Below are positions 1 to 43,945 of a DNA stretch of 43,945 nt, piece after piece. The notes beneath the pieces were generated by a model. The model was not told the DNA's origin and ran no database searches. It saw nothing but the letters and a program-made list of their open reading frames with translations. Location of the stretch: NCBI GenBank assembly GCA_021199235.1, contig JAJQIL010000104.1, forward strand, positions 1 to 43,945, written 5' to 3'. A program made the translations under genes and the position numbers. This stretch comes from Lachnospiraceae bacterium. GTDB lineage: Bacteria; Bacillota; Clostridia; Lachnospirales; Lachnospiraceae. Position 1 is the first letter of the stretch; each line of letters begins with the position of its first letter.

Positions 1-145
1 GGGGCTTATGTTAAAAATTTTTCAGGACATTTTCAAAAACGCTTGACATAAAAAAGTACAGATTTCTCAAAAATCCAGTAAACACAAGGGCTGCAAGTAA
101 CACCATCAGAAATTTACCCCGATTTATACCCCGCCCAGACAAATT

Positions 146-173
146 ACAGCCCCGGATTTTACTCCGAGGCTGT
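146..173 (-). terminator. Hairpin downstream of the integrase remnant
   Basis: Arms ACAGCCCCGGA and TCCGAGGCTGT pair with one mismatch around a 6-nt loop, about 20 bases after the integrase stop codon. The tract that follows on the minus strand (AATTTG) is only weakly U-rich, so termination efficiency is uncertain. Confidence 0.5.
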
Positions 174-190
174 CATGATCCGCTATGGAA

Positions 191-601
191 TTACCTTTGT
201 GCTGCTATCTTCTTCAACTGTTCATGTCTGGAGTCATTGCTTGCTTTCCTGCATTCCGCATAAATATTCATCGTGGTGGAAATGTCCGTGTGCCCCATGA
301 CTGATTGAATATATTTCAGAGAGTCCGCCCCTCCGTCAGTATGTTCGCATAACCAGCAACAGAACGTGTGTCGGAAGATGTGGCAGGTGATATCGGGCGA
401 TGCATCCTGCTCCTGTTCTCTCAATGACTTCCCCGACTTGCGTCCATCCGGTGTCTTATCCTCCGGGCGGAGTGTCCAGGAATACACATCATGCTGGCCT
501 CCCTGGTTATCCGTATACCTGTATCTGTACCGGCCGTCGGACATCTGTCGTTCGCCCTTGTTAAGCAGTATGCCATTACTGTCTTTTCTTTTATCTGCCA
601 T
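191..601 (-). pseudogene. Tyrosine integrase remnant, internally deleted
   Basis: The predicted product is 136 residues, against about 400 for Tn916/phage-type integrases. Residues 1-65 resemble the N-terminal arm-type DNA-binding domain of Tn916-like integrases (KDSNGILLNKGE, DGRYRYRYTD). The protein then jumps directly to the end of the catalytic domain: HIFRHTF at 74-80 (His-x-x-Arg), GHTDISTT at 103-110 and the nucleophile region NIYAE with Tyr114. The core-binding domain and the first catalytic arginine are missing, although the reading frame stays open. The ATG at 601 is preferred because AGAGG lies about 7 bases upstream. It cannot be a working recombinase alone, but could still bind arm-type sites. 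The in-frame junction may be a clean deletion or selection for a small DNA-binding protein. Confidence 0.75.
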
Positions 602-626
602 AATAAACCTCTTTTCTCTTGAAAAA

Positions 627-670
627 GCGGCTTTAAGGCACAAGCCCGAATAAATCTACCTTAAAGCCGC
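627..670 (-). terminator. Terminator after the HTH regulator
   Basis: Perfect 12-bp arms GCGGCTTTAAGG and CCTTAAAGCCGC are separated by 20 nt. On the minus strand the 3' arm runs into TTTTTC, which gives a rho-independent terminator between the regulator gene and the integrase remnant. On the plus strand a TTTTTT run lies 9 bases beyond the stem. Confidence 0.75.
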
Positions 671-719
671 CAGAATCGTTTTTTGAGTGCTTTCACAACA
701 CGTCAGCAATGGTTTCAAA

Positions 720-1184
720 TCATTCCTTGCTCTTTGCTAAACGTTTTCCGATCTCCCGCCGCTGTTCATCCGTAAGCTGCAGCTCCCGCGGAGGCGTTAT
801 CTTTACCCATGTGACGGGAATCTGTGCGCACAGGCTGCCGTCGTCATTCCTTGCCATAATCCTGCATTCATCCGGGCGGCTCTTTGCCAGCTGCTCCACG
901 CGGCTTTTATAACGTCCCTGTGAGAATGTCACCGTCGCACGGTCACTGTCTTTGATAAAATCTATTACATTCTCTTCATTCCCGAACGAATCCGGTGCGG
1001 TAATATCCTGCATGGTTACTTCCAGCGCGTCCGCGATCCTTTCCATCGCATCATAAGATGCAAAGCCATTGTTTAATATCCACCGCATAGAGGCCGGGTA
1101 AAGCCCGGTGCGTCGCGCAACATCAGATTCAGTAATGGCCTTTTCTGCCATGATCTGCGTAACCTTTTTGTTATTCAATCTCAT
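720..1184 (-). CDS. Cro/C1-type helix-turn-helix regulator
   Basis: A 154-residue protein. Residues about 5-62 read as an Xre-family helix-turn-helix: a helix around VTQIMAEKAIT, then ESDVARRTGLYPASMRWIL as the turn and recognition helix, then the usual closing segment DAMERIADALEVTMQDI. The C-terminal 90 residues are charged and not recognised (for example TVTFSQGRYKSRVEQLAKSRPDE), and may serve for dimerisation or partner binding. The start is supported by AGGAG about 9 bases upstream. Its place beside an integrase remnant suggests a regulator of the mobile element, which is inference. A strong hairpin terminator follows the gene. Confidence 0.75.
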   Translation of the reverse strand: MRLNNKKVTQIMAEKAITESDVARRTGLYPASMRWILNNGFASYDAMERIADALEVTMQDITAPDSFGNEENVIDFIKDSDRATVTFSQGRYKSRVEQLAKSRPDECRIMARNDDGSLCAQIPVTWVKITPPRELQLTDEQRREIGKRLAKSKE

Positions 1185-1325
1185 AAAATCCTGCTCCTCT
1201 CCTGCTTATCTAATGCCTGACCGGTAAATCCATCCAGGCATCAGCACTGCCCGACGATGTGTAGCTGTCCGCCCCGGCTCCTTAGCCGCCAATCCGGGCA
1301 GGGGCTTCCCGCCCCCGGTATGCCC

Positions 1326-1562
1326 TTATGCTGCCGATTCAGCGCCATGAGATACGGCCTGCAGCTCACCGCAAAGCCCGGACAGATGGCTGTGCAAAGC
1401 ATACAGCGCGTTGCCTAACTGCTCCTCCGGTACGTTACCGGAACCCGCCGCTACGGACAGGCACAAGCAAAGATCCGCCGCGCACTCGAAGTCGTACTCC
1501 ATAGCGCTGAAATCTGCCGTAATGGCATTTACTGTATTCTTCGAATTTGTTTTACCGGTCAT
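1326..1562 (-). CDS. Small hypothetical accessory protein
   Basis: A 78-residue ORF starting MTGKTNSKN. The internal ATG at 1562 is chosen because GGAG lies 11 bases upstream, whereas the longer alternative start at 1583 has no ribosome-binding site. The sequence is rich in Ala, Leu and Cys (FECAADLCLCLSVAAG) and is probably a short helical bundle with no signal peptide. The family is not recognised. Similar short ORFs commonly accompany integrases in Lachnospiraceae mobile elements, so it is probably cargo or regulatory. Confidence 0.5.
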   Translation of the reverse strand: MTGKTNSKNTVNAITADFSAMEYDFECAADLCLCLSVAAGSGNVPEEQLGNALYALHSHLSGLCGELQAVSHGAESAA

Positions 1563-1696
1563 GATATTAGGTGCTCCTTTCAATTTTGACAGAGGGGAGC
1601 AGGCGTGTTATACTTCCCGCATACCCCTCAATTTCCTATGCTTGTTGTCGGGTTGCCCGCCCCTGTCAGAGTTGCCGCTCTGGCAAGGGCTTTTTC

Positions 1697-1942
1697 TTAC
1701 TGTCTCGGGATCCGTTTCTGCTGCTCTGTGGAGCAGTCCTTCATCAGCTGCACTCCGTCCGCAAAGCCTGCGTGGTATGCATCCCTCTGAATCTCACTGA
1801 TGTAATCAAACAGCCTCTTGTCATCCTCCTCTGAAATACTTTCCAGAAATGGAGTGACTGCTTTCAGCTTTTCCGTTGGCTTGTATACCCTCTCAAGCCA
1901 TACTGAATAGTGCAGGTCGATCATGTTATTCTGTTCATCCAT
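1697..1942 (-). CDS. Small hypothetical protein of mobile-element type
   Basis: An 81-residue, strongly charged protein with a good GGAGG about 9 bases before its ATG. The second half (RLFDYISEIQRDAYHAGFADGVQLM) has the pattern of short phage or element proteins of DUF6809 type, which end in a helix with a Gly-Phe-x-x-Gly-x-x-Leu-Met motif. That likeness is by eye only. No catalytic motif is visible. It is probably co-transcribed with the neighbouring minus-strand ORFs. Confidence 0.55.
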   Translation of the reverse strand: MDEQNNMIDLHYSVWLERVYKPTEKLKAVTPFLESISEEDDKRLFDYISEIQRDAYHAGFADGVQLMKDCSTEQQKRIPRQ

Positions 1943-2000
1943 AAGCTGTATCCTCCGTTTTCTCCCCCCCGTCGCGCCGTTAGGGCCAGCGGATTTATTG

Positions 2001-2327
2001 TTATGCGATTGCCTGAACCTGTGAGGCTCCGAAGAATGACGCCTTATATGCTGCCCCGTCTCCCTTGCTTCCCCAGATCAACACCGTCTGGAATAATGCC
2101 TTGCTTCCGTGAATGACTTCATACCCGGCTTTCTTCCATGCCGCCCACGTATTGACTTCTTCCTGAATGCCAGCCGCCGCTTTCGCGTTCTCGATACGCT
2201 CCTCATTGACTGATTCAGCTTTTGCGGATAACCATGCTCTGTGCAGCGCCTCACCGAATGTGATCCTGCCGTCCTTGCGGAAGTTCTTCCATGCTGCTTT
2301 CATGCTCCTCGAAAGATTGTACTTCAT
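2001..2327 (-). CDS. Hypothetical protein with an MKYNLS-type N-terminus
   Basis: A 108-residue protein. The ATG at 2327 is chosen over the upstream start at 2507: GGAGG lies 8 bases before it, and the longer version would read through the palindromic operator region. The N-terminus (MKYNLSRSMKAAWKNFRK, then FGEALHRAWLSAK) is typical of short proteins in phage and conjugative elements of gut Firmicutes. The rest (VNTWAAWKKAGYEVIHGSKALFQ) resembles small proteins dominated by Trp and Lys. Function is unknown. It is divergent from the ribbon-helix-helix operon and may share its operator region. Confidence 0.6.
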   Translation of the reverse strand: MKYNLSRSMKAAWKNFRKDGRITFGEALHRAWLSAKAESVNEERIENAKAAAGIQEEVNTWAAWKKAGYEVIHGSKALFQTVLIWGSKGDGAAYKASFFGASQVQAIA

Positions 2328-2481
2328 TGCTGTGCCCTCCTCTTTTGAATTTTGAACAGCCCCGGCAGGCTTTGCACTTAGAGGAATCTCTGTCCATTGC
2401 GGCGCATCCTGTCCGACTTGTGAACCGCTCTTTGTTATCCGGTTCGGCTGTTCTGTTCTCTTGATGATTGTATTATATACT

Positions 2482-2556
2482 ATACGTACGTATTTATCAA
2501 TATACATATTTCACAAAATATACGTACGTATTTTGTGTATTTTTATTATGTACGTA
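2482..2556. promoter_or_regulatory. TACGTA palindromic operators between divergent genes
   Basis: Two copies of the perfect 12-bp palindrome ATACGTACGTAT lie at 2482-2493 and 2520-2531, with a half-like TACGTA at 2551-2556. The second copy is embedded in a perfect inverted repeat, CACAAAATA (2512-2520) and TATTTTGTG (2529-2537). Spacing is about 38 and then about 31 bases centre to centre. A -10-like TATGAT at 2567-2572 serves the plus-strand genes. The array immediately precedes a ribbon-helix-helix gene, so autoregulation by that protein is the simplest reading (inference). Confidence 0.65.
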
Positions 2557-2601
2557 AATTTAAAAGTATGATACAATCCCTTTGAAAGGAGGTTTTCGAA
2601 A

Positions 2602-2796
2602 ATGCCATACGATGAAAAACAAAAGAATTATAGTCTACAATACGCCAAGAAAAATTTAAAACGGGTTCCCCTCGATATTCAGAAAGAAAAATACGAGGAG
2701 ATAAAAGCTGCAGCCTCTTCCGTTGGTGAGTCTGTCAACGGGTATATCAAAACAGCCATAGACCAACGAATTGAACGTGATTCTCAACCCGCATAA
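2602..2796 (+). CDS. Ribbon-helix-helix (Arc/CopG-like) DNA-binding protein
   Basis: A 64-residue basic protein with an excellent ribosome-binding site (AAAGGAGG, 9-base spacing). The core NLKRVPLDIQKEKYEEIKAAASSVGESVNGYIKTAIDQRI fits the ribbon-helix-helix pattern: a short beta strand (KRVPLDI), helix A (KYEEIKAAASS), a turn (GESVNG) and helix B (YIKTAID). Such proteins dimerise and bind short palindromes, often as antitoxins or element regulators. It is the first gene of a plus-strand operon, downstream of the ATACGTACGTAT palindromes. No recognisable toxin follows, so it is called a regulator rather than a proven antitoxin. Confidence 0.75.
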   Translation: MPYDEKQKNYSLQYAKKNLKRVPLDIQKEKYEEIKAAASSVGESVNGYIKTAIDQRIERDSQPA

Positions 2797-2817
2797 CCGC
2801 AGAAAGAAGGTGTAACT

Positions 2818-3039
2818 ATGAGCAACAGAGACTATGCAAAATCCCTTATTGACCAAATCCCAGAAACCAGACTGATCTACGTTGTCTCCTACCTGCAAGG
2901 TGCTGCCATTCCGGATGAGGCACCGAACGCTGAAACTCTGGAGGCTATTGCAGAAGTCGATGATATGATTCACACGGGAGCAGGCGAACACTTCTCCGGA
3001 AGCACAGAAGATTTCCTTGCCTCACTACTGGAGGATTGA
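2818..3039 (+). CDS. Small acidic antitoxin-like protein
   Basis: A 73-residue acidic protein, 21 bases after the ribbon-helix-helix gene and preceded by AAGAAGG. It begins with a helix (DYAKSLIDQIPETRLIYVVSYLQG). Its C-terminal part (AIAEVDDMIHTGAGEHFSGSTEDFLASLL) resembles the flexible tail of small RelB-like or plasmid-stabilisation antitoxins. No partner toxin such as RelE or ParE is found downstream: the next ORF is short and unlike them. It may be half of a broken toxin-antitoxin pair or a small accessory protein. Confidence 0.6.
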   Translation: MSNRDYAKSLIDQIPETRLIYVVSYLQGAAIPDEAPNAETLEAIAEVDDMIHTGAGEHFSGSTEDFLASLLED

Positions 3040-3221
3040 GCCATGCTGAATTTAAACGCATTGTCACTTTTCATGAATTGTACATAGATGGAAAGATCAA
3101 ACTTAAAATGTATAAGCGCTTGCTTTGGACCGCACTGGACGAATTAAGTAAAGACCCACTTCCGCCTTCAATTTTGGATATCGCAAAAAATGATTGCACT
3201 AATAAGAAATATCTGGCATAA
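3036..3221 (+). CDS. Possible small protein, TTG start, unknown
   Basis: A 61-residue ORF that overlaps the stop codon of the preceding gene by 4 bases and would start at TTG (3036), an arrangement that permits translational coupling. The only nearby ATG is in another frame and soon hits a stop. The product is basic (FKRIVTFHELYIDGKIKLKMYKRLLWTALDELSKD) and matches no family I know. It ends 8 bases before the first tRNA-like sequence. It could be the remnant of a toxin or a chance ORF. Confidence 0.35.
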   Translation: MSHAEFKRIVTFHELYIDGKIKLKMYKRLLWTALDELSKDPLPPSILDIAKNDCTNKKYLA

Positions 3222-3229
3222 TAAGAAAT

Positions 3230-3298
3230 GGCAAGCCGTGGTTTAGGTGGATGACGCCGTATTTGCGGAGACTCCGGTTCAAATCCGGACGCTTGCCA
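3230..3298 (+). ncRNA. tRNA-like element 1
   Basis: The ends GGCAAGC (3230-3236) and GCTTGCC (3291-3297) pair perfectly over 7 bp. A canonical T arm is present: TCCGG, 7-nt loop TTCAAAT, CCGGA (3273-3289), joined to the acceptor by one extra C. The D region contains AGGTGG in a loop closed by about 3 bp. In place of an anticodon arm only CCG/CGG pairs around the 6-nt loop TATTTG, so no normal anticodon is displayed. It is therefore tRNA-shaped but degenerate. It lies 8 bases after the preceding ORF and could be co-transcribed with the ribbon-helix-helix operon. Confidence 0.6.
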
Positions 3299-3306
3299 CT
3301 ATAGTG

Positions 3307-3386
3307 GTGGTTGATTAGTTTAAGAGTGAGAACGCCGGAGTTGATAGATTCCGGAAGTCCCGGTTGAAATCCGGGTAGCCGCTCCA
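3307..3386 (+). ncRNA. tRNA-like element 2, CCA encoded
   Basis: GTGGTTG (3307-3313) pairs with TAGCCGC (3376-3382) over 7 bp including three G-U pairs. A single T then precedes an encoded CCA at 3384-3386. The T arm is CCCGG, loop TTGAAAT, CCGGG. The D arm is GTTT/GAAC with an 8-nt loop. The anticodon arm is abnormal: CCGGAG pairs with TTCCGG (six pairs, one G-U) around the 8-nt loop TTGATAGA, where a normal tRNA has 5 bp and 7 nt. The tight spacing to its neighbours (8 and 2 bases) suggests a processed array. Confidence 0.6.
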
Positions 3387-3388
3387 CA

Positions 3389-3474
3389 GCAGGTGATAGC
3401 TCAGGACCAGGCGAGCAGTTGATGTATGGGGGAACTCCACTGACAAGACCCCGGTGCAAATCCGGGTGCCTGCT
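3389..3474 (+). ncRNA. tRNA-like element 3 with enlarged middle domain
   Basis: GCAGGTG (3389-3395) pairs with TGCCTGC (3467-3473), all seven positions including two G-U pairs. The D arm is near-canonical (GCTC/GAGC, 10-nt loop) and the T arm is CCCGG, loop TGCAAAT, CCGGG. The region between them is about 33 nt, too long for a normal anticodon arm, and contains a possible inner hairpin TGGGG/CTCCA. It shares AGTTGAT with the loop of element 2, so the middle domain may carry a common motif. It is not a standard class II tRNA, because the extra length does not leave a 5-bp, 7-nt anticodon arm. Confidence 0.55.
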
Positions 3475-3520
3475 TTAAGCCGACCGTTACGGCAAGAATA
3501 TAACGGACGTGTAAAGAATT

Positions 3521-3554
3521 ACAGCCCCGTGCTCGACCAATAGCACAGGGCTGT
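3521..3554 (+). terminator. Hairpin closing the tRNA-like array
   Basis: Arms ACAGCCCCGTGCT and AGCACAGGGCTGT (13 bp, one mismatch) enclose an 8-nt loop and are followed by ATTCTTGTATT. It is the first strong hairpin after the three tRNA-like sequences and is a plausible end for their transcript. Confidence 0.5.
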
Positions 3555-3709
3555 ATTCTTGTATTGCCTCATCTGAAATCCGCCATCATTATAACCGCCG
3601 CGGCTGCTCATGTCAACAGAATGGACAGCTACACGTCGTTCGGTAAGCTTTGTATGCGCAGGCGAGCAGGAGGCAAAAGTTGCCTCCTGTTCGATCTTTG
3701 ATATTGTGC

Positions 3710-4951
3710 TTATTTCCATACGGAAAAGAATACATGTGCACCTATGGTGATGTATGGTGCGGAAAGCCCCAGGCTTCTGTAAGCCGAAGGTGTCATAAAA
3801 TAAACATAAGGAAATTCAATCTCCTCATTATCCACTACAAGTGTCGGCGTCGCCCCCGTCTGGTATTCCTCATTTTTTGCCATCAGCTCTTCTGCCGCCG
3901 CTTTACAGCTGTCTGTCACGGAAACAGCCCCGGAGAGCACTTTGTTCAATGTACCGTTTTTGGCCGGTGTAAACTGTGACTTCGAGTAAACTGCCTCACG
4001 TAGAGTCGAAACTTCAAATTTTGAACTGTTCACCCGATTCAACAGAACCAGACCGACAGCAAGCTGACCGGTATACGACTGATTGCCTGCTTCGCAGTAA
4101 ATAATGGCAGCAAGCAGATCTACGTCATCCACCACTTCGTCCGTATAGTAGGTATCCTCTACGGAAACCGTCGCCACGGGGCGGTCATTCGCAGAGATGA
4201 TCGTGCCGACTCCGCTTGAATTGAAGGAGTAAATATAATCACCAATGGTAAGTGTTGTACTGGTGACCTTCTCATAGGTATCCGGATCAAAATAGTATGT
4301 CTTTCCGCTGATCACGCAGAGACCGGACACACACGCCCCATCGCTGCCGAGATATTTACTGCCTTTCCAGGTATTGGTGACCCGCGCGCCGTTTTTGTTC
4401 ACATAATACAGGCCTACCCAGCAGCTTTTTTTCATTACGCCGTTGCTGCCGAAATAATAGTATTTTTTGCTGATGCAGACCCATTTACTGGTCACCATCT
4501 GACCGGTCGATTTGCTGAAAAAATATGTTTTGTTATTCCTGGTCTGTTTGCCGGTCTTACGGACCGCCTTTGAATTAAAATAATAATATGCACCGTTGAT
4601 TTTTTTGATGCAGCTTTTACAGAGTACGCCGCTCTTCTGTGCATAATAATATTTACCGCCGGATTTAATCCAGGTACTGGTAATCAGTTTGCCGGTTGAT
4701 TTACTGAAAAAATAGTATTTTCCGCTGATCTTCTGAAGGCCCGTCACACGGACGCCCTTAGAATTCACATAATATGTACCGTTGATCCATTTACTCTTCG
4801 CCAGTTTCCCGCTGCTCGTATACCATGAATAAGTGCCGTTGGAATTCTTCTTCCATGCGGCATCCGCATCCGTATGTACAGACAGAAGTATAAAGAAAAA
4901 TAACAGACCCATGAAGAGAAATCGTTTTCTGCGCATGCTTTGTGCTTCCAT
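3710..4951 (-). CDS. Secreted SleB-type cell-wall hydrolase with choline-binding-type repeats
   Basis: A 413-residue exported protein. A signal peptide covers about residues 1-32 (MRRKRF, then a hydrophobic stretch, ending ADA-AWKK). Residues about 33-260 are tandem repeats of roughly 20-30 residues rich in Tyr, Lys, Ser and Gly (GKYYFFSKSTGK, AYYYFNSKAVRK, KTYYFDPDTYEK), the pattern of cell-wall/choline-binding modules. Residues about 275-413 match the Hydrolase_2 (SleB) family: CEAGNQSYTGQLAVG, LNRVNSSKF and SQFTP, with Glu in the CEAGNQ segment as the likely catalytic acid. It is probably anchored to the wall and cleaves peptidoglycan. The start is supported by GAGG 7 bases upstream. A near-perfect sigma-A promoter precedes it, so it is not necessarily sporulation-specific despite the spoIVA neighbour. 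Confidence 0.85.
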   Translation of the reverse strand: MEAQSMRRKRFLFMGLLFFFILLSVHTDADAAWKKNSNGTYSWYTSSGKLAKSKWINGTYYVNSKGVRVTGLQKISGKYYFFSKSTGKLITSTWIKSGGKYYYAQKSGVLCKSCIKKINGAYYYFNSKAVRKTGKQTRNNKTYFFSKSTGQMVTSKWVCISKKYYYFGSNGVMKKSCWVGLYYVNKNGARVTNTWKGSKYLGSDGACVSGLCVISGKTYYFDPDTYEKVTSTTLTIGDYIYSFNSSGVGTIISANDRPVATVSVEDTYYTDEVVDDVDLLAAIIYCEAGNQSYTGQLAVGLVLLNRVNSSKFEVSTLREAVYSKSQFTPAKNGTLNKVLSGAVSVTDSCKAAAEELMAKNEEYQTGATPTLVVDNEEIEFPYVYFMTPSAYRSLGLSAPYITIGAHVFFSVWK

Positions 4952-5038
4952 ACATTATCCTCGCTGTTTTTCCGATATCATATGGTAATGGCAACTTTTC
5001 TGAAATTATAAGGTAACATCTTGTAACACTTTTTTCAT

Positions 5039-5067
5039 ATTATATGCTATGTTTCTTAAAATGTCAA
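5039..5067 (-). promoter_or_regulatory. Sigma-A promoter of the SleB-like hydrolase
   Basis: Read on the minus strand: -35 TTGACA (5062-5067), 17-base spacer, -10 TATAAT (5039-5044). Both hexamers are exact consensus. The expected start gives a leader of about 80 nt before the ATG at 4951. Confidence 0.85.
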
Positions 5068-5126
5068 TCATTCAATCAGAAGCATTATATCTATTTAATG
5101 GCTGAATTATCTCCTGTTTCCGTGCT

Positions 5127-6596
5127 TTAAAATACGAGAATAAACACTTTTCCTTTTGAATCATTTACAATACGTCTCATTGCATTTTGAAGTTTAGCCT
5201 GGCAATCCTCGTTGACGGAAAGCAGTTTGGCTCGAATCCCATCCTCCACCATCTGTTCAATCGTTTTTCCAAAAATCAGCGTGCTTCTGGCTCCGTCTTC
5301 AGTCTTTTCATTTTCTTTTATATAGACGATCAGTTCTTTCGCCTGCTCTTCGTTCCCGACAATCGGGGACAGCTCCGTAATTACTTCTGAACGCAGCAGA
5401 TGTATTGACGGAGCTTCCGCGGTAATTTTCACACCGAACCGGTTTCCCTGACGGAAGACAGAAGGTTCTCTGATCACCACTTCCTCCTTTAAGGGCGGAA
5501 TTATGCCATAGCCGGTCTGACGAACTGAATGCAGCGCTTCCGCAATCCTGTCATATTCCTTTTTCTTTTCCGAAATCTCGCTGATCAGGGAAATCAGCTG
5601 GTATTCGCTGTGTATGTCCGCGCCTGTCATTTCACTTAATACCTCATAATAAAGCGAATCCTGAAGGCTCAGCACAATGTCCGCGCTTCCGTCTGACAGA
5701 TCCGTATGTTCTGATTTTGCGCGTTTAATATAAGGATTACCGCATATAAAATCCGCCCCGTTTATATCGCGAACCCTGTGAAGCCCCTTCATGGCAGTTT
5801 TTGCGGTATCGAAAAGAGACTGCTTCAGCCAGTGATCCGGTGCAAGCATCTGGACCCACCCGGGTATTCGAAATACAACACGCACCAGAGGAAATTCCTG
5901 CAGGCACTCGCTTAAGATCTGACGGATATCTTCTGCTGTCAGCTGTTCACAGTCATATGGCTTTGCGAATACACCATATGACGAGGAAATCCGTTCCGCA
6001 CAGGATATCGCCGCCGCTGAATCCGGTCTGGCAGAATTAACAATCACTACAAATGGCTTACCAAGCTTCTGAAGCTGTCCGATTGTCATTTTTTCCGCTT
6101 CCAAAAACTGTTCTCCCGGAATATCTCCAAAGCTGCCGTCCGCGGTAATGACCAGGCCTATGGTCGCATGCTCATTGATTACTTTCTCTGTCCCGATTTT
6201 TGCCGCTTCCGAAAGAGGCACCGGTTCCTTCTTCCAGGGTGTTTTTACCATTCTGGGATTCCCATCTTCCATCATACCTTCCGCGCCCTGCACAGGAAAG
6301 CCAACGCAGTCCACAAGACGCACAGACATTGTGCTTCCGTCACCGACCGGAAGGCTGACCGCTTTTTGCGGGATGAACTTTGGCTCCACTGTGGTGATCG
6401 TTTTTCCGGAACCGCTCGCCGGCATTTCGTCCCTGGCCGCACTGCGTACGGGCTCTTCCAGTACCGGAAGAACGAGCTGTTCAATAAATTTTCTTGCAAA
6501 GGTAGATTTTCCAGTCCGCACAGGGCCTACAATACCCACATAGATTTCACCGTTGGTCCGCGTGCGGATGTCCCTGTATAAATCAAATTTTTCCAT
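5127..6596 (-). CDS. spoIVA: Stage IV sporulation protein A (spore coat ATPase)
   Basis: A 489-residue protein, close to the 492 residues of Bacillus SpoIVA. SpoIVA polymerises on the forespore surface using ATP and is the platform on which the spore coat is built. The N-terminus MEKFDLYRDI leads into the family's Walker A segment GPVRTGKST (24-32). VDCVGFPVQGAEG follows as the Walker B/switch region, and FVVIVNS sits at the base-recognition position. The C-terminal half (residues about 240-489) is the polymerisation region typical of the family. The ATG at 6596 is chosen over upstream in-frame starts because it fits the family N-terminus and follows AGGGGGT. A terminator at 6674-6720 separates it from the riboswitch transcript. 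A sigma-E promoter is expected but not clearly visible. Confidence 0.93.
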   Translation of the reverse strand: MEKFDLYRDIRTRTNGEIYVGIVGPVRTGKSTFARKFIEQLVLPVLEEPVRSAARDEMPASGSGKTITTVEPKFIPQKAVSLPVGDGSTMSVRLVDCVGFPVQGAEGMMEDGNPRMVKTPWKKEPVPLSEAAKIGTEKVINEHATIGLVITADGSFGDIPGEQFLEAEKMTIGQLQKLGKPFVVIVNSARPDSAAAISCAERISSSYGVFAKPYDCEQLTAEDIRQILSECLQEFPLVRVVFRIPGWVQMLAPDHWLKQSLFDTAKTAMKGLHRVRDINGADFICGNPYIKRAKSEHTDLSDGSADIVLSLQDSLYYEVLSEMTGADIHSEYQLISLISEISEKKKEYDRIAEALHSVRQTGYGIIPPLKEEVVIREPSVFRQGNRFGVKITAEAPSIHLLRSEVITELSPIVGNEEQAKELIVYIKENEKTEDGARSTLIFGKTIEQMVEDGIRAKLLSVNEDCQAKLQNAMRRIVNDSKGKVFILVF

Positions 6597-6673
6597 AAAA
6601 AGACCCCCTGCATCAATATCTGGCACTAATCCAATATATGCAGAGGGTCGTATGATTATGTATAAAATTGTAA

Positions 6674-6720
6674 AGGCACAATCTTTTTCAGGCATTGCGG
6701 ACTGCCCTGAAAGATTGTGC
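6674..6720 (-). terminator. Strong hairpin ending the riboswitch transcript
   Basis: Minus-strand arms GGCACAATCTTTCAGG and CCTGAAAAAGATTGTGCC pair over most of their length around a 13-nt loop and are followed by TTTACAATTTT. It lies about 300 bases beyond the cobalamin aptamer and 78 bases before the spoIVA start, so it should insulate spoIVA from the riboswitch promoter. Confidence 0.7.
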
Positions 6721-6823
6721 CTGTTCGTACAGATCAGCTTGCGGAACGTCATCTGTACGCGTCTCAGAAAAATCTCCGGATGTACAAACAGCCGAAAACC
6801 ATCCTGACACAAGGAGGTATGCT

Positions 6824-6952
6824 GTGAATTGCTCATTGCCTCGAGACAACATTCCATTTCTTATGATGTATCCTGATTCTAAGATCAGGGACTCGTCTGT
6901 TTCCCCATCACAGACTTCAGCTGTCCGAAGGCATCTTACAGCTCTACGCTGA
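6824..6952 (+). CDS. Possible small DUF4250-like protein
   Basis: A 42-residue plus-strand ORF with a GTG start and a near-perfect ribosome-binding site (AAGGAGGT, 5-base spacing). That strength of site is unlikely by chance for such a short frame. The N-terminus SLPRDNIPFLMM, then SKIRD, resembles the DUF4250 pattern (LPxDPxxLLSxxNTKLRD), but the domain is normally about 55-60 residues and the C-terminal half here does not match well. It may be truncated or a different small protein. It lies antisense to the transcript downstream of the cobalamin riboswitch. Confidence 0.4.
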   Translation: MNCSLPRDNIPFLMMYPDSKIRDSSVSPSQTSAVRRHLTALR

Positions 6953-7021
6953 TTCAGAAAATAATGCCTGTACATAACAGCCGGCGGAGTGTTCAGCTTT
7001 ACTCGGAAGCTCTTCTCTCAC

Positions 7022-7228
7022 ACCAAGCAGGTTTCCTGACTCACAGATCAATGCTCAATCTCCCCTTCTCACGCTTTACGTGCCGCCAAAACATCCGACA
7101 TATCAACACTCGGTGTCCGGCTAATTAAAATCCCGCACGTATTGGGTACGCAATGGAATCAATGAGATCTCACTCCCTGTATACAGTGACCGGATCGCTC
7201 AGGCTTCTCACCTGATTCCCTTTTCAGT
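7022..7228 (-). ncRNA. Cobalamin riboswitch
   Basis: Read on the minus strand the hallmarks of the cobalamin aptamer occur in order. First comes GGGAATCAGGTGAGAAGCC, then GGTCACTGTATACAGGGAGTG. A long variable peripheral region follows, and the conserved B12-box end GAGTCAGGAAACCTGC lies at about 7026-7042. A consensus-like promoter lies directly upstream (7277-7305). No cobalamin transport or synthesis gene follows. The next 300 bases hold only ORFs without ribosome-binding sites, then a terminator, then spoIVA. It lies just past folD, the last gene of the leftward Wood-Ljungdahl unit, so it cannot control that unit in cis. Confidence 0.9.
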
Positions 7229-7276
7229 CCATAAAAGAACTGCACTTGACGCGGCAATATTGAATTACACATCAAA

Positions 7277-7305
7277 ACTATAGCATAGATTGACAGGTAC
7301 GTCAA
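7277..7305 (-). promoter_or_regulatory. Promoter of the cobalamin riboswitch transcript
   Basis: Minus strand: -35 TTGACG (7300-7305), 17-base spacer, -10 TATAGT (7277-7282). It sits immediately after the folD stop codon, so the riboswitch has its own initiation and is not just a read-through tail of the folD message. Confidence 0.8.
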
Positions 7306-7314
7306 CCGCTTTTA

Positions 7315-8169
7315 TCAGATTCCGGCCTTCTTTGCTGCCGCCTCAACGACATGGCTCACAAGCACGGAAGTAGTCACACTGCCGACGCCGCCCGGTACCG
7401 GTGTGATTGCTTCTACGATCGGCTCCACTGCTGCGTAATCGACATCGCCGCAGAGCTTGCCTTCCGCATTGACATTGATACCAACGTCAATGATGACCTG
7501 ACCCGGCTTGACATATTCCGCACCAACAACTCCGGCACGTCCGGCTGCTACAATAATGATATCCGCTTCTCTGGCAACAGACGGCATATCAACCGTTCTG
7601 GTGTGGCAGATGGTGACGGTCGCATTTTTCTTTACAAGCATCATTGCTGCCGGCTTGCCAACCACGAGGCTTCGGCCGATGACTACGGCCTTCTTGCCGG
7701 TGCAGTCGATCCCGTAATGATCCAGGATCTCCATGCAGGCCTGCGGGGTACACGGCGGGTATCCGACTGCCTTACCGGTAAATACGCCGGACATAGAGCC
7801 ATCCGTCATGCAATCCACGTCCTTTGCCGGATCAAGAGCGTTCTCAATCACATTCTGATCCAGATGCTTCGGCAGCGGACGGAACAGGAGAACGCCGTGA
7901 ATCGCGTCATTCTTATTGACCTCATCGATTACCTTCAGAAGCTCATCCTGTGAAACATCTGCAGGAAGCAGGATTTTTTCACATGCCACACCGAGTGTCT
8001 CGCAGCGCTTTGTAGCGCCTCTTTCATAGGAAATATCGCTCTCATTTTCTCCAACACGGATGATGCCGAGAGTCGGCTTTACACCTTTCGCTTCAAGTTC
8101 AGCTACTTTTGCCTTAATGCGCTCATTCAGAGCCGCAGTAACCTCTTTTCCAAGGAGCTGCTTTGCCAT
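7315..8169 (-). CDS. folD: Methylene-THF dehydrogenase (FolD family), probably lacking cyclohydrolase activity
   Basis: A 284-residue FolD-family protein of normal length. It reduces 5,10-methenyl-THF to methylene-THF in the methyl branch. The dinucleotide-binding domain is intact: VVIGRSLVVGKPAAMML (about 162-178), ATVTICHTRT, DVGIN and TPVPGGVGSVT. The cyclohydrolase active site is altered. In SYERGATK the position of the catalytic Lys (E. coli Lys54, in Y-x-x-x-K) is Ala52, and in GVLLFRPLP the position of Gln98 is Phe96. The usual VDGFHP segment reads VDCMTDGS. The cyclohydrolase step is therefore probably done by FchA, encoded immediately upstream. It is the last gene of the rnfC2-metV-metF-DUF3786-fchA-folD unit. 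Confidence 0.9.
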   Translation of the reverse strand: MAKQLLGKEVTAALNERIKAKVAELEAKGVKPTLGIIRVGENESDISYERGATKRCETLGVACEKILLPADVSQDELLKVIDEVNKNDAIHGVLLFRPLPKHLDQNVIENALDPAKDVDCMTDGSMSGVFTGKAVGYPPCTPQACMEILDHYGIDCTGKKAVVIGRSLVVGKPAAMMLVKKNATVTICHTRTVDMPSVAREADIIIVAAGRAGVVGAEYVKPGQVIIDVGINVNAEGKLCGDVDYAAVEPIVEAITPVPGGVGSVTTSVLVSHVVEAAAKKAGI

Positions 8170-8262
8170 TGTACTGTACCTCCGTTTAATTATTAAATAT
8201 TCTGTTTTTGTATAATCAATGAATTTTTCTATTCGAATACAAATGATGAAAGCGGCAAAAAA

Positions 8263-8895
8263 TCAGGATTTCAGTCTTGCAAGTACACTTTCATAGATCT
8301 CATCAGCCATCGCCGGATACTTCGCCAGCATGGCATCCGCCTTTGCATTCAGTTCCTCGGCGTACTCTCTGTTTGCCATGGATTTTGTATTGATGTATAC
8401 ATTCAGGCTTGCGCCCTGAAGAGCTGCCTTGCAGAACACTGCACCGACTCCGGCATCACTGATTGCCAGCGCGGATCCCTTTGCAGTGAATTCTTTGATG
8501 AGTTCGATTGCCTCACAGCACTTCTCCATAATCTCCATTGGAACAGAGCAGGCATCCTTTAAGACAATTTCCATCACGCGCGCTTTCTCCGCTTTTTCTT
8601 CCTCGGTCGCGCGGGGCATGCCGTATGCCTTAGAGAGCGGCTCGAACACTTCCGCGTCTTTCTCGACCAGTGTCAGAAGCTCCGCCTGAAGCTTATCGCA
8701 CTTGCCCTTCAGTTCCCACATTTCGTCCTCAACGTCGGCATATTTTTTCTTGCCGACAGTCAGGCTGCCTACCATGTTGCCGAGCGCGGTTCCGACAGCG
8801 CCTACCAGCGCGGAAGCTCCGCCGCCGCCCGGTACCGGTGCCTTTGACCCAAGTACCTCTACGAATTCATTACATGGTACAGTTGAAAATCCCAT
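8263..8895 (-). CDS. fchA: Methenyl-THF cyclohydrolase
   Basis: A 210-residue protein of the FTCD_C/cyclodeaminase family. The signature KAPVPGGGGASALVGAVGTALGNMVGSL near the N-terminus and the downstream helical bundle (KKKYADVEDEM, KAALQGASLNVYINTKS) match FchA of acetogens and purine-fermenting clostridia. It interconverts formyl-THF and methenyl-THF, the step before FolD. The ATG at 8895 is favoured because AAAGGAGG lies 5 bases upstream and overlaps the longer alternative start. It sits 93 bases before folD. Its presence beside a FolD with altered cyclohydrolase residues suggests a clean division of labour. Confidence 0.9.
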   Translation of the reverse strand: MGFSTVPCNEFVEVLGSKAPVPGGGGASALVGAVGTALGNMVGSLTVGKKKYADVEDEMWELKGKCDKLQAELLTLVEKDAEVFEPLSKAYGMPRATEEEKAEKARVMEIVLKDACSVPMEIMEKCCEAIELIKEFTAKGSALAISDAGVGAVFCKAALQGASLNVYINTKSMANREYAEELNAKADAMLAKYPAMADEIYESVLARLKS

Positions 8896-8942
8896 ATCGT
8901 CCTCCTTTTTCATTCCGGTTTTGCATTGGATTCATATTGTTC

Positions 8943-9030
8943 GCTGTTCAGAACAGTATGCCGCAGACTATCTGCTATGCAGGATATATGCCGCTTAAGT
9001 GTCATTTGTCTTATGCTGTTCCGGACTGTT
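8943..9030 (-). repeat. Intergenic inverted-repeat element, short copy
   Basis: Ends GTTCAGAACAG and CTGTTCCGGAC are inverted. The interior (GCCGCAGACT, ATGCCGCTTAAGTG) is the reverse complement, with changes, of the right half of the copies at 23251-23414 and 24228-24403. The left half of those copies is absent. It lies between fchA and the DUF3786 gene and contains no ORF. Confidence 0.6.
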
Positions 9031-9093
9031 TTCATAAATTATAAGTCGAACAGGCGCCTCCCGTCAAGAAAAACCGCCATCATTTTCCATTAG

Positions 9094-9732
9094 TCAGGTC
9101 ATTGCTTTCAGTGAACTGATGACGACGTCACAAACGACCACCAGATCTTCTGCATGGAATGCTGCCGCAAAATTGTCGCTGAACAGGATCTGCGCGGACG
9201 GCGGAAATTCCTCATCGCCCGCCCAGAGAAGGAAACGTACCCGGTATCCGTCAAATATTTCCATCTCATAGGCGGCGTCGCCCTGTTCCAGTTTTGCGGC
9301 GCCCAGCTTTTCCATGGCCGAACTGAACCGATCCAGCTTATTTCCGTAAGAAAATGCCAGACGAGACAGACATCTGCCGCTGAACTGACGGTAATAGACC
9401 TCTCCCCAGGGCACTTCACGATACGTCAGAAATTTGCCGGTGCTTTTAGCGGTACACCCTTCCAGAAGATAGCGAATCACCAGAATCTGCGCGGCATTCA
9501 TGGATACCGGCAGCCAAAGGCCGTCTGCATCTCTTTCCGGCGTAATTGCGAATTCGGGAAATGTCACAGAATACGCGCGTCCCATGAAATTCAACAGAAA
9601 CGAATGCTTCTCTTCATCATAAGCAGCTCCTGTGCGTGCACTCATTTCCAACGGATCCGCCTGCTTATATTCTGCCATATAATGTTCAAAGGGGACACGT
9701 TCTTTGTTGTCCTTCTCATAAGCAATTTCCAT
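9094..9732 (-). CDS. DUF3786 family protein
   Basis: A 212-residue protein that fits the DUF3786 pattern: an N-terminal Tyr/Ala-rich segment, YLLEG followed by TYREVPWGEVYYRQF in the middle, and FLLWAGDEEFPPSAQILFSDN near the C-terminus. The family is common in acetogens, methanogens and other corrinoid users, often beside Wood-Ljungdahl or corrinoid methyltransferase genes. Its biochemical role is unknown. It has no signal peptide or membrane segment. Here it lies between metF and fchA, in the same direction, and is preceded by a hairpin terminator and its own AAGGAG, so its expression may be reduced relative to metF. Confidence 0.8.
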   Translation of the reverse strand: MEIAYEKDNKERVPFEHYMAEYKQADPLEMSARTGAAYDEEKHSFLLNFMGRAYSVTFPEFAITPERDADGLWLPVSMNAAQILVIRYLLEGCTAKSTGKFLTYREVPWGEVYYRQFSGRCLSRLAFSYGNKLDRFSSAMEKLGAAKLEQGDAAYEMEIFDGYRVRFLLWAGDEEFPPSAQILFSDNFAAAFHAEDLVVVCDVVISSLKAMT

Positions 9733-9757
9733 GCTGTTCGTTCTCCTTTTTTATGGA

Positions 9758-9783
9758 AAAAGGGAACGAAAGCGTTCCCTTTT
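9758..9783 (-). terminator. Terminator or attenuator between metF and the DUF3786 gene
   Basis: Perfect 11-bp arms AAAAGGGAACG and CGTTCCCTTTT enclose a 4-nt loop. On the minus strand the stem runs into TTTTT. It lies inside a co-directional gene set, so it may be a partial terminator that sets the metF to fchA/folD ratio. Confidence 0.75.
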
Positions 9784-9814
9784 CACAAATGATAGTATCT
9801 TAAAAAAACGGTAA

Positions 9815-10693
9815 TCAGATTCCTGCCTGCTCAAGCAGCGCCGGAACCTTGGATTCCCAGCCAAGCGCCATGATATGTACGCCCTGACAGTACGGCTTAC
9901 ATTCTTTGATAATACGTGCAGCGATCTCTATACCGGTAATACCTGCTTTGGTCTTTTCTTTGTCTGCACGGAGCTCATCCAGCATCTCCTGCGGCACATG
10001 GATACCCGCCACATTATCGTTCATATACTTCGCCATACCGGCCGACTTCGGAATAACGATACCGAGCTGTACCGGCTTGCCGAACTGTTTCGCTTTTTCC
10101 ATGAATTTAATGAATTTTTCCGGTTCATAAACAGCCTGAGTCTGGAAATAATCCGCTCCGGCAGCTACCTTACGCTCCATCTTCGCCAGCTGTGCATCCA
10201 CGGAATCGCTGCACGGGGATACGACTGCGCCTTTCGCGAACTTCGGCGGTTCTCCCACGAGCTGATTCCCGCCAAGATCCACGCCGGACTCCAGAAGCTT
10301 CGCTGTATGGATCAGTGAAACGGAATCCAGGTCAAAAACAGGCTTTGCCTGCGGATGATCGCCAAGCTTTGTATGATCACCGGTCAGAAGCAGCACATTC
10401 TCAATGCCAAGCATCGCAGCACTTAAAAGATCAGACTGCAGCGCGATCCGGTTCCGGTCACGGCAGGTGATCTGGAAGATCGGGGTCAGCCCCTCATCCT
10501 TTAATGCCTTACAGGTAGCCAGAGAGCCAAGACGCATGACAGACGACTGGTTATCCGTTACGTTGACAGCCGTGATGCCGCTCAAGTATGTCTTCGCTTC
10601 TTCCAGCAGATTCTCAATGTGGCAGCCCTTTGGCGGCCCGACTTCTGCTGTGACTACAAACTCACCACGTTCAAATAATTCTGTGATTTTCAT
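9815..10693 (-). CDS. metF: Methylene-THF reductase, flavin subunit
   Basis: A 292-residue MetF-family TIM-barrel protein that reduces methylene-THF to methyl-THF with FMN or FAD. Visible family features are FVVTAEVGPPKG at the N-terminus (the conserved acid after the first strand), NVTDNQSS, VLLLTGDH (flavin contact), YFQTQAVY and LGIVIPKS. AGGAG precedes the start. It follows metV by 28 bases in the order rnfC2-metV-metF. This matches the heterotrimeric NADH-oxidising reductase of Acetobacterium woodii, so the protein probably works in the cytoplasm as a MetF-MetV-RnfC2 complex. Confidence 0.93.
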   Translation of the reverse strand: MKITELFERGEFVVTAEVGPPKGCHIENLLEEAKTYLSGITAVNVTDNQSSVMRLGSLATCKALKDEGLTPIFQITCRDRNRIALQSDLLSAAMLGIENVLLLTGDHTKLGDHPQAKPVFDLDSVSLIHTAKLLESGVDLGGNQLVGEPPKFAKGAVVSPCSDSVDAQLAKMERKVAAGADYFQTQAVYEPEKFIKFMEKAKQFGKPVQLGIVIPKSAGMAKYMNDNVAGIHVPQEMLDELRADKEKTKAGITGIEIAARIIKECKPYCQGVHIMALGWESKVPALLEQAGI

Positions 10694-10721
10694 GATCTGT
10701 CACTCCTGTTTCTATCAAATA

Positions 10722-11345
10722 TTATTTAGCAACTTCCTGATCAGTCGCAAAATTGCGGATCTGTGTCGGGCATTTCAAAGCATCCAGACGTCCGATCTTT
10801 TCCAGCCTGCGGTAAATACGTTCCCAGCCGCAGTCCATGTTCGGATCGACCTCGCATTTGCCGTTCTTGGAACCGCCGCACTGGCCATTGACCAGGCTCT
10901 TGGAGCAGGCTGTGATCGGACAGATGCCTCCGGTCAGATTCAGATAGCACTCGCCGCACTGACCGCAGTCATATTCCAGCGGCGTAACACCCTGAAAGCC
11001 CGGCAGACGGCTCGTATCGCAGCACGCACAGACCTTCTTGTCTTCCAGATAAGAAGCCACCGTCTGTACGCCGACGCCGCAGGAAAAGACAAGCACCACG
11101 TCCGCAGCCTCGATCTCAGCCTTATGCCCTTCCAGGCGAACCTTCAGATTGTCCGGATTGCAGATATAATCCGTCGTCAGAATGCCGGTCACGCTTCCGT
11201 TGGCGTGCAGTTCCTCCTGAAGCTGTGCCGCCTCCTCAAGAGGAAAGTACACTTCTCTGCATCCATGGCAGTTGATGATGAAAGCTTTCTTTCCATCAAC
11301 GAGGGAGAGGATGGTTTCTTTTGATTTTAATTCGGTAATCAGCAT
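10722..11345 (-). CDS. metV: Methylene-THF reductase iron-sulfur/zinc subunit MetV
   Basis: A 207-residue cysteine-rich protein of the MetV family (MTHFR C-terminal-like). It has an N-terminal alpha/beta part (FIINCHGCREVYFP, VLVFSCGVGVQT). The Cys-rich block follows: CACCDTS, DCGQCGECYLN, GGICPITACSKS, NGQCGGSKNGKCEV and DCGWERIYRRL. MetV is needed for electron delivery to MetF. Its start lies 1 base after the rnfC2 stop codon, a coupled arrangement. It closely resembles the N-terminal third of the neighbouring RnfC2 protein (QCYLNVTGGICPI against ECYLNLTGGICPI), so the two probably arose by duplication. Confidence 0.92.
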   Translation of the reverse strand: MLITELKSKETILSLVDGKKAFIINCHGCREVYFPLEEAAQLQEELHANGSVTGILTTDYICNPDNLKVRLEGHKAEIEAADVVLVFSCGVGVQTVASYLEDKKVCACCDTSRLPGFQGVTPLEYDCGQCGECYLNLTGGICPITACSKSLVNGQCGGSKNGKCEVDPNMDCGWERIYRRLEKIGRLDALKCPTQIRNFATDQEVAK

Positions 11346-11346
11346 A

Positions 11347-13332
11347 TCACTTCATCCCCCTTACTGCCGTTTTTCCGGCCTTGATCTTTGTCACCAGCGG
11401 AATCTTGGAGGAGCAGATATACTCACAACAGCGGCATTCCAGACAATCCATCACGTGCTGGTCTTTCATCCCCTGCCAGTTCTCCTCATCCGCGTACTTC
11501 GCGAAGTAGAGAGGTTTCAACTCCATCGGACAGACATCCATGCAGCGTCCGCACTTGATGCAGGGCTGCTCCGCCGTGTGATCGGTGTCCACGCAGATGA
11601 TGCCGTTCGAGCCCTTCATGATCGGGACATTCAGGTCTTTTAAGACAAATCCCATCATCGGCCCGCCAGCCTTATATGTAATCTCTCCGTCTCCAACAAC
11701 ACCGCCGCAGTAATCGATCAGATCCTTCGTGTTCGTACCGATCTTCACGATGTAATTACCCGGATTCTTCAGGCGCTCACCGGTCACGGAAACGACACGC
11801 TCGATGAGCGGCATGCCCTTCTGGATCGCGTCTGAGATTGCCTTTGTTGTGCTGATATTGCTTACCACACAGCCGACATCCGCAGGAAGTCCGCCGCTGG
11901 GTACCTGACGCTTCATCACACGCTTGATCAGCATCTTCTCAGCGCCCTGCGGGTATTTGGTCTTTGCCACTACGACATCCAGATTGTCATAGTCCGCGAC
12001 TTTCGCCTTCATGACCTCGATCGCGTCCGGCTTGTTGTCCTCGATCACGATCAGGCCCTTTTCCGCGCCAACTGTCTTCACGATCGCACGCAGACCGAAT
12101 ACGATATCATCCGCATACTCCAGCATCACACGGTGATCCGCTGTCAGATATGGCTCGCACTCGCAGCCGTTCAGCAGGATCGTGTCCACCGGCCTGGCCG
12201 GTTTGAGCTTGACAGACGTCGGGAAGCCTGCGCCGCCCATGCCGACGATTCCGGCTTCTTTTACGATATCGATGATCTCTTCCGGAGTCAGCTCCTCCAG
12301 GGACTTGTGCGGCTTCACAGAATCATCCAGCGTATCCTTGCCATCCGACCGGATCACAACGGCCGGACAGGTGCCTCTGGTCGCGTGTCCATGATCCTCG
12401 ATCGCAATAACCGTACCGCTCACGCTCGAATGTACCGGGCTGCTGATAAAGCCTGCGGATTCGCCGATCTTCTGGCCGACCTTTACGGTATCTCCCACTG
12501 CCACGACCGGGGTCGCCGGAGCGCCCGCATGCATGGAGAGCGGAATCACTACCGTCTCCGGCTCCGGAAATTTCTGCAGGGCAATCTGCTCTGTATATTC
12601 CTTTTTCTCAAGAGGATGCACTCCTCCGTAATAGCCGTCGAGCCTGTTTTCCCGAATGGAAGTCACATAGTCATGTACAAATTTGAAGCTGGTCTTTGAA
12701 TAATCCCGCATCTGCACCGGCTGATTCAGGAATTCCTCCAGTCTTCCCTGCTTTTTGAGTCTCTGGTAAATCTTCTCCCACGCGCAGTCCTTGTTCGGAT
12801 CTACTTCACACTTGCCGTTCTTCGCGCCGCCGCACTGGCCATTGACCAGACTCTTGGAGCAGTCAACGATCGGACAGATACCTCCAGTCACGTTCAGATA
12901 GCACTGCGCACATGCATCGCAGGCCTTGTCTGTCAGCGCCATGCCGTGATGTCCGGTGTAATTCAGCGAATCCGTTGCAGAAAAAACCGGAATCGACTTC
13001 GATTCAGAACCTTCCGTCTGCATATCCGCTATCGTCTGAATCCCCAGTCCGCAGGAGACTACAAAGATGCTCTCCGTTCCTTCCGGAACCATGTCAGAAA
13101 GCGTTTTTGCCGTCTGTGTTTTGTTACACAAAAAATCGACCCTCGCGCTTCCCGTGATGGTCTTCCCTTCTTCGGCAGCAATTTTCTCAAACTCAGCAAG
13201 CTCCGGCTCTTCGACGGTATTGAACTCCTTAAAGCATTTATTGCAGGAGATCACAAAAATATGATCCGTCCCGGATAATGCCTGCGCCAGTTCCTCGCGA
13301 GTTTTCAGCCTGTACTTGGTGTAGTCTTCCAA
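11347..13332 (-). CDS. rnfC2: RnfC2: MetV-like domain fused to an RnfC-like NADH dehydrogenase
   Basis: A 661-residue fusion. Residues 1 to about 215 repeat the MetV fold with its Cys-rich signature (CAQCYLNVTGGICPI, NGQCGGAKNGKCEVDP). Residues about 235-661 are RnfC-like: biotinyl-lipoyl-like segment GDTVKVGQKIG, flavin/NADH loop GMGGAGFPTSVKL (364-376), NGCECEPYLTADH, and two 4Fe-4S sets (C591, C594, C597, C601; C630, C633, C636, C640). It is taken to oxidise NADH and pass electrons through MetV to MetF, as in A. woodii; no membrane segment is seen. The start is TTG at 13332, supported by AAGGAGGT about 6 bases upstream. It is the first gene of the second Wood-Ljungdahl unit. Confidence 0.9.
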   Translation of the reverse strand: MEDYTKYRLKTREELAQALSGTDHIFVISCNKCFKEFNTVEEPELAEFEKIAAEEGKTITGSARVDFLCNKTQTAKTLSDMVPEGTESIFVVSCGLGIQTIADMQTEGSESKSIPVFSATDSLNYTGHHGMALTDKACDACAQCYLNVTGGICPIVDCSKSLVNGQCGGAKNGKCEVDPNKDCAWEKIYQRLKKQGRLEEFLNQPVQMRDYSKTSFKFVHDYVTSIRENRLDGYYGGVHPLEKKEYTEQIALQKFPEPETVVIPLSMHAGAPATPVVAVGDTVKVGQKIGESAGFISSPVHSSVSGTVIAIEDHGHATRGTCPAVVIRSDGKDTLDDSVKPHKSLEELTPEEIIDIVKEAGIVGMGGAGFPTSVKLKPARPVDTILLNGCECEPYLTADHRVMLEYADDIVFGLRAIVKTVGAEKGLIVIEDNKPDAIEVMKAKVADYDNLDVVVAKTKYPQGAEKMLIKRVMKRQVPSGGLPADVGCVVSNISTTKAISDAIQKGMPLIERVVSVTGERLKNPGNYIVKIGTNTKDLIDYCGGVVGDGEITYKAGGPMMGFVLKDLNVPIMKGSNGIICVDTDHTAEQPCIKCGRCMDVCPMELKPLYFAKYADEENWQGMKDQHVMDCLECRCCEYICSSKIPLVTKIKAGKTAVRGMK

Positions 13333-13431
13333 ACGCTCACCTCCTTATGTAATTGATGTGCAGCCGCAAACGAAATTTTACAGCTGCATGTGTTTCTGAT
13401 TTTTCAGAATCGGCTTCTGAAATTCTTATCC

Positions 13432-13460
13432 ATTGTATCTCTTTAAGTGCTTTTTTTCAA
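13432..13460 (-). promoter_or_regulatory. Promoter of the rnfC2-metV-metF unit
   Basis: Minus strand: -35 TTGAAA (13455-13460), 17-base spacer, -10 TACAAT (13432-13437). The leader to the TTG start is about 90 nt. The 339-base gap between rnfC2 and the phosphodiesterase gene holds this and a divergent plus-strand promoter; I see no other feature in it. Confidence 0.8.
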
Positions 13461-13548
13461 GCAATTTCTGTGTCGCTATCGTACTTTTGTGTAAACATAG
13501 TAATCAGTCACAGCAGCATCCAATTTTACCTGAGATTGAAAAAGACAG

Positions 13549-13577
13549 TTGACATTTTCATGGATATTCCGCAAAAT
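13549..13577 (+). promoter_or_regulatory. Possible promoter of the phosphodiesterase gene
   Basis: -35 TTGACA (13549-13554) is exact. With a 17-base spacer the -10 is CAAAAT (13572-13577), a weaker match. The leader would be about 90 nt. Confidence 0.5.
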
Positions 13578-13671
13578 GTACTGCAATATAGAATTCATGG
13601 CAATGCAGCAGCCTTGATACCGCATACGATTTCACAGCTGCATTCCGATATTACATAAGGGAGATAATAAC

Positions 13672-14220
13672 ATGAACCTGATGATAGCATCTGATATTCA
13701 CGGCTCCGCATACTACTGTGAAAAAATGCTGGAAGCCTTTGACCAGGAAAAAGCGGACCGCCTGCTGCTTCTCGGCGATATTTTGTACCATGGGCCGCGC
13801 AACGACCTGCCGCGGGACTACGCACCTAAGAAAGTAATCTCTATGCTGAACACCCGTAAAGAGAACATTTTCTGCGTCCGGGGCAACTGTGACACAGAAG
13901 TAGACCAGATGGTGCTGGAATTCCCCATCCTGGCGGATTACTGCCTGCTGACGGTGGGCAAACGCCTGGTCTATGCCACCCATGGACATCACTATACGAT
14001 ACTCACACCGCCGCCCATGCAGCCGGGCGATATCCTGCTGCACGGGCATACGCACATCCCGGCATGGGAGCCTTTCGGAAATCAGAATCTTTATCTGAAT
14101 CCCGGCTCCGTTTCGATTCCGAAGGACGGCAGCGAAAACAGCTATATGATGCTGGAAGGAACCGATGTGTACTGGAAAAGATTAGACGGCAGTGTATATC
14201 ATTCGCTGTCATTGAAATGA
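13672..14220 (+). CDS. yfcE: YfcE/MJ0936-family metallophosphoesterase
   Basis: A 182-residue calcineurin-like phosphodiesterase with all family metal motifs in order: SDIHG (8-12), LLGDILYHG, VRGNCDTE, THGHHY and LHGHTHIP, ending LNPGSVSIPKDG. Such enzymes bind two metals and hydrolyse phosphodiesters such as bis-pNPP in vitro; the physiological substrate is unsettled. It is the only clear plus-strand gene inside the Wood-Ljungdahl island and separates its two leftward units. No functional link to acetogenesis is apparent. GGGAG precedes the ATG. Confidence 0.88.
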   Translation: MNLMIASDIHGSAYYCEKMLEAFDQEKADRLLLLGDILYHGPRNDLPRDYAPKKVISMLNTRKENIFCVRGNCDTEVDQMVLEFPILADYCLLTVGKRLVYATHGHHYTILTPPPMQPGDILLHGHTHIPAWEPFGNQNLYLNPGSVSIPKDGSENSYMMLEGTDVYWKRLDGSVYHSLSLK

Positions 14221-14248
14221 GAATCGCGGCTCTGCGCATCATAAAAGG

Positions 14249-14276
14249 AAAGCGACAGAACACTCCTCTGCCGCTT
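14249..14276 (+). terminator. Terminator of the phosphodiesterase gene
   Basis: AAAGCGACAGA pairs with TCTGCCGCTTT (one mismatch) and is followed by CTTCTCTTTT, 28 bases after the stop codon. Confidence 0.7.
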
Positions 14277-14288
14277 TCTTCTCTTTTC

Positions 14289-14424
14289 GTAACTGTTCAG
14301 TACCTTCACAGTTACGAGGGAAAAGCCCATTAAAAAATCGCTTCGCGATGGGGCTTTTCCCCACATAATATACGTTTTCATACGTACTTCGCAGCAAGTG
14401 CGAAGTACTGTCCTGAATAGTTAC
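14289..14424. repeat. Inverted-repeat element between convergent genes
   Basis: The ends GTAACTGTTCAG and the reverse complement of CCTGAATAGTTAC are nearly the same as the ends of the element at 24228-24403, but the interior differs. It holds GGGAAAAGCCCAT against ATGGGGCTTTTCCCC, enclosing a small hairpin ATCGC/GCGAT, and then ACTTCGCA against TGCGAAGT. The nested stems could end transcription from both sides, since it sits between the phosphodiesterase gene and the end of acsV. Confidence 0.6.
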
Positions 14425-14438
14425 CTCTTTTCTATTTC

Positions 14439-16448
14439 TTATTTCATTGTCACGGTCGGGAAGAGCCCCGCGTCCGTGTGCGGCAGGAAACAGCTTGCCA
14501 CAAATTCGTCCATATAAGTCGGCTCATTACTGAGCTCAAGGTATGTCATATTGTGCGCAACCTCGGAAACTTTTGCCTCCGCCTCATTCGACAGCAGGAT
14601 CGCGTAAGCACCGGACAGGGAAGAATTGCCGATATAGGTGAACTTCTCCATGTCGATATCCGGGAACATACCAATGGACACGGCGTTACGCATATTAATG
14701 CCGCTGCCGATACCGCCTGCCACATAGACATGGTCAATCATGGAAACATCAAAGTCCAGAGACTGCAGCATCACACGGATGGCGGAGAAAATCGCCCCTT
14801 TCGCACGGATGAAGCTGTCGATATCGACTTCAGTAATCTCAATATCTTTTACAGAGGCCGCATTTTCTTTGTATTCCAGCACAAAGCTGCCCATGCCGTA
14901 CTGGTCATGGCGGACCCGCTCACCCTCGCGGATAAACTTACCCTTCGGGCTGATGATTCCGCAGCGGAACAGCTCACTGATCACATCGATGATGCCGGAA
15001 CCGCACAGGCCGACCGGCTTCTGTCCTTCATCGCCGACAATGGTAAAGGTTGGTTCCATTGTGTCCTTATCGATCACACAGGCCTCGATCGCGCCGTACG
15101 TCGCGCGCATGCCGCAGCTGATGTCGCCGCCCTCAAATGCGGGTCCTGCTGAGCAGGCACAGCTCATCATGAATTCCGAGTTGCCGAAGACGAGCTCGCC
15201 GTTCGTACCCAGATCGATAAACAGGGACATTTCGTCTTTGTTCCAGATCGTGCTGGAGAGCGTACCGGCGGTAATATCTCCTCCCACGTAGCTGCCGATA
15301 TTCGGAGCCATAATTACGCGGGCATGCTCGTAAAGGTGAAGCCCCAGGTTCTGCGCAAAGACGGAATCCGTCTCAAAAAAGGTCGGGATAAACGGCTCCA
15401 TACGGACCGGATCCGCATCCACGCCGAGCAGCAGATGATTCATCGTCGTGTTGCCTGCAATGCTCGCACGATAGACCTGCCGCGGTGAAATGCCGATCGA
15501 ACCGCACATCTGATGGATCATTGGGTTGAGCGTCTCTTTGATGATGGCGTCCTGCAGTTTTTTACGGCCGCCTTCTTTCTGCTGTTCGATAATCCTGTTG
15601 ATCACATCCGCTCCGTAACGGATCTGGCCGTTTCCGGAAGATCCTTTCGCAAGGATTTCTCCGGTGATCATATCAATAATCAGTGCTGATACAGTTGTTG
15701 TACCGATGTCCACAGCAAGGCCGCATACCTTCACGTCGTCAGCGGCCGGATAGATATCCAGCACTTCGACTTTATCTTCCTGCGCCTTCCGAATGACGCA
15801 TTTTACCGCAAAAGAACTGTTTCTGAGAGTCTCCGCAAGCTTTTTGAGCACAACAAAAGTCAGCTTCACCTTAGAAACACCGCAGGCGGCCTCGACTGCC
15901 CAGATCAGGCGTTCGTTATCCGGCATGGTGTCGTCCAGAGACGGCTCGTCCATCTGTACAGTAACAACCTCGAAATCGTTGTGAAAAGCAATCCCTGCTT
16001 CAACCATATCCGCCTTGGTTTTTTCAAATATCTGTATTTCCTCCGCCGAACTTAGGTCCGCTACTTTCATCCGGCTGCGATATGCGGAAGCGATATCCGG
16101 TACCAGCACTTTCACAGCACCGTCCAAATGCGAAGCATTTTCCTCCGTGGACGGTGCGTCCTGCCGCCGAACAGAGTGAGGGGGCGCTTCCTTAACCGCT
16201 TTAATCTTGCTCACGCAGGCTAACCTCCATCCCTGCGCAAACTCCTCATCGGAGATATGACTGGTCTTTTTCGTATCCAGATCACCGCCGACGAGTTTTA
16301 CTTTACATTTTCCGCAAGCTGCATTTCCATTACACGGCGCATCGATCGCGACATTCATCTTTTTGGCCACATCCAGAAGGCTCTCACCTTCCAGAGCGTA
16401 TCCTACTGTCTCGCTGCCGTTCTCAAATTGAAAAGTCACCTTAAACAT
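14439..16448 (-). CDS. acsV: Reductive activator of corrinoid Fe-S protein
   Basis: A 669-residue protein of the RACo/AcsV family, which uses ATP to return inactive Co(II) corrinoid Fe-S protein to Co(I). Residues 1 to about 85 are a plant-type 2Fe-2S ferredoxin with Cys39, Cys45, Cys48 and Cys78 (PCNGNAACGKCKV). A linker follows, then an ASKHA-type ATPase region starting GLAVDIGTTTVSALI, with SLFIDLGTNGELVFG and GLCGSGIIDVISEL further on. The ATG at 16448 is preferred over 16463 because GGAGAG lies 7 bases upstream. It is the last gene of the first Wood-Ljungdahl unit and follows acsE, which fits its job of keeping AcsCD active. Confidence 0.93.
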   Translation of the reverse strand: MFKVTFQFENGSETVGYALEGESLLDVAKKMNVAIDAPCNGNAACGKCKVKLVGGDLDTKKTSHISDEEFAQGWRLACVSKIKAVKEAPPHSVRRQDAPSTEENASHLDGAVKVLVPDIASAYRSRMKVADLSSAEEIQIFEKTKADMVEAGIAFHNDFEVVTVQMDEPSLDDTMPDNERLIWAVEAACGVSKVKLTFVVLKKLAETLRNSSFAVKCVIRKAQEDKVEVLDIYPAADDVKVCGLAVDIGTTTVSALIIDMITGEILAKGSSGNGQIRYGADVINRIIEQQKEGGRKKLQDAIIKETLNPMIHQMCGSIGISPRQVYRASIAGNTTMNHLLLGVDADPVRMEPFIPTFFETDSVFAQNLGLHLYEHARVIMAPNIGSYVGGDITAGTLSSTIWNKDEMSLFIDLGTNGELVFGNSEFMMSCACSAGPAFEGGDISCGMRATYGAIEACVIDKDTMEPTFTIVGDEGQKPVGLCGSGIIDVISELFRCGIISPKGKFIREGERVRHDQYGMGSFVLEYKENAASVKDIEITEVDIDSFIRAKGAIFSAIRVMLQSLDFDVSMIDHVYVAGGIGSGINMRNAVSIGMFPDIDMEKFTYIGNSSLSGAYAILLSNEAEAKVSEVAHNMTYLELSNEPTYMDEFVASCFLPHTDAGLFPTVTMK

Positions 16449-16512
16449 AGTTTTTCTCTCCATATGTATTCTGTATCACTAAAAACTAACGTAATTGAAA
16501 ATGCATATTGAT

Positions 16513-16565
16513 ATACCCGGAGCAGCATACGAACAGAAAAACACTGTCGTATACTCCCCGGGTAT
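16513..16565. other. Long intercistronic hairpin between acsE and acsV
   Basis: An imperfect stem of about 19-20 bp: ATACCCGGAGCAGCATACGA against TCGTATACTCCCCGGGTAT, with a 14-nt loop. No U-run follows on either strand, so it does not look like a simple terminator. It may protect the upstream acs message or act as a processing site (inference). Confidence 0.5.
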
Positions 16566-16635
16566 ATGAAATCAATTCATTATCTTATCCGCAAAAGCGA
16601 ATTACCGAGAATTACCGATGTAAACCAGAAAATCA

Positions 16636-17421
16636 TCAGATCTCCAGATAAGAATCCGCATACAGCGTATTGCTCTTGAACACGTCGCATGACTTGATGG
16701 TCTCCATCAGGCGCAGGTCGTTCGGGTTCACGATTGCAGAGGTAAGACCCTGCATCATACACATAGCTACGAGAGCGGAATCCATGATCGGACGGATATG
16801 CTTCGGCATACCGTTGGAGTTATTGGAAAGCCCACCTGTAGAGTTCAGACCCATATCAGAGAGCATCTTGATGAATTCAAGGATCTCCATCTGCTTGTCC
16901 TGCATTCCCTTTACTACAAGGAACAGCGGGTCAAACCACATATCGGTCGGCTCCATGCCCTGCTCCATGCCTCTCTCCAGAAGCATCTGGCAGTAGCCCA
17001 TACGCTCGTCATTGTCTTTTGCGATACCTTCGCCGTTGCAAAGCGCGATAACGATAGCGTCATTGGCTGCAGCAAGGTCGATGTTCTCAATTCTTCCGGA
17101 CGCATCCGCAGAGTTTACAATCGGCTTTCCCTTGGAGCGGTTGTAAACAGAGATGCCTGCCTCGATGGCCTTCTTATTGGAAGTATCCAGTGCAAGCGGA
17201 ACATTGTCAAAATTGCTCTGAAGGAGCTGAACCGCCCACTTCATCAGATCCTCTCCGTCTGCTTCTGCAGGTCCGATGTTTACATCAAGGTAAACGGCAC
17301 CGGCATCCAGCTGCTGTTTTGCTCTTTTCAGGATCGGCTCCGGGTCTCTCTCGGTAAACGCTTTGTTAACTGCCGGAGCAGTGGTGGAAAGTCTCTCACC
17401 AATCGTTACAAATTTTGCCAT
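16636..17421 (-). CDS. acsE: Methyl-THF:corrinoid Fe-S protein methyltransferase
   Basis: A 261-residue pterin-binding TIM-barrel protein matching AcsE/MeTr in length. It transfers the methyl group from methyl-THF to Co(I) of the corrinoid Fe-S protein AcsCD. Family features include the start VTIGERLSTTAP, YLDVNIGPAE (the Asp-x-Asn pterin contact), LALDTSN, PIVNSADA and STGGLSNNSNGMPKHIR. It lies between acsC and acsV on the minus strand, 170 bases after acsC. That gap holds no clear terminator, so it is probably part of the same operon. Confidence 0.95.
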   Translation of the reverse strand: MAKFVTIGERLSTTAPAVNKAFTERDPEPILKRAKQQLDAGAVYLDVNIGPAEADGEDLMKWAVQLLQSNFDNVPLALDTSNKKAIEAGISVYNRSKGKPIVNSADASGRIENIDLAAANDAIVIALCNGEGIAKDNDERMGYCQMLLERGMEQGMEPTDMWFDPLFLVVKGMQDKQMEILEFIKMLSDMGLNSTGGLSNNSNGMPKHIRPIMDSALVAMCMMQGLTSAIVNPNDLRLMETIKSCDVFKSNTLYADSYLEI

Positions 17422-17591
17422 GATGGTTCTCCTTATTTAATTATGTATGCCGCCTGACCACAGGATGTTTTGTATTCATACAAACATCCTATGATCTGCC
17501 GGCAGTATAAACAGTTACTTTTTATAAGAAACAACATTTGTCATTTCCTTTTGCGCAAAGCAGCCATTCCATGCGCGCCTGTGTGCATCGT

Positions 17592-18935
17592 TTACAGCTC
17601 TTTCATAAACTTCACAAGCTGCACAGCCTCTCTCGGAGCGATGATGATCTCCCATCCCGGAAGCTTCGCCTCCAACTCGCCCTTCAGCACGGCCACCTTG
17701 CCAGGGATGATCAGCTTTCTGGATTTCACCTTATTCTCAATGTCCTGCTCAGCAAAGAACTTCGCGATCGTTCCCGCTGAGAACTTGCCTGCTGCCCAGC
17801 TGGTCAGTACGGAAAGTCCGCCTGCATCGTTGATGATGAGGTTGCACGGTACGCCTGAACGCTCCAGCTCGCCGGATACCAGGAAGTAGGTCAGAGCGAA
17901 GTCTACCGTTGTCAGGCAGACGGAATTCTCATCCCCACCGTTCAGCGGGTAAATACCCGGCTCTACCTTCATAGGCTTCTGCGGGTCGGTAAACAGGTTC
18001 TGTCTCAGGCCGTATACCGGGTTCGCTTCCGCATAGGTCATCTGATCCAGTACGATGATGGAACCGTACTTCATCGTGAACAGGGAAAGCAGAGCTGCCT
18101 GCAGATGCTTGTCCCCGCCGCTCAGGCGGTCAAGACGAACGATGGACGGATAACCGCAGGTACGGTTGCTGTCCTTGATAGCTGCTTTACGGAACTGTAC
18201 TGCGATCTGATAAGCTTCCTTCACAGAATTTACGCCGCAGTCAAAGATCAGGTTCTTGTTGCCAAGCTTCTCAAGAGCTGCCAGTGTGTCATAGAGCTCG
18301 TTGATGTCAGCACCCTGTACGCCAAGCGTAACACCGGCGTCTGTCGCAACTTTGTTCATTGCCTCGTAGTTGGAAGCGTTTGCGCCGTTCAGCACCGGCT
18401 TTTTGTCCTTAACAAGGGCTAATGCTTCTGCAGCCACATCCGGATCGTCACAGCCAAGGATCAGCACACGGTCCAGCTCCGCTGCTTTTTTAACGACTTC
18501 CAGATACTTGTCCTTTCCTGCATTCGGAGCATAGTTTACATATACCATCTCTGTGAACATACGCTCGCCGATACGCTCATAATCGACGGACTTGATCTCC
18601 TCAAGCTTTGCATCGATCGCAGCATCATCCATGCAGCTGCATACGGTAACTGCATAACGTGTTCTGCTGACAAAGGTTTTCTCATGACGGAACAGAACCG
18701 TTTCGCCGCCAAGGGTGTACTCGTTGTCGCCGGTTCCAACCTTGATGGTCTTCATTGGCGGAGCGGTCGCCTCATTCAGGGAAGCCTTTGCTTCCTCAGA
18801 GAAATACGGACAAGCGTCGATGGAAGCGGAGCCCTGAGCGACCTTCATAGAGAATGCCATACAGGTCGGGCTGCCGCACTCCTTGCAGTTTTTCTTCGGT
18901 GATAATTTAAAAATATCCAAGCCTTTTAATGCCAT
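17592..18935 (-). CDS. acsC: Corrinoid Fe-S protein, large subunit
   Basis: A 447-residue gamma subunit. The N-terminal domain binds one 4Fe-4S cluster through Cys17, Cys20, Cys25 and Cys42 (NCKECGSPTC, then DACPYF). A central TIM barrel follows, then the C-terminal corrinoid-binding region (LVSGELERSGVPCNLIINDAGG). With AcsD it carries the methyl group from AcsE to acetyl-CoA synthase. It starts 31 bases after acsD and has a normal length for the family. The gene order acsB-acsD-acsC-acsE-acsV keeps the methyl-transfer genes together. Confidence 0.95.
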   Translation of the reverse strand: MALKGLDIFKLSPKKNCKECGSPTCMAFSMKVAQGSASIDACPYFSEEAKASLNEATAPPMKTIKVGTGDNEYTLGGETVLFRHEKTFVSRTRYAVTVCSCMDDAAIDAKLEEIKSVDYERIGERMFTEMVYVNYAPNAGKDKYLEVVKKAAELDRVLILGCDDPDVAAEALALVKDKKPVLNGANASNYEAMNKVATDAGVTLGVQGADINELYDTLAALEKLGNKNLIFDCGVNSVKEAYQIAVQFRKAAIKDSNRTCGYPSIVRLDRLSGGDKHLQAALLSLFTMKYGSIIVLDQMTYAEANPVYGLRQNLFTDPQKPMKVEPGIYPLNGGDENSVCLTTVDFALTYFLVSGELERSGVPCNLIINDAGGLSVLTSWAAGKFSAGTIAKFFAEQDIENKVKSRKLIIPGKVAVLKGELEAKLPGWEIIIAPREAVQLVKFMKEL

Positions 18936-18966
18936 TTTATTTTCCTCCTTACGCTTCTGGCAGAAA

Positions 18967-19908
18967 TTACATCAGTTCTGAAATCATGGTTTTGATGGCT
19001 CTGACAGATTCCGGATGCTTCAGAATCACAGCGTCTGAACCTGCAGCGAGAACTGCAGCGGCAGTCTCTACTTCCATATCAATGCCACGCTCCTCAAGGT
19101 TGCCCCATTCAGGCATATCTTCCTCAGAAGCGGTAGACTCTTTTACAGTCCATGTCTCAGATGCGACAGGAGTAATGATCGGCATCTGCAGTGTCGCATC
19201 ACCCTGCGACAGCGCAGCCGCTTTCACACGGTCAAGGGTCGATATCACGTAGTCGAAACCATATCCGACTGCCGCAGTACCGGCATTCATAACAATAGTC
19301 TTGCTGTCAACACCAAGCTGTGTAAGAAGTACGTTCAGCTGCTTGGCAAGGTTGATATCTACTGCTGACTCCGCACCAACGACCTGCTTGTAAGCAAGGC
19401 CCGCAGAAGCACCGATCGTCTTGTAGTTCTCTTCCTTCGCTGCAAGGATAATCGCATTTTTGCCATCCAGTGCAGCAGCAGCTTTGTCAAGAAGCTCAGC
19501 GTCTTTCTCTACGTTCTTGCAGCCGCAAACAACAAGCGGAACATCAACAGCATCAGCGACATCCCTGACGATCTGAATCAGTTCCTCCGTAGATTTATTC
19601 TTTCCGTTCGGGTCTCCGCCTTCGAGACGGAGGCTTAAGAAGTCAACGCCCTCAAATGTAACGGCTTTCTTTGCCATGTCAACGACCGTCGTGCAGCCCT
19701 CATAGAGCTTCTGGACGCACTCCGGCTCGCTCTCCATACCGCCGTCCGTGATCTCGATACCTACCTTCGGCGCGTTCTCTACAGCATCGTCAAACGTGTA
19801 GAACGGGAAAACATTCTCCCCGCCAAGCTTGATCGCCTTATCGCCGGTACCGACTTCAACGGTATTAATTTTCGCGTTAAACTTTCCTGATTTTGCAGTA
19901 AACGGCAT
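18967..19908 (-). CDS. acsD: Corrinoid Fe-S protein, small subunit
   Basis: A 313-residue beta subunit (TIM barrel) that pairs with AcsC and helps hold the cobamide. The chosen start MPFTAKSGKFNAKI fits the family N-terminus and follows AAGGAGG. An upstream in-frame ATG at 19977 would place residues inside the repeat region and lacks a ribosome-binding site. Recognisable segments are VEVGTGDKAIKLGGENVFPFY, LRLEGGDPN, VVCGCKNVEKD and PIITPVASETWTVKE. A 318-base repeat-rich gap separates it from acsB. Confidence 0.95.
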   Translation of the reverse strand: MPFTAKSGKFNAKINTVEVGTGDKAIKLGGENVFPFYTFDDAVENAPKVGIEITDGGMESEPECVQKLYEGCTTVVDMAKKAVTFEGVDFLSLRLEGGDPNGKNKSTEELIQIVRDVADAVDVPLVVCGCKNVEKDAELLDKAAAALDGKNAIILAAKEENYKTIGASAGLAYKQVVGAESAVDINLAKQLNVLLTQLGVDSKTIVMNAGTAAVGYGFDYVISTLDRVKAAALSQGDATLQMPIITPVASETWTVKESTASEEDMPEWGNLEERGIDMEVETAAAVLAAGSDAVILKHPESVRAIKTMISELM

Positions 19909-19940
19909 TTCCTTTTTCCTCCTTGTGGTGGTGCTGAAAT

Positions 19941-20228
19941 TGAAAATTAAGACTCGAAAAAATGCTGCGAATTCCACTATCTGGTCTACATTGTAGACTC
20001 GAAAAAAGCCATGACTCTCTGCGGGGAAATTCTCGCAAGTGAGTGAGTTCCTCTAATTGGCTTACATTGTAGACTCGAAAAAATGCTGCGCATTTTTTCT
20101 CGTTAAAGAATCAATGCTCTTCCTCGCAGGATTCCCCGCAAGCGGGGAATCCTTGCTCGTCGATCATACGGGGATTTGCTAAAGCAAATCCCCTAAGACG
20201 GCGACGGAGTCGCCGTCTTTGATTCTTT
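19941..20228. repeat. Repeat-rich, multi-hairpin spacer between acsB and acsD
   Basis: Three copies of GACTCGAAAAAA lie at about 19951, 19994 and 20072; two are extended to TACATTGTAGACTCGAAAAAA in pieces. Beside them GAAAAAATGC and GCATTTTTTC form a 10-bp hairpin. To the right, an outer pair AAAGAATCAA (about 20105-20114) and TTGATTCTTT (20219-20228, covering the acsB stop codon) encloses three stems: GGATTCCCCGC/GGGGAATCC, GGGGATTTGCT/AGCAAATCCCC and GACGGCGAC/GTCGCCGTC. In RNA this is a four-way junction. It could slow RNA decay or partly terminate transcription downstream of acsB. No ORF is present. Confidence 0.7.
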
Positions 20229-22353
20229 ACATCATTGGCTCCATGCCAAGTGCCGGATGGCCTTTCTCGGTCAGGAACTCAAGTAATGCTTCCGGATCAT
20301 CGCTAACTACGGTCTCGTCCGCAATCATGTCCGTAAAGTTATCGATTCCGTAAAGCTCTTTCGCCGACTCATTCAGGCGTTCCGCAACCTGATCTTTGAG
20401 ATCCTTCGGCATCCAGACGATACGTGCGATTCCGCCCTCTGCCTTCATGAACTTCTTCGATGAGATGAAGTGCTTGCCATGTCCCATGAAGCCCGGTGTC
20501 TGTACACCGCCGCCGGTCATGGATGCCAGCTCGGAGAACGTCATGCCGATCGGGGTCATGCCCGCGTACTCACGGTTCGCGATGCAGACGCCGTTGGAAA
20601 GAGGCTCGATACCGCAGATGCACTCGAAGCAGCCGCAGCTTGTCATCGGCTTCTCGATGATGGAGTACAGGGATACATCTTCCAGTGCACCCTGAGAGAA
20701 CTTACGAACCGCCTCATTGACGTCTTCGTACTCACCGATACGCTCATCGATGACCTTCTCCTTGGTGATCACCTGGCACGGTCCCTGCGGATCCAGCTCG
20801 TTGGTCGCCTTTGCATCCAGCCATGATACAGCACCGCACAGACCCAGACGCTCCGGAGTAACTACGCAGACATGGCTCGGAGAGAATGCCTGACACATAA
20901 TGCAGCTATAATAAACATCCACGCCCTCATCAGTCAGAGTCGTCAGACGCTCGTCACGTTTATCAAACATCGGAATCGCCAGCTCATGACGAAGCTTTGT
21001 ACACATCTCCGGATCAGTGATGACCTTTACCTGACACTTGTCTACAACCGCAGCGAACTCGCTCTTTACCTTCGCGTAAAGGACTTCGCCGATGTGTTTT
21101 GCACGGAAGCCCGCGTTGAAGGTATCTTTGCTGATACGGATACGGATCATATCACGCTGACCGGTATGCATCACACCCTCGATGCAGTTCAGATAGGAGT
21201 GGAATTTACGCTCAAACACCGGCTCGAAGTCTGCCTGCATGCTCTTACCGGCCACCTCTACTATGTAGCCGATGGAGTGCTTGCTGCCTGCCTCAAACTC
21301 GTCAATATCCGGTCCGATGACTTCAATCTTGTGATCCTCGACCTCAGAAGCCTCTTTGGTATGAACCAGCTCGAAGCAGTCTACACGGGAACCGTCAAAT
21401 TCAACTTGCATATCACCGCGGCGGATGATCTCTCCCTCGAATGCGGAAGCGAACGCTACCGGGATGTCGATGTTGGTAATCTTAAGCTTGATGTCACGGG
21501 CTTCCAGAGAAGTCGCGTTGAACTTGGATACATCCTTCTGTACGATCAGGCTCTTCGGTACACGGAAGGTCTCTTCATTCGTGATAACCGGGAAGCCAAG
21601 AGCAATCGCGCCGGCACCGGCTGCTACGATCACTTCATTCAGCGGAGCAAATGCGTTCACAAATGCCGGAACACGCTCCATCGTATACTTCATAAGACCA
21701 GCTGCGTCACCCGGTGTGATGTTGCCAAAGATCAGAGCCGCTCTTACAGCAACGGATACGACATGGATCACAGCCGTGATGTCCTTGCCAAGCGGGATTA
21801 CACGTACATTCGCGCCGGTCTTGTAACCCAGTTCTGTACACTGATCAATAATATCGCCGACCAGAGTCACCAGAATACCCTGTGCCTGATAGCTCTTTAC
21901 CAGAGCAACGCCTTCCTCAGCGGTCGGAGCGGCACCGATGATAACCGCAACGCCCGGGATATCGCCGGTAACAAGCGGTACACCCAGCTCACGGATCACT
22001 GCATCCGCAAGATGACCATAACACGGCTCCTCATACGGAGTCGGATTGTCAATATACTTCAGCACTTCAATAAATTCCGCGCAAAGTGCAGTCGCGATAC
22101 CGGACATGAACGCATCGTTCATTCTCGGATTTCTGGTCATCAGAGTCTTTACAACGCCAAGAGCCTCTTTGAGTTCTCCCAGATTGCCGACCTTTGTACC
22201 TGTTACTCCGTAATAACACGGAATGCTGTAAGCGGTATCCGGAAATGCTACCGGCTTATCTGCGCCATACTTTGCGATTGCATCGTCAATCGCAGTTTCC
22301 GTGAGACCATATACTGCGTCATTTCCTTTAAAAATAACATCAAATAAAGTCAC
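20227..22353 (-). CDS. acsB: CO-methylating acetyl-CoA synthase
   Basis: A 708-residue protein that condenses CO, the corrinoid methyl group and CoA to acetyl-CoA, in complex with CODH. All six A-cluster cysteines are present: C484, C487, C496 and C506 (CIMCQAFSPSHVC, GLCGAVSW) and C573 and C575 (SCGCFECICG). Their spacing is identical to Moorella C506-C597. The N-terminal domain (SIPCYYGVTG, GVAVIIGAAPTAEEG) carries the CO tunnel and CODH contact. The start is GTG at 22353 with AGGAGG 7 bases upstream. It follows the CODH-like fragment gene by 35 bases. Confidence 0.97.
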   Translation of the reverse strand: MTLFDVIFKGNDAVYGLTETAIDDAIAKYGADKPVAFPDTAYSIPCYYGVTGTKVGNLGELKEALGVVKTLMTRNPRMNDAFMSGIATALCAEFIEVLKYIDNPTPYEEPCYGHLADAVIRELGVPLVTGDIPGVAVIIGAAPTAEEGVALVKSYQAQGILVTLVGDIIDQCTELGYKTGANVRVIPLGKDITAVIHVVSVAVRAALIFGNITPGDAAGLMKYTMERVPAFVNAFAPLNEVIVAAGAGAIALGFPVITNEETFRVPKSLIVQKDVSKFNATSLEARDIKLKITNIDIPVAFASAFEGEIIRRGDMQVEFDGSRVDCFELVHTKEASEVEDHKIEVIGPDIDEFEAGSKHSIGYIVEVAGKSMQADFEPVFERKFHSYLNCIEGVMHTGQRDMIRIRISKDTFNAGFRAKHIGEVLYAKVKSEFAAVVDKCQVKVITDPEMCTKLRHELAIPMFDKRDERLTTLTDEGVDVYYSCIMCQAFSPSHVCVVTPERLGLCGAVSWLDAKATNELDPQGPCQVITKEKVIDERIGEYEDVNEAVRKFSQGALEDVSLYSIIEKPMTSCGCFECICGIEPLSNGVCIANREYAGMTPIGMTFSELASMTGGGVQTPGFMGHGKHFISSKKFMKAEGGIARIVWMPKDLKDQVAERLNESAKELYGIDNFTDMIADETVVSDDPEALLEFLTEKGHPALGMEPMM

Positions 22354-22388
22354 TTTACTACCTCCTAAAATAATATGTCATAGATTCG

Positions 22389-23081
22389 TCAGATTTCAAT
22401 TGCCTGACGCTTTTTCTCGATGTCCGCGATCAATGCGTCCGCAAGTTCATCAAGACTGGCAGATACAGTGTGCTTCGCCTCTGCTCCATCCTTCAGACCG
22501 CTGGCCGCGATCACGTCCTCAAGTGCGCCTTCATAAGGCATGATACCGATAAATGTATCTACCCCAAGTCCGACAAACGTATTGCCAAGCTCCACTGCCT
22601 GAGCAGTCACACCTGCGGCATCACAGCCCACGACCGGCAGCTGCGGTACGGAAAGTCCGGAATCTGCCGAAAGGGCCTGTGCAATCGTGACGACATTGCC
22701 AATGTTTTCCAGTCCGCCAAGCGGCAGCACTGGAGGAATCTCCGCCAGTTCACAGACACGCTTCAGCCCCGCGCCGCACAGATCCTTCGCTTCCGGATTC
22801 AGAAGCCCCGCATCTGCTGCCACCGTGACCGGATAACCAATTGCGAGCACAACAATATCGTTCGCGATCAGCTTTTTGATCAGAGCCGTATACTCGTCCT
22901 TGTCCCGTACATCTGAACCATCTGTGCCAAGTAAAACTGCCGCGCCGCGTAGAACGCCGGACACAACACAGTCCAGCAGCGGCTTTGTGGAGCCGGTCGA
23001 ATCCACCTTCGAATTACAAACGCCATCCAGCGCCTGGATGATGTCCGCTACTTCAAGCTTCGGTAATGCAGAATCACTCAT
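22389..23081 (-). CDS. Stand-alone CODH C-terminal domain paralogue without C-cluster ligands
   Basis: A 230-residue protein that aligns along its length with the last about 230 residues of the AcsA encoded nearby. Shared blocks include KDLCGAGLKRVCELA, IPPVL, QLPVVGC, GLDTF/GVDTF and the closing EKR. The three C-terminal C-cluster cysteines of AcsA (C451, C481, C522) are replaced by Thr53, Tyr83 and Leu124. The N-terminal part of CODH with the B and D clusters is absent. It therefore cannot bind the Ni-Fe-S site. The frame is intact and in an operon position between cooC1 and acsB, preceded by GAGG, so it is unlikely to be a dead fragment. It may be a structural or assembly partner of CODH/ACS (inference). 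I know of no named family for it. Confidence 0.85.
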   Translation of the reverse strand: MSDSALPKLEVADIIQALDGVCNSKVDSTGSTKPLLDCVVSGVLRGAAVLLGTDGSDVRDKDEYTALIKKLIANDIVVLAIGYPVTVAADAGLLNPEAKDLCGAGLKRVCELAEIPPVLPLGGLENIGNVVTIAQALSADSGLSVPQLPVVGCDAAGVTAQAVELGNTFVGLGVDTFIGIMPYEGALEDVIAASGLKDGAEAKHTVSASLDELADALIADIEKKRQAIEI

Positions 23082-23250
23082 TTCATTCGCCTCTTTTCTT
23101 TCTTGTTGAATATCATTAACAGGGAACGATCACAGTTCGCAGGAAAAGTCTGATACACGTCCGGTTCCCTGCGGGTCGTTACTTATATTTATACCAACAG
23201 ATTGCATTTTTTGCAACTGAAATTAATATATTCTGCACACTTTTTGGTTC

Positions 23251-23414
23251 CCAGTTCCGAACAGCATTGAAATGAAAAGACAGACTGTGCAGGTTAACCT
23301 GCTAAAGGCTGTATTTTCATTTCGGGGTGGGCGGAACGCCCATCCAGCCTCAGACATATGACGCGCAAGCGGCATATAGCCTGCATCGCAGGCGGTCTGT
23401 GGCATGCTGTTCAA
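23251..23414 (+). repeat. Intergenic repeat element, full-length copy B
   Basis: About 164 bp, roughly 90% alike by eye to the element at 24228-24403: CGAACAGCATTGAAATGAAA at the left, a hairpin GGGCGGAACGCCC in the middle and GGCGGTCTGTGGCATGC at the right. It lies downstream of cooC1, in the gap before the CODH-like fragment gene. It has no coding capacity. Confidence 0.75.
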
Positions 23415-23425
23415 TTTAAAAAGAT

Positions 23426-24199
23426 TTAGAAAGAACTTGACTTATCCAGAATCTCCTTGATCGCGCGAATCTCGTTCACTGCAGTCTTACTGTAATCGTA
23501 AGGCGAAGAACCGTTCCGGTCCGCGTCGATAACTTCGGTATTGTAATGGATCACACCGAGCAGATCCTCAGCCGGGATTTTCGCGCGGATAAATTCCTCA
23601 TCCTTATCATCCCGCACCTTGTTGGCTACCACATAAACCTGCTTCACGCCAAGATCATCGGCAAGGCGTTTTACATTACGATAAGTCTGCACGCTTCTCG
23701 CACCCGGTTCGATCACAACGATAAATGCGTCCATCCCGCTCGTCGTCCCGCGCCCGAGGTGCTCAAGGCCGGCCTCCATGTCAAGGATGACCACATCATC
23801 TGAGCGGAGCATCAGGTGATTAATGATCCGTTTCAGCATCACATGCTCCGGGCAGACACATCCGCTCCCGCCGGTCTCCACTGTTCCAAGGACGAGAAGC
23901 TTCACGCCATTGCATTTCTTCGCGTATTTATCCGGGATATCATCTACCTTCGGATTCAGCTTGAAAATCTTGTTGAATTCATCCGCGCCGGTGCGTTCCT
24001 GCACCAGCTTCCGCATCTTGGTGATCGGCACGATCGCATCCAGATCTTCTTCGTCAAAACCGAGCGCCAGGCCAAGGTTCGCATCCGGATCAGCGTCCGC
24101 AGCCAGCACGGAGCGGCCCTCGTCCGCATAAAGCCGTGCCAGCGTCGCCGCAAATGTCGTCTTACCTACCCCGCCCTTTCCGGTAATTGCAATCTTCAT
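23426..24199 (-). CDS. cooC: CODH nickel-insertion ATPase CooC
   Basis: A 257-residue SIMIBI-class ATPase. The deviant Walker A GKGGVGKTT is at 7-15, and AADADPDANLGLALG follows as switch I. The CooC metal motif Cys114-x-Cys116 (SGCVCPEH), at the dimer interface, binds Ni or Zn. It is taken to drive nickel insertion into the CODH C-cluster, and perhaps the acetyl-CoA synthase A-cluster, upon ATP hydrolysis. It sits directly after acsA with a repeat element between. Two CooC-type genes flank acsA; they differ enough to suggest different targets. This one has VLDMEAGLEHLGRGT and ends with a short Ser-rich tail. Confidence 0.92.
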   Translation of the reverse strand: MKIAITGKGGVGKTTFAATLARLYADEGRSVLAADADPDANLGLALGFDEEDLDAIVPITKMRKLVQERTGADEFNKIFKLNPKVDDIPDKYAKKCNGVKLLVLGTVETGGSGCVCPEHVMLKRIINHLMLRSDDVVILDMEAGLEHLGRGTTSGMDAFIVVIEPGARSVQTYRNVKRLADDLGVKQVYVVANKVRDDKDEEFIRAKIPAEDLLGVIHYNTEVIDADRNGSSPYDYSKTAVNEIRAIKEILDKSSSF

Positions 24200-24227
24200 G
24201 AATTCCGCCTCATAATCCTTATTTTTT

Positions 24228-24403
24228 GTAACAGTTCAGAACAGCATCGAAATGAAAAGACAGACTGTGCAGGTTCACCTGCTAAAGGCTGTATTTTCAT
24301 TTCGGGATGGGCGGGACGCCCATCAAGCCTCAGACATATAACGCGTAAGCGGCATATAGCCTTCGAAGAAGGCGGTCTGTGGCCTGCTGTTCTGAATAGT
24401 TAC
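24228..24403 (+). repeat. Intergenic repeat element, full-length copy A with terminal inverted repeats
   Basis: 176 bp bounded by imperfect terminal inverted repeats GTAACAGTTCAGAACAGCA and TGCTGTTCTGAATAGTTAC (2 mismatches in 19). The interior has AAATGAAAA paired to TTTTCATTT and GGGCGGGACGCCC. Without a transposase gene and with such ends it resembles a miniature inverted-repeat element. It lies between acsA and cooC1. Related pieces occur at 8943, 14289, 23251, 39327 and 40004. Confidence 0.75.
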
Positions 24404-24464
24404 ATTTTAGGGTCAGGAACCGGAATGCAGGCATTCCGGTCCTGACTTTTTGTCCCTTGTATTA

Positions 24465-26357
24465 TCAGATACCTAAAGCAGTTCTCTTTTCTTCGATCCG
24501 CTCGATCATCTTGTCAACGAGCTTGTCAATATCCGTCTCTACCGTGTAGGCAGCCTCTACCCAGTCGCGGATGCCGTTCTGCAGCAGATCTTCTACCTCA
24601 GAAGAGCCTGCAGCGTACGGATCTACGCCAAGGAAGGTATCAAGACCGGTCGCTACTACATAGTTACCGATGGATACAGCCTTCTCGGACATCCACTCCG
24701 GTGCGCAGCCGACTACCGGAAGCTGGGAAATGTTCCAGCCGGAGTCCTTCGCCAGGTCCGCAACCAGAACCATCATACGGCTGATATCTACACAGGAGCC
24801 CATGTGAAGTACCGGCGGAATGTCAGCCAGCTCACAGACTCTCTTCAGTCCCGCGCCGCAGAGATCTTTTGCTCTCTTATCCATCAGACCAGCTCTTGCC
24901 GCTGCCTGTGCGGAGCAGCCGGAAGCTACGATCACAATATCATTCTCGATCAGCTTCTTCATCAGAGCGATGTGTGCGGTATCCGGACGAACCTTCGGGT
25001 TGTTGCAGCCTACCATCGCGACAGCGCCGCGGATAACACCGGAATTGATACACTCAACCAGCGGCTTCAGTGTGCCGGTCTCATCAACCTGAGAGTTGGT
25101 AACGGTATCCAGGGTCTTCTTAATCGCTTCTACAGAATAACCAACGGTTGCTTTCTGCTTCAGCTGCGGGATATGTACAAGCTCCGGCTTGCGGTTCTTA
25201 AAGTTCTCGATCGCCATCTTTACGATCGCTTTTGCGTTCTCACCAGCGTTCTCCGGTGAGAAACGGATATAATCGCTCTCCGGCATCTGCGCGATCGGAG
25301 AAGTCGTGATGAACTTGGTATGGAAGCATTTTGCCAGCGGTCCGATTGCCGGGAAAATACACTGTACATCCACTACAATCGCCTCACAGGCACCGGTCAG
25401 GATGACATTCTCCTGCTGAAGGAAGTTACCCGCCATCGGGATACCGCGGCGCATCGCTACCTCATTCGATGTACAGCAGACACCGGATACCGTAATGCCC
25501 TTTGCGCCCATCTCTTTCGCATATGCGATCATTTCCGGATCATCCGCATACTCGCAGATCATCTCAGAAAGCGACGGATCATGGCCGTGTACAACAATAT
25601 TTACATTTTCCTCAACCATAACGCCAAGGTTGGCTTCGGTGTCGATCGGCTTCGGTGTGCCAAACAGGACGTCGGAGAACTCGGTACCTGCCATGGAACC
25701 GCCCCAGCCATCAGCAAGACCTGCTCTGAGGGACTGACGGATCAGCGCTTCCGGCTTGGAAGAACATCCCATATGGGTCATATGCATCGCGCAGGAAACC
25801 TCGCGGTCAATCGCACGCGGCTGAATCTCTGCCTTCTCCCACAGCTCCTGTGTGTGCTGCGGTGCACGCTTCAGGAAATTCTGGAAGCCAAATACCTTAC
25901 CATACTCGCCAAGAGCAAGGACTGCCATCTCATGAGCCAGATCATAGATGTCCTTGCCTTCTGTCTCCACGCCCCACTCATGAGCGATGCGGATCAGCTT
26001 TTCCGGATCCTTTACTTTATAGTTGCCGTCCGGGGATGCACAATACAGTGTGTGGCAGATCTCACGGCCGTGGTCCGAGTGTGTCGCGGCTCCGCCGGCA
26101 GTAAATCTCAGGAAATTACGTCCAACGATACCATGTGCATCGCAGCCGCAGATTCCACGCGGTGCCTTCGGCGTAATGCGGCACGGTCCCATCGAACAGA
26201 TACGGCAGCAGACACCCTGCTCACCAAATTTGCAGTGCGGTGTCTGGTTCTTCACGCGGAACTGATATGCGTCCGCTCCTACCTTTGCACCTGTCTCGAG
26301 GAGCCGGTTCGTAGCTGCCTCAAACTCCTCAATTGTTGTCAGCTTAAAGTCTCCCAT
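24465..26357 (-). CDS. acsA: Carbon monoxide dehydrogenase catalytic subunit
   Basis: A 630-residue Ni-containing CODH that reduces CO2 to CO for acetyl-CoA synthase. D/B-cluster cysteines lie at C42, C50, C51, C54, C59 and C70 (CKFGEQGVCCRICSMGPC, GICGCDAHG). C-cluster ligands are His259 (HGHDPSLSE), Cys294/295 (SGVCCTSNE), Cys333 (DVQCIFPA), Cys451 (VGCNNPKV), Cys481 (SGCSAQAA) and Cys522 (MGSCVDISR). All are present, so it should be active. The ATG at 26357 is chosen for GGAGG 5 bases upstream; the longer frame upstream has no ribosome-binding site. It is flanked by cooC2 and cooC1, which fits co-production with its maturation factors. Confidence 0.97.
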   Translation of the reverse strand: MGDFKLTTIEEFEAATNRLLETGAKVGADAYQFRVKNQTPHCKFGEQGVCCRICSMGPCRITPKAPRGICGCDAHGIVGRNFLRFTAGGAATHSDHGREICHTLYCASPDGNYKVKDPEKLIRIAHEWGVETEGKDIYDLAHEMAVLALGEYGKVFGFQNFLKRAPQHTQELWEKAEIQPRAIDREVSCAMHMTHMGCSSKPEALIRQSLRAGLADGWGGSMAGTEFSDVLFGTPKPIDTEANLGVMVEENVNIVVHGHDPSLSEMICEYADDPEMIAYAKEMGAKGITVSGVCCTSNEVAMRRGIPMAGNFLQQENVILTGACEAIVVDVQCIFPAIGPLAKCFHTKFITTSPIAQMPESDYIRFSPENAGENAKAIVKMAIENFKNRKPELVHIPQLKQKATVGYSVEAIKKTLDTVTNSQVDETGTLKPLVECINSGVIRGAVAMVGCNNPKVRPDTAHIALMKKLIENDIVIVASGCSAQAAARAGLMDKRAKDLCGAGLKRVCELADIPPVLHMGSCVDISRMMVLVADLAKDSGWNISQLPVVGCAPEWMSEKAVSIGNYVVATGLDTFLGVDPYAAGSSEVEDLLQNGIRDWVEAAYTVETDIDKLVDKMIERIEEKRTALGI

Positions 26358-26486
26358 AGTAACCTCCATGTTATATATTATAGTAAACGACGTATAAGTC
26401 GTTTCAGAGGAAATGACATCTGTCATTTCCCTTTGCACCCGCCGCAAGACTGTGAAGCAGCCATTCCATATGCGGTGATGTGCATT

Positions 26487-27257
26487 TTATAAACCAATTT
26501 TACTCATGATCTCCTCCAGTGCTTTGCGCACGGGAGAATCCTCCGGCAAAGAGGATGTAGGTCTGCCTTCGCAGTCGTACTCATAAACCTGTTCATCCTG
26601 CGGTACGATTCCAAGGAGCTTTAATCCGCTTTTCTCAATCTCCTCTTTGGTACCAGCATTCAGCACGCCGCCGGGTGCCCGGTTCACGATCAGGCCCATT
26701 GTCTTCGGATTCAGATGGCATTCTTCAACCAGTTCCGCGATCCGCTCTGTCGCCTGAACGCCTCGTCTGGAACAGTCGCTTACCAGGATCATCGTATCAA
26801 CCTTCGGCAGAATGCCGCGGCTGATATGTTCCATACCCGCTTCATTATCCACAACCACATACTTGTAGTTCGGAATCAGCTTCGCCAGCTGCGCCTGCAA
26901 AAGTCCATTCACATAGCAGTAACATCCCTGTCCCTGCGAACGCCCCATCACCAGAAGGTCAAAATCATCATCTTCTGCCAGACATCGCTGCAGCATCATT
27001 TCGGTGTAATCCGCTTTCGTCATACCGGACGGAATGTTCTGGTTCAGCCTGTCCGCATCGTGCAGAACCGTCTCACGAACATCTCCGAGCGTCATCTCCA
27101 CATCTACACCGAGCACTTCATTCAGATTGGAATTCGCGTCGGCGTCGACAGCGAGGATCGGGCGCTCCCCCTTCCGGCACATCGTCTGGATCAGTAGACC
27201 GCCTAACGTGGTCTTGCCCACACCGCCTTTACCTGCAATCGCAATTACATGTGCCAT
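26487..27257 (-). CDS. CooC/AcsF-type ATPase for CODH or ACS maturation
   Basis: A 256-residue P-loop ATPase with Walker A GKGGVGKTT (9-17), VDADANSNLNEVLG (switch I) and the Cys112-x-Cys114 motif (GQGCYCYVN) of the CooC family. It differs from the CooC encoded on the other side of acsA: MGRSQGQGCYCYVNGLL and VVVDNEAGMEHISRG place it nearer the second CooC/AcsF branch found in acetogen clusters. The role is inferred as ATP-driven nickel delivery to CODH or acetyl-CoA synthase. Upstream are cooT and a His-rich gene, recalling the cooCTJ operon of Rhodospirillum rubrum in content. Confidence 0.88.
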   Translation of the reverse strand: MAHVIAIAGKGGVGKTTLGGLLIQTMCRKGERPILAVDADANSNLNEVLGVDVEMTLGDVRETVLHDADRLNQNIPSGMTKADYTEMMLQRCLAEDDDFDLLVMGRSQGQGCYCYVNGLLQAQLAKLIPNYKYVVVDNEAGMEHISRGILPKVDTMILVSDCSRRGVQATERIAELVEECHLNPKTMGLIVNRAPGGVLNAGTKEEIEKSGLKLLGIVPQDEQVYEYDCEGRPTSSLPEDSPVRKALEEIMSKIGL

Positions 27258-27444
27258 ACATCATCTGCCTCCTTACCCGTAGTACACTGCAGGCCGATCC
27301 GTTCGGCACGCAGGGGAACAACAGGCCCCTCCCTGTTATTCGGCGATCGTTTATCGCCTGAATGATTGTCTTGCATAGCCGCATACCTCCATGTATAAAA
27401 CTGATATTATGAAAAAACAATTGAAACTTATAAAATCGAAACAC

Positions 27445-27639
27445 TCAGGCAACATCCTCGCAGTTGATCTCGACCTTTCCGCCTGTCAGATCCGCCATCG
27501 CGATCGTGCCTTCCACAACCTTCGTATCGCCCATCACATCTGTAAGTGTAATGAGTCTGCCGTCCACTTCTATTTTGCTGACATATTCCAAAATAATACT
27601 GTCCGGTTCATTTTTTGTATATACTGTCGCAAGACACAT
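27445..27639 (-). CDS. cooT: CooT-family nickel-binding protein
   Basis: A 64-residue protein matching the CooT family in length and pattern. The N-terminus is MCLATVY with the conserved Cys2 that binds nickel in the CooT dimer. IILEYVSKIEVDGRLITLTDVMGD follows, and the end is GGKVEINCEDV. CooT in R. rubrum takes part in nickel delivery to CODH, and orphan homologues exist in anaerobes. GAGGTG precedes the ATG. It lies between the His-rich gene and cooC2, which supports a CODH-nickel role. Confidence 0.88.
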   Translation of the reverse strand: MCLATVYTKNEPDSIILEYVSKIEVDGRLITLTDVMGDTKVVEGTIAMADLTGGKVEINCEDVA

Positions 27640-27739
27640 CTAAAGTCACCTCTTTTCCAATGTTTTATCTGTAACTGTTCCTTTTCCTCTCAGCTGCCAT
27701 TATCCAAACGGCAGACAAATCCCGCCCTGCTGTCTGTAA

Positions 27740-28177
27740 CTACGCCTGACTGTCGGAACTGTCAGAGACCATGGAAAGCGCCAGTCGCAGGTAAAGATTG
27801 CCCTTTTGAAACTCATCAACCGCTTTCCTGATCTGATCGGCAGCATCCGCTTTACCGCCTGCACGAAACTGTTCCGCTACCTGATCAAGCTCCGCCGCGT
27901 GGTGCTCGTTGTGTTTGAGCATATAGTCAAGCAGCGCTGTCATCTTATCTCCCGACGGCACCTCGTGCGCATGGGCCTCGCAGGAACCGCAGTGTGTATG
28001 ATCTCCGTCCGCTCCATGGCAATGTGCCTCACCATGCTCATGAGTGTGGTTGTGATCGTCCTCCTGACCATGCACATGAGTATGCGGATGAGAATGCTCA
28101 TACGTGTGGGTATGGGTGTGCTCATGTTCATGCCCGTGCTGGATCAAATTTCCATTTTCATCCTGAATCAGATGCAT
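27740..28177 (-). CDS. Histidine-rich metal-binding protein, CooJ-like in role
   Basis: A 145-residue protein in two parts. Residues 1-72 hold 22 histidines, mostly in His-x-His alternation (HEHEHTHTHTYEHSHPHTH) with three Cys (C53, C63, C66). Residues about 75-145 form a charged helical domain (TALLDYMLKHNEHHAAELDQVAEQF). The composition implies strong Ni or Zn binding or storage. As the first gene before cooT, cooC2 and acsA it takes the place CooJ has in R. rubrum, although CooJ carries its His-rich region at the C-terminus, so homology is not claimed. The ATG at 28177 follows AAAGGGG. A promoter lies about 190 bases upstream. Confidence 0.82.
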   Translation of the reverse strand: MHLIQDENGNLIQHGHEHEHTHTHTYEHSHPHTHVHGQEDDHNHTHEHGEAHCHGADGDHTHCGSCEAHAHEVPSGDKMTALLDYMLKHNEHHAAELDQVAEQFRAGGKADAADQIRKAVDEFQKGNLYLRLALSMVSDSSDSQA

Positions 28178-28374
28178 AACTGATCCCCTTTCTTTTAATT
28201 GTACATGACTGTTAAATTGATTCTCACAGTAATGGCAATGCTTTCTTTCGAAGGGTATCACAAGCGGCATCAGACAATGCAGAATACCGCATTTGAACGG
28301 CTATAAATGCTATGATTGTTAAATTTTTCACGTTCAAGCACACAAATATAGCATCCCCCCGGTAAGGATATCTC

Positions 28375-28420
28375 ATCCTAACATAAATGTCCGGAAAATA
28401 CAACGATTCCCCGGACATTT
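28375..28420 (-). promoter_or_regulatory. Promoter of the main Wood-Ljungdahl operon with an overlapping inverted repeat
   Basis: Minus strand: -35 TTGTAT (28398-28403), 17-base spacer, -10 TAGGAT (28375-28380). A perfect 10-bp inverted repeat, AAATGTCCGG (28385-28394) and CCGGACATTT (28411-28420), brackets the -35. It could be an operator or, less likely, the gpsA terminator, since no U-run follows on the minus strand. The leader to the His-rich gene is about 190 nt and has no recognised riboswitch. The rest of the 340-base gap is AT-rich without features I can name. Confidence 0.65.
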
Positions 28421-28517
28421 TCTTTAAAAGTATTAAAAAAAATACAATGATTTCTTACATCATCTATATGCTTATCTGACAAAAAATTACCGGCTAACCA
28501 GGCAAAACATTCTGTCT

Positions 28518-29528
28518 TCAATTCCATGGAACCAGTGAATTCTCTACACCCATATCGCGAAGCATCAGCGCGGACACCGCCTCCTTCGGATCTTTTCCCT
28601 CAAACAGAACCTTGTTCACCTGCTCAATGATCGGCAGCTCCACACCGTATTTTCTTGCAAGCGCGACCGCGGATTTCGTAGAATACACGCCCTCCACAAC
28701 CATGTTGACCTCTTTCATGGCCTCTTCCATGGTATAGCCCTGTCCAAGCAGGATACCGGCACGCCGGTTGCGGCTGTGCATACTCGCGCAGGTCACGATC
28801 AGGTCTCCGATACCGGTCAGTCCGCAGAAGGTCTCAAAATGACCGCCCATCTTCATGCCCAGTCTTGAGATTTCCACAATTCCTCGTGTGATCAGGGCCG
28901 CTTTCGCGTTGTCACCGTATCCCATACCGTCGGCAATGCCGGCCGCCAGCGCGATGACATTTTTCAGGGAGCCGCCCAGTTCAATGCCAATCATGTCTGA
29001 GCTGATATAAACACGGAATACCGGACTCATGAACAGCTTCTGCAGCATCCGTGCCGTCGCTTCATCCTTTGCGCCGATGACAATGGTGGTCGGCATGGAG
29101 CGGGCCACTTCCTCCGCATGGCTCGGACCGGAAATCACTGCCGCATTCGCCTGCGGAATCTCTTCTACGATGATATCTGTCATCGTCATAAGGGAGCCTT
29201 CCTCAATGCCCTTTGCCGCATTTACGATAACCATTCCCCCGGACACAAACGGCCGCATTTTTTTCGCCGTCTCGCGGACAACTGCGGACGGACTGACCAT
29301 CACCAGCACATCCTGCCCCGGCACCGCCTCAGCCAGATCAGAGGTTACCCGTATCTGCTCCGGCAGCTTTACACCGGGCAGTTTCGATGAAAGTTCGTGG
29401 GTCGTGCGGATCAGTTCCGCGTCCGACTCCAGGAAAGACCAGAGTGTCACATCATTTCCATTCTCAACCAACAGCTTTGAGAGGGCGAGGCCCCAGCTCC
29501 CCGCGCCGATCACACCGATTTTCGCCAT
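28518..29528 (-). CDS. gpsA: NAD(P)-dependent glycerol-3-phosphate dehydrogenase
   Basis: A 336-residue enzyme making sn-glycerol-3-phosphate from dihydroxyacetone phosphate for phospholipids. The N-terminal Rossmann motif is GVIGAGSWGLALSKLL. GIEEGSLMTM, SGPSHAEEVARSMPT (active site), GSLKNVIALAAGIADGMGYGDNAKAAL and GLTGIGDLIVTCAS follow. TGGAGG supports the ATG at 29528 rather than the longer frame. It follows plsY and der, a common Firmicutes order (der-plsY-gpsA). Confidence 0.96.
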   Translation of the reverse strand: MAKIGVIGAGSWGLALSKLLVENGNDVTLWSFLESDAELIRTTHELSSKLPGVKLPEQIRVTSDLAEAVPGQDVLVMVSPSAVVRETAKKMRPFVSGGMVIVNAAKGIEEGSLMTMTDIIVEEIPQANAAVISGPSHAEEVARSMPTTIVIGAKDEATARMLQKLFMSPVFRVYISSDMIGIELGGSLKNVIALAAGIADGMGYGDNAKAALITRGIVEISRLGMKMGGHFETFCGLTGIGDLIVTCASMHSRNRRAGILLGQGYTMEEAMKEVNMVVEGVYSTKSAVALARKYGVELPIIEQVNKVLFEGKDPKEAVSALMLRDMGVENSLVPWN

Positions 29529-29642
29529 GTAATATGCCTCCATTTTCTTCATGCAGCTGTCCGGTATCCGCACAGCGTCCAGATGATGATCGCGTAACGT
29601 ATCTGAAAAACAGTTCTTCATCCGTATACACGAGTACAACTG

Positions 29643-30293
29643 TTACTCATGTCCTGATTTATTCATAAAACCCGATCTTCTCTCTTCTCCTTTTCGCAGC
29701 CGTTCAATATTTCCGCGGTGCCTGTAAAAATCCAGCGCTGCAATCACGGCCACGACAATATAAAGTTCAGACAGATATCTCTGCGTCATTCCCAGAAGCC
29801 CGAGCTGGCCAAAGATGATCGATTCGACAAAAAAGCCGCCCGCCACGATCAGAGAACCCACGGACACATAGCCGGTCGAAAAGAAACCGGCGCAAAAGCC
29901 GATGATGGCCAGCAGGCAGAGCGCAGGATGTAAAGCCAGCGTCGTCCCGCCGGTCGTCGCGATTCCCTTACCGCCGCGAAACCCCAGATAAAACGGATAG
30001 CTGTGTCCAAGCACCGCGCCCAGTCCGGTATACACACAGAGCAGAGACCAGATGTCCGCGTATGTTTTACCGAAGATCAGCCAGGAAACCAGTACCGCAA
30101 AGACAGGCTTCAGGCCGTCGCCGAGAAACGTGACCACACCCCAGCCCTTTCCGAGTGTTCGCATCATATTCGTCGTACCGGCGTTTCCGCTGCCGTAATC
30201 CCGAATGTCAATCCCGTGCAGCCGTCCGATAATATAGCTTGTCTGAAAAAGCCCGAATATATAACCGATTACAAGACATGCCAGACGTTCCAT
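29643..30293 (-). CDS. plsY: Glycerol-3-phosphate acyltransferase PlsY
   Basis: A 216-residue polytopic membrane protein with about five hydrophobic segments. It transfers acyl groups from acyl-phosphate to glycerol-3-phosphate. Conserved PlsY motifs are visible: DIRDYGSGNAGTTNMMRTLG, HSYPFYLGFRGGKGIATTGG and the Gly-rich segment before FFVESIIF. The ATG overlaps the der stop codon by one base (TGATG), so translation is probably coupled. Product and substrate pair with gpsA immediately downstream. Confidence 0.95.
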   Translation of the reverse strand: MERLACLVIGYIFGLFQTSYIIGRLHGIDIRDYGSGNAGTTNMMRTLGKGWGVVTFLGDGLKPVFAVLVSWLIFGKTYADIWSLLCVYTGLGAVLGHSYPFYLGFRGGKGIATTGGTTLALHPALCLLAIIGFCAGFFSTGYVSVGSLIVAGGFFVESIIFGQLGLLGMTQRYLSELYIVVAVIAALDFYRHRGNIERLRKGEERRSGFMNKSGHE

Positions 30294-31621
30294 CAGTTTT
30301 CTTTATCCTTTCGTTCCCGAATAATAAATTTCAGCGGAGTGCCCCGGAAGCCAAAGGCATCCCGGATGCGGTTCTCCAGATATCTTGTGTAGGAAAAATG
30401 CATCAGATCCTTATCGTTGACAAATACCACAAAGGTCGGCGGCTTCACACGCGCCTGTGTGATATAGTACAGCTTCAGACGTTTCCCCTTATCGGACGGC
30501 GGCTGTTTCAGTGCAACCGCTTCCGCCATGATCTCATTCAGCACACCGGTCTTGACGCGCATCGAGTGATTCTGGATCACCATGTCAATCGTCTCAAAAA
30601 GCTTCGGTAGGCGCTGTCCGGTCTGTGCCGATATGAAAATAATCTCTGCATACGGCATATAGGAAAGCACCTGACGGATTTTCTCCGTATGACGGTAAAT
30701 GGTTTTATCATCCTTTTCGATCGCATCCCATTTGTTGACCGCAATCACGATTCCCTTGCCGCGCTCGTGCGCAATCCCGGCAATATGGGCATCCTGTTCA
30801 GTCACTCCCTCAGTCGCGTCAATCATGATCACGACCACGTCGGCACGCTCCACCGCGGTAACCGTGCGGATGATGCTGTAGCGCTCAATTTCTTCCTTAA
30901 TCCTGCTCTTTCTGCGCAGTCCGGCCGTGTCAATAAAGACATATTCCCGACCCTGCCACTTTACCGCCGCATCAACCGCATCCCGTGTCGTGCCGGCGAT
31001 ATCGGTAACAATCAGACGGTCCTCTCCCAGCAGCTTATTGATCAGAGAGGATTTGCCCACATTCGGCTTGCCGACGATTGCAATCCGAGGTCTGTCATCC
31101 TCTTCTGTATAGACCTTTTCCGGATTAAAGTATGAAGTCACGGTATCCAGCATATCGCCAAGACCCTGACGGTTCGCGGCGGAAATAGGCACAGGATCGC
31201 CGATACCGAGATTGTAAAACTCGTACACATCCGACTGGTATTTCTTAAAGCTGTCCACCTTATTCACCACAAGCACGACCGGCTTATGGGATCGGCGCAG
31301 CATATCCGCCACCTTCGCGTCGGAATCGACCAGCCCCTGCTGGCAGTCCACCAGAAAAATAATAACATCCGCCGTATCAATCGCAATCTGCGCCTGCTCG
31401 CGCATACGGGAAAGCATAATATCTTTACTCTCCGGCTCAATACCGCCGGTATCGATCAGAGTAAAATTCAGATTCAGCCACTCGACATCCGTATAAATCC
31501 TGTCTCTTGTGACACCCGGCGTGTCTTTCACAATCGCTATGTTGGATCCGGCAAGCGCGTTAAACAGAGTGGATTTGCCCACATTCGGCCTGCCGACGAT
31601 CGCAACGATTGGTTTACTCAT
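30293..31621 (-). CDS. der: Ribosome-assembly GTPase Der
   Basis: A 442-residue double GTPase. The first G domain has [22 protein letters not shown] and NKVD. The second has [31 protein letters not shown] and NKWD. A C-terminal KH-like domain ends [12 protein letters not shown]. It acts in 50S subunit maturation. Length is normal for the family. Its Shine-Dalgarno, GCGAGGAT, lies inside the 3' arm of a perfect 12-bp hairpin (31627-31654), which may limit translation initiation. Confidence 0.96.
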
Positions 31622-31626
31622 AATAT

Positions 31627-31654
31627 ATCCTCGCTCTCTCCAGAGAGCGAGGAT
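31627..31654 (-). promoter_or_regulatory. Hairpin covering the der ribosome-binding site
   Basis: Minus strand: ATCCTCGCTCTC, a 4-nt loop and GAGAGCGAGGAT pair perfectly over 12 bp. The GAGGAT of the 3' arm is the only Shine-Dalgarno-like sequence for der and ends 5 bases before its ATG. A closely similar unit (TATATCCTCACTCTCCAG) recurs about 75 bases upstream near the DUF512 gene end. Confidence 0.6.
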
Positions 31655-31711
31655 GCAGGCTGCGCTATCGGCTTCGCCGATTCAATATGCGCGGCTCTCT
31701 TCTTTATATCC

Positions 31712-33112
31712 TCACTCTCCAGTAATTGCATTTAATAGATCATGCCCGTCTGATTCTACAATACGCACCGGAATTTGTAAAGCTTTTTCCAGATCCCTGA
31801 CACTTACATCATCGAGAAAAACCTGTTCCCCGCTGCGAAGCATGCTGCACGGAAGCAGCAGTGCATCTCCAAGCTCCCGTCCCTTAAGCTGCGAGAGCAG
31901 ATCCGAGCCAGTAATCAGACCGGATACGGTAATCATTTCTCCAAAAAAATCATTTTGAATTTCATAAACATGCACCTGAACGTACGGATACCGCTCGCAA
32001 ATACGTCCGCATAATTCCCGAAGGAACGGAGCAGCCAGCTTCCCGGTCGCGATAGAGACCGTTCTGCTTTCCTGACTGTTCTCATCCGCCAGATCCGGCG
32101 CATCCATCCGGTCATCCGGATATACAGAAGCTTTTTTACGCATATCTGTTTTTACAGGTGTTATATTATTTTGCAGCGCCTCTTCCACTTCCTCATAGAG
32201 AAGACGCATCATGCCCACTCCGTTCTCCAGCTGGAGGTATCCGTCATAGCGCTCCGCTTCAGGAAGGGGCCGCCCCGCCAGAATGTACCACTCATCCGAA
32301 GCATGGATAAAATGCAGACCGTAATCAGCGTAAATTCTTTTTTGCCATGCCTCAATCAAGTCAATGACCTGTGCAGCGTCCTCTGAAGTAAAGGCTTCCA
32401 GCGGATACAGATCTTCCCGATATTTCGTCAGGCCGACCGGAACCACGGAAACGCTGCGCAGATACGGCAGATAAGCAGTCAGCTTCCGGATGGAATCATC
32501 AAGCTCCTCACCATCATTGATCCCCCGGCAGAGAACGATCTGCCCATTCATCTCAATCCCGGCATCAGACAGCCTCTGCACTTTCGGAAAGATATCCCCG
32601 GCAAACCGATTGTGCAGCATCATACACCGAAGCTGGGGGTTCATGGTGTGAAACGAAATATTGATCGGTTCCAGATGATAGCGGATAATGCGGTCTATGT
32701 CATGATCGCTCATGTTGGTAAGCGTCACATAATTCCCCTGTAAAAAAGAAAGGCGGGAATCGTCATCTTTAAAATAAAGCGTATCCCGCATTCCTTTCGG
32801 CATCTGATCGATAAAACAGAAAATACAGTGGTTCCTGCAGGAGCGATACTCATCCATCAGAGAGGAATCGAAAACGATGCCAAGATCCTCCTCAAATTCC
32901 TTCTCAATCTCCAGCTCCCATTCTTCTCCATCCGCTGTGCGCACCTGCAGGGTCAGGTATTCATCATTGATCAGGTAATGATAATCAAAAACATCTTCAA
33001 TCTCCTGATCATTCACGGAAAGCACAACATCTCCCGGTACAAGCTCCAGCTCATCCGCAATGCTTCCCGGCACTACTTCTTTTATGATATGTTCCGTTTT
33101 TTTTCTGTCCAT
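31712..33112 (-). CDS. DUF512 radical-SAM-like protein with PDZ domain
   Basis: A 466-residue protein. An N-terminal PDZ-like domain (about 5-75: IIKEVVPGSIADELELVPGDVVLSVND) is followed by a radical-SAM-like core with C92, C96 and C99 (SCRNHCIFCFIDQMPKGMRDTLYFKDDD). A C-terminal DUF512 domain follows. Members of this conserved Firmicutes family lie near der; some have been linked to Fe-S or ribosome-related functions, but the substrate is unknown. The ATG at 33112 is chosen because an earlier start would overlap prs. No clear Shine-Dalgarno is seen. It is probably in one operon with der, plsY and gpsA. Confidence 0.88.
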   Translation of the reverse strand: MDRKKTEHIIKEVVPGSIADELELVPGDVVLSVNDQEIEDVFDYHYLINDEYLTLQVRTADGEEWELEIEKEFEEDLGIVFDSSLMDEYRSCRNHCIFCFIDQMPKGMRDTLYFKDDDSRLSFLQGNYVTLTNMSDHDIDRIIRYHLEPINISFHTMNPQLRCMMLHNRFAGDIFPKVQRLSDAGIEMNGQIVLCRGINDGEELDDSIRKLTAYLPYLRSVSVVPVGLTKYREDLYPLEAFTSEDAAQVIDLIEAWQKRIYADYGLHFIHASDEWYILAGRPLPEAERYDGYLQLENGVGMMRLLYEEVEEALQNNITPVKTDMRKKASVYPDDRMDAPDLADENSQESRTVSIATGKLAAPFLRELCGRICERYPYVQVHVYEIQNDFFGEMITVSGLITGSDLLSQLKGRELGDALLLPCSMLRSGEQVFLDDVSVRDLEKALQIPVRIVESDGHDLLNAITGE

Positions 33113-33179
33113 AAGTTTTCTAAAACCGGAATTGCGTCCGGACAATCCGCTCGGGCGGATCGCATGGACGCCATTTCTG

Positions 33180-34358
33180 TCATTCACTCTGAATTTTTGA
33201 CAACAGCTCGTGTATCTTCGCGGTCGGCGTCTCAATATTACTGAGCGTCGAATCGTGATTCAATGTCTCAATGATCGTGGCGAGGAATCTCGTCATATCC
33301 GCCTCCGCGTACCATTCCTTTGTCAGAAGATCCGGATTCCGGTAGTGAAGGTTCGTTGTCACAACCTTTGAGATATATCCTTTTTCATAATAATCATCAA
33401 ATTTCGCAAGACCATCCGTAAAGAGGCCAAACGTCGTGCAGACAAATACGCGTTTTGCGCCGCGCTCTTTCACCTGTTTTGTGACATCAAGCATACTCTC
33501 TCCGGAAGAGATCATATCGTCTACAACAATACAGTCCTTTCCGTCAACGGAATCTCCGAGGAATTCATGCGCGACAATCGGATTCTTTCCGTTTACGATA
33601 ACAGAGTAATCACGGCGCTTATAAAACATACCCATGTCAACGCCGAGAATGCCGGAAAAATAGACCGCACGGCTCATCGCACCCTCATCCGGACTGATGA
33701 TCATCAGATGATCATTGTCAATCCGAAAATCCGGAACATTGTCCATCAGCGCTTTCAGAAACTGGTAAGTCGGCATGAAGGAATCGAATCCGCTTAAAGG
33801 GATGGCGTTCTGTACACGGGGATCGTGCGCGTCGAAGGTAATGATATTCGAAACCCCCATATCCGCGAGCTCCTGCAGCGCCAGCGAACAGTCCAGAGAT
33901 TCCCGCTTGGATCTCTTATGCTGCCGGCCTTCATACAAAAACGGCATCACGACATTAATACGTTTCGCCTTGCCATTCGCGGCGGAAATGATGCGCTTGA
34001 GATCCTGAAAATGGTTGTCCGGAGACATATGGTTGATATGGCCGCATACTTTATATGTAATACTGTAATTGCAGACGTCTACCAGAATATATAAATCCGT
34101 ACCGCGGACAGAATCATTGATCTGCCCTTTTCCTTCTCCGGTACCAAAGCGGGGACAGCTGCAGTCAAGCAGATAGCTGTCCGCAATATATCCGGGCTGT
34201 GTAATGACGCTGCTGTTCGCATTATTCAGACGGCTATTCTGCCGGGACTCCACCAGATGGGCGTTCACTGCCGCACCAAATTCACGGCAACCTTCCAATG
34301 CAGCGATTTTCAAAGGACCGACCGGCAGGATCGAATCCAGTGTTTCCAATTCAGACAT
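33180..34358 (-). CDS. prs: Ribose-phosphate pyrophosphokinase, long clostridial form
   Basis: A 392-residue PRPP synthetase, about 75 residues longer than the classical Bacillus enzyme and like the long form of many Clostridia. It shows YEGRQHKRSKRESL (ATP loop), ITFDAHDPRVQNAI (metal and flexible loop) and CIVVDDMISSGES (PRPP-binding loop). It makes PRPP for purine, pyrimidine, His and Trp synthesis. The N-terminal 60 residues are extra. GAGAGG supports the ATG. A TATAAT sits about 45 bases upstream (34402-34407) with a poor -35. Confidence 0.93.
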   Translation of the reverse strand: MSELETLDSILPVGPLKIAALEGCREFGAAVNAHLVESRQNSRLNNANSSVITQPGYIADSYLLDCSCPRFGTGEGKGQINDSVRGTDLYILVDVCNYSITYKVCGHINHMSPDNHFQDLKRIISAANGKAKRINVVMPFLYEGRQHKRSKRESLDCSLALQELADMGVSNIITFDAHDPRVQNAIPLSGFDSFMPTYQFLKALMDNVPDFRIDNDHLMIISPDEGAMSRAVYFSGILGVDMGMFYKRRDYSVIVNGKNPIVAHEFLGDSVDGKDCIVVDDMISSGESMLDVTKQVKERGAKRVFVCTTFGLFTDGLAKFDDYYEKGYISKVVTTNLHYRNPDLLTKEWYAEADMTRFLATIIETLNHDSTLSNIETPTAKIHELLSKIQSE

Positions 34359-34524
34359 AGGTTCCTCTCTTTCCTGAACGTGGTGTGAATATGATAAAAG
34401 AATTATATAGCTGTTAAAAGTATCGCGATTCGATTAGGAGTATAGCATCATGTCTCCAATGAGTCAATCGGTCATTTTACATGAATCACTCAGGTAATTT
34501 ACATGAATCCACTCACATTTCCTG

Positions 34525-35388
34525 TCATATACGCAGCTGCTCACGGATGGACAGAAATGCGGCCAGATTTCCGCGTTTCCCATGCGACGCGCGATGCGAG
34601 AAAAAAACAGAGGGATTGCAGCAGGTACAAAGGTCGGTAACAGAAATATGTTCCGGGCTTAAACCTGCACGCAGAAGATTCTGCCGGCAGGTCTCCCAGA
34701 GGTTCAGCTGATACTTTTCCGCCGTCTTCTGTTCAAAGAGCAAAGGCCAAAGTTCTTCAGGATACTGTGCGCGGAACTGCTCAATCACATCTTCACTCAC
34801 TTCGTAACAATCCTGGCAGATGGAAGGACCGACAGCCGCTACGAGATCAGACGGCTCCGATCCGTAAGCCGTATGCATATGTTCCACTGTAACACCTGCA
34901 ATGTTCCGTACGGTACCGCGCCAGCCGGAATGGGAAAGACCAATCGCATGATGAACCGGATCTACGAAATAAAGCGGCACACAATCCGCGTAAAACGTCG
35001 TCAGCACCACATTGGGTTCGTTCGTGATCAGGCCATCTACATCATGATAATCCTTCGGAGTCAGATAGCCTTTTCCGCAGTCCCTGCCGGTTACCTCCCG
35101 AACATTTACCGTATGAGTCTGGTCCGAAAAAACCATGCGTTCGTATGGAAAACCGATTGCTTCTGAAATACGATGAAAATTCTCCTCAACCCGCTCCGGA
35201 ACATCTCCGCGGCTGAAACTCAGATTCATACCTGCAAGCTCATGCTCACTGACGCCGCCCAGCCGGCTGCTGAACCCGTGGACACAGAATGAGATCTCAT
35301 CGAGCGCCGGAAAGGTAAAATAAAGCACACCGTCCTTCTGGTGTGCCGTAAGTGGCTGATCTGATTTCTTTCTCAATAATTTTTCCAT
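34525..35388 (-). CDS. pgeF: YfiH/PgeF-family laccase-domain protein
   Basis: A 287-residue protein of the multicopper-oxidase-like YlmD/YfiH family. Members have been reported as purine nucleoside phosphorylases/deaminases and as cell-wall editing proteins. Metal-site motifs are present: FSDQTHTVNV, FYADCVPLYF and LSHSGWRGTVRNIAG, then the C-terminal CTCCNPSVFFSHRASHGKRGN. The ATG at 35388 fits GGAGG 6 bases upstream better than the ATGs at 35400 and 35427. It overlaps none of its neighbours; yraN lies 22 bases upstream. Confidence 0.9.
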   Translation of the reverse strand: MEKLLRKKSDQPLTAHQKDGVLYFTFPALDEISFCVHGFSSRLGGVSEHELAGMNLSFSRGDVPERVEENFHRISEAIGFPYERMVFSDQTHTVNVREVTGRDCGKGYLTPKDYHDVDGLITNEPNVVLTTFYADCVPLYFVDPVHHAIGLSHSGWRGTVRNIAGVTVEHMHTAYGSEPSDLVAAVGPSICQDCYEVSEDVIEQFRAQYPEELWPLLFEQKTAEKYQLNLWETCRQNLLRAGLSPEHISVTDLCTCCNPSVFFSHRASHGKRGNLAAFLSIREQLRI

Positions 35389-35410
35389 ACATGCCTCCAT
35401 TCTGACGCAG

Positions 35411-35758
35411 CTACGTCCAGAACGCATCCCGGATCACACGAATCTGATCGCCGTCAAACGCGACCACATCAAAACGGACAGGAAAATCCTCCGGCATATG
35501 CCGTTCCATCAGGTACCAGCGGGCAACTCGAATGATCCGCTGCTGTTTTCTGGAGTCTACCGCCTCGAGAGCACTTCCATCCCGCCCGTTCGCACGGTAT
35601 TTGACTTCAATGAATACCAGATATCCCTCATGGTGCGCGATCAGGTCGATCTCCCCCATACGGCAGCGATAGTTGCGGCAGATGATCCGATAGCCGCGTT
35701 TTTCCAGAAATGCAGCTGCCAGAGCTTCGTATTCCGTACCGACCGCACGTTTATTCAT
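35411..35758 (-). CDS. yraN: YraN/UPF0102 family endonuclease-like protein
   Basis: A 115-residue protein with the PD-(D/E)xK-like fold of the UPF0102 family: NKRAVGTEYEALAAAFLEKRGY, CRMGEIDLIAHHEGYLVFIEVKYR and SRKQQRIIRVARWYL. The Glu-Ile-Asp and Glu-Val-Lys residues form the presumed nuclease site. The biological role is not established. It lies directly after rnhB, its usual neighbour. GGAGG precedes the ATG. Confidence 0.93.
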   Translation of the reverse strand: MNKRAVGTEYEALAAAFLEKRGYRIICRNYRCRMGEIDLIAHHEGYLVFIEVKYRANGRDGSALEAVDSRKQQRIIRVARWYLMERHMPEDFPVRFDVVAFDGDQIRVIRDAFWT

Positions 35759-35771
35759 GCAGCTCCTCCGT

Positions 35772-36527
35772 TCAGATAAAATGTCCGATAAAAGTAGACC
35801 GGTGAATCGGTGTCGGGCCGTATTTTTTCAGCGCCTCAATATGCGCCGCGGATCCATATCCTTTATGAGAGGCAAAGCCATACTCCGGGAAAATCCGGTC
35901 GTACTCCACCATCATGCGATCCCTGGTCACCTTTGCCAGAACACTGGCAGCCGCGATGGACAGGCTCTTTCCGTCGCCGCCGATGATCGGCACCTGCCGG
36001 ATTGAAACCTCCGGTATGGTGACCGCGTCATTCAAAAGCACAGAAGGCTGCGGTTCAAGCTGTGAAACGGTCTCTCTCATTGCCTCATATGTAGCCTGCA
36101 GAATGTTGATCTCATCAATCCTGGCCGGAGATGCCATGCCGATACCGTAAGCGATTGCTTTTTCCTGTATCTCATCAAACAGCTCTTCCCTGCGTGCGGC
36201 CGAAAGCTTTTTGGAATCATTCAGATAAAGGATCTCACAATCCCGCGGAAGGATCACAGCGCCGGCAACTACAGGCCCGGCAAGCGGTCCGCGGCCGGCC
36301 TCATCAATTCCGCAGACAAGCCCCAGATCCTCATACTTATGCTCATAAATGCGCATACGCTCAAGGCGCTCGCGCTCGGCCGCAAGACGTTCCAGCTTCC
36401 TGCGGTACTGTGTAATCAGCCGCTGTACACCGCTGCGGCTGTCGTCCGCATAAGCCCCGAACAGTTCTGAAAGCTGATCTTCATCAGCAGCTTCAAACAG
36501 GGCTTTGATTTCACTGATATTCTGCAT
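35772..36527 (-). CDS. rnhB: Ribonuclease HII
   Basis: A 251-residue RNase HII that nicks RNA in RNA-DNA hybrids. An N-terminal helical extension of about 70 residues, common in Firmicutes, precedes the catalytic GIDEAGRGPLAGPVVAGA (Asp75, Glu76). LNDSKKLSAARREEL, DAVTIP, GGDGKSLSIAAASVLAKVTRD and ASHKGYGSAAH follow. AGGAGG supports the ATG at 36527 over the upstream frame, which reads through a 32-bp tandem duplication. Confidence 0.95.
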   Translation of the reverse strand: MQNISEIKALFEAADEDQLSELFGAYADDSRSGVQRLITQYRRKLERLAAERERLERMRIYEHKYEDLGLVCGIDEAGRGPLAGPVVAGAVILPRDCEILYLNDSKKLSAARREELFDEIQEKAIAYGIGMASPARIDEINILQATYEAMRETVSQLEPQPSVLLNDAVTIPEVSIRQVPIIGGDGKSLSIAAASVLAKVTRDRMMVEYDRIFPEYGFASHKGYGSAAHIEALKKYGPTPIHRSTFIGHFI

Positions 36528-36534
36528 ACTTCCT

Positions 36535-36598
36535 CCTGCCGGTCTGTCAGTTTCCCTCTTTTGGCTCCTGCCGGTCTGACAGGTTTTCCCTTTCGGCT
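36535..36598. repeat. Tandem duplication of a 32-bp unit before rnhB
   Basis: Two adjacent units (36535-36566 and 36567-36598) both begin CCTGCCGGTCTG and end with a T-rich stretch and GGCT, differing at a handful of positions. They lie in the short leader between the first signal peptidase gene and rnhB. Probably a slippage or duplication event; no function is apparent. Confidence 0.6.
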
Positions 36599-36626
36599 GT
36601 ATCCCGAACCGGCATATCATGCCGGC

Positions 36627-37178
36627 TCAGCGGATCAGCCCAAGGTCTGACACCGGCCAGATGCGGAACAGGGCTTTCCCGATAATCTCATCTTTCGAAA
36701 TATTACCCACACTGGGTTCCCGGCTGTCCGTGCTGTTGTTGCGATTATCCCCCAGCACAAAATACACCTGTTCGCCCAAAGTGATCGGTTCAGAGGCAAG
36801 TCCGGCATTTTTGATCTCTTCATAGCCATAAGACTCTTCCAGCACTTCTCCATTGATATAAATGAGACCATCCGAAATCTGAACGGTCTCTCCGGGCAGA
36901 CCGATAATACGTTTGATAAAATACGTGTCCTCCTGATACTGGAATGGAAAAACAATAACGTCAAAACGCTGCGGATCTGTAAAGCGGTAGGAGATCATAT
37001 CCACGATAAGCTGATCTCCGTCATTCAGAGCCGGATACATCGAGTCTCCGCGTACCTCCGTACGCTCTCCCACATAATTGACAACCAGATAGACCGCGGC
37101 GCAGATGACCGCGATATACAGAATCCAGCTGACTGCCTCACGAACGATACTCTTTTTCTTCCTGCTCCCCTTTTTCAA
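36627..37178 (-). CDS. lepB: Type I signal peptidase, copy 1
   Basis: A 183-residue signal peptidase with one N-terminal membrane segment (about 16-36). The catalytic dyad is Ser46 (RGDSMYPAL) and Lys89 (YFIKRIIGLPGE). The C-terminal box LGDNRNNSTDSR is present. The start is TTG at 37178, with AGGGGA about 7 bases upstream. It is one of three signal peptidase genes within 2.7 kb. Copies 1 and 2 are most alike (both have a long Glu/Tyr-rich insert ending LGEQVYFVLGDN or LGEDEYFVLGDN). Confidence 0.92.
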   Translation of the reverse strand: MKKGSRKKKSIVREAVSWILYIAVICAAVYLVVNYVGERTEVRGDSMYPALNDGDQLIVDMISYRFTDPQRFDVIVFPFQYQEDTYFIKRIIGLPGETVQISDGLIYINGEVLEESYGYEEIKNAGLASEPITLGEQVYFVLGDNRNNSTDSREPSVGNISKDEIIGKALFRIWPVSDLGLIR

Positions 37179-37199
37179 TGACTTTTCCCCTGATTTCCC

Positions 37200-37784
37200 C
37201 TATTGATGCGTCAAAAGTCCAATACTCCCAAGCGGCCAGATTCTCACCCACGCCTTGCCGACGATCGAATCCCGGCTTACATTGCCTACCCGTTCCGTAC
37301 GGCTGTCCGTGCTGTTGTTACGATTGTCTCCCAGGACAAAATATTCGTCCTCACCGAGCGTAATTTCCTCGGAAGCACGTCCCGGATTCTCAATCGTCTC
37401 TTTTCCGTAATCCTCTTCCAGCAATTCCCCATTGATATAAATATTCCCGTCTTCATCAATGCGGACCGTCTCTCCGGGCAGGCCGATGATACGTTTGATA
37501 TAATACTCACTGGAATCCTCATACGGCTGAAACACGATAATATCGAATCTCTCCGGATCACCGAAACGATAGGAAAGCTTTTCCACGATCAGATTATCGC
37601 CGTCTGTCAGCGTATCGTTCATGGAAGAACCGTCCACAACTGTTCTCTGCCCGACATAATGCAGGATCAGCCATGTGGCCAGTATCACAAAAGCAATATA
37701 AAAGATCCAGCTTAAAATTTCCCTTTTCGGATCCACCTTTTTTTCCTCATCTGCAGAATTTCCCTGCTCTTTTTCTCTGCTCAT
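37200..37784 (-). CDS. lepB: Type I signal peptidase, copy 2
   Basis: A 194-residue signal peptidase. A charged cytoplasmic tail of about 22 residues precedes one membrane segment (about 24-44). Ser54 (GSSMNDTL) and Lys97 (YYIKRIIGLPGE) form the dyad, and LGDNRNNSTDSR follows. It ends 22 bases before copy 1 starts and is probably the direct result of a tandem duplication. The ribosome-binding site is weak (AAGA). Confidence 0.92.
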   Translation of the reverse strand: MSREKEQGNSADEEKKVDPKREILSWIFYIAFVILATWLILHYVGQRTVVDGSSMNDTLTDGDNLIVEKLSYRFGDPERFDIIVFQPYEDSSEYYIKRIIGLPGETVRIDEDGNIYINGELLEEDYGKETIENPGRASEEITLGEDEYFVLGDNRNNSTDSRTERVGNVSRDSIVGKAWVRIWPLGSIGLLTHQ

Positions 37785-37857
37785 TTTTTCATCTTCTTTC
37801 TGTTCGAATCAAAACCCGAATAAATTGTTCCATGGCCTTCTTCCGGCTGCGCAATTT

Positions 37858-38712
37858 TCAAATACCGGATGCAGGCGGAGCTTCCAGTGTGATACGCCCG
37901 AGCCTGCCGCTGCGAAAATCATCCAGCACCAGCGCGGCAGCTTTTGTGTAATCCGGCTCGCCGCCCTTCTGCAAACATCCCCGTGCTTTTGCTATCCTGC
38001 CAAGCAGTTCCTCCGGGCGGCCATCTTCCTCAATCGGATAACGCCGGGAGAGCAGTCCCGGATATTTCCCCTGAATAAAATCCAGAACCCAGAGGGAAAG
38101 CTCTTCCGCCTGCAGGATTTCATCACGAACAGACCCCAGCGCCGCAAGTCTTTGCCCCACTGCCGGATCGTCGATCTTTGGCCACAGGATCCCGGGGGTA
38201 TCGAGAAGTTCTACATTTTTGTTCAGGCGAATCCATTGCTTTCCGCGCGTAACACCGGGTTTATTCCCGGTCTTCGTACAGGCCTTCCCGGCAAAGGAAT
38301 TGATAAACGTAGATTTTCCGACATTCGGGATACCGGCGACCATCGCACGCACGGGCCGATTCCGGATCCCGCGTCTTTGATCCCTTTCCAGCTTTTCCCG
38401 GCAGGCTTCCTGAATAATGTTCTGGATCTGCTTCATTCCCGCGCCTGATCTGGAATTTACCGCTGCCGCGAAAAATCCGGCATTCTGAAAATAAGCCGTC
38501 CACCTGCGGTTCAGGCTCTCGTCAGCCATATCCGCTTTGTTCAGGAGAATCACACGGGATTTGTTTTTTCCTATCTCATCAATATCCGGATTGCGCCCGG
38601 AAAGCGGTGCGCGGGCATCTGTCAGTTCGATGACCAGATCGACCAGCCGGATGTCTTCCTGCATCATCCGCCTCGCCTTTGTCATATGCCCGGGGTACCA
38701 CTGAATGTCCAT
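37858..38712 (-). CDS. rbgA: Ribosome-biogenesis GTPase RbgA
   Basis: A 284-residue circularly permuted GTPase (YlqF) needed for late 50S assembly. MDIQWYPGHMTKARR is the diagnostic N-terminus. Then the permuted motifs appear: NKADM (G4), GIPNVGKSTFINSF (G1), KPGVTRGKQW (G2) and LLDTPGILWPK (G3). The ATG at 38712 follows AGGAGG. It sits between two signal peptidase genes in the common rplS-lepB-rbgA-rnhB context. Confidence 0.95.
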   Translation of the reverse strand: MDIQWYPGHMTKARRMMQEDIRLVDLVIELTDARAPLSGRNPDIDEIGKNKSRVILLNKADMADESLNRRWTAYFQNAGFFAAAVNSRSGAGMKQIQNIIQEACREKLERDQRRGIRNRPVRAMVAGIPNVGKSTFINSFAGKACTKTGNKPGVTRGKQWIRLNKNVELLDTPGILWPKIDDPAVGQRLAALGSVRDEILQAEELSLWVLDFIQGKYPGLLSRRYPIEEDGRPEELLGRIAKARGCLQKGGEPDYTKAAALVLDDFRSGRLGRITLEAPPASGI

Positions 38713-38734
38713 TTTATGCCTCCTGCTGCCCCGT

Positions 38735-39280
38735 TCAGTCCACGAATCCACGATGATCTGACGGAGACAGTATAAACCAGACCTTTCCTTCAATGTAGTC
38801 GCTCTTAACTACGCCTACATCCGCGAAACGGCTGTCCTCGCTGTTATTTCGATTGTCCCCCAGAACAAAATATTCTCTGTCGCCAAGGGTAATCCCATCC
38901 TCAGCCATACCGGCGTTCGTTATAACAGGATAACTCTTTTCCTCCAGATATACAACCCCATCGATATAAATAATTCCGTCTTTGATCTGAATTGTCTCAC
39001 CTGGAAGTCCGATCACGCGCTTGATGCTGGTATACGCGGTACTGCTGCCATTTGGTTTGAAAGCGATCACATCACCGCGCTTCGGAGAACTGAACTGGTA
39101 GGCAAATGTATTCAGAAGAACCGTATCGCCCCCGGAAATAGTCGTATCCATAGATTGTCCGATGTTCGTCCTCGTCTGGCCGAAAAAATATACGACCACA
39201 TAGGCAAACAGGATGACAACGAGGATTTCAAAAGCCCACAACAGAATTTTTTTCAGCAGGGATGATTTTTTCGTTTTCAT
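38735..39280 (-). CDS. lepB: Type I signal peptidase, copy 3
   Basis: A 181-residue signal peptidase with a membrane segment at about 11-33, the dyad Ser43 (IGQSMDTTI) and Lys87 (TSIKRVIGLPGE), and LGDNRNNSEDSR. It stands in the ancestral place between rplS and rbgA and is more divergent from copies 1 and 2 (NTFAYQFSSPKRGDVIAFKPNG). It may therefore be the original copy, with the others being later duplicates. Confidence 0.92.
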   Translation of the reverse strand: MKTKKSSLLKKILLWAFEILVVILFAYVVVYFFGQTRTNIGQSMDTTISGGDTVLLNTFAYQFSSPKRGDVIAFKPNGSSTAYTSIKRVIGLPGETIQIKDGIIYIDGVVYLEEKSYPVITNAGMAEDGITLGDREYFVLGDNRNNSEDSRFADVGVVKSDYIEGKVWFILSPSDHRGFVD

Positions 39281-39326
39281 AAAAAGTTCTCCCGCATAAA
39301 ATGTCTTTCTATTAATTCAAGAACCG

Positions 39327-39352
39327 AACAGCAGGCCACAGACCGCCTGCGG
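39327..39352 (-). repeat. Fragment of the intergenic repeat element, hairpin form
   Basis: GAACAGCAGGCCACAGACCGCC is the reverse complement of the right end of the element at 24228-24403. With the adjacent TGCGGTTCGG it folds into a 13-bp stem with one mismatch. It lies between rplS and lepB copy 3. Confidence 0.6.
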
Positions 39353-39374
39353 TTCGGAACTGGTGTTTCAAAAA

Positions 39375-39403
39375 CAGGGAAATTACATGACGTAATCTCC
39401 CTG
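39375..39403 (-). terminator. Terminator after rplS
   Basis: CAGGGAGATTAC pairs with GTAATTTCCCTG (one mismatch) around GTCAT, followed on the minus strand by TTTTTG. It lies 11 bases after the rplS stop codon, so lepB copy 3 depends on read-through or its own promoter. Confidence 0.75.
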
Positions 39404-39413
39404 ATCCATTCCC

Positions 39414-39761
39414 TTATTTCACAAGTTCTTTTACCTTGGCTCTCTTGCCGACACGTCCTCTCAGGTAATTCAGCTTTGCACGTCTTACTTTACCGCGACG
39501 AATCACTTCTACCTTCTCGACGCTCGGAGAATGCAGCGGCCATGTCTTCTCAACACCGACGCCATTGGAATTCTTACGAACCGTAAAAGTCTCGCGGACT
39601 CCGCCGCCCTGCTTCTTCATAACGATTCCCTCGAAAACCTGAACTCTCTCACGGTTGCCCTCTTTGATCTTTCCGTAAACGCGAACTGTATCACCTACGG
39701 AAAACTGCGGTGCCTCAGCCTTCAGCTGCGCATCCTCAATCTGCTTGATAATATCGCTCAT
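39414..39761 (-). CDS. rplS: Large ribosomal subunit protein bL19
   Basis: A 115-residue bL19 of normal length. It contains [52 protein letters not shown] and [15 protein letters not shown]. It sits at the interface of the two subunits. It has its own promoter about 145 nt upstream and its own terminator, so it is separated from trmD transcription. Confidence 0.98.
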
Positions 39762-39911
39762 TGTGTTCCTCCTTCATATATTCGACGTTCTTAGTACAAA
39801 GAAGTACGAATCACTTTGCGGAATCATAAATCGCTTACACATGGAATTGATCACCATGGATTCGATAAATCTTTCTGTACCAGCGGACCATCTTTACTCA
39901 CAACGGATTTC

Positions 39912-39940
39912 AGTCTACCATGATTCTGTTTAAAATGCAA
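39912..39940 (-). promoter_or_regulatory. rplS promoter with long leader
   Basis: Minus strand: -35 TTGCAT (39935-39940), 17-base spacer, -10 TAGACT (39912-39917). The leader of about 145 nt to the ATG is longer than needed. An L19-type autoregulatory leader is possible, but I cannot show its fold by eye. Confidence 0.7.
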
Positions 39941-40003
39941 GAAGATATTATATGGTTTTCTGCAATTTTTTACTCGCAGCCCGGAACAACAGCAAAAGGA
40001 AAA

Positions 40004-40021
40004 CAGGCGGTCAGCAGCCTG
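40004..40021 (-). terminator. Terminator of trmD
   Basis: Minus strand: CAGGC, 8-nt loop, GCCTG, then TTTTCCTTTTG, 17 bases after the trmD stop codon. The surrounding GGTCAGCAGCCTGCTGTTCTGAA resembles the right end of the intergenic repeat element, so a repeat copy may have become the terminator. Confidence 0.6.
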
Positions 40022-40037
40022 CTGTTCTGAAATACAG

Positions 40038-40784
40038 TCAATCCGATAAGCTCTCCAGAAACGCGATGTCCTTTTTACCCAATTTGGCATCTTTCAAAAG
40101 CTCCGGGCGGTTTTGCATCGTCCGAAGAAGCGATTGTTCCCTGCGCCAGCGGTCCACGTTCCCATGATGCCCGGACAGAAGCACCGGCGGTACCGGTCTG
40201 TCTCTCCACACCTCCGGACGGCTGTACTGTGGGTATTCCAGCAAATGATCGGAGAAGCTCTCGGACTGTCCGGATTCCGCATTACTTAAAACCCCGGGTA
40301 CCATGCGGGAGATCGCGTCCATCATCACCATGGCCGGAAGCTCGCCCCCTGTCAGTACATAATCTCCGATAGAGACCTGATCCGTAACGATAGCTTCAAT
40401 TACGCGCTCGTCCACACCCTCATAATGCCCGCAGAGGAAGATCAGATTTTCCTCTGCGGCAAGTTCCTGCGCCATCTCCTGATGAAAAACCCGGCCCTGC
40501 GGAGTCAGATAAATGACACGCGGACTTTCCGAAACTGCCGGATCTGCCTGAATCTGTTTTTTTACATCTTCATATGCGCGCCAGATCGGCTCCGCCTGCA
40601 TGACCATCCCCGCGCCGCCGCCATAGGGATAATCGTCAATCCGGCCATTTCCGGTCACGGAATAATCCCGGATGTTGACAGTCTTCAGGGAAAGAAGTCC
40701 CTTCGCGATGGCCCGTCCGGTAATGCTGGTATGCATTCCCTGTTCGATCATTTCAGGAAACAGTGTCATTACATAAAAATTCAT
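40038..40784 (-). CDS. trmD: tRNA (guanine37-N1)-methyltransferase
   Basis: A 248-residue SPOUT methyltransferase of normal length that methylates G37 of tRNAs reading CNN codons. Features are MNFYVMTLFPEMIEQGM, DDYPYGGGAGMVMQAEP, VIYLTPQGRVFHQ, LCGHYEGVDERVIE and the knot loop SIGDYVLTGGELPAMVMMD. Its start overlaps the rimM end by 4 bases, so they are translationally coupled. Confidence 0.97.
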   Translation of the reverse strand: MNFYVMTLFPEMIEQGMHTSITGRAIAKGLLSLKTVNIRDYSVTGNGRIDDYPYGGGAGMVMQAEPIWRAYEDVKKQIQADPAVSESPRVIYLTPQGRVFHQEMAQELAAEENLIFLCGHYEGVDERVIEAIVTDQVSIGDYVLTGGELPAMVMMDAISRMVPGVLSNAESGQSESFSDHLLEYPQYSRPEVWRDRPVPPVLLSGHHGNVDRWRREQSLLRTMQNRPELLKDAKLGKKDIAFLESLSD

Positions 40785-41374
40785 TCCAGAAGCCCCTCCA
40801 GCAAATGAATCCGCATCGTGCCCTTCTCAATATCCACATCCAGAATGCACTGACGGATAGCAGGTATCAATACCTTTCGTCCGTCGTCCAGAGTCACCTC
40901 ATAAACATCGTTTGCGCCAGTCTGCAGGACATCTGTCAAAATCCCGGACAGGGGACAGTCCTCATCTGTATAAACATGGAGTCCTAACAGATCCGCTATG
41001 AAATATTCTCCCTCTTCGAGTTTTACCGCGTTCTCCCGTGTTACATAAAGGGAACAGCCGCGAAACCCTTCGACATCCTCAATCCGGTCAAGTCCCCGGA
41101 ATTTGACAATCACAATATTTTTAAAAAAACGAACACGCTCAACTTCAAGCTCCCGCATGGTTCCGGGAGTATCCGTATCGGTATCCTTTGATCCGGTGTG
41201 TTTTACAGTACTGCCTCTTTGAACACGGCCGGTCATACCGTTCTCTTTTGTCTCAATCAATACGCTCTTCAGGCTGCGAAACCGTGCCGGATCATCTGTC
41301 GTCGGAAAGACTTTCACTTCACCGGCAAGACCATGTGTGGTCGTCACAGCGCCGACCCGCAAAATATTCTGCAT
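40781..41374 (-). CDS. rimM: 16S rRNA processing protein RimM
   Basis: A 197-residue RimM, about 25-30 residues longer than usual. The N-terminal RimM domain starts LRVGAVTTTHGLAGEVKVFPTTDDPARF, and the C-terminal PRC-barrel includes EEGEYFIADLLGLHVY and GRKVLIPAI. A Thr/Asp-rich insert (RGSTVKHTGSKDTDTDTPGT) interrupts the N-terminal domain between two beta strands. It is probably a solvent loop. It acts in 30S maturation near uS19. Confidence 0.94.
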   Translation of the reverse strand: MQNILRVGAVTTTHGLAGEVKVFPTTDDPARFRSLKSVLIETKENGMTGRVQRGSTVKHTGSKDTDTDTPGTMRELEVERVRFFKNIVIVKFRGLDRIEDVEGFRGCSLYVTRENAVKLEEGEYFIADLLGLHVYTDEDCPLSGILTDVLQTGANDVYEVTLDDGRKVLIPAIRQCILDVDIEKGTMRIHLLEGLLE

Positions 41375-41448
41375 GATTCATCCTCAACTGTCAAAACTGT
41401 TCCGTATCTACACAGATACAGGACAACAGTTATCATCTGTCAGAAAAA

Positions 41449-41475
41449 GGAGCTGCATGATACTTTGACAGCTCC
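41449..41475 (-). terminator. Terminator between khpA and rimM
   Basis: Minus strand: GGAGCTG, 13-nt loop, CAGCTCC, then TTTTT. It lies 77 bases after the khpA stop codon and divides the otherwise continuous ylxM-ffh-rpsP-khpA / rimM-trmD gene string. Confidence 0.75.
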
Positions 41476-41551
41476 TCACCCCGAAAACATGGCACCGGAC
41501 AAAACTGCCCGCTGCCGCCTTTCTTTGTCAACTCTGTGTCGCCACAAGCTG

Positions 41552-41782
41552 TTACTCCAAAATGTCTACAACGACTTTCTGGTCTTCCCTGGTCGCCGCA
41601 GCTTTCACCACCGAGCGGATTGCTTTCGCGATTCTGCCCTGCTTGCCGATCACCTTACCCATATCAGACGGAGCAACCTTCAGTTCAAGCACGAGTGTCT
41701 TGCCGCTTTCCCTCTCTGTGACTTCTACCTCATCGGGATTCTCCACCAGAGATTTTGCAATTACTTCCAATAATTCTTTCAT
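41552..41782 (-). CDS. khpA: KH-domain RNA-binding protein KhpA
   Basis: A 76-residue KH-domain protein (YlqC family). It contains LLEVIAKSLVENPDEVEV and the KH core VAPSDMGKVIGKQGRIAKAIRSVVKAAA with its GKQG loop (the GxxG motif). It binds RNA, usually with KhpB. It lies after rpsP, its standard place. Confidence 0.95.
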   Translation of the reverse strand: MKELLEVIAKSLVENPDEVEVTERESGKTLVLELKVAPSDMGKVIGKQGRIAKAIRSVVKAAATREDQKVVVDILE

Positions 41783-41811
41783 ATCCGCTCACCTTTGATT
41801 GTTGCTTGTCT

Positions 41812-41836
41812 GTAACTGTGCGTACTTCACAGTTAC
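41812..41836. repeat. Perfect hairpin after rpsP, related to repeat-element ends
   Basis: GTAACTGTG and CACAGTTAC pair over 9 bp with loop CGTACTT, one base past the rpsP stop. The GTAACTGT ends match the termini of the elements at 14289 and 24228. No U-run follows on the minus strand, so it may shield the 3' end of the rpsP reading frame rather than terminate. Confidence 0.5.
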
Positions 41837-41837
41837 A

Positions 41838-42083
41838 TTATTTTTCAATGCCGGCCAGCTTGAAAAGCTTTCCGACGGTCTCTGTCGGCTGAGCACCGTT
41901 TGCAAGCCACTTTTTCGCAAGCTCCTCATCAATCTTGAACTCGCTCGGGTTCGCGTTCGGGTTGTAAGAACCAATCTCCTCGATGCATCTTCCGTCTCTC
42001 GGGGATCTGGAATCTGCTACGATGATTCTATAAAAAGGATTTTTCTTCTTACCCATTCTTCTTAAACGAATCTTTACTGCCAT
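41838..42083 (-). CDS. rpsP: Small ribosomal subunit protein bS16
   Basis: An 81-residue bS16 of normal length: [31 protein letters not shown], then IEEIGSYNP and [20 protein letters not shown] supports the ATG at 42083 over the MKE start nine bases upstream. It lies between ffh and khpA as in most Firmicutes. Confidence 0.98.
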
Positions 42084-42114
42084 CTCTTTCACCTCCTGTT
42101 AAAAATTTAATATG

Positions 42115-43464
42115 TTAAAAGGGAAGTTTAAACCTGCCTCTTTTAGCACCCTTGCCTCCAAGCATACCGGAATACTGCTTCATCATCTTACGGCTCTGAT
42201 CAAACTGCTTCACCAGACGGTTCACCTCAGCGATATCGACTCCCGCTCCCGCTGCAATCCTGCGCTTGCGCGACATGTTCAGGATATCCGGATTCGCACG
42301 CTCCTTCGGCGTCATGGAATAAATGATCGCCTCAGTCTGCGCCATCTTCTTCTCATCGACTGCGTCCTCAATCTGCTTCATCTGCGAACCGCCGATACCG
42401 GGCATCATGCTTAAAACACTGGAGATGCCGCCCATGTTTTTCATCTGGTTCATGCTCTCAAGGTAATCGTCAAATCCGAACGTCGCCTTGCGAAGACGCT
42501 GCTCCATTGATTTGGCTTTTTCCTCGTCGATGCTTTCCTGCGCTTTCTCAATCAGAGAGAGTACATCTCCCATGCCAAGAATACGCGACGCCATACGGTC
42601 GGGATAAAACTGCTCCAGATCAGAAAGTTTCTCGCCCATACCTGCATACAGGATCGGCTTGCCGCAGGTCGCTTTAATAGAAAGAGCCGCACCGCCTCTG
42701 GTATCGCCGTCCAGCTTCGTCAGGATCACACCGTCAATGCCGATCTTCTCCTCAAACATGGAAGCGACATTCACCGCATCCTGTCCGGTCATCGCATCAA
42801 CCACGAGGATGGTCTGATCTACGGAAACGCTCTCTTTGATCTGCTGCAGCTCGCGCATCATGTCCTCATCAATGTGCAGCCGCCCTGCCGTATCCAGAAA
42901 TACCAGGTTCAGATTGTGTTCCTTCGCATAGCGAATGGATTCTTCGGCAATATGCACCGGATTCTCCTTATCGCCCATCGAAAAGACCTCAACACCCTGC
43001 TTCTCACCGTTAATCTCGAGCTGCCGGATCGCCGCCGGACGATAAACGTCGCAGGCCACAAGCAAAGGCCTTCGTCCCTTTGACTTAAACTTTCCGGCAA
43101 GCTTCGCCGCAGTCGTTGTCTTGCCCGCACCCTGAAGACCGGCCATCATGATGACCGTCACTTCATTGGCAGGGCGCAGCGCGATCTCCGTCGTCTCTGA
43201 CCCCATCAGGGAGGTCAGCTCGTCATTAACGATCTTGATCACCATCTGTCCCGGATTCAGACCGTTCATCACATCCTGGCCGATGGCCTTTTCCTCGACC
43301 GACTTGACAAACTGCTTCACAACCTTAAAGCTGACATCTGCCTCCAGAAGCGCCATCTTCACTTCTTTGAGTGCGGCCTTTACATCCGCTTCTGTCAGAC
43401 GCCCCTTGCTTCGAAGGTTTTTAAAAACATTCTGCAGTTTTTCTGATAAGCTTTCAAAAGCCAT
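42115..43464 (-). CDS. ffh: Signal recognition particle GTPase Ffh
   Basis: A 449-residue SRP54 homologue that delivers nascent membrane proteins to FtsY. An N domain (FESLSEKLQNVFKNL) is followed by a G domain with GLQGAGKTTTAAKLAG, DVYRPAA, DTAGRL and TKLDGDTRGG. The methionine-rich M domain (MNQMKNMGG, SMMPGIGG, MTPKERANPD, RKRRIAAGAG) binds SRP RNA and signal sequences. The ATG at 43464 gives the standard start MAFESLSEKL. It is 13 bases from ylxM. Confidence 0.98.
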   Translation of the reverse strand: MAFESLSEKLQNVFKNLRSKGRLTEADVKAALKEVKMALLEADVSFKVVKQFVKSVEEKAIGQDVMNGLNPGQMVIKIVNDELTSLMGSETTEIALRPANEVTVIMMAGLQGAGKTTTAAKLAGKFKSKGRRPLLVACDVYRPAAIRQLEINGEKQGVEVFSMGDKENPVHIAEESIRYAKEHNLNLVFLDTAGRLHIDEDMMRELQQIKESVSVDQTILVVDAMTGQDAVNVASMFEEKIGIDGVILTKLDGDTRGGAALSIKATCGKPILYAGMGEKLSDLEQFYPDRMASRILGMGDVLSLIEKAQESIDEEKAKSMEQRLRKATFGFDDYLESMNQMKNMGGISSVLSMMPGIGGSQMKQIEDAVDEKKMAQTEAIIYSMTPKERANPDILNMSRKRRIAAGAGVDIAEVNRLVKQFDQSRKMMKQYSGMLGGKGAKRGRFKLPF

Positions 43465-43477
43465 TCGAATACTCCTC

Positions 43478-43822
43478 TTAAAGTTCCTCCAGAATTCTTT
43501 CAGATAACTCAGAGACCTGATGAGCAAAGTCTGTCTTGTCAATACCAGACGCATCTGCGGACAGTTCCTGAAGCTTAAGCACACTCTCACGGATATTCTG
43601 AAAACGTTCCACCAGATGGAGTCTGGATTCGTACTCTTCCATCTGCTTCTCGCAGCGCTTCACCAGATCATGTACACCCTGACGGCTGATGTCGAACATC
43701 TCCGCGGCCTCTGAATACGAAAGATCATCCTGTACCACTGCTTCATATACGGTTCTCTGATGCTCCGTAAGCAGTTCTCCATAAAAATCATAAAGAAGTG
43801 ACTGCCGCAATACCTCATCCAT
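43478..43822 (-). CDS. ylxM: YlxM/p13-family SRP-associated HTH protein
   Basis: A 114-residue helix-turn-helix protein always found before ffh in Firmicutes. It contains LLYDFYGELLTEHQRTVYEAVVQDDLSYSEAAEMFDISRQGVHDLVKR, a sigma-factor-like HTH, and then a helical tail. It stimulates SRP function in some species. Its promoter is visible just upstream. Confidence 0.95.
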   Translation of the reverse strand: MDEVLRQSLLYDFYGELLTEHQRTVYEAVVQDDLSYSEAAEMFDISRQGVHDLVKRCEKQMEEYESRLHLVERFQNIRESVLKLQELSADASGIDKTDFAHQVSELSERILEEL

Positions 43823-43840
43823 TTCTGATCACCGCTGCCT

Positions 43841-43888
43841 ATCTTACTCGGAAAAAGGATGCCTGTCAAGTGTTTTTTCTTGACAGGC
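43841..43888 (-). promoter_or_regulatory. Promoter of the ylxM-ffh operon with overlapping inverted repeat
   Basis: Minus strand: -35 TTGACA (43864-43869), 17-base spacer, -10 TAAGAT (43841-43846). A perfect 10-bp inverted repeat, GCCTGTCAAG (43861-43870) and CTTGACAGGC (43879-43888), covers the -35 and duplicates it. It may be an upstream gene's terminator or an operator. The remaining bases to the window end hold nothing I recognise. Confidence 0.75.
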
Positions 43889-43945
43889 TCAAAATTTTAT
43901 GGGCCATTTATGATAATGTCCTTATATACCACAAGAGAAAATGTC

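Follow-up and report, generated by a model that had tools for sequence, protein, structure and literature searches.

The window analysed here, the whole stretch of 43,945 nucleotides of a Lachnospiraceae bacterium (GCA_021199235.1, contig JAJQIL010000104.1), carries an operon for CODH/ACS, a central enzyme of acetogenesis that is considered very old. Within this operon, an additional gene encodes a small protein, hereafter P, that consists of a stand-alone second Rossmann fold of CODH. The genes and signals around P are the following:

20227–22353, minus strand: acsB, acetyl-CoA synthase of 708 residues (NF040764 above cut-off).
22389–23081, minus strand: the P gene, an open reading frame of 230 residues with an ATG start.
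23088–23093, minus strand: likely ribosome-binding site of P, GAGGCG, which is also present upstream of P in 24 of 24 related loci (L060–L083).
23426–24199, minus strand: cooC1, a P-loop ATPase (CbiA family match) and the next gene upstream of P.
24465–26357, minus strand: acsA, a full-length CODH of 630 residues from the ATG at 26357, with the C-cluster cysteines present (TIGR01702 above cut-off; alignment).
26487–27257, minus strand: a second cooC-like P-loop ATPase upstream of acsA (open reading frame, family match and locus comparison).

The open gene, its ribosome-binding site, and its place between cooC1 and acsB are as an earlier note on this DNA had described them. The name cooC1 is that of the earlier note, and no library model gave it. 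Downstream of P, acsB is followed by further CODH/ACS operon genes; the names cooC, acsC, acsD, acsE, and acsV are putative, being in part those of the earlier note. AcsB is collinear with the ACS of Clostridium autoethanogenum (6ytt_A), phmmer aligning residues 1–708 to 1–708. Just upstream of the second cooC lies a His-rich open reading frame with HEHEHTHTH stretches (27740–28270, minus strand) that may handle nickel; it has no match in Pfam or NCBIfam, and frames of this kind lie upstream of acsA in both P-carrying and P-less loci.

P aligns end to end with the last third of AcsA, as had been claimed from the sequence: residues 1 and 230 of P pair with AcsA 399 and 630, respectively (AcsA counted from the ATG at 26357), the two proteins of this genome share 47% identity, and KDLCGAGLKRVCELA is identical in both in the alignment. 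The match to a CODH chain of the PDB is beyond chance (phmmer E 2.7e-29). In Pfam, P matches PF03063 Prismane with 86.2 bits (gathering score 27) over model positions 345–485 of 513, and no other family was found at E 0.001; TIGR01702 is matched with 90.6 bits—under its cut-off of 478—over model positions 417–618 of 621 only. All library matches of P are thus Prismane or CODH models over their last third. The structure model gives a fold match to the Prismane/CODH superfamily, which agrees with the earlier claim of a retained fold core. P is a CODH relative by homology and, by its length, its score against the cut-off, and its ligands, not a CODH enzyme.

The closest relative of P is the second Rossmann fold of Ni-CODH, the C-terminal third of AcsA/CooS (C. 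autoethanogenum CODH, 6YTT), from which P differs in being free-standing, in lacking the helical domain and the first Rossmann fold, and in having the ligands and the acid–base lysine replaced. The sites concerned, together with one retained element, are the following:

22923–22925, minus strand: Thr53, at the site of the AcsA C-cluster ligand C451 by alignment; Thr in 17, Gly in 7, and Cys in 2 (L080, L082) of 26 orthologues.
22833–22835, minus strand: Tyr83, where AcsA has the ligand C481; Tyr in all 26 orthologues.
22704–22724, minus strand: residues 120–126, PLGGLEN, in place of AcsA HMGSCVD, which includes the ligand C522 (L124 in P); the same in 26 of 26.
22599–22601, minus strand: Gln161, at the site of the acid–base lysine K559 of AcsA; Gln in 26 of 26.
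22956–23018, minus strand: residues 22–42, the counterpart of the loop and helix (alpha-A) by which C. autoethanogenum CODH docks onto ACS; sequence retained, helix 33–40 in the model.

AcsA K559 is taken to correspond to K563 in the CODH-II of C. hydrogenoformans, a residue named in PDB titles. The replacement of C451, C481, and C522 by T53, Y83, and L124 is borne out by the alignment. The statement that exactly the metal ligands were lost goes too far: the loss of the ligands stands, but 37 sites at which at least 95% of AcsA domains have one residue carry a different conserved residue in P, including H>P120 and K559>Q161, while 66 AcsA-conserved sites are retained in P and 25 are variable in P (26 P compared with 69 of 73 AcsA domains, 4 being left out). 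The replaced sites cluster at the active site, in P residues 51–57, 82–90, 120–129, and 154–163, where the P–AcsA identity amounts to 0.15, 0.30, 0.15, and 0.26; between AcsA and C. autoethanogenum CODH, the same four segments have identities of 0.99, 0.87, 1.00, and 1.00.

The docking segment, P residues 22–41, behaves in the opposite way, with a P–AcsA identity of 0.64 versus 0.36 for AcsA against C. autoethanogenum CODH; it ranks 9th of 197 overlapping windows, a descriptive rank with no test attached, and residues 91–120 are also well retained. According to Biester et al. 2024 (PMC11474084), the CODH–ACS contact of C. autoethanogenum is formed by a loop and a helix at the start of Rossmann fold 2. 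In the model of P, the helix spans residues 33–40 and the docking loop has low confidence, with residues 23–27 under pLDDT 50; alpha-A was set at residues 33–41 by eye, matching GVLRGAAVLLG of P to GDIPGVAVIIG of the N-terminal (A1) domain of ACS. Judged by sequence and by the predicted helix, P retains the ACS-docking element of the C. autoethanogenum-type CODH, and this retention points to ACS as the partner of P. Gene conversion between P and AcsA was rejected as the source of the retained segment, the mean identity being 0.46 to the AcsA of the same genome and 0.46 to that of other genomes.

A scan of 47 genomes of the genus gave full-length P in 22 (the window's own included) at 82–100% identity and P cut by a contig end in one (G209); among the 37 genomes that gave a match, 14, in part fragmentary, show CODH without P, and the remaining 10 gave none. 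A scan of named genomes gave 26 loci, namely 25 with full-length P (L060–L084) and one in which P runs off the contig (L085). Since 21 of these 25 loci pair, by equal scores, with genomes already in the genus scan, full-length P is present in 26 genomes—the window and L060–L084—with 25 different protein sequences, the more distant being L082 at 79% and L084 at 70% identity. The carriers are assigned to Lachnospiraceae, Clostridiales, and Eubacteriales, two (L079 and L081) being Marvinbryantia MAGs. No stand-alone orthologue was found elsewhere among the matches listed in 200 and 397 genomes of the family, 392 of the order, 341 of the class, and 348 of the phylum; these matches are full CODH frames, pieces at contig edges, a remnant in genome G142, or short frames, and other genera have AcsA without an adjoining P among the matches listed. 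Four of the short frames (L187–L190) were inspected, others such as G105:C143, G328:C200, and G753:C116 being left out, and the four were rejected as P orthologues: L187 is a split acsA, L188 and L190 are partial CODH frames, and L189 (374 residues) keeps GC, GC, and GPC motifs. In L187 (G1269:C4, 2241–4194, minus strand), the acsA directly before acsB is broken into two overlapping frames, 416 and 259 residues long, either by a frameshift or as a natural division close to the domain boundary of P. No match to P was found in viral contigs, and the plasmid search gave one, at 39.8%, in a 2.6-Mb Acetoanaerobium record. Hence, P is not general to acetogens: among the matches listed, and apart from the G142 remnant, it is confined to this Lachnospiraceae group.

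The order cooC1–P–acsB of the window recurs in all 24 database loci in which both neighbours of P can be seen (L060–L083), in answer to the earlier question of whether P stays next to acsB; in L085, cooC1 and P are followed by the contig end. The P-less loci L138–L148 (n = 11) have cooC1 followed by acsB in 10 cases, one being cut. The spacers between cooC1 and P range from 41 to 335 bp in L060–L083, and in seven of these 24 loci both spacers are short (41–53 bp before P and 27–33 bp after), which is compatible with co-transcription; the others are longer. Two exceptions are known. In L084, P lies among unrelated open reading frames with its own GAGGAGG upstream, and acsA, cooC1, and the start of acsB are on another contig of the same genome (G760, comprising L084 and L158) with no P between them—a single MAG in which mis-binning is possible. 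The second exception is G142, a genome of another genus with 94% completeness: it carries a decayed remnant of the C-terminal part of P, which has an internal deletion and matches over 37–46 residues, and neither a Prismane-family gene nor AcsB was found in that genome. This single case fits disuse of P after loss of CODH/ACS.

Selection on P is well supported. Nei–Gojobori dN/dS, calculated for 24 of the 26 P genes (L082 and L084 left out) and grouped by the AcsB N-domain types A1 to A3, is 0.053 within type A1 (the window's group, 45 pairs), 0.043 within type A2 (10 pairs), and 0.066 within type A3, which takes in L080 (36 pairs); between groups, it is 0.052 for types A1 and A2 (50 pairs) and 0.071 for type A1 and type A3 with L080 (90 pairs). 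The same domain of AcsA has values of 0.028–0.072. In a tree of Lachnospiraceae AcsA domains, P forms one clade on a long stem of 1.79 changes per site with a support of 100/100. The single clade, the long stem, and the low dN/dS indicate that P arose once in the sampled set, changed strongly, and is now constrained. It probably stems from a copy of Rossmann fold 2 of AcsA, the CODH of a Lachnospiraceae bacterium, its point of attachment among these AcsA domains being tentative. The earlier note would have taken a gene confined to this strain with dN/dS near 1 for a decaying duplication; full length in 26 genomes and values of 0.04–0.07 speak for the selected pseudoenzyme that it had proposed instead. 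P is a real, selected, CODH-derived pseudoenzyme of one uncultured group of gut acetogens.

If alpha-A of AcsA faces ACS, it should vary with the N-domain of ACS, and in part it does. In a comparison of 48 genomes—leaving out L164, L165, and L177, where the frame picked was not AcsB, L167 with no frame, and L065, L080, L081, and L084 with incomplete AcsA or AcsB—AcsA 438 is other than Thr in every one of the 17 rows whose AcsB N/C divergence ratio reaches 1.6, and the ratio is 1.53 or less in 19 of 19 rows with Thr; 12 of the 48 rows, including all 10 of the window's group, are other than Thr without N-domain divergence. The ratio is raw with regard to relatedness and overall divergence and takes four genomes, all of them with Thr, as its reference, so that low ratios are favored for the Thr rows. 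Among P-less rows (18 Thr, 8 other), the median ratio is 1.16 versus 1.71 (Mann–Whitney p 1.4e-4, relatedness ignored). P position 40, which corresponds to AcsA 438, is Thr in the three genomes with AcsA Thr (L080, L082, and G760), Val in all 13 genomes whose ACS N-domain is diverged, and Val in five and Thr in five of the window's group. This co-variation of AcsA alpha-A with the ACS N-domain is partial and involves few lineages; at the level of sequence, it supports a CODH–ACS contact at the helix. As a side observation, the alternation of ITSG with VKSG or VNSG in AcsA alpha-A across Lachnospiraceae is a possible marker of remodelling of the CODH–ACS interface.

The AcsB N-domain itself (residues 1–300; 21454–22353 in the window) is strongly diverged in 13 P-carrying loci (L065, L067, L068, L070, L072–L074, L076–L079, L081, and L083), being 25–28% different from the four reference genomes versus 9–16% in the P-less L138–L148, and the rest of AcsB is like that of other genomes. 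This divergence was first seen only with P; P-less genera have similar N/C ratios (L170 2.36, L174 2.31), and it was therefore rejected as P-specific and dropped as evidence for a link between P and ACS, bearing on the argument solely by way of the co-variation with the AcsA helix. The fit of the N-domain types is as good to cooC1 as to P (1 against 2 changes), and types A1 and A2 are intermixed on the trees of the AcsB C-part and of AcsD, which points to recombination that moves N-domain types; cooC1, P, and the 5′ part of acsB are inherited together as a block. By phmmer alignment, the gating helix of C. hydrogenoformans ACS, as described in PMC12289521, maps to AcsB R121–V128 here.

These results can be joined into a reading in which P, a pseudoenzyme, sits on the face of ACS that docks CODH and serves as a cap, chaperone, or subunit. 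To this reading we give, on sequence grounds, a somewhat less than even chance; ACS is the most likely partner. P would have been made by copying the second Rossmann fold of AcsA, with the C-cluster and acid–base residues gone and the loop and alpha-A kept, the element that docks a C. autoethanogenum-type CODH onto the A1 domain of ACS. It would bind the product of the next gene at that face, most likely ACS free of CODH, where it may shield the opening of the CO tunnel and stabilize A1 while ACS is being assembled, loaded with nickel, or in excess; CODH would then displace it. The decay of P in G142, a genome without Prismane-family gene or AcsB, counts for the link to ACS, and the common occurrence of P-less CODH/ACS operons (the 14 of 37 genomes given above) was counted against it.

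An unlikely alternative sees P as a maturation factor for CODH, which aids nickel loading by CooC1 or keeps the Rossmann folds of AcsA apart: P lies directly downstream of cooC1 in all 25 database loci that show both (L060–L083 and L085), and the block inheritance with cooC1 and the 5′ part of acsB agrees with it, but the surface that bears the C-cluster is the very part that is rewritten in P, and relatives of the same genus have AcsA and CooC1 without P (L138–L141, L146–L148). Improbable as well is a permanent extra subunit of CODH/ACS—scaffold, dock for an electron carrier, or part of the gas channel—in a role like that of the archaeal epsilon subunit. Operon position and strong constraint would suit such a subunit, as would the packing of Rossmann fold 2 of methanogen CODH on ACS in place of A1 (PMC11474084); against it, P has no family match besides Prismane, and motif alignment places Lys33 and Asp/Glu/Ala37 at the positions of the methanogen alcove residues Arg500 and Leu504, which suggests that P is not built like an A-cluster cap. 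The alcove of an A1-like cap is marked by Arg, Ile/Leu, and Val on alpha-A and by Phe on alpha-B; among the 26 P, the alpha-A positions are Lys33 in 26, Glu, Asp, or Ala37 in 16, 5, and 5, and Val or Thr40 in 18 and 8. An hhalign comparison of P or AcsA profiles with ACS A1, based on shallow alignments, gave nothing, so that the alcove mapping is tentative. The archaeal ACDS epsilon subunit (CdhB) is, like P, a small accessory protein with CODH, any likeness being probably one of possible role; its absence among the fold matches listed for P says nothing for or against.

There is little chance that a new pocket (Y83, E125, N126, D154, and Q161) has formed where the C-cluster once sat and that P is a sensor or a regulator binding a small molecule or metal: the replacing residues are the same in 26 of 26 orthologues, beyond what plain loss needs, but this invariance may come from packing or an interface, and no family besides CODH models is matched. 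A decaying partial duplication of acsA, for which the truncation to one of three CODH domains and the decayed remnant in G142 could be cited, is rejected with near certainty, being contradicted by dN/dS of about 0.05, by 26 full-length genes without internal stop, and by the conserved new motifs of a single clade.

For the origin of the A1 domain of ACS, Biester et al. 2024 suggest a duplication of CODH Rossmann fold 2 (PMC11474084). The relation of A1 to the CODH fold is seen here as a fold match and as a weak phmmer hit of AcsB 113–278 to the archaeal CODH chain 8riu_A (E 7.8e-5). A1 forms part of the ACS chain, where it follows a helical bundle, and is far older; P is a gene of its own in one bacterial group, the product of a separate duplication of this fold that selection has maintained next to acsB. 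A doubtful but distinct idea is that P repeats, recently and independently, the event that may have formed A1, in which a CODH fold was copied, stripped of its ligands, and made a dedicated ACS partner at the CODH–ACS joint, as a third component or an alternative end of the gas channel in gut acetogens. P offers a natural test of what such a domain does for its enzyme, and from its sequence one can read which surface was preserved for its value.

The nearest natural parallel of P is the split acsA of C. autoethanogenum (CAETHG_1621/1620), in which, according to the account of this gene in PMC4895105, an in-frame TGA near the same domain boundary sets off some 231 C-terminal residues; there, however, acsA itself is split and partly read through, whereas P is encoded in addition to an unbroken acsA. 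The mini-CooS proteins are, like P, small and CODH-like. In the titles and abstracts of the open-licence literature, no protein like P was found described. One published CODH survey, by its account of hit selection, discarded hits under 550 residues, and a second (PMC8776680), in the corresponding part, kept hits under 400 residues or with changed metal-site residues out of its representatives, shorter ones entering only via 90% clustering; by such length filters, proteins like P could be overlooked.

Elsewhere in the window, an RnfC-type protein with an N-terminal DUF5981 domain (MTHFR C-terminal-like; 11347–13332, minus strand) adjoins a separate DUF5981 protein (10722–11345) and MTHFR (9815–10693). 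A match to the GA-cis RNA (16113–16195, plus strand; 41.6 bits, cut-off 34.7) lies antisense to an open reading frame of 674 residues (14439–16463) and is possibly due to chance. A cobalamin riboswitch (7009–7264, minus strand) is located between a folD-like gene (7315–8169) and spoIVA (5127–6857).
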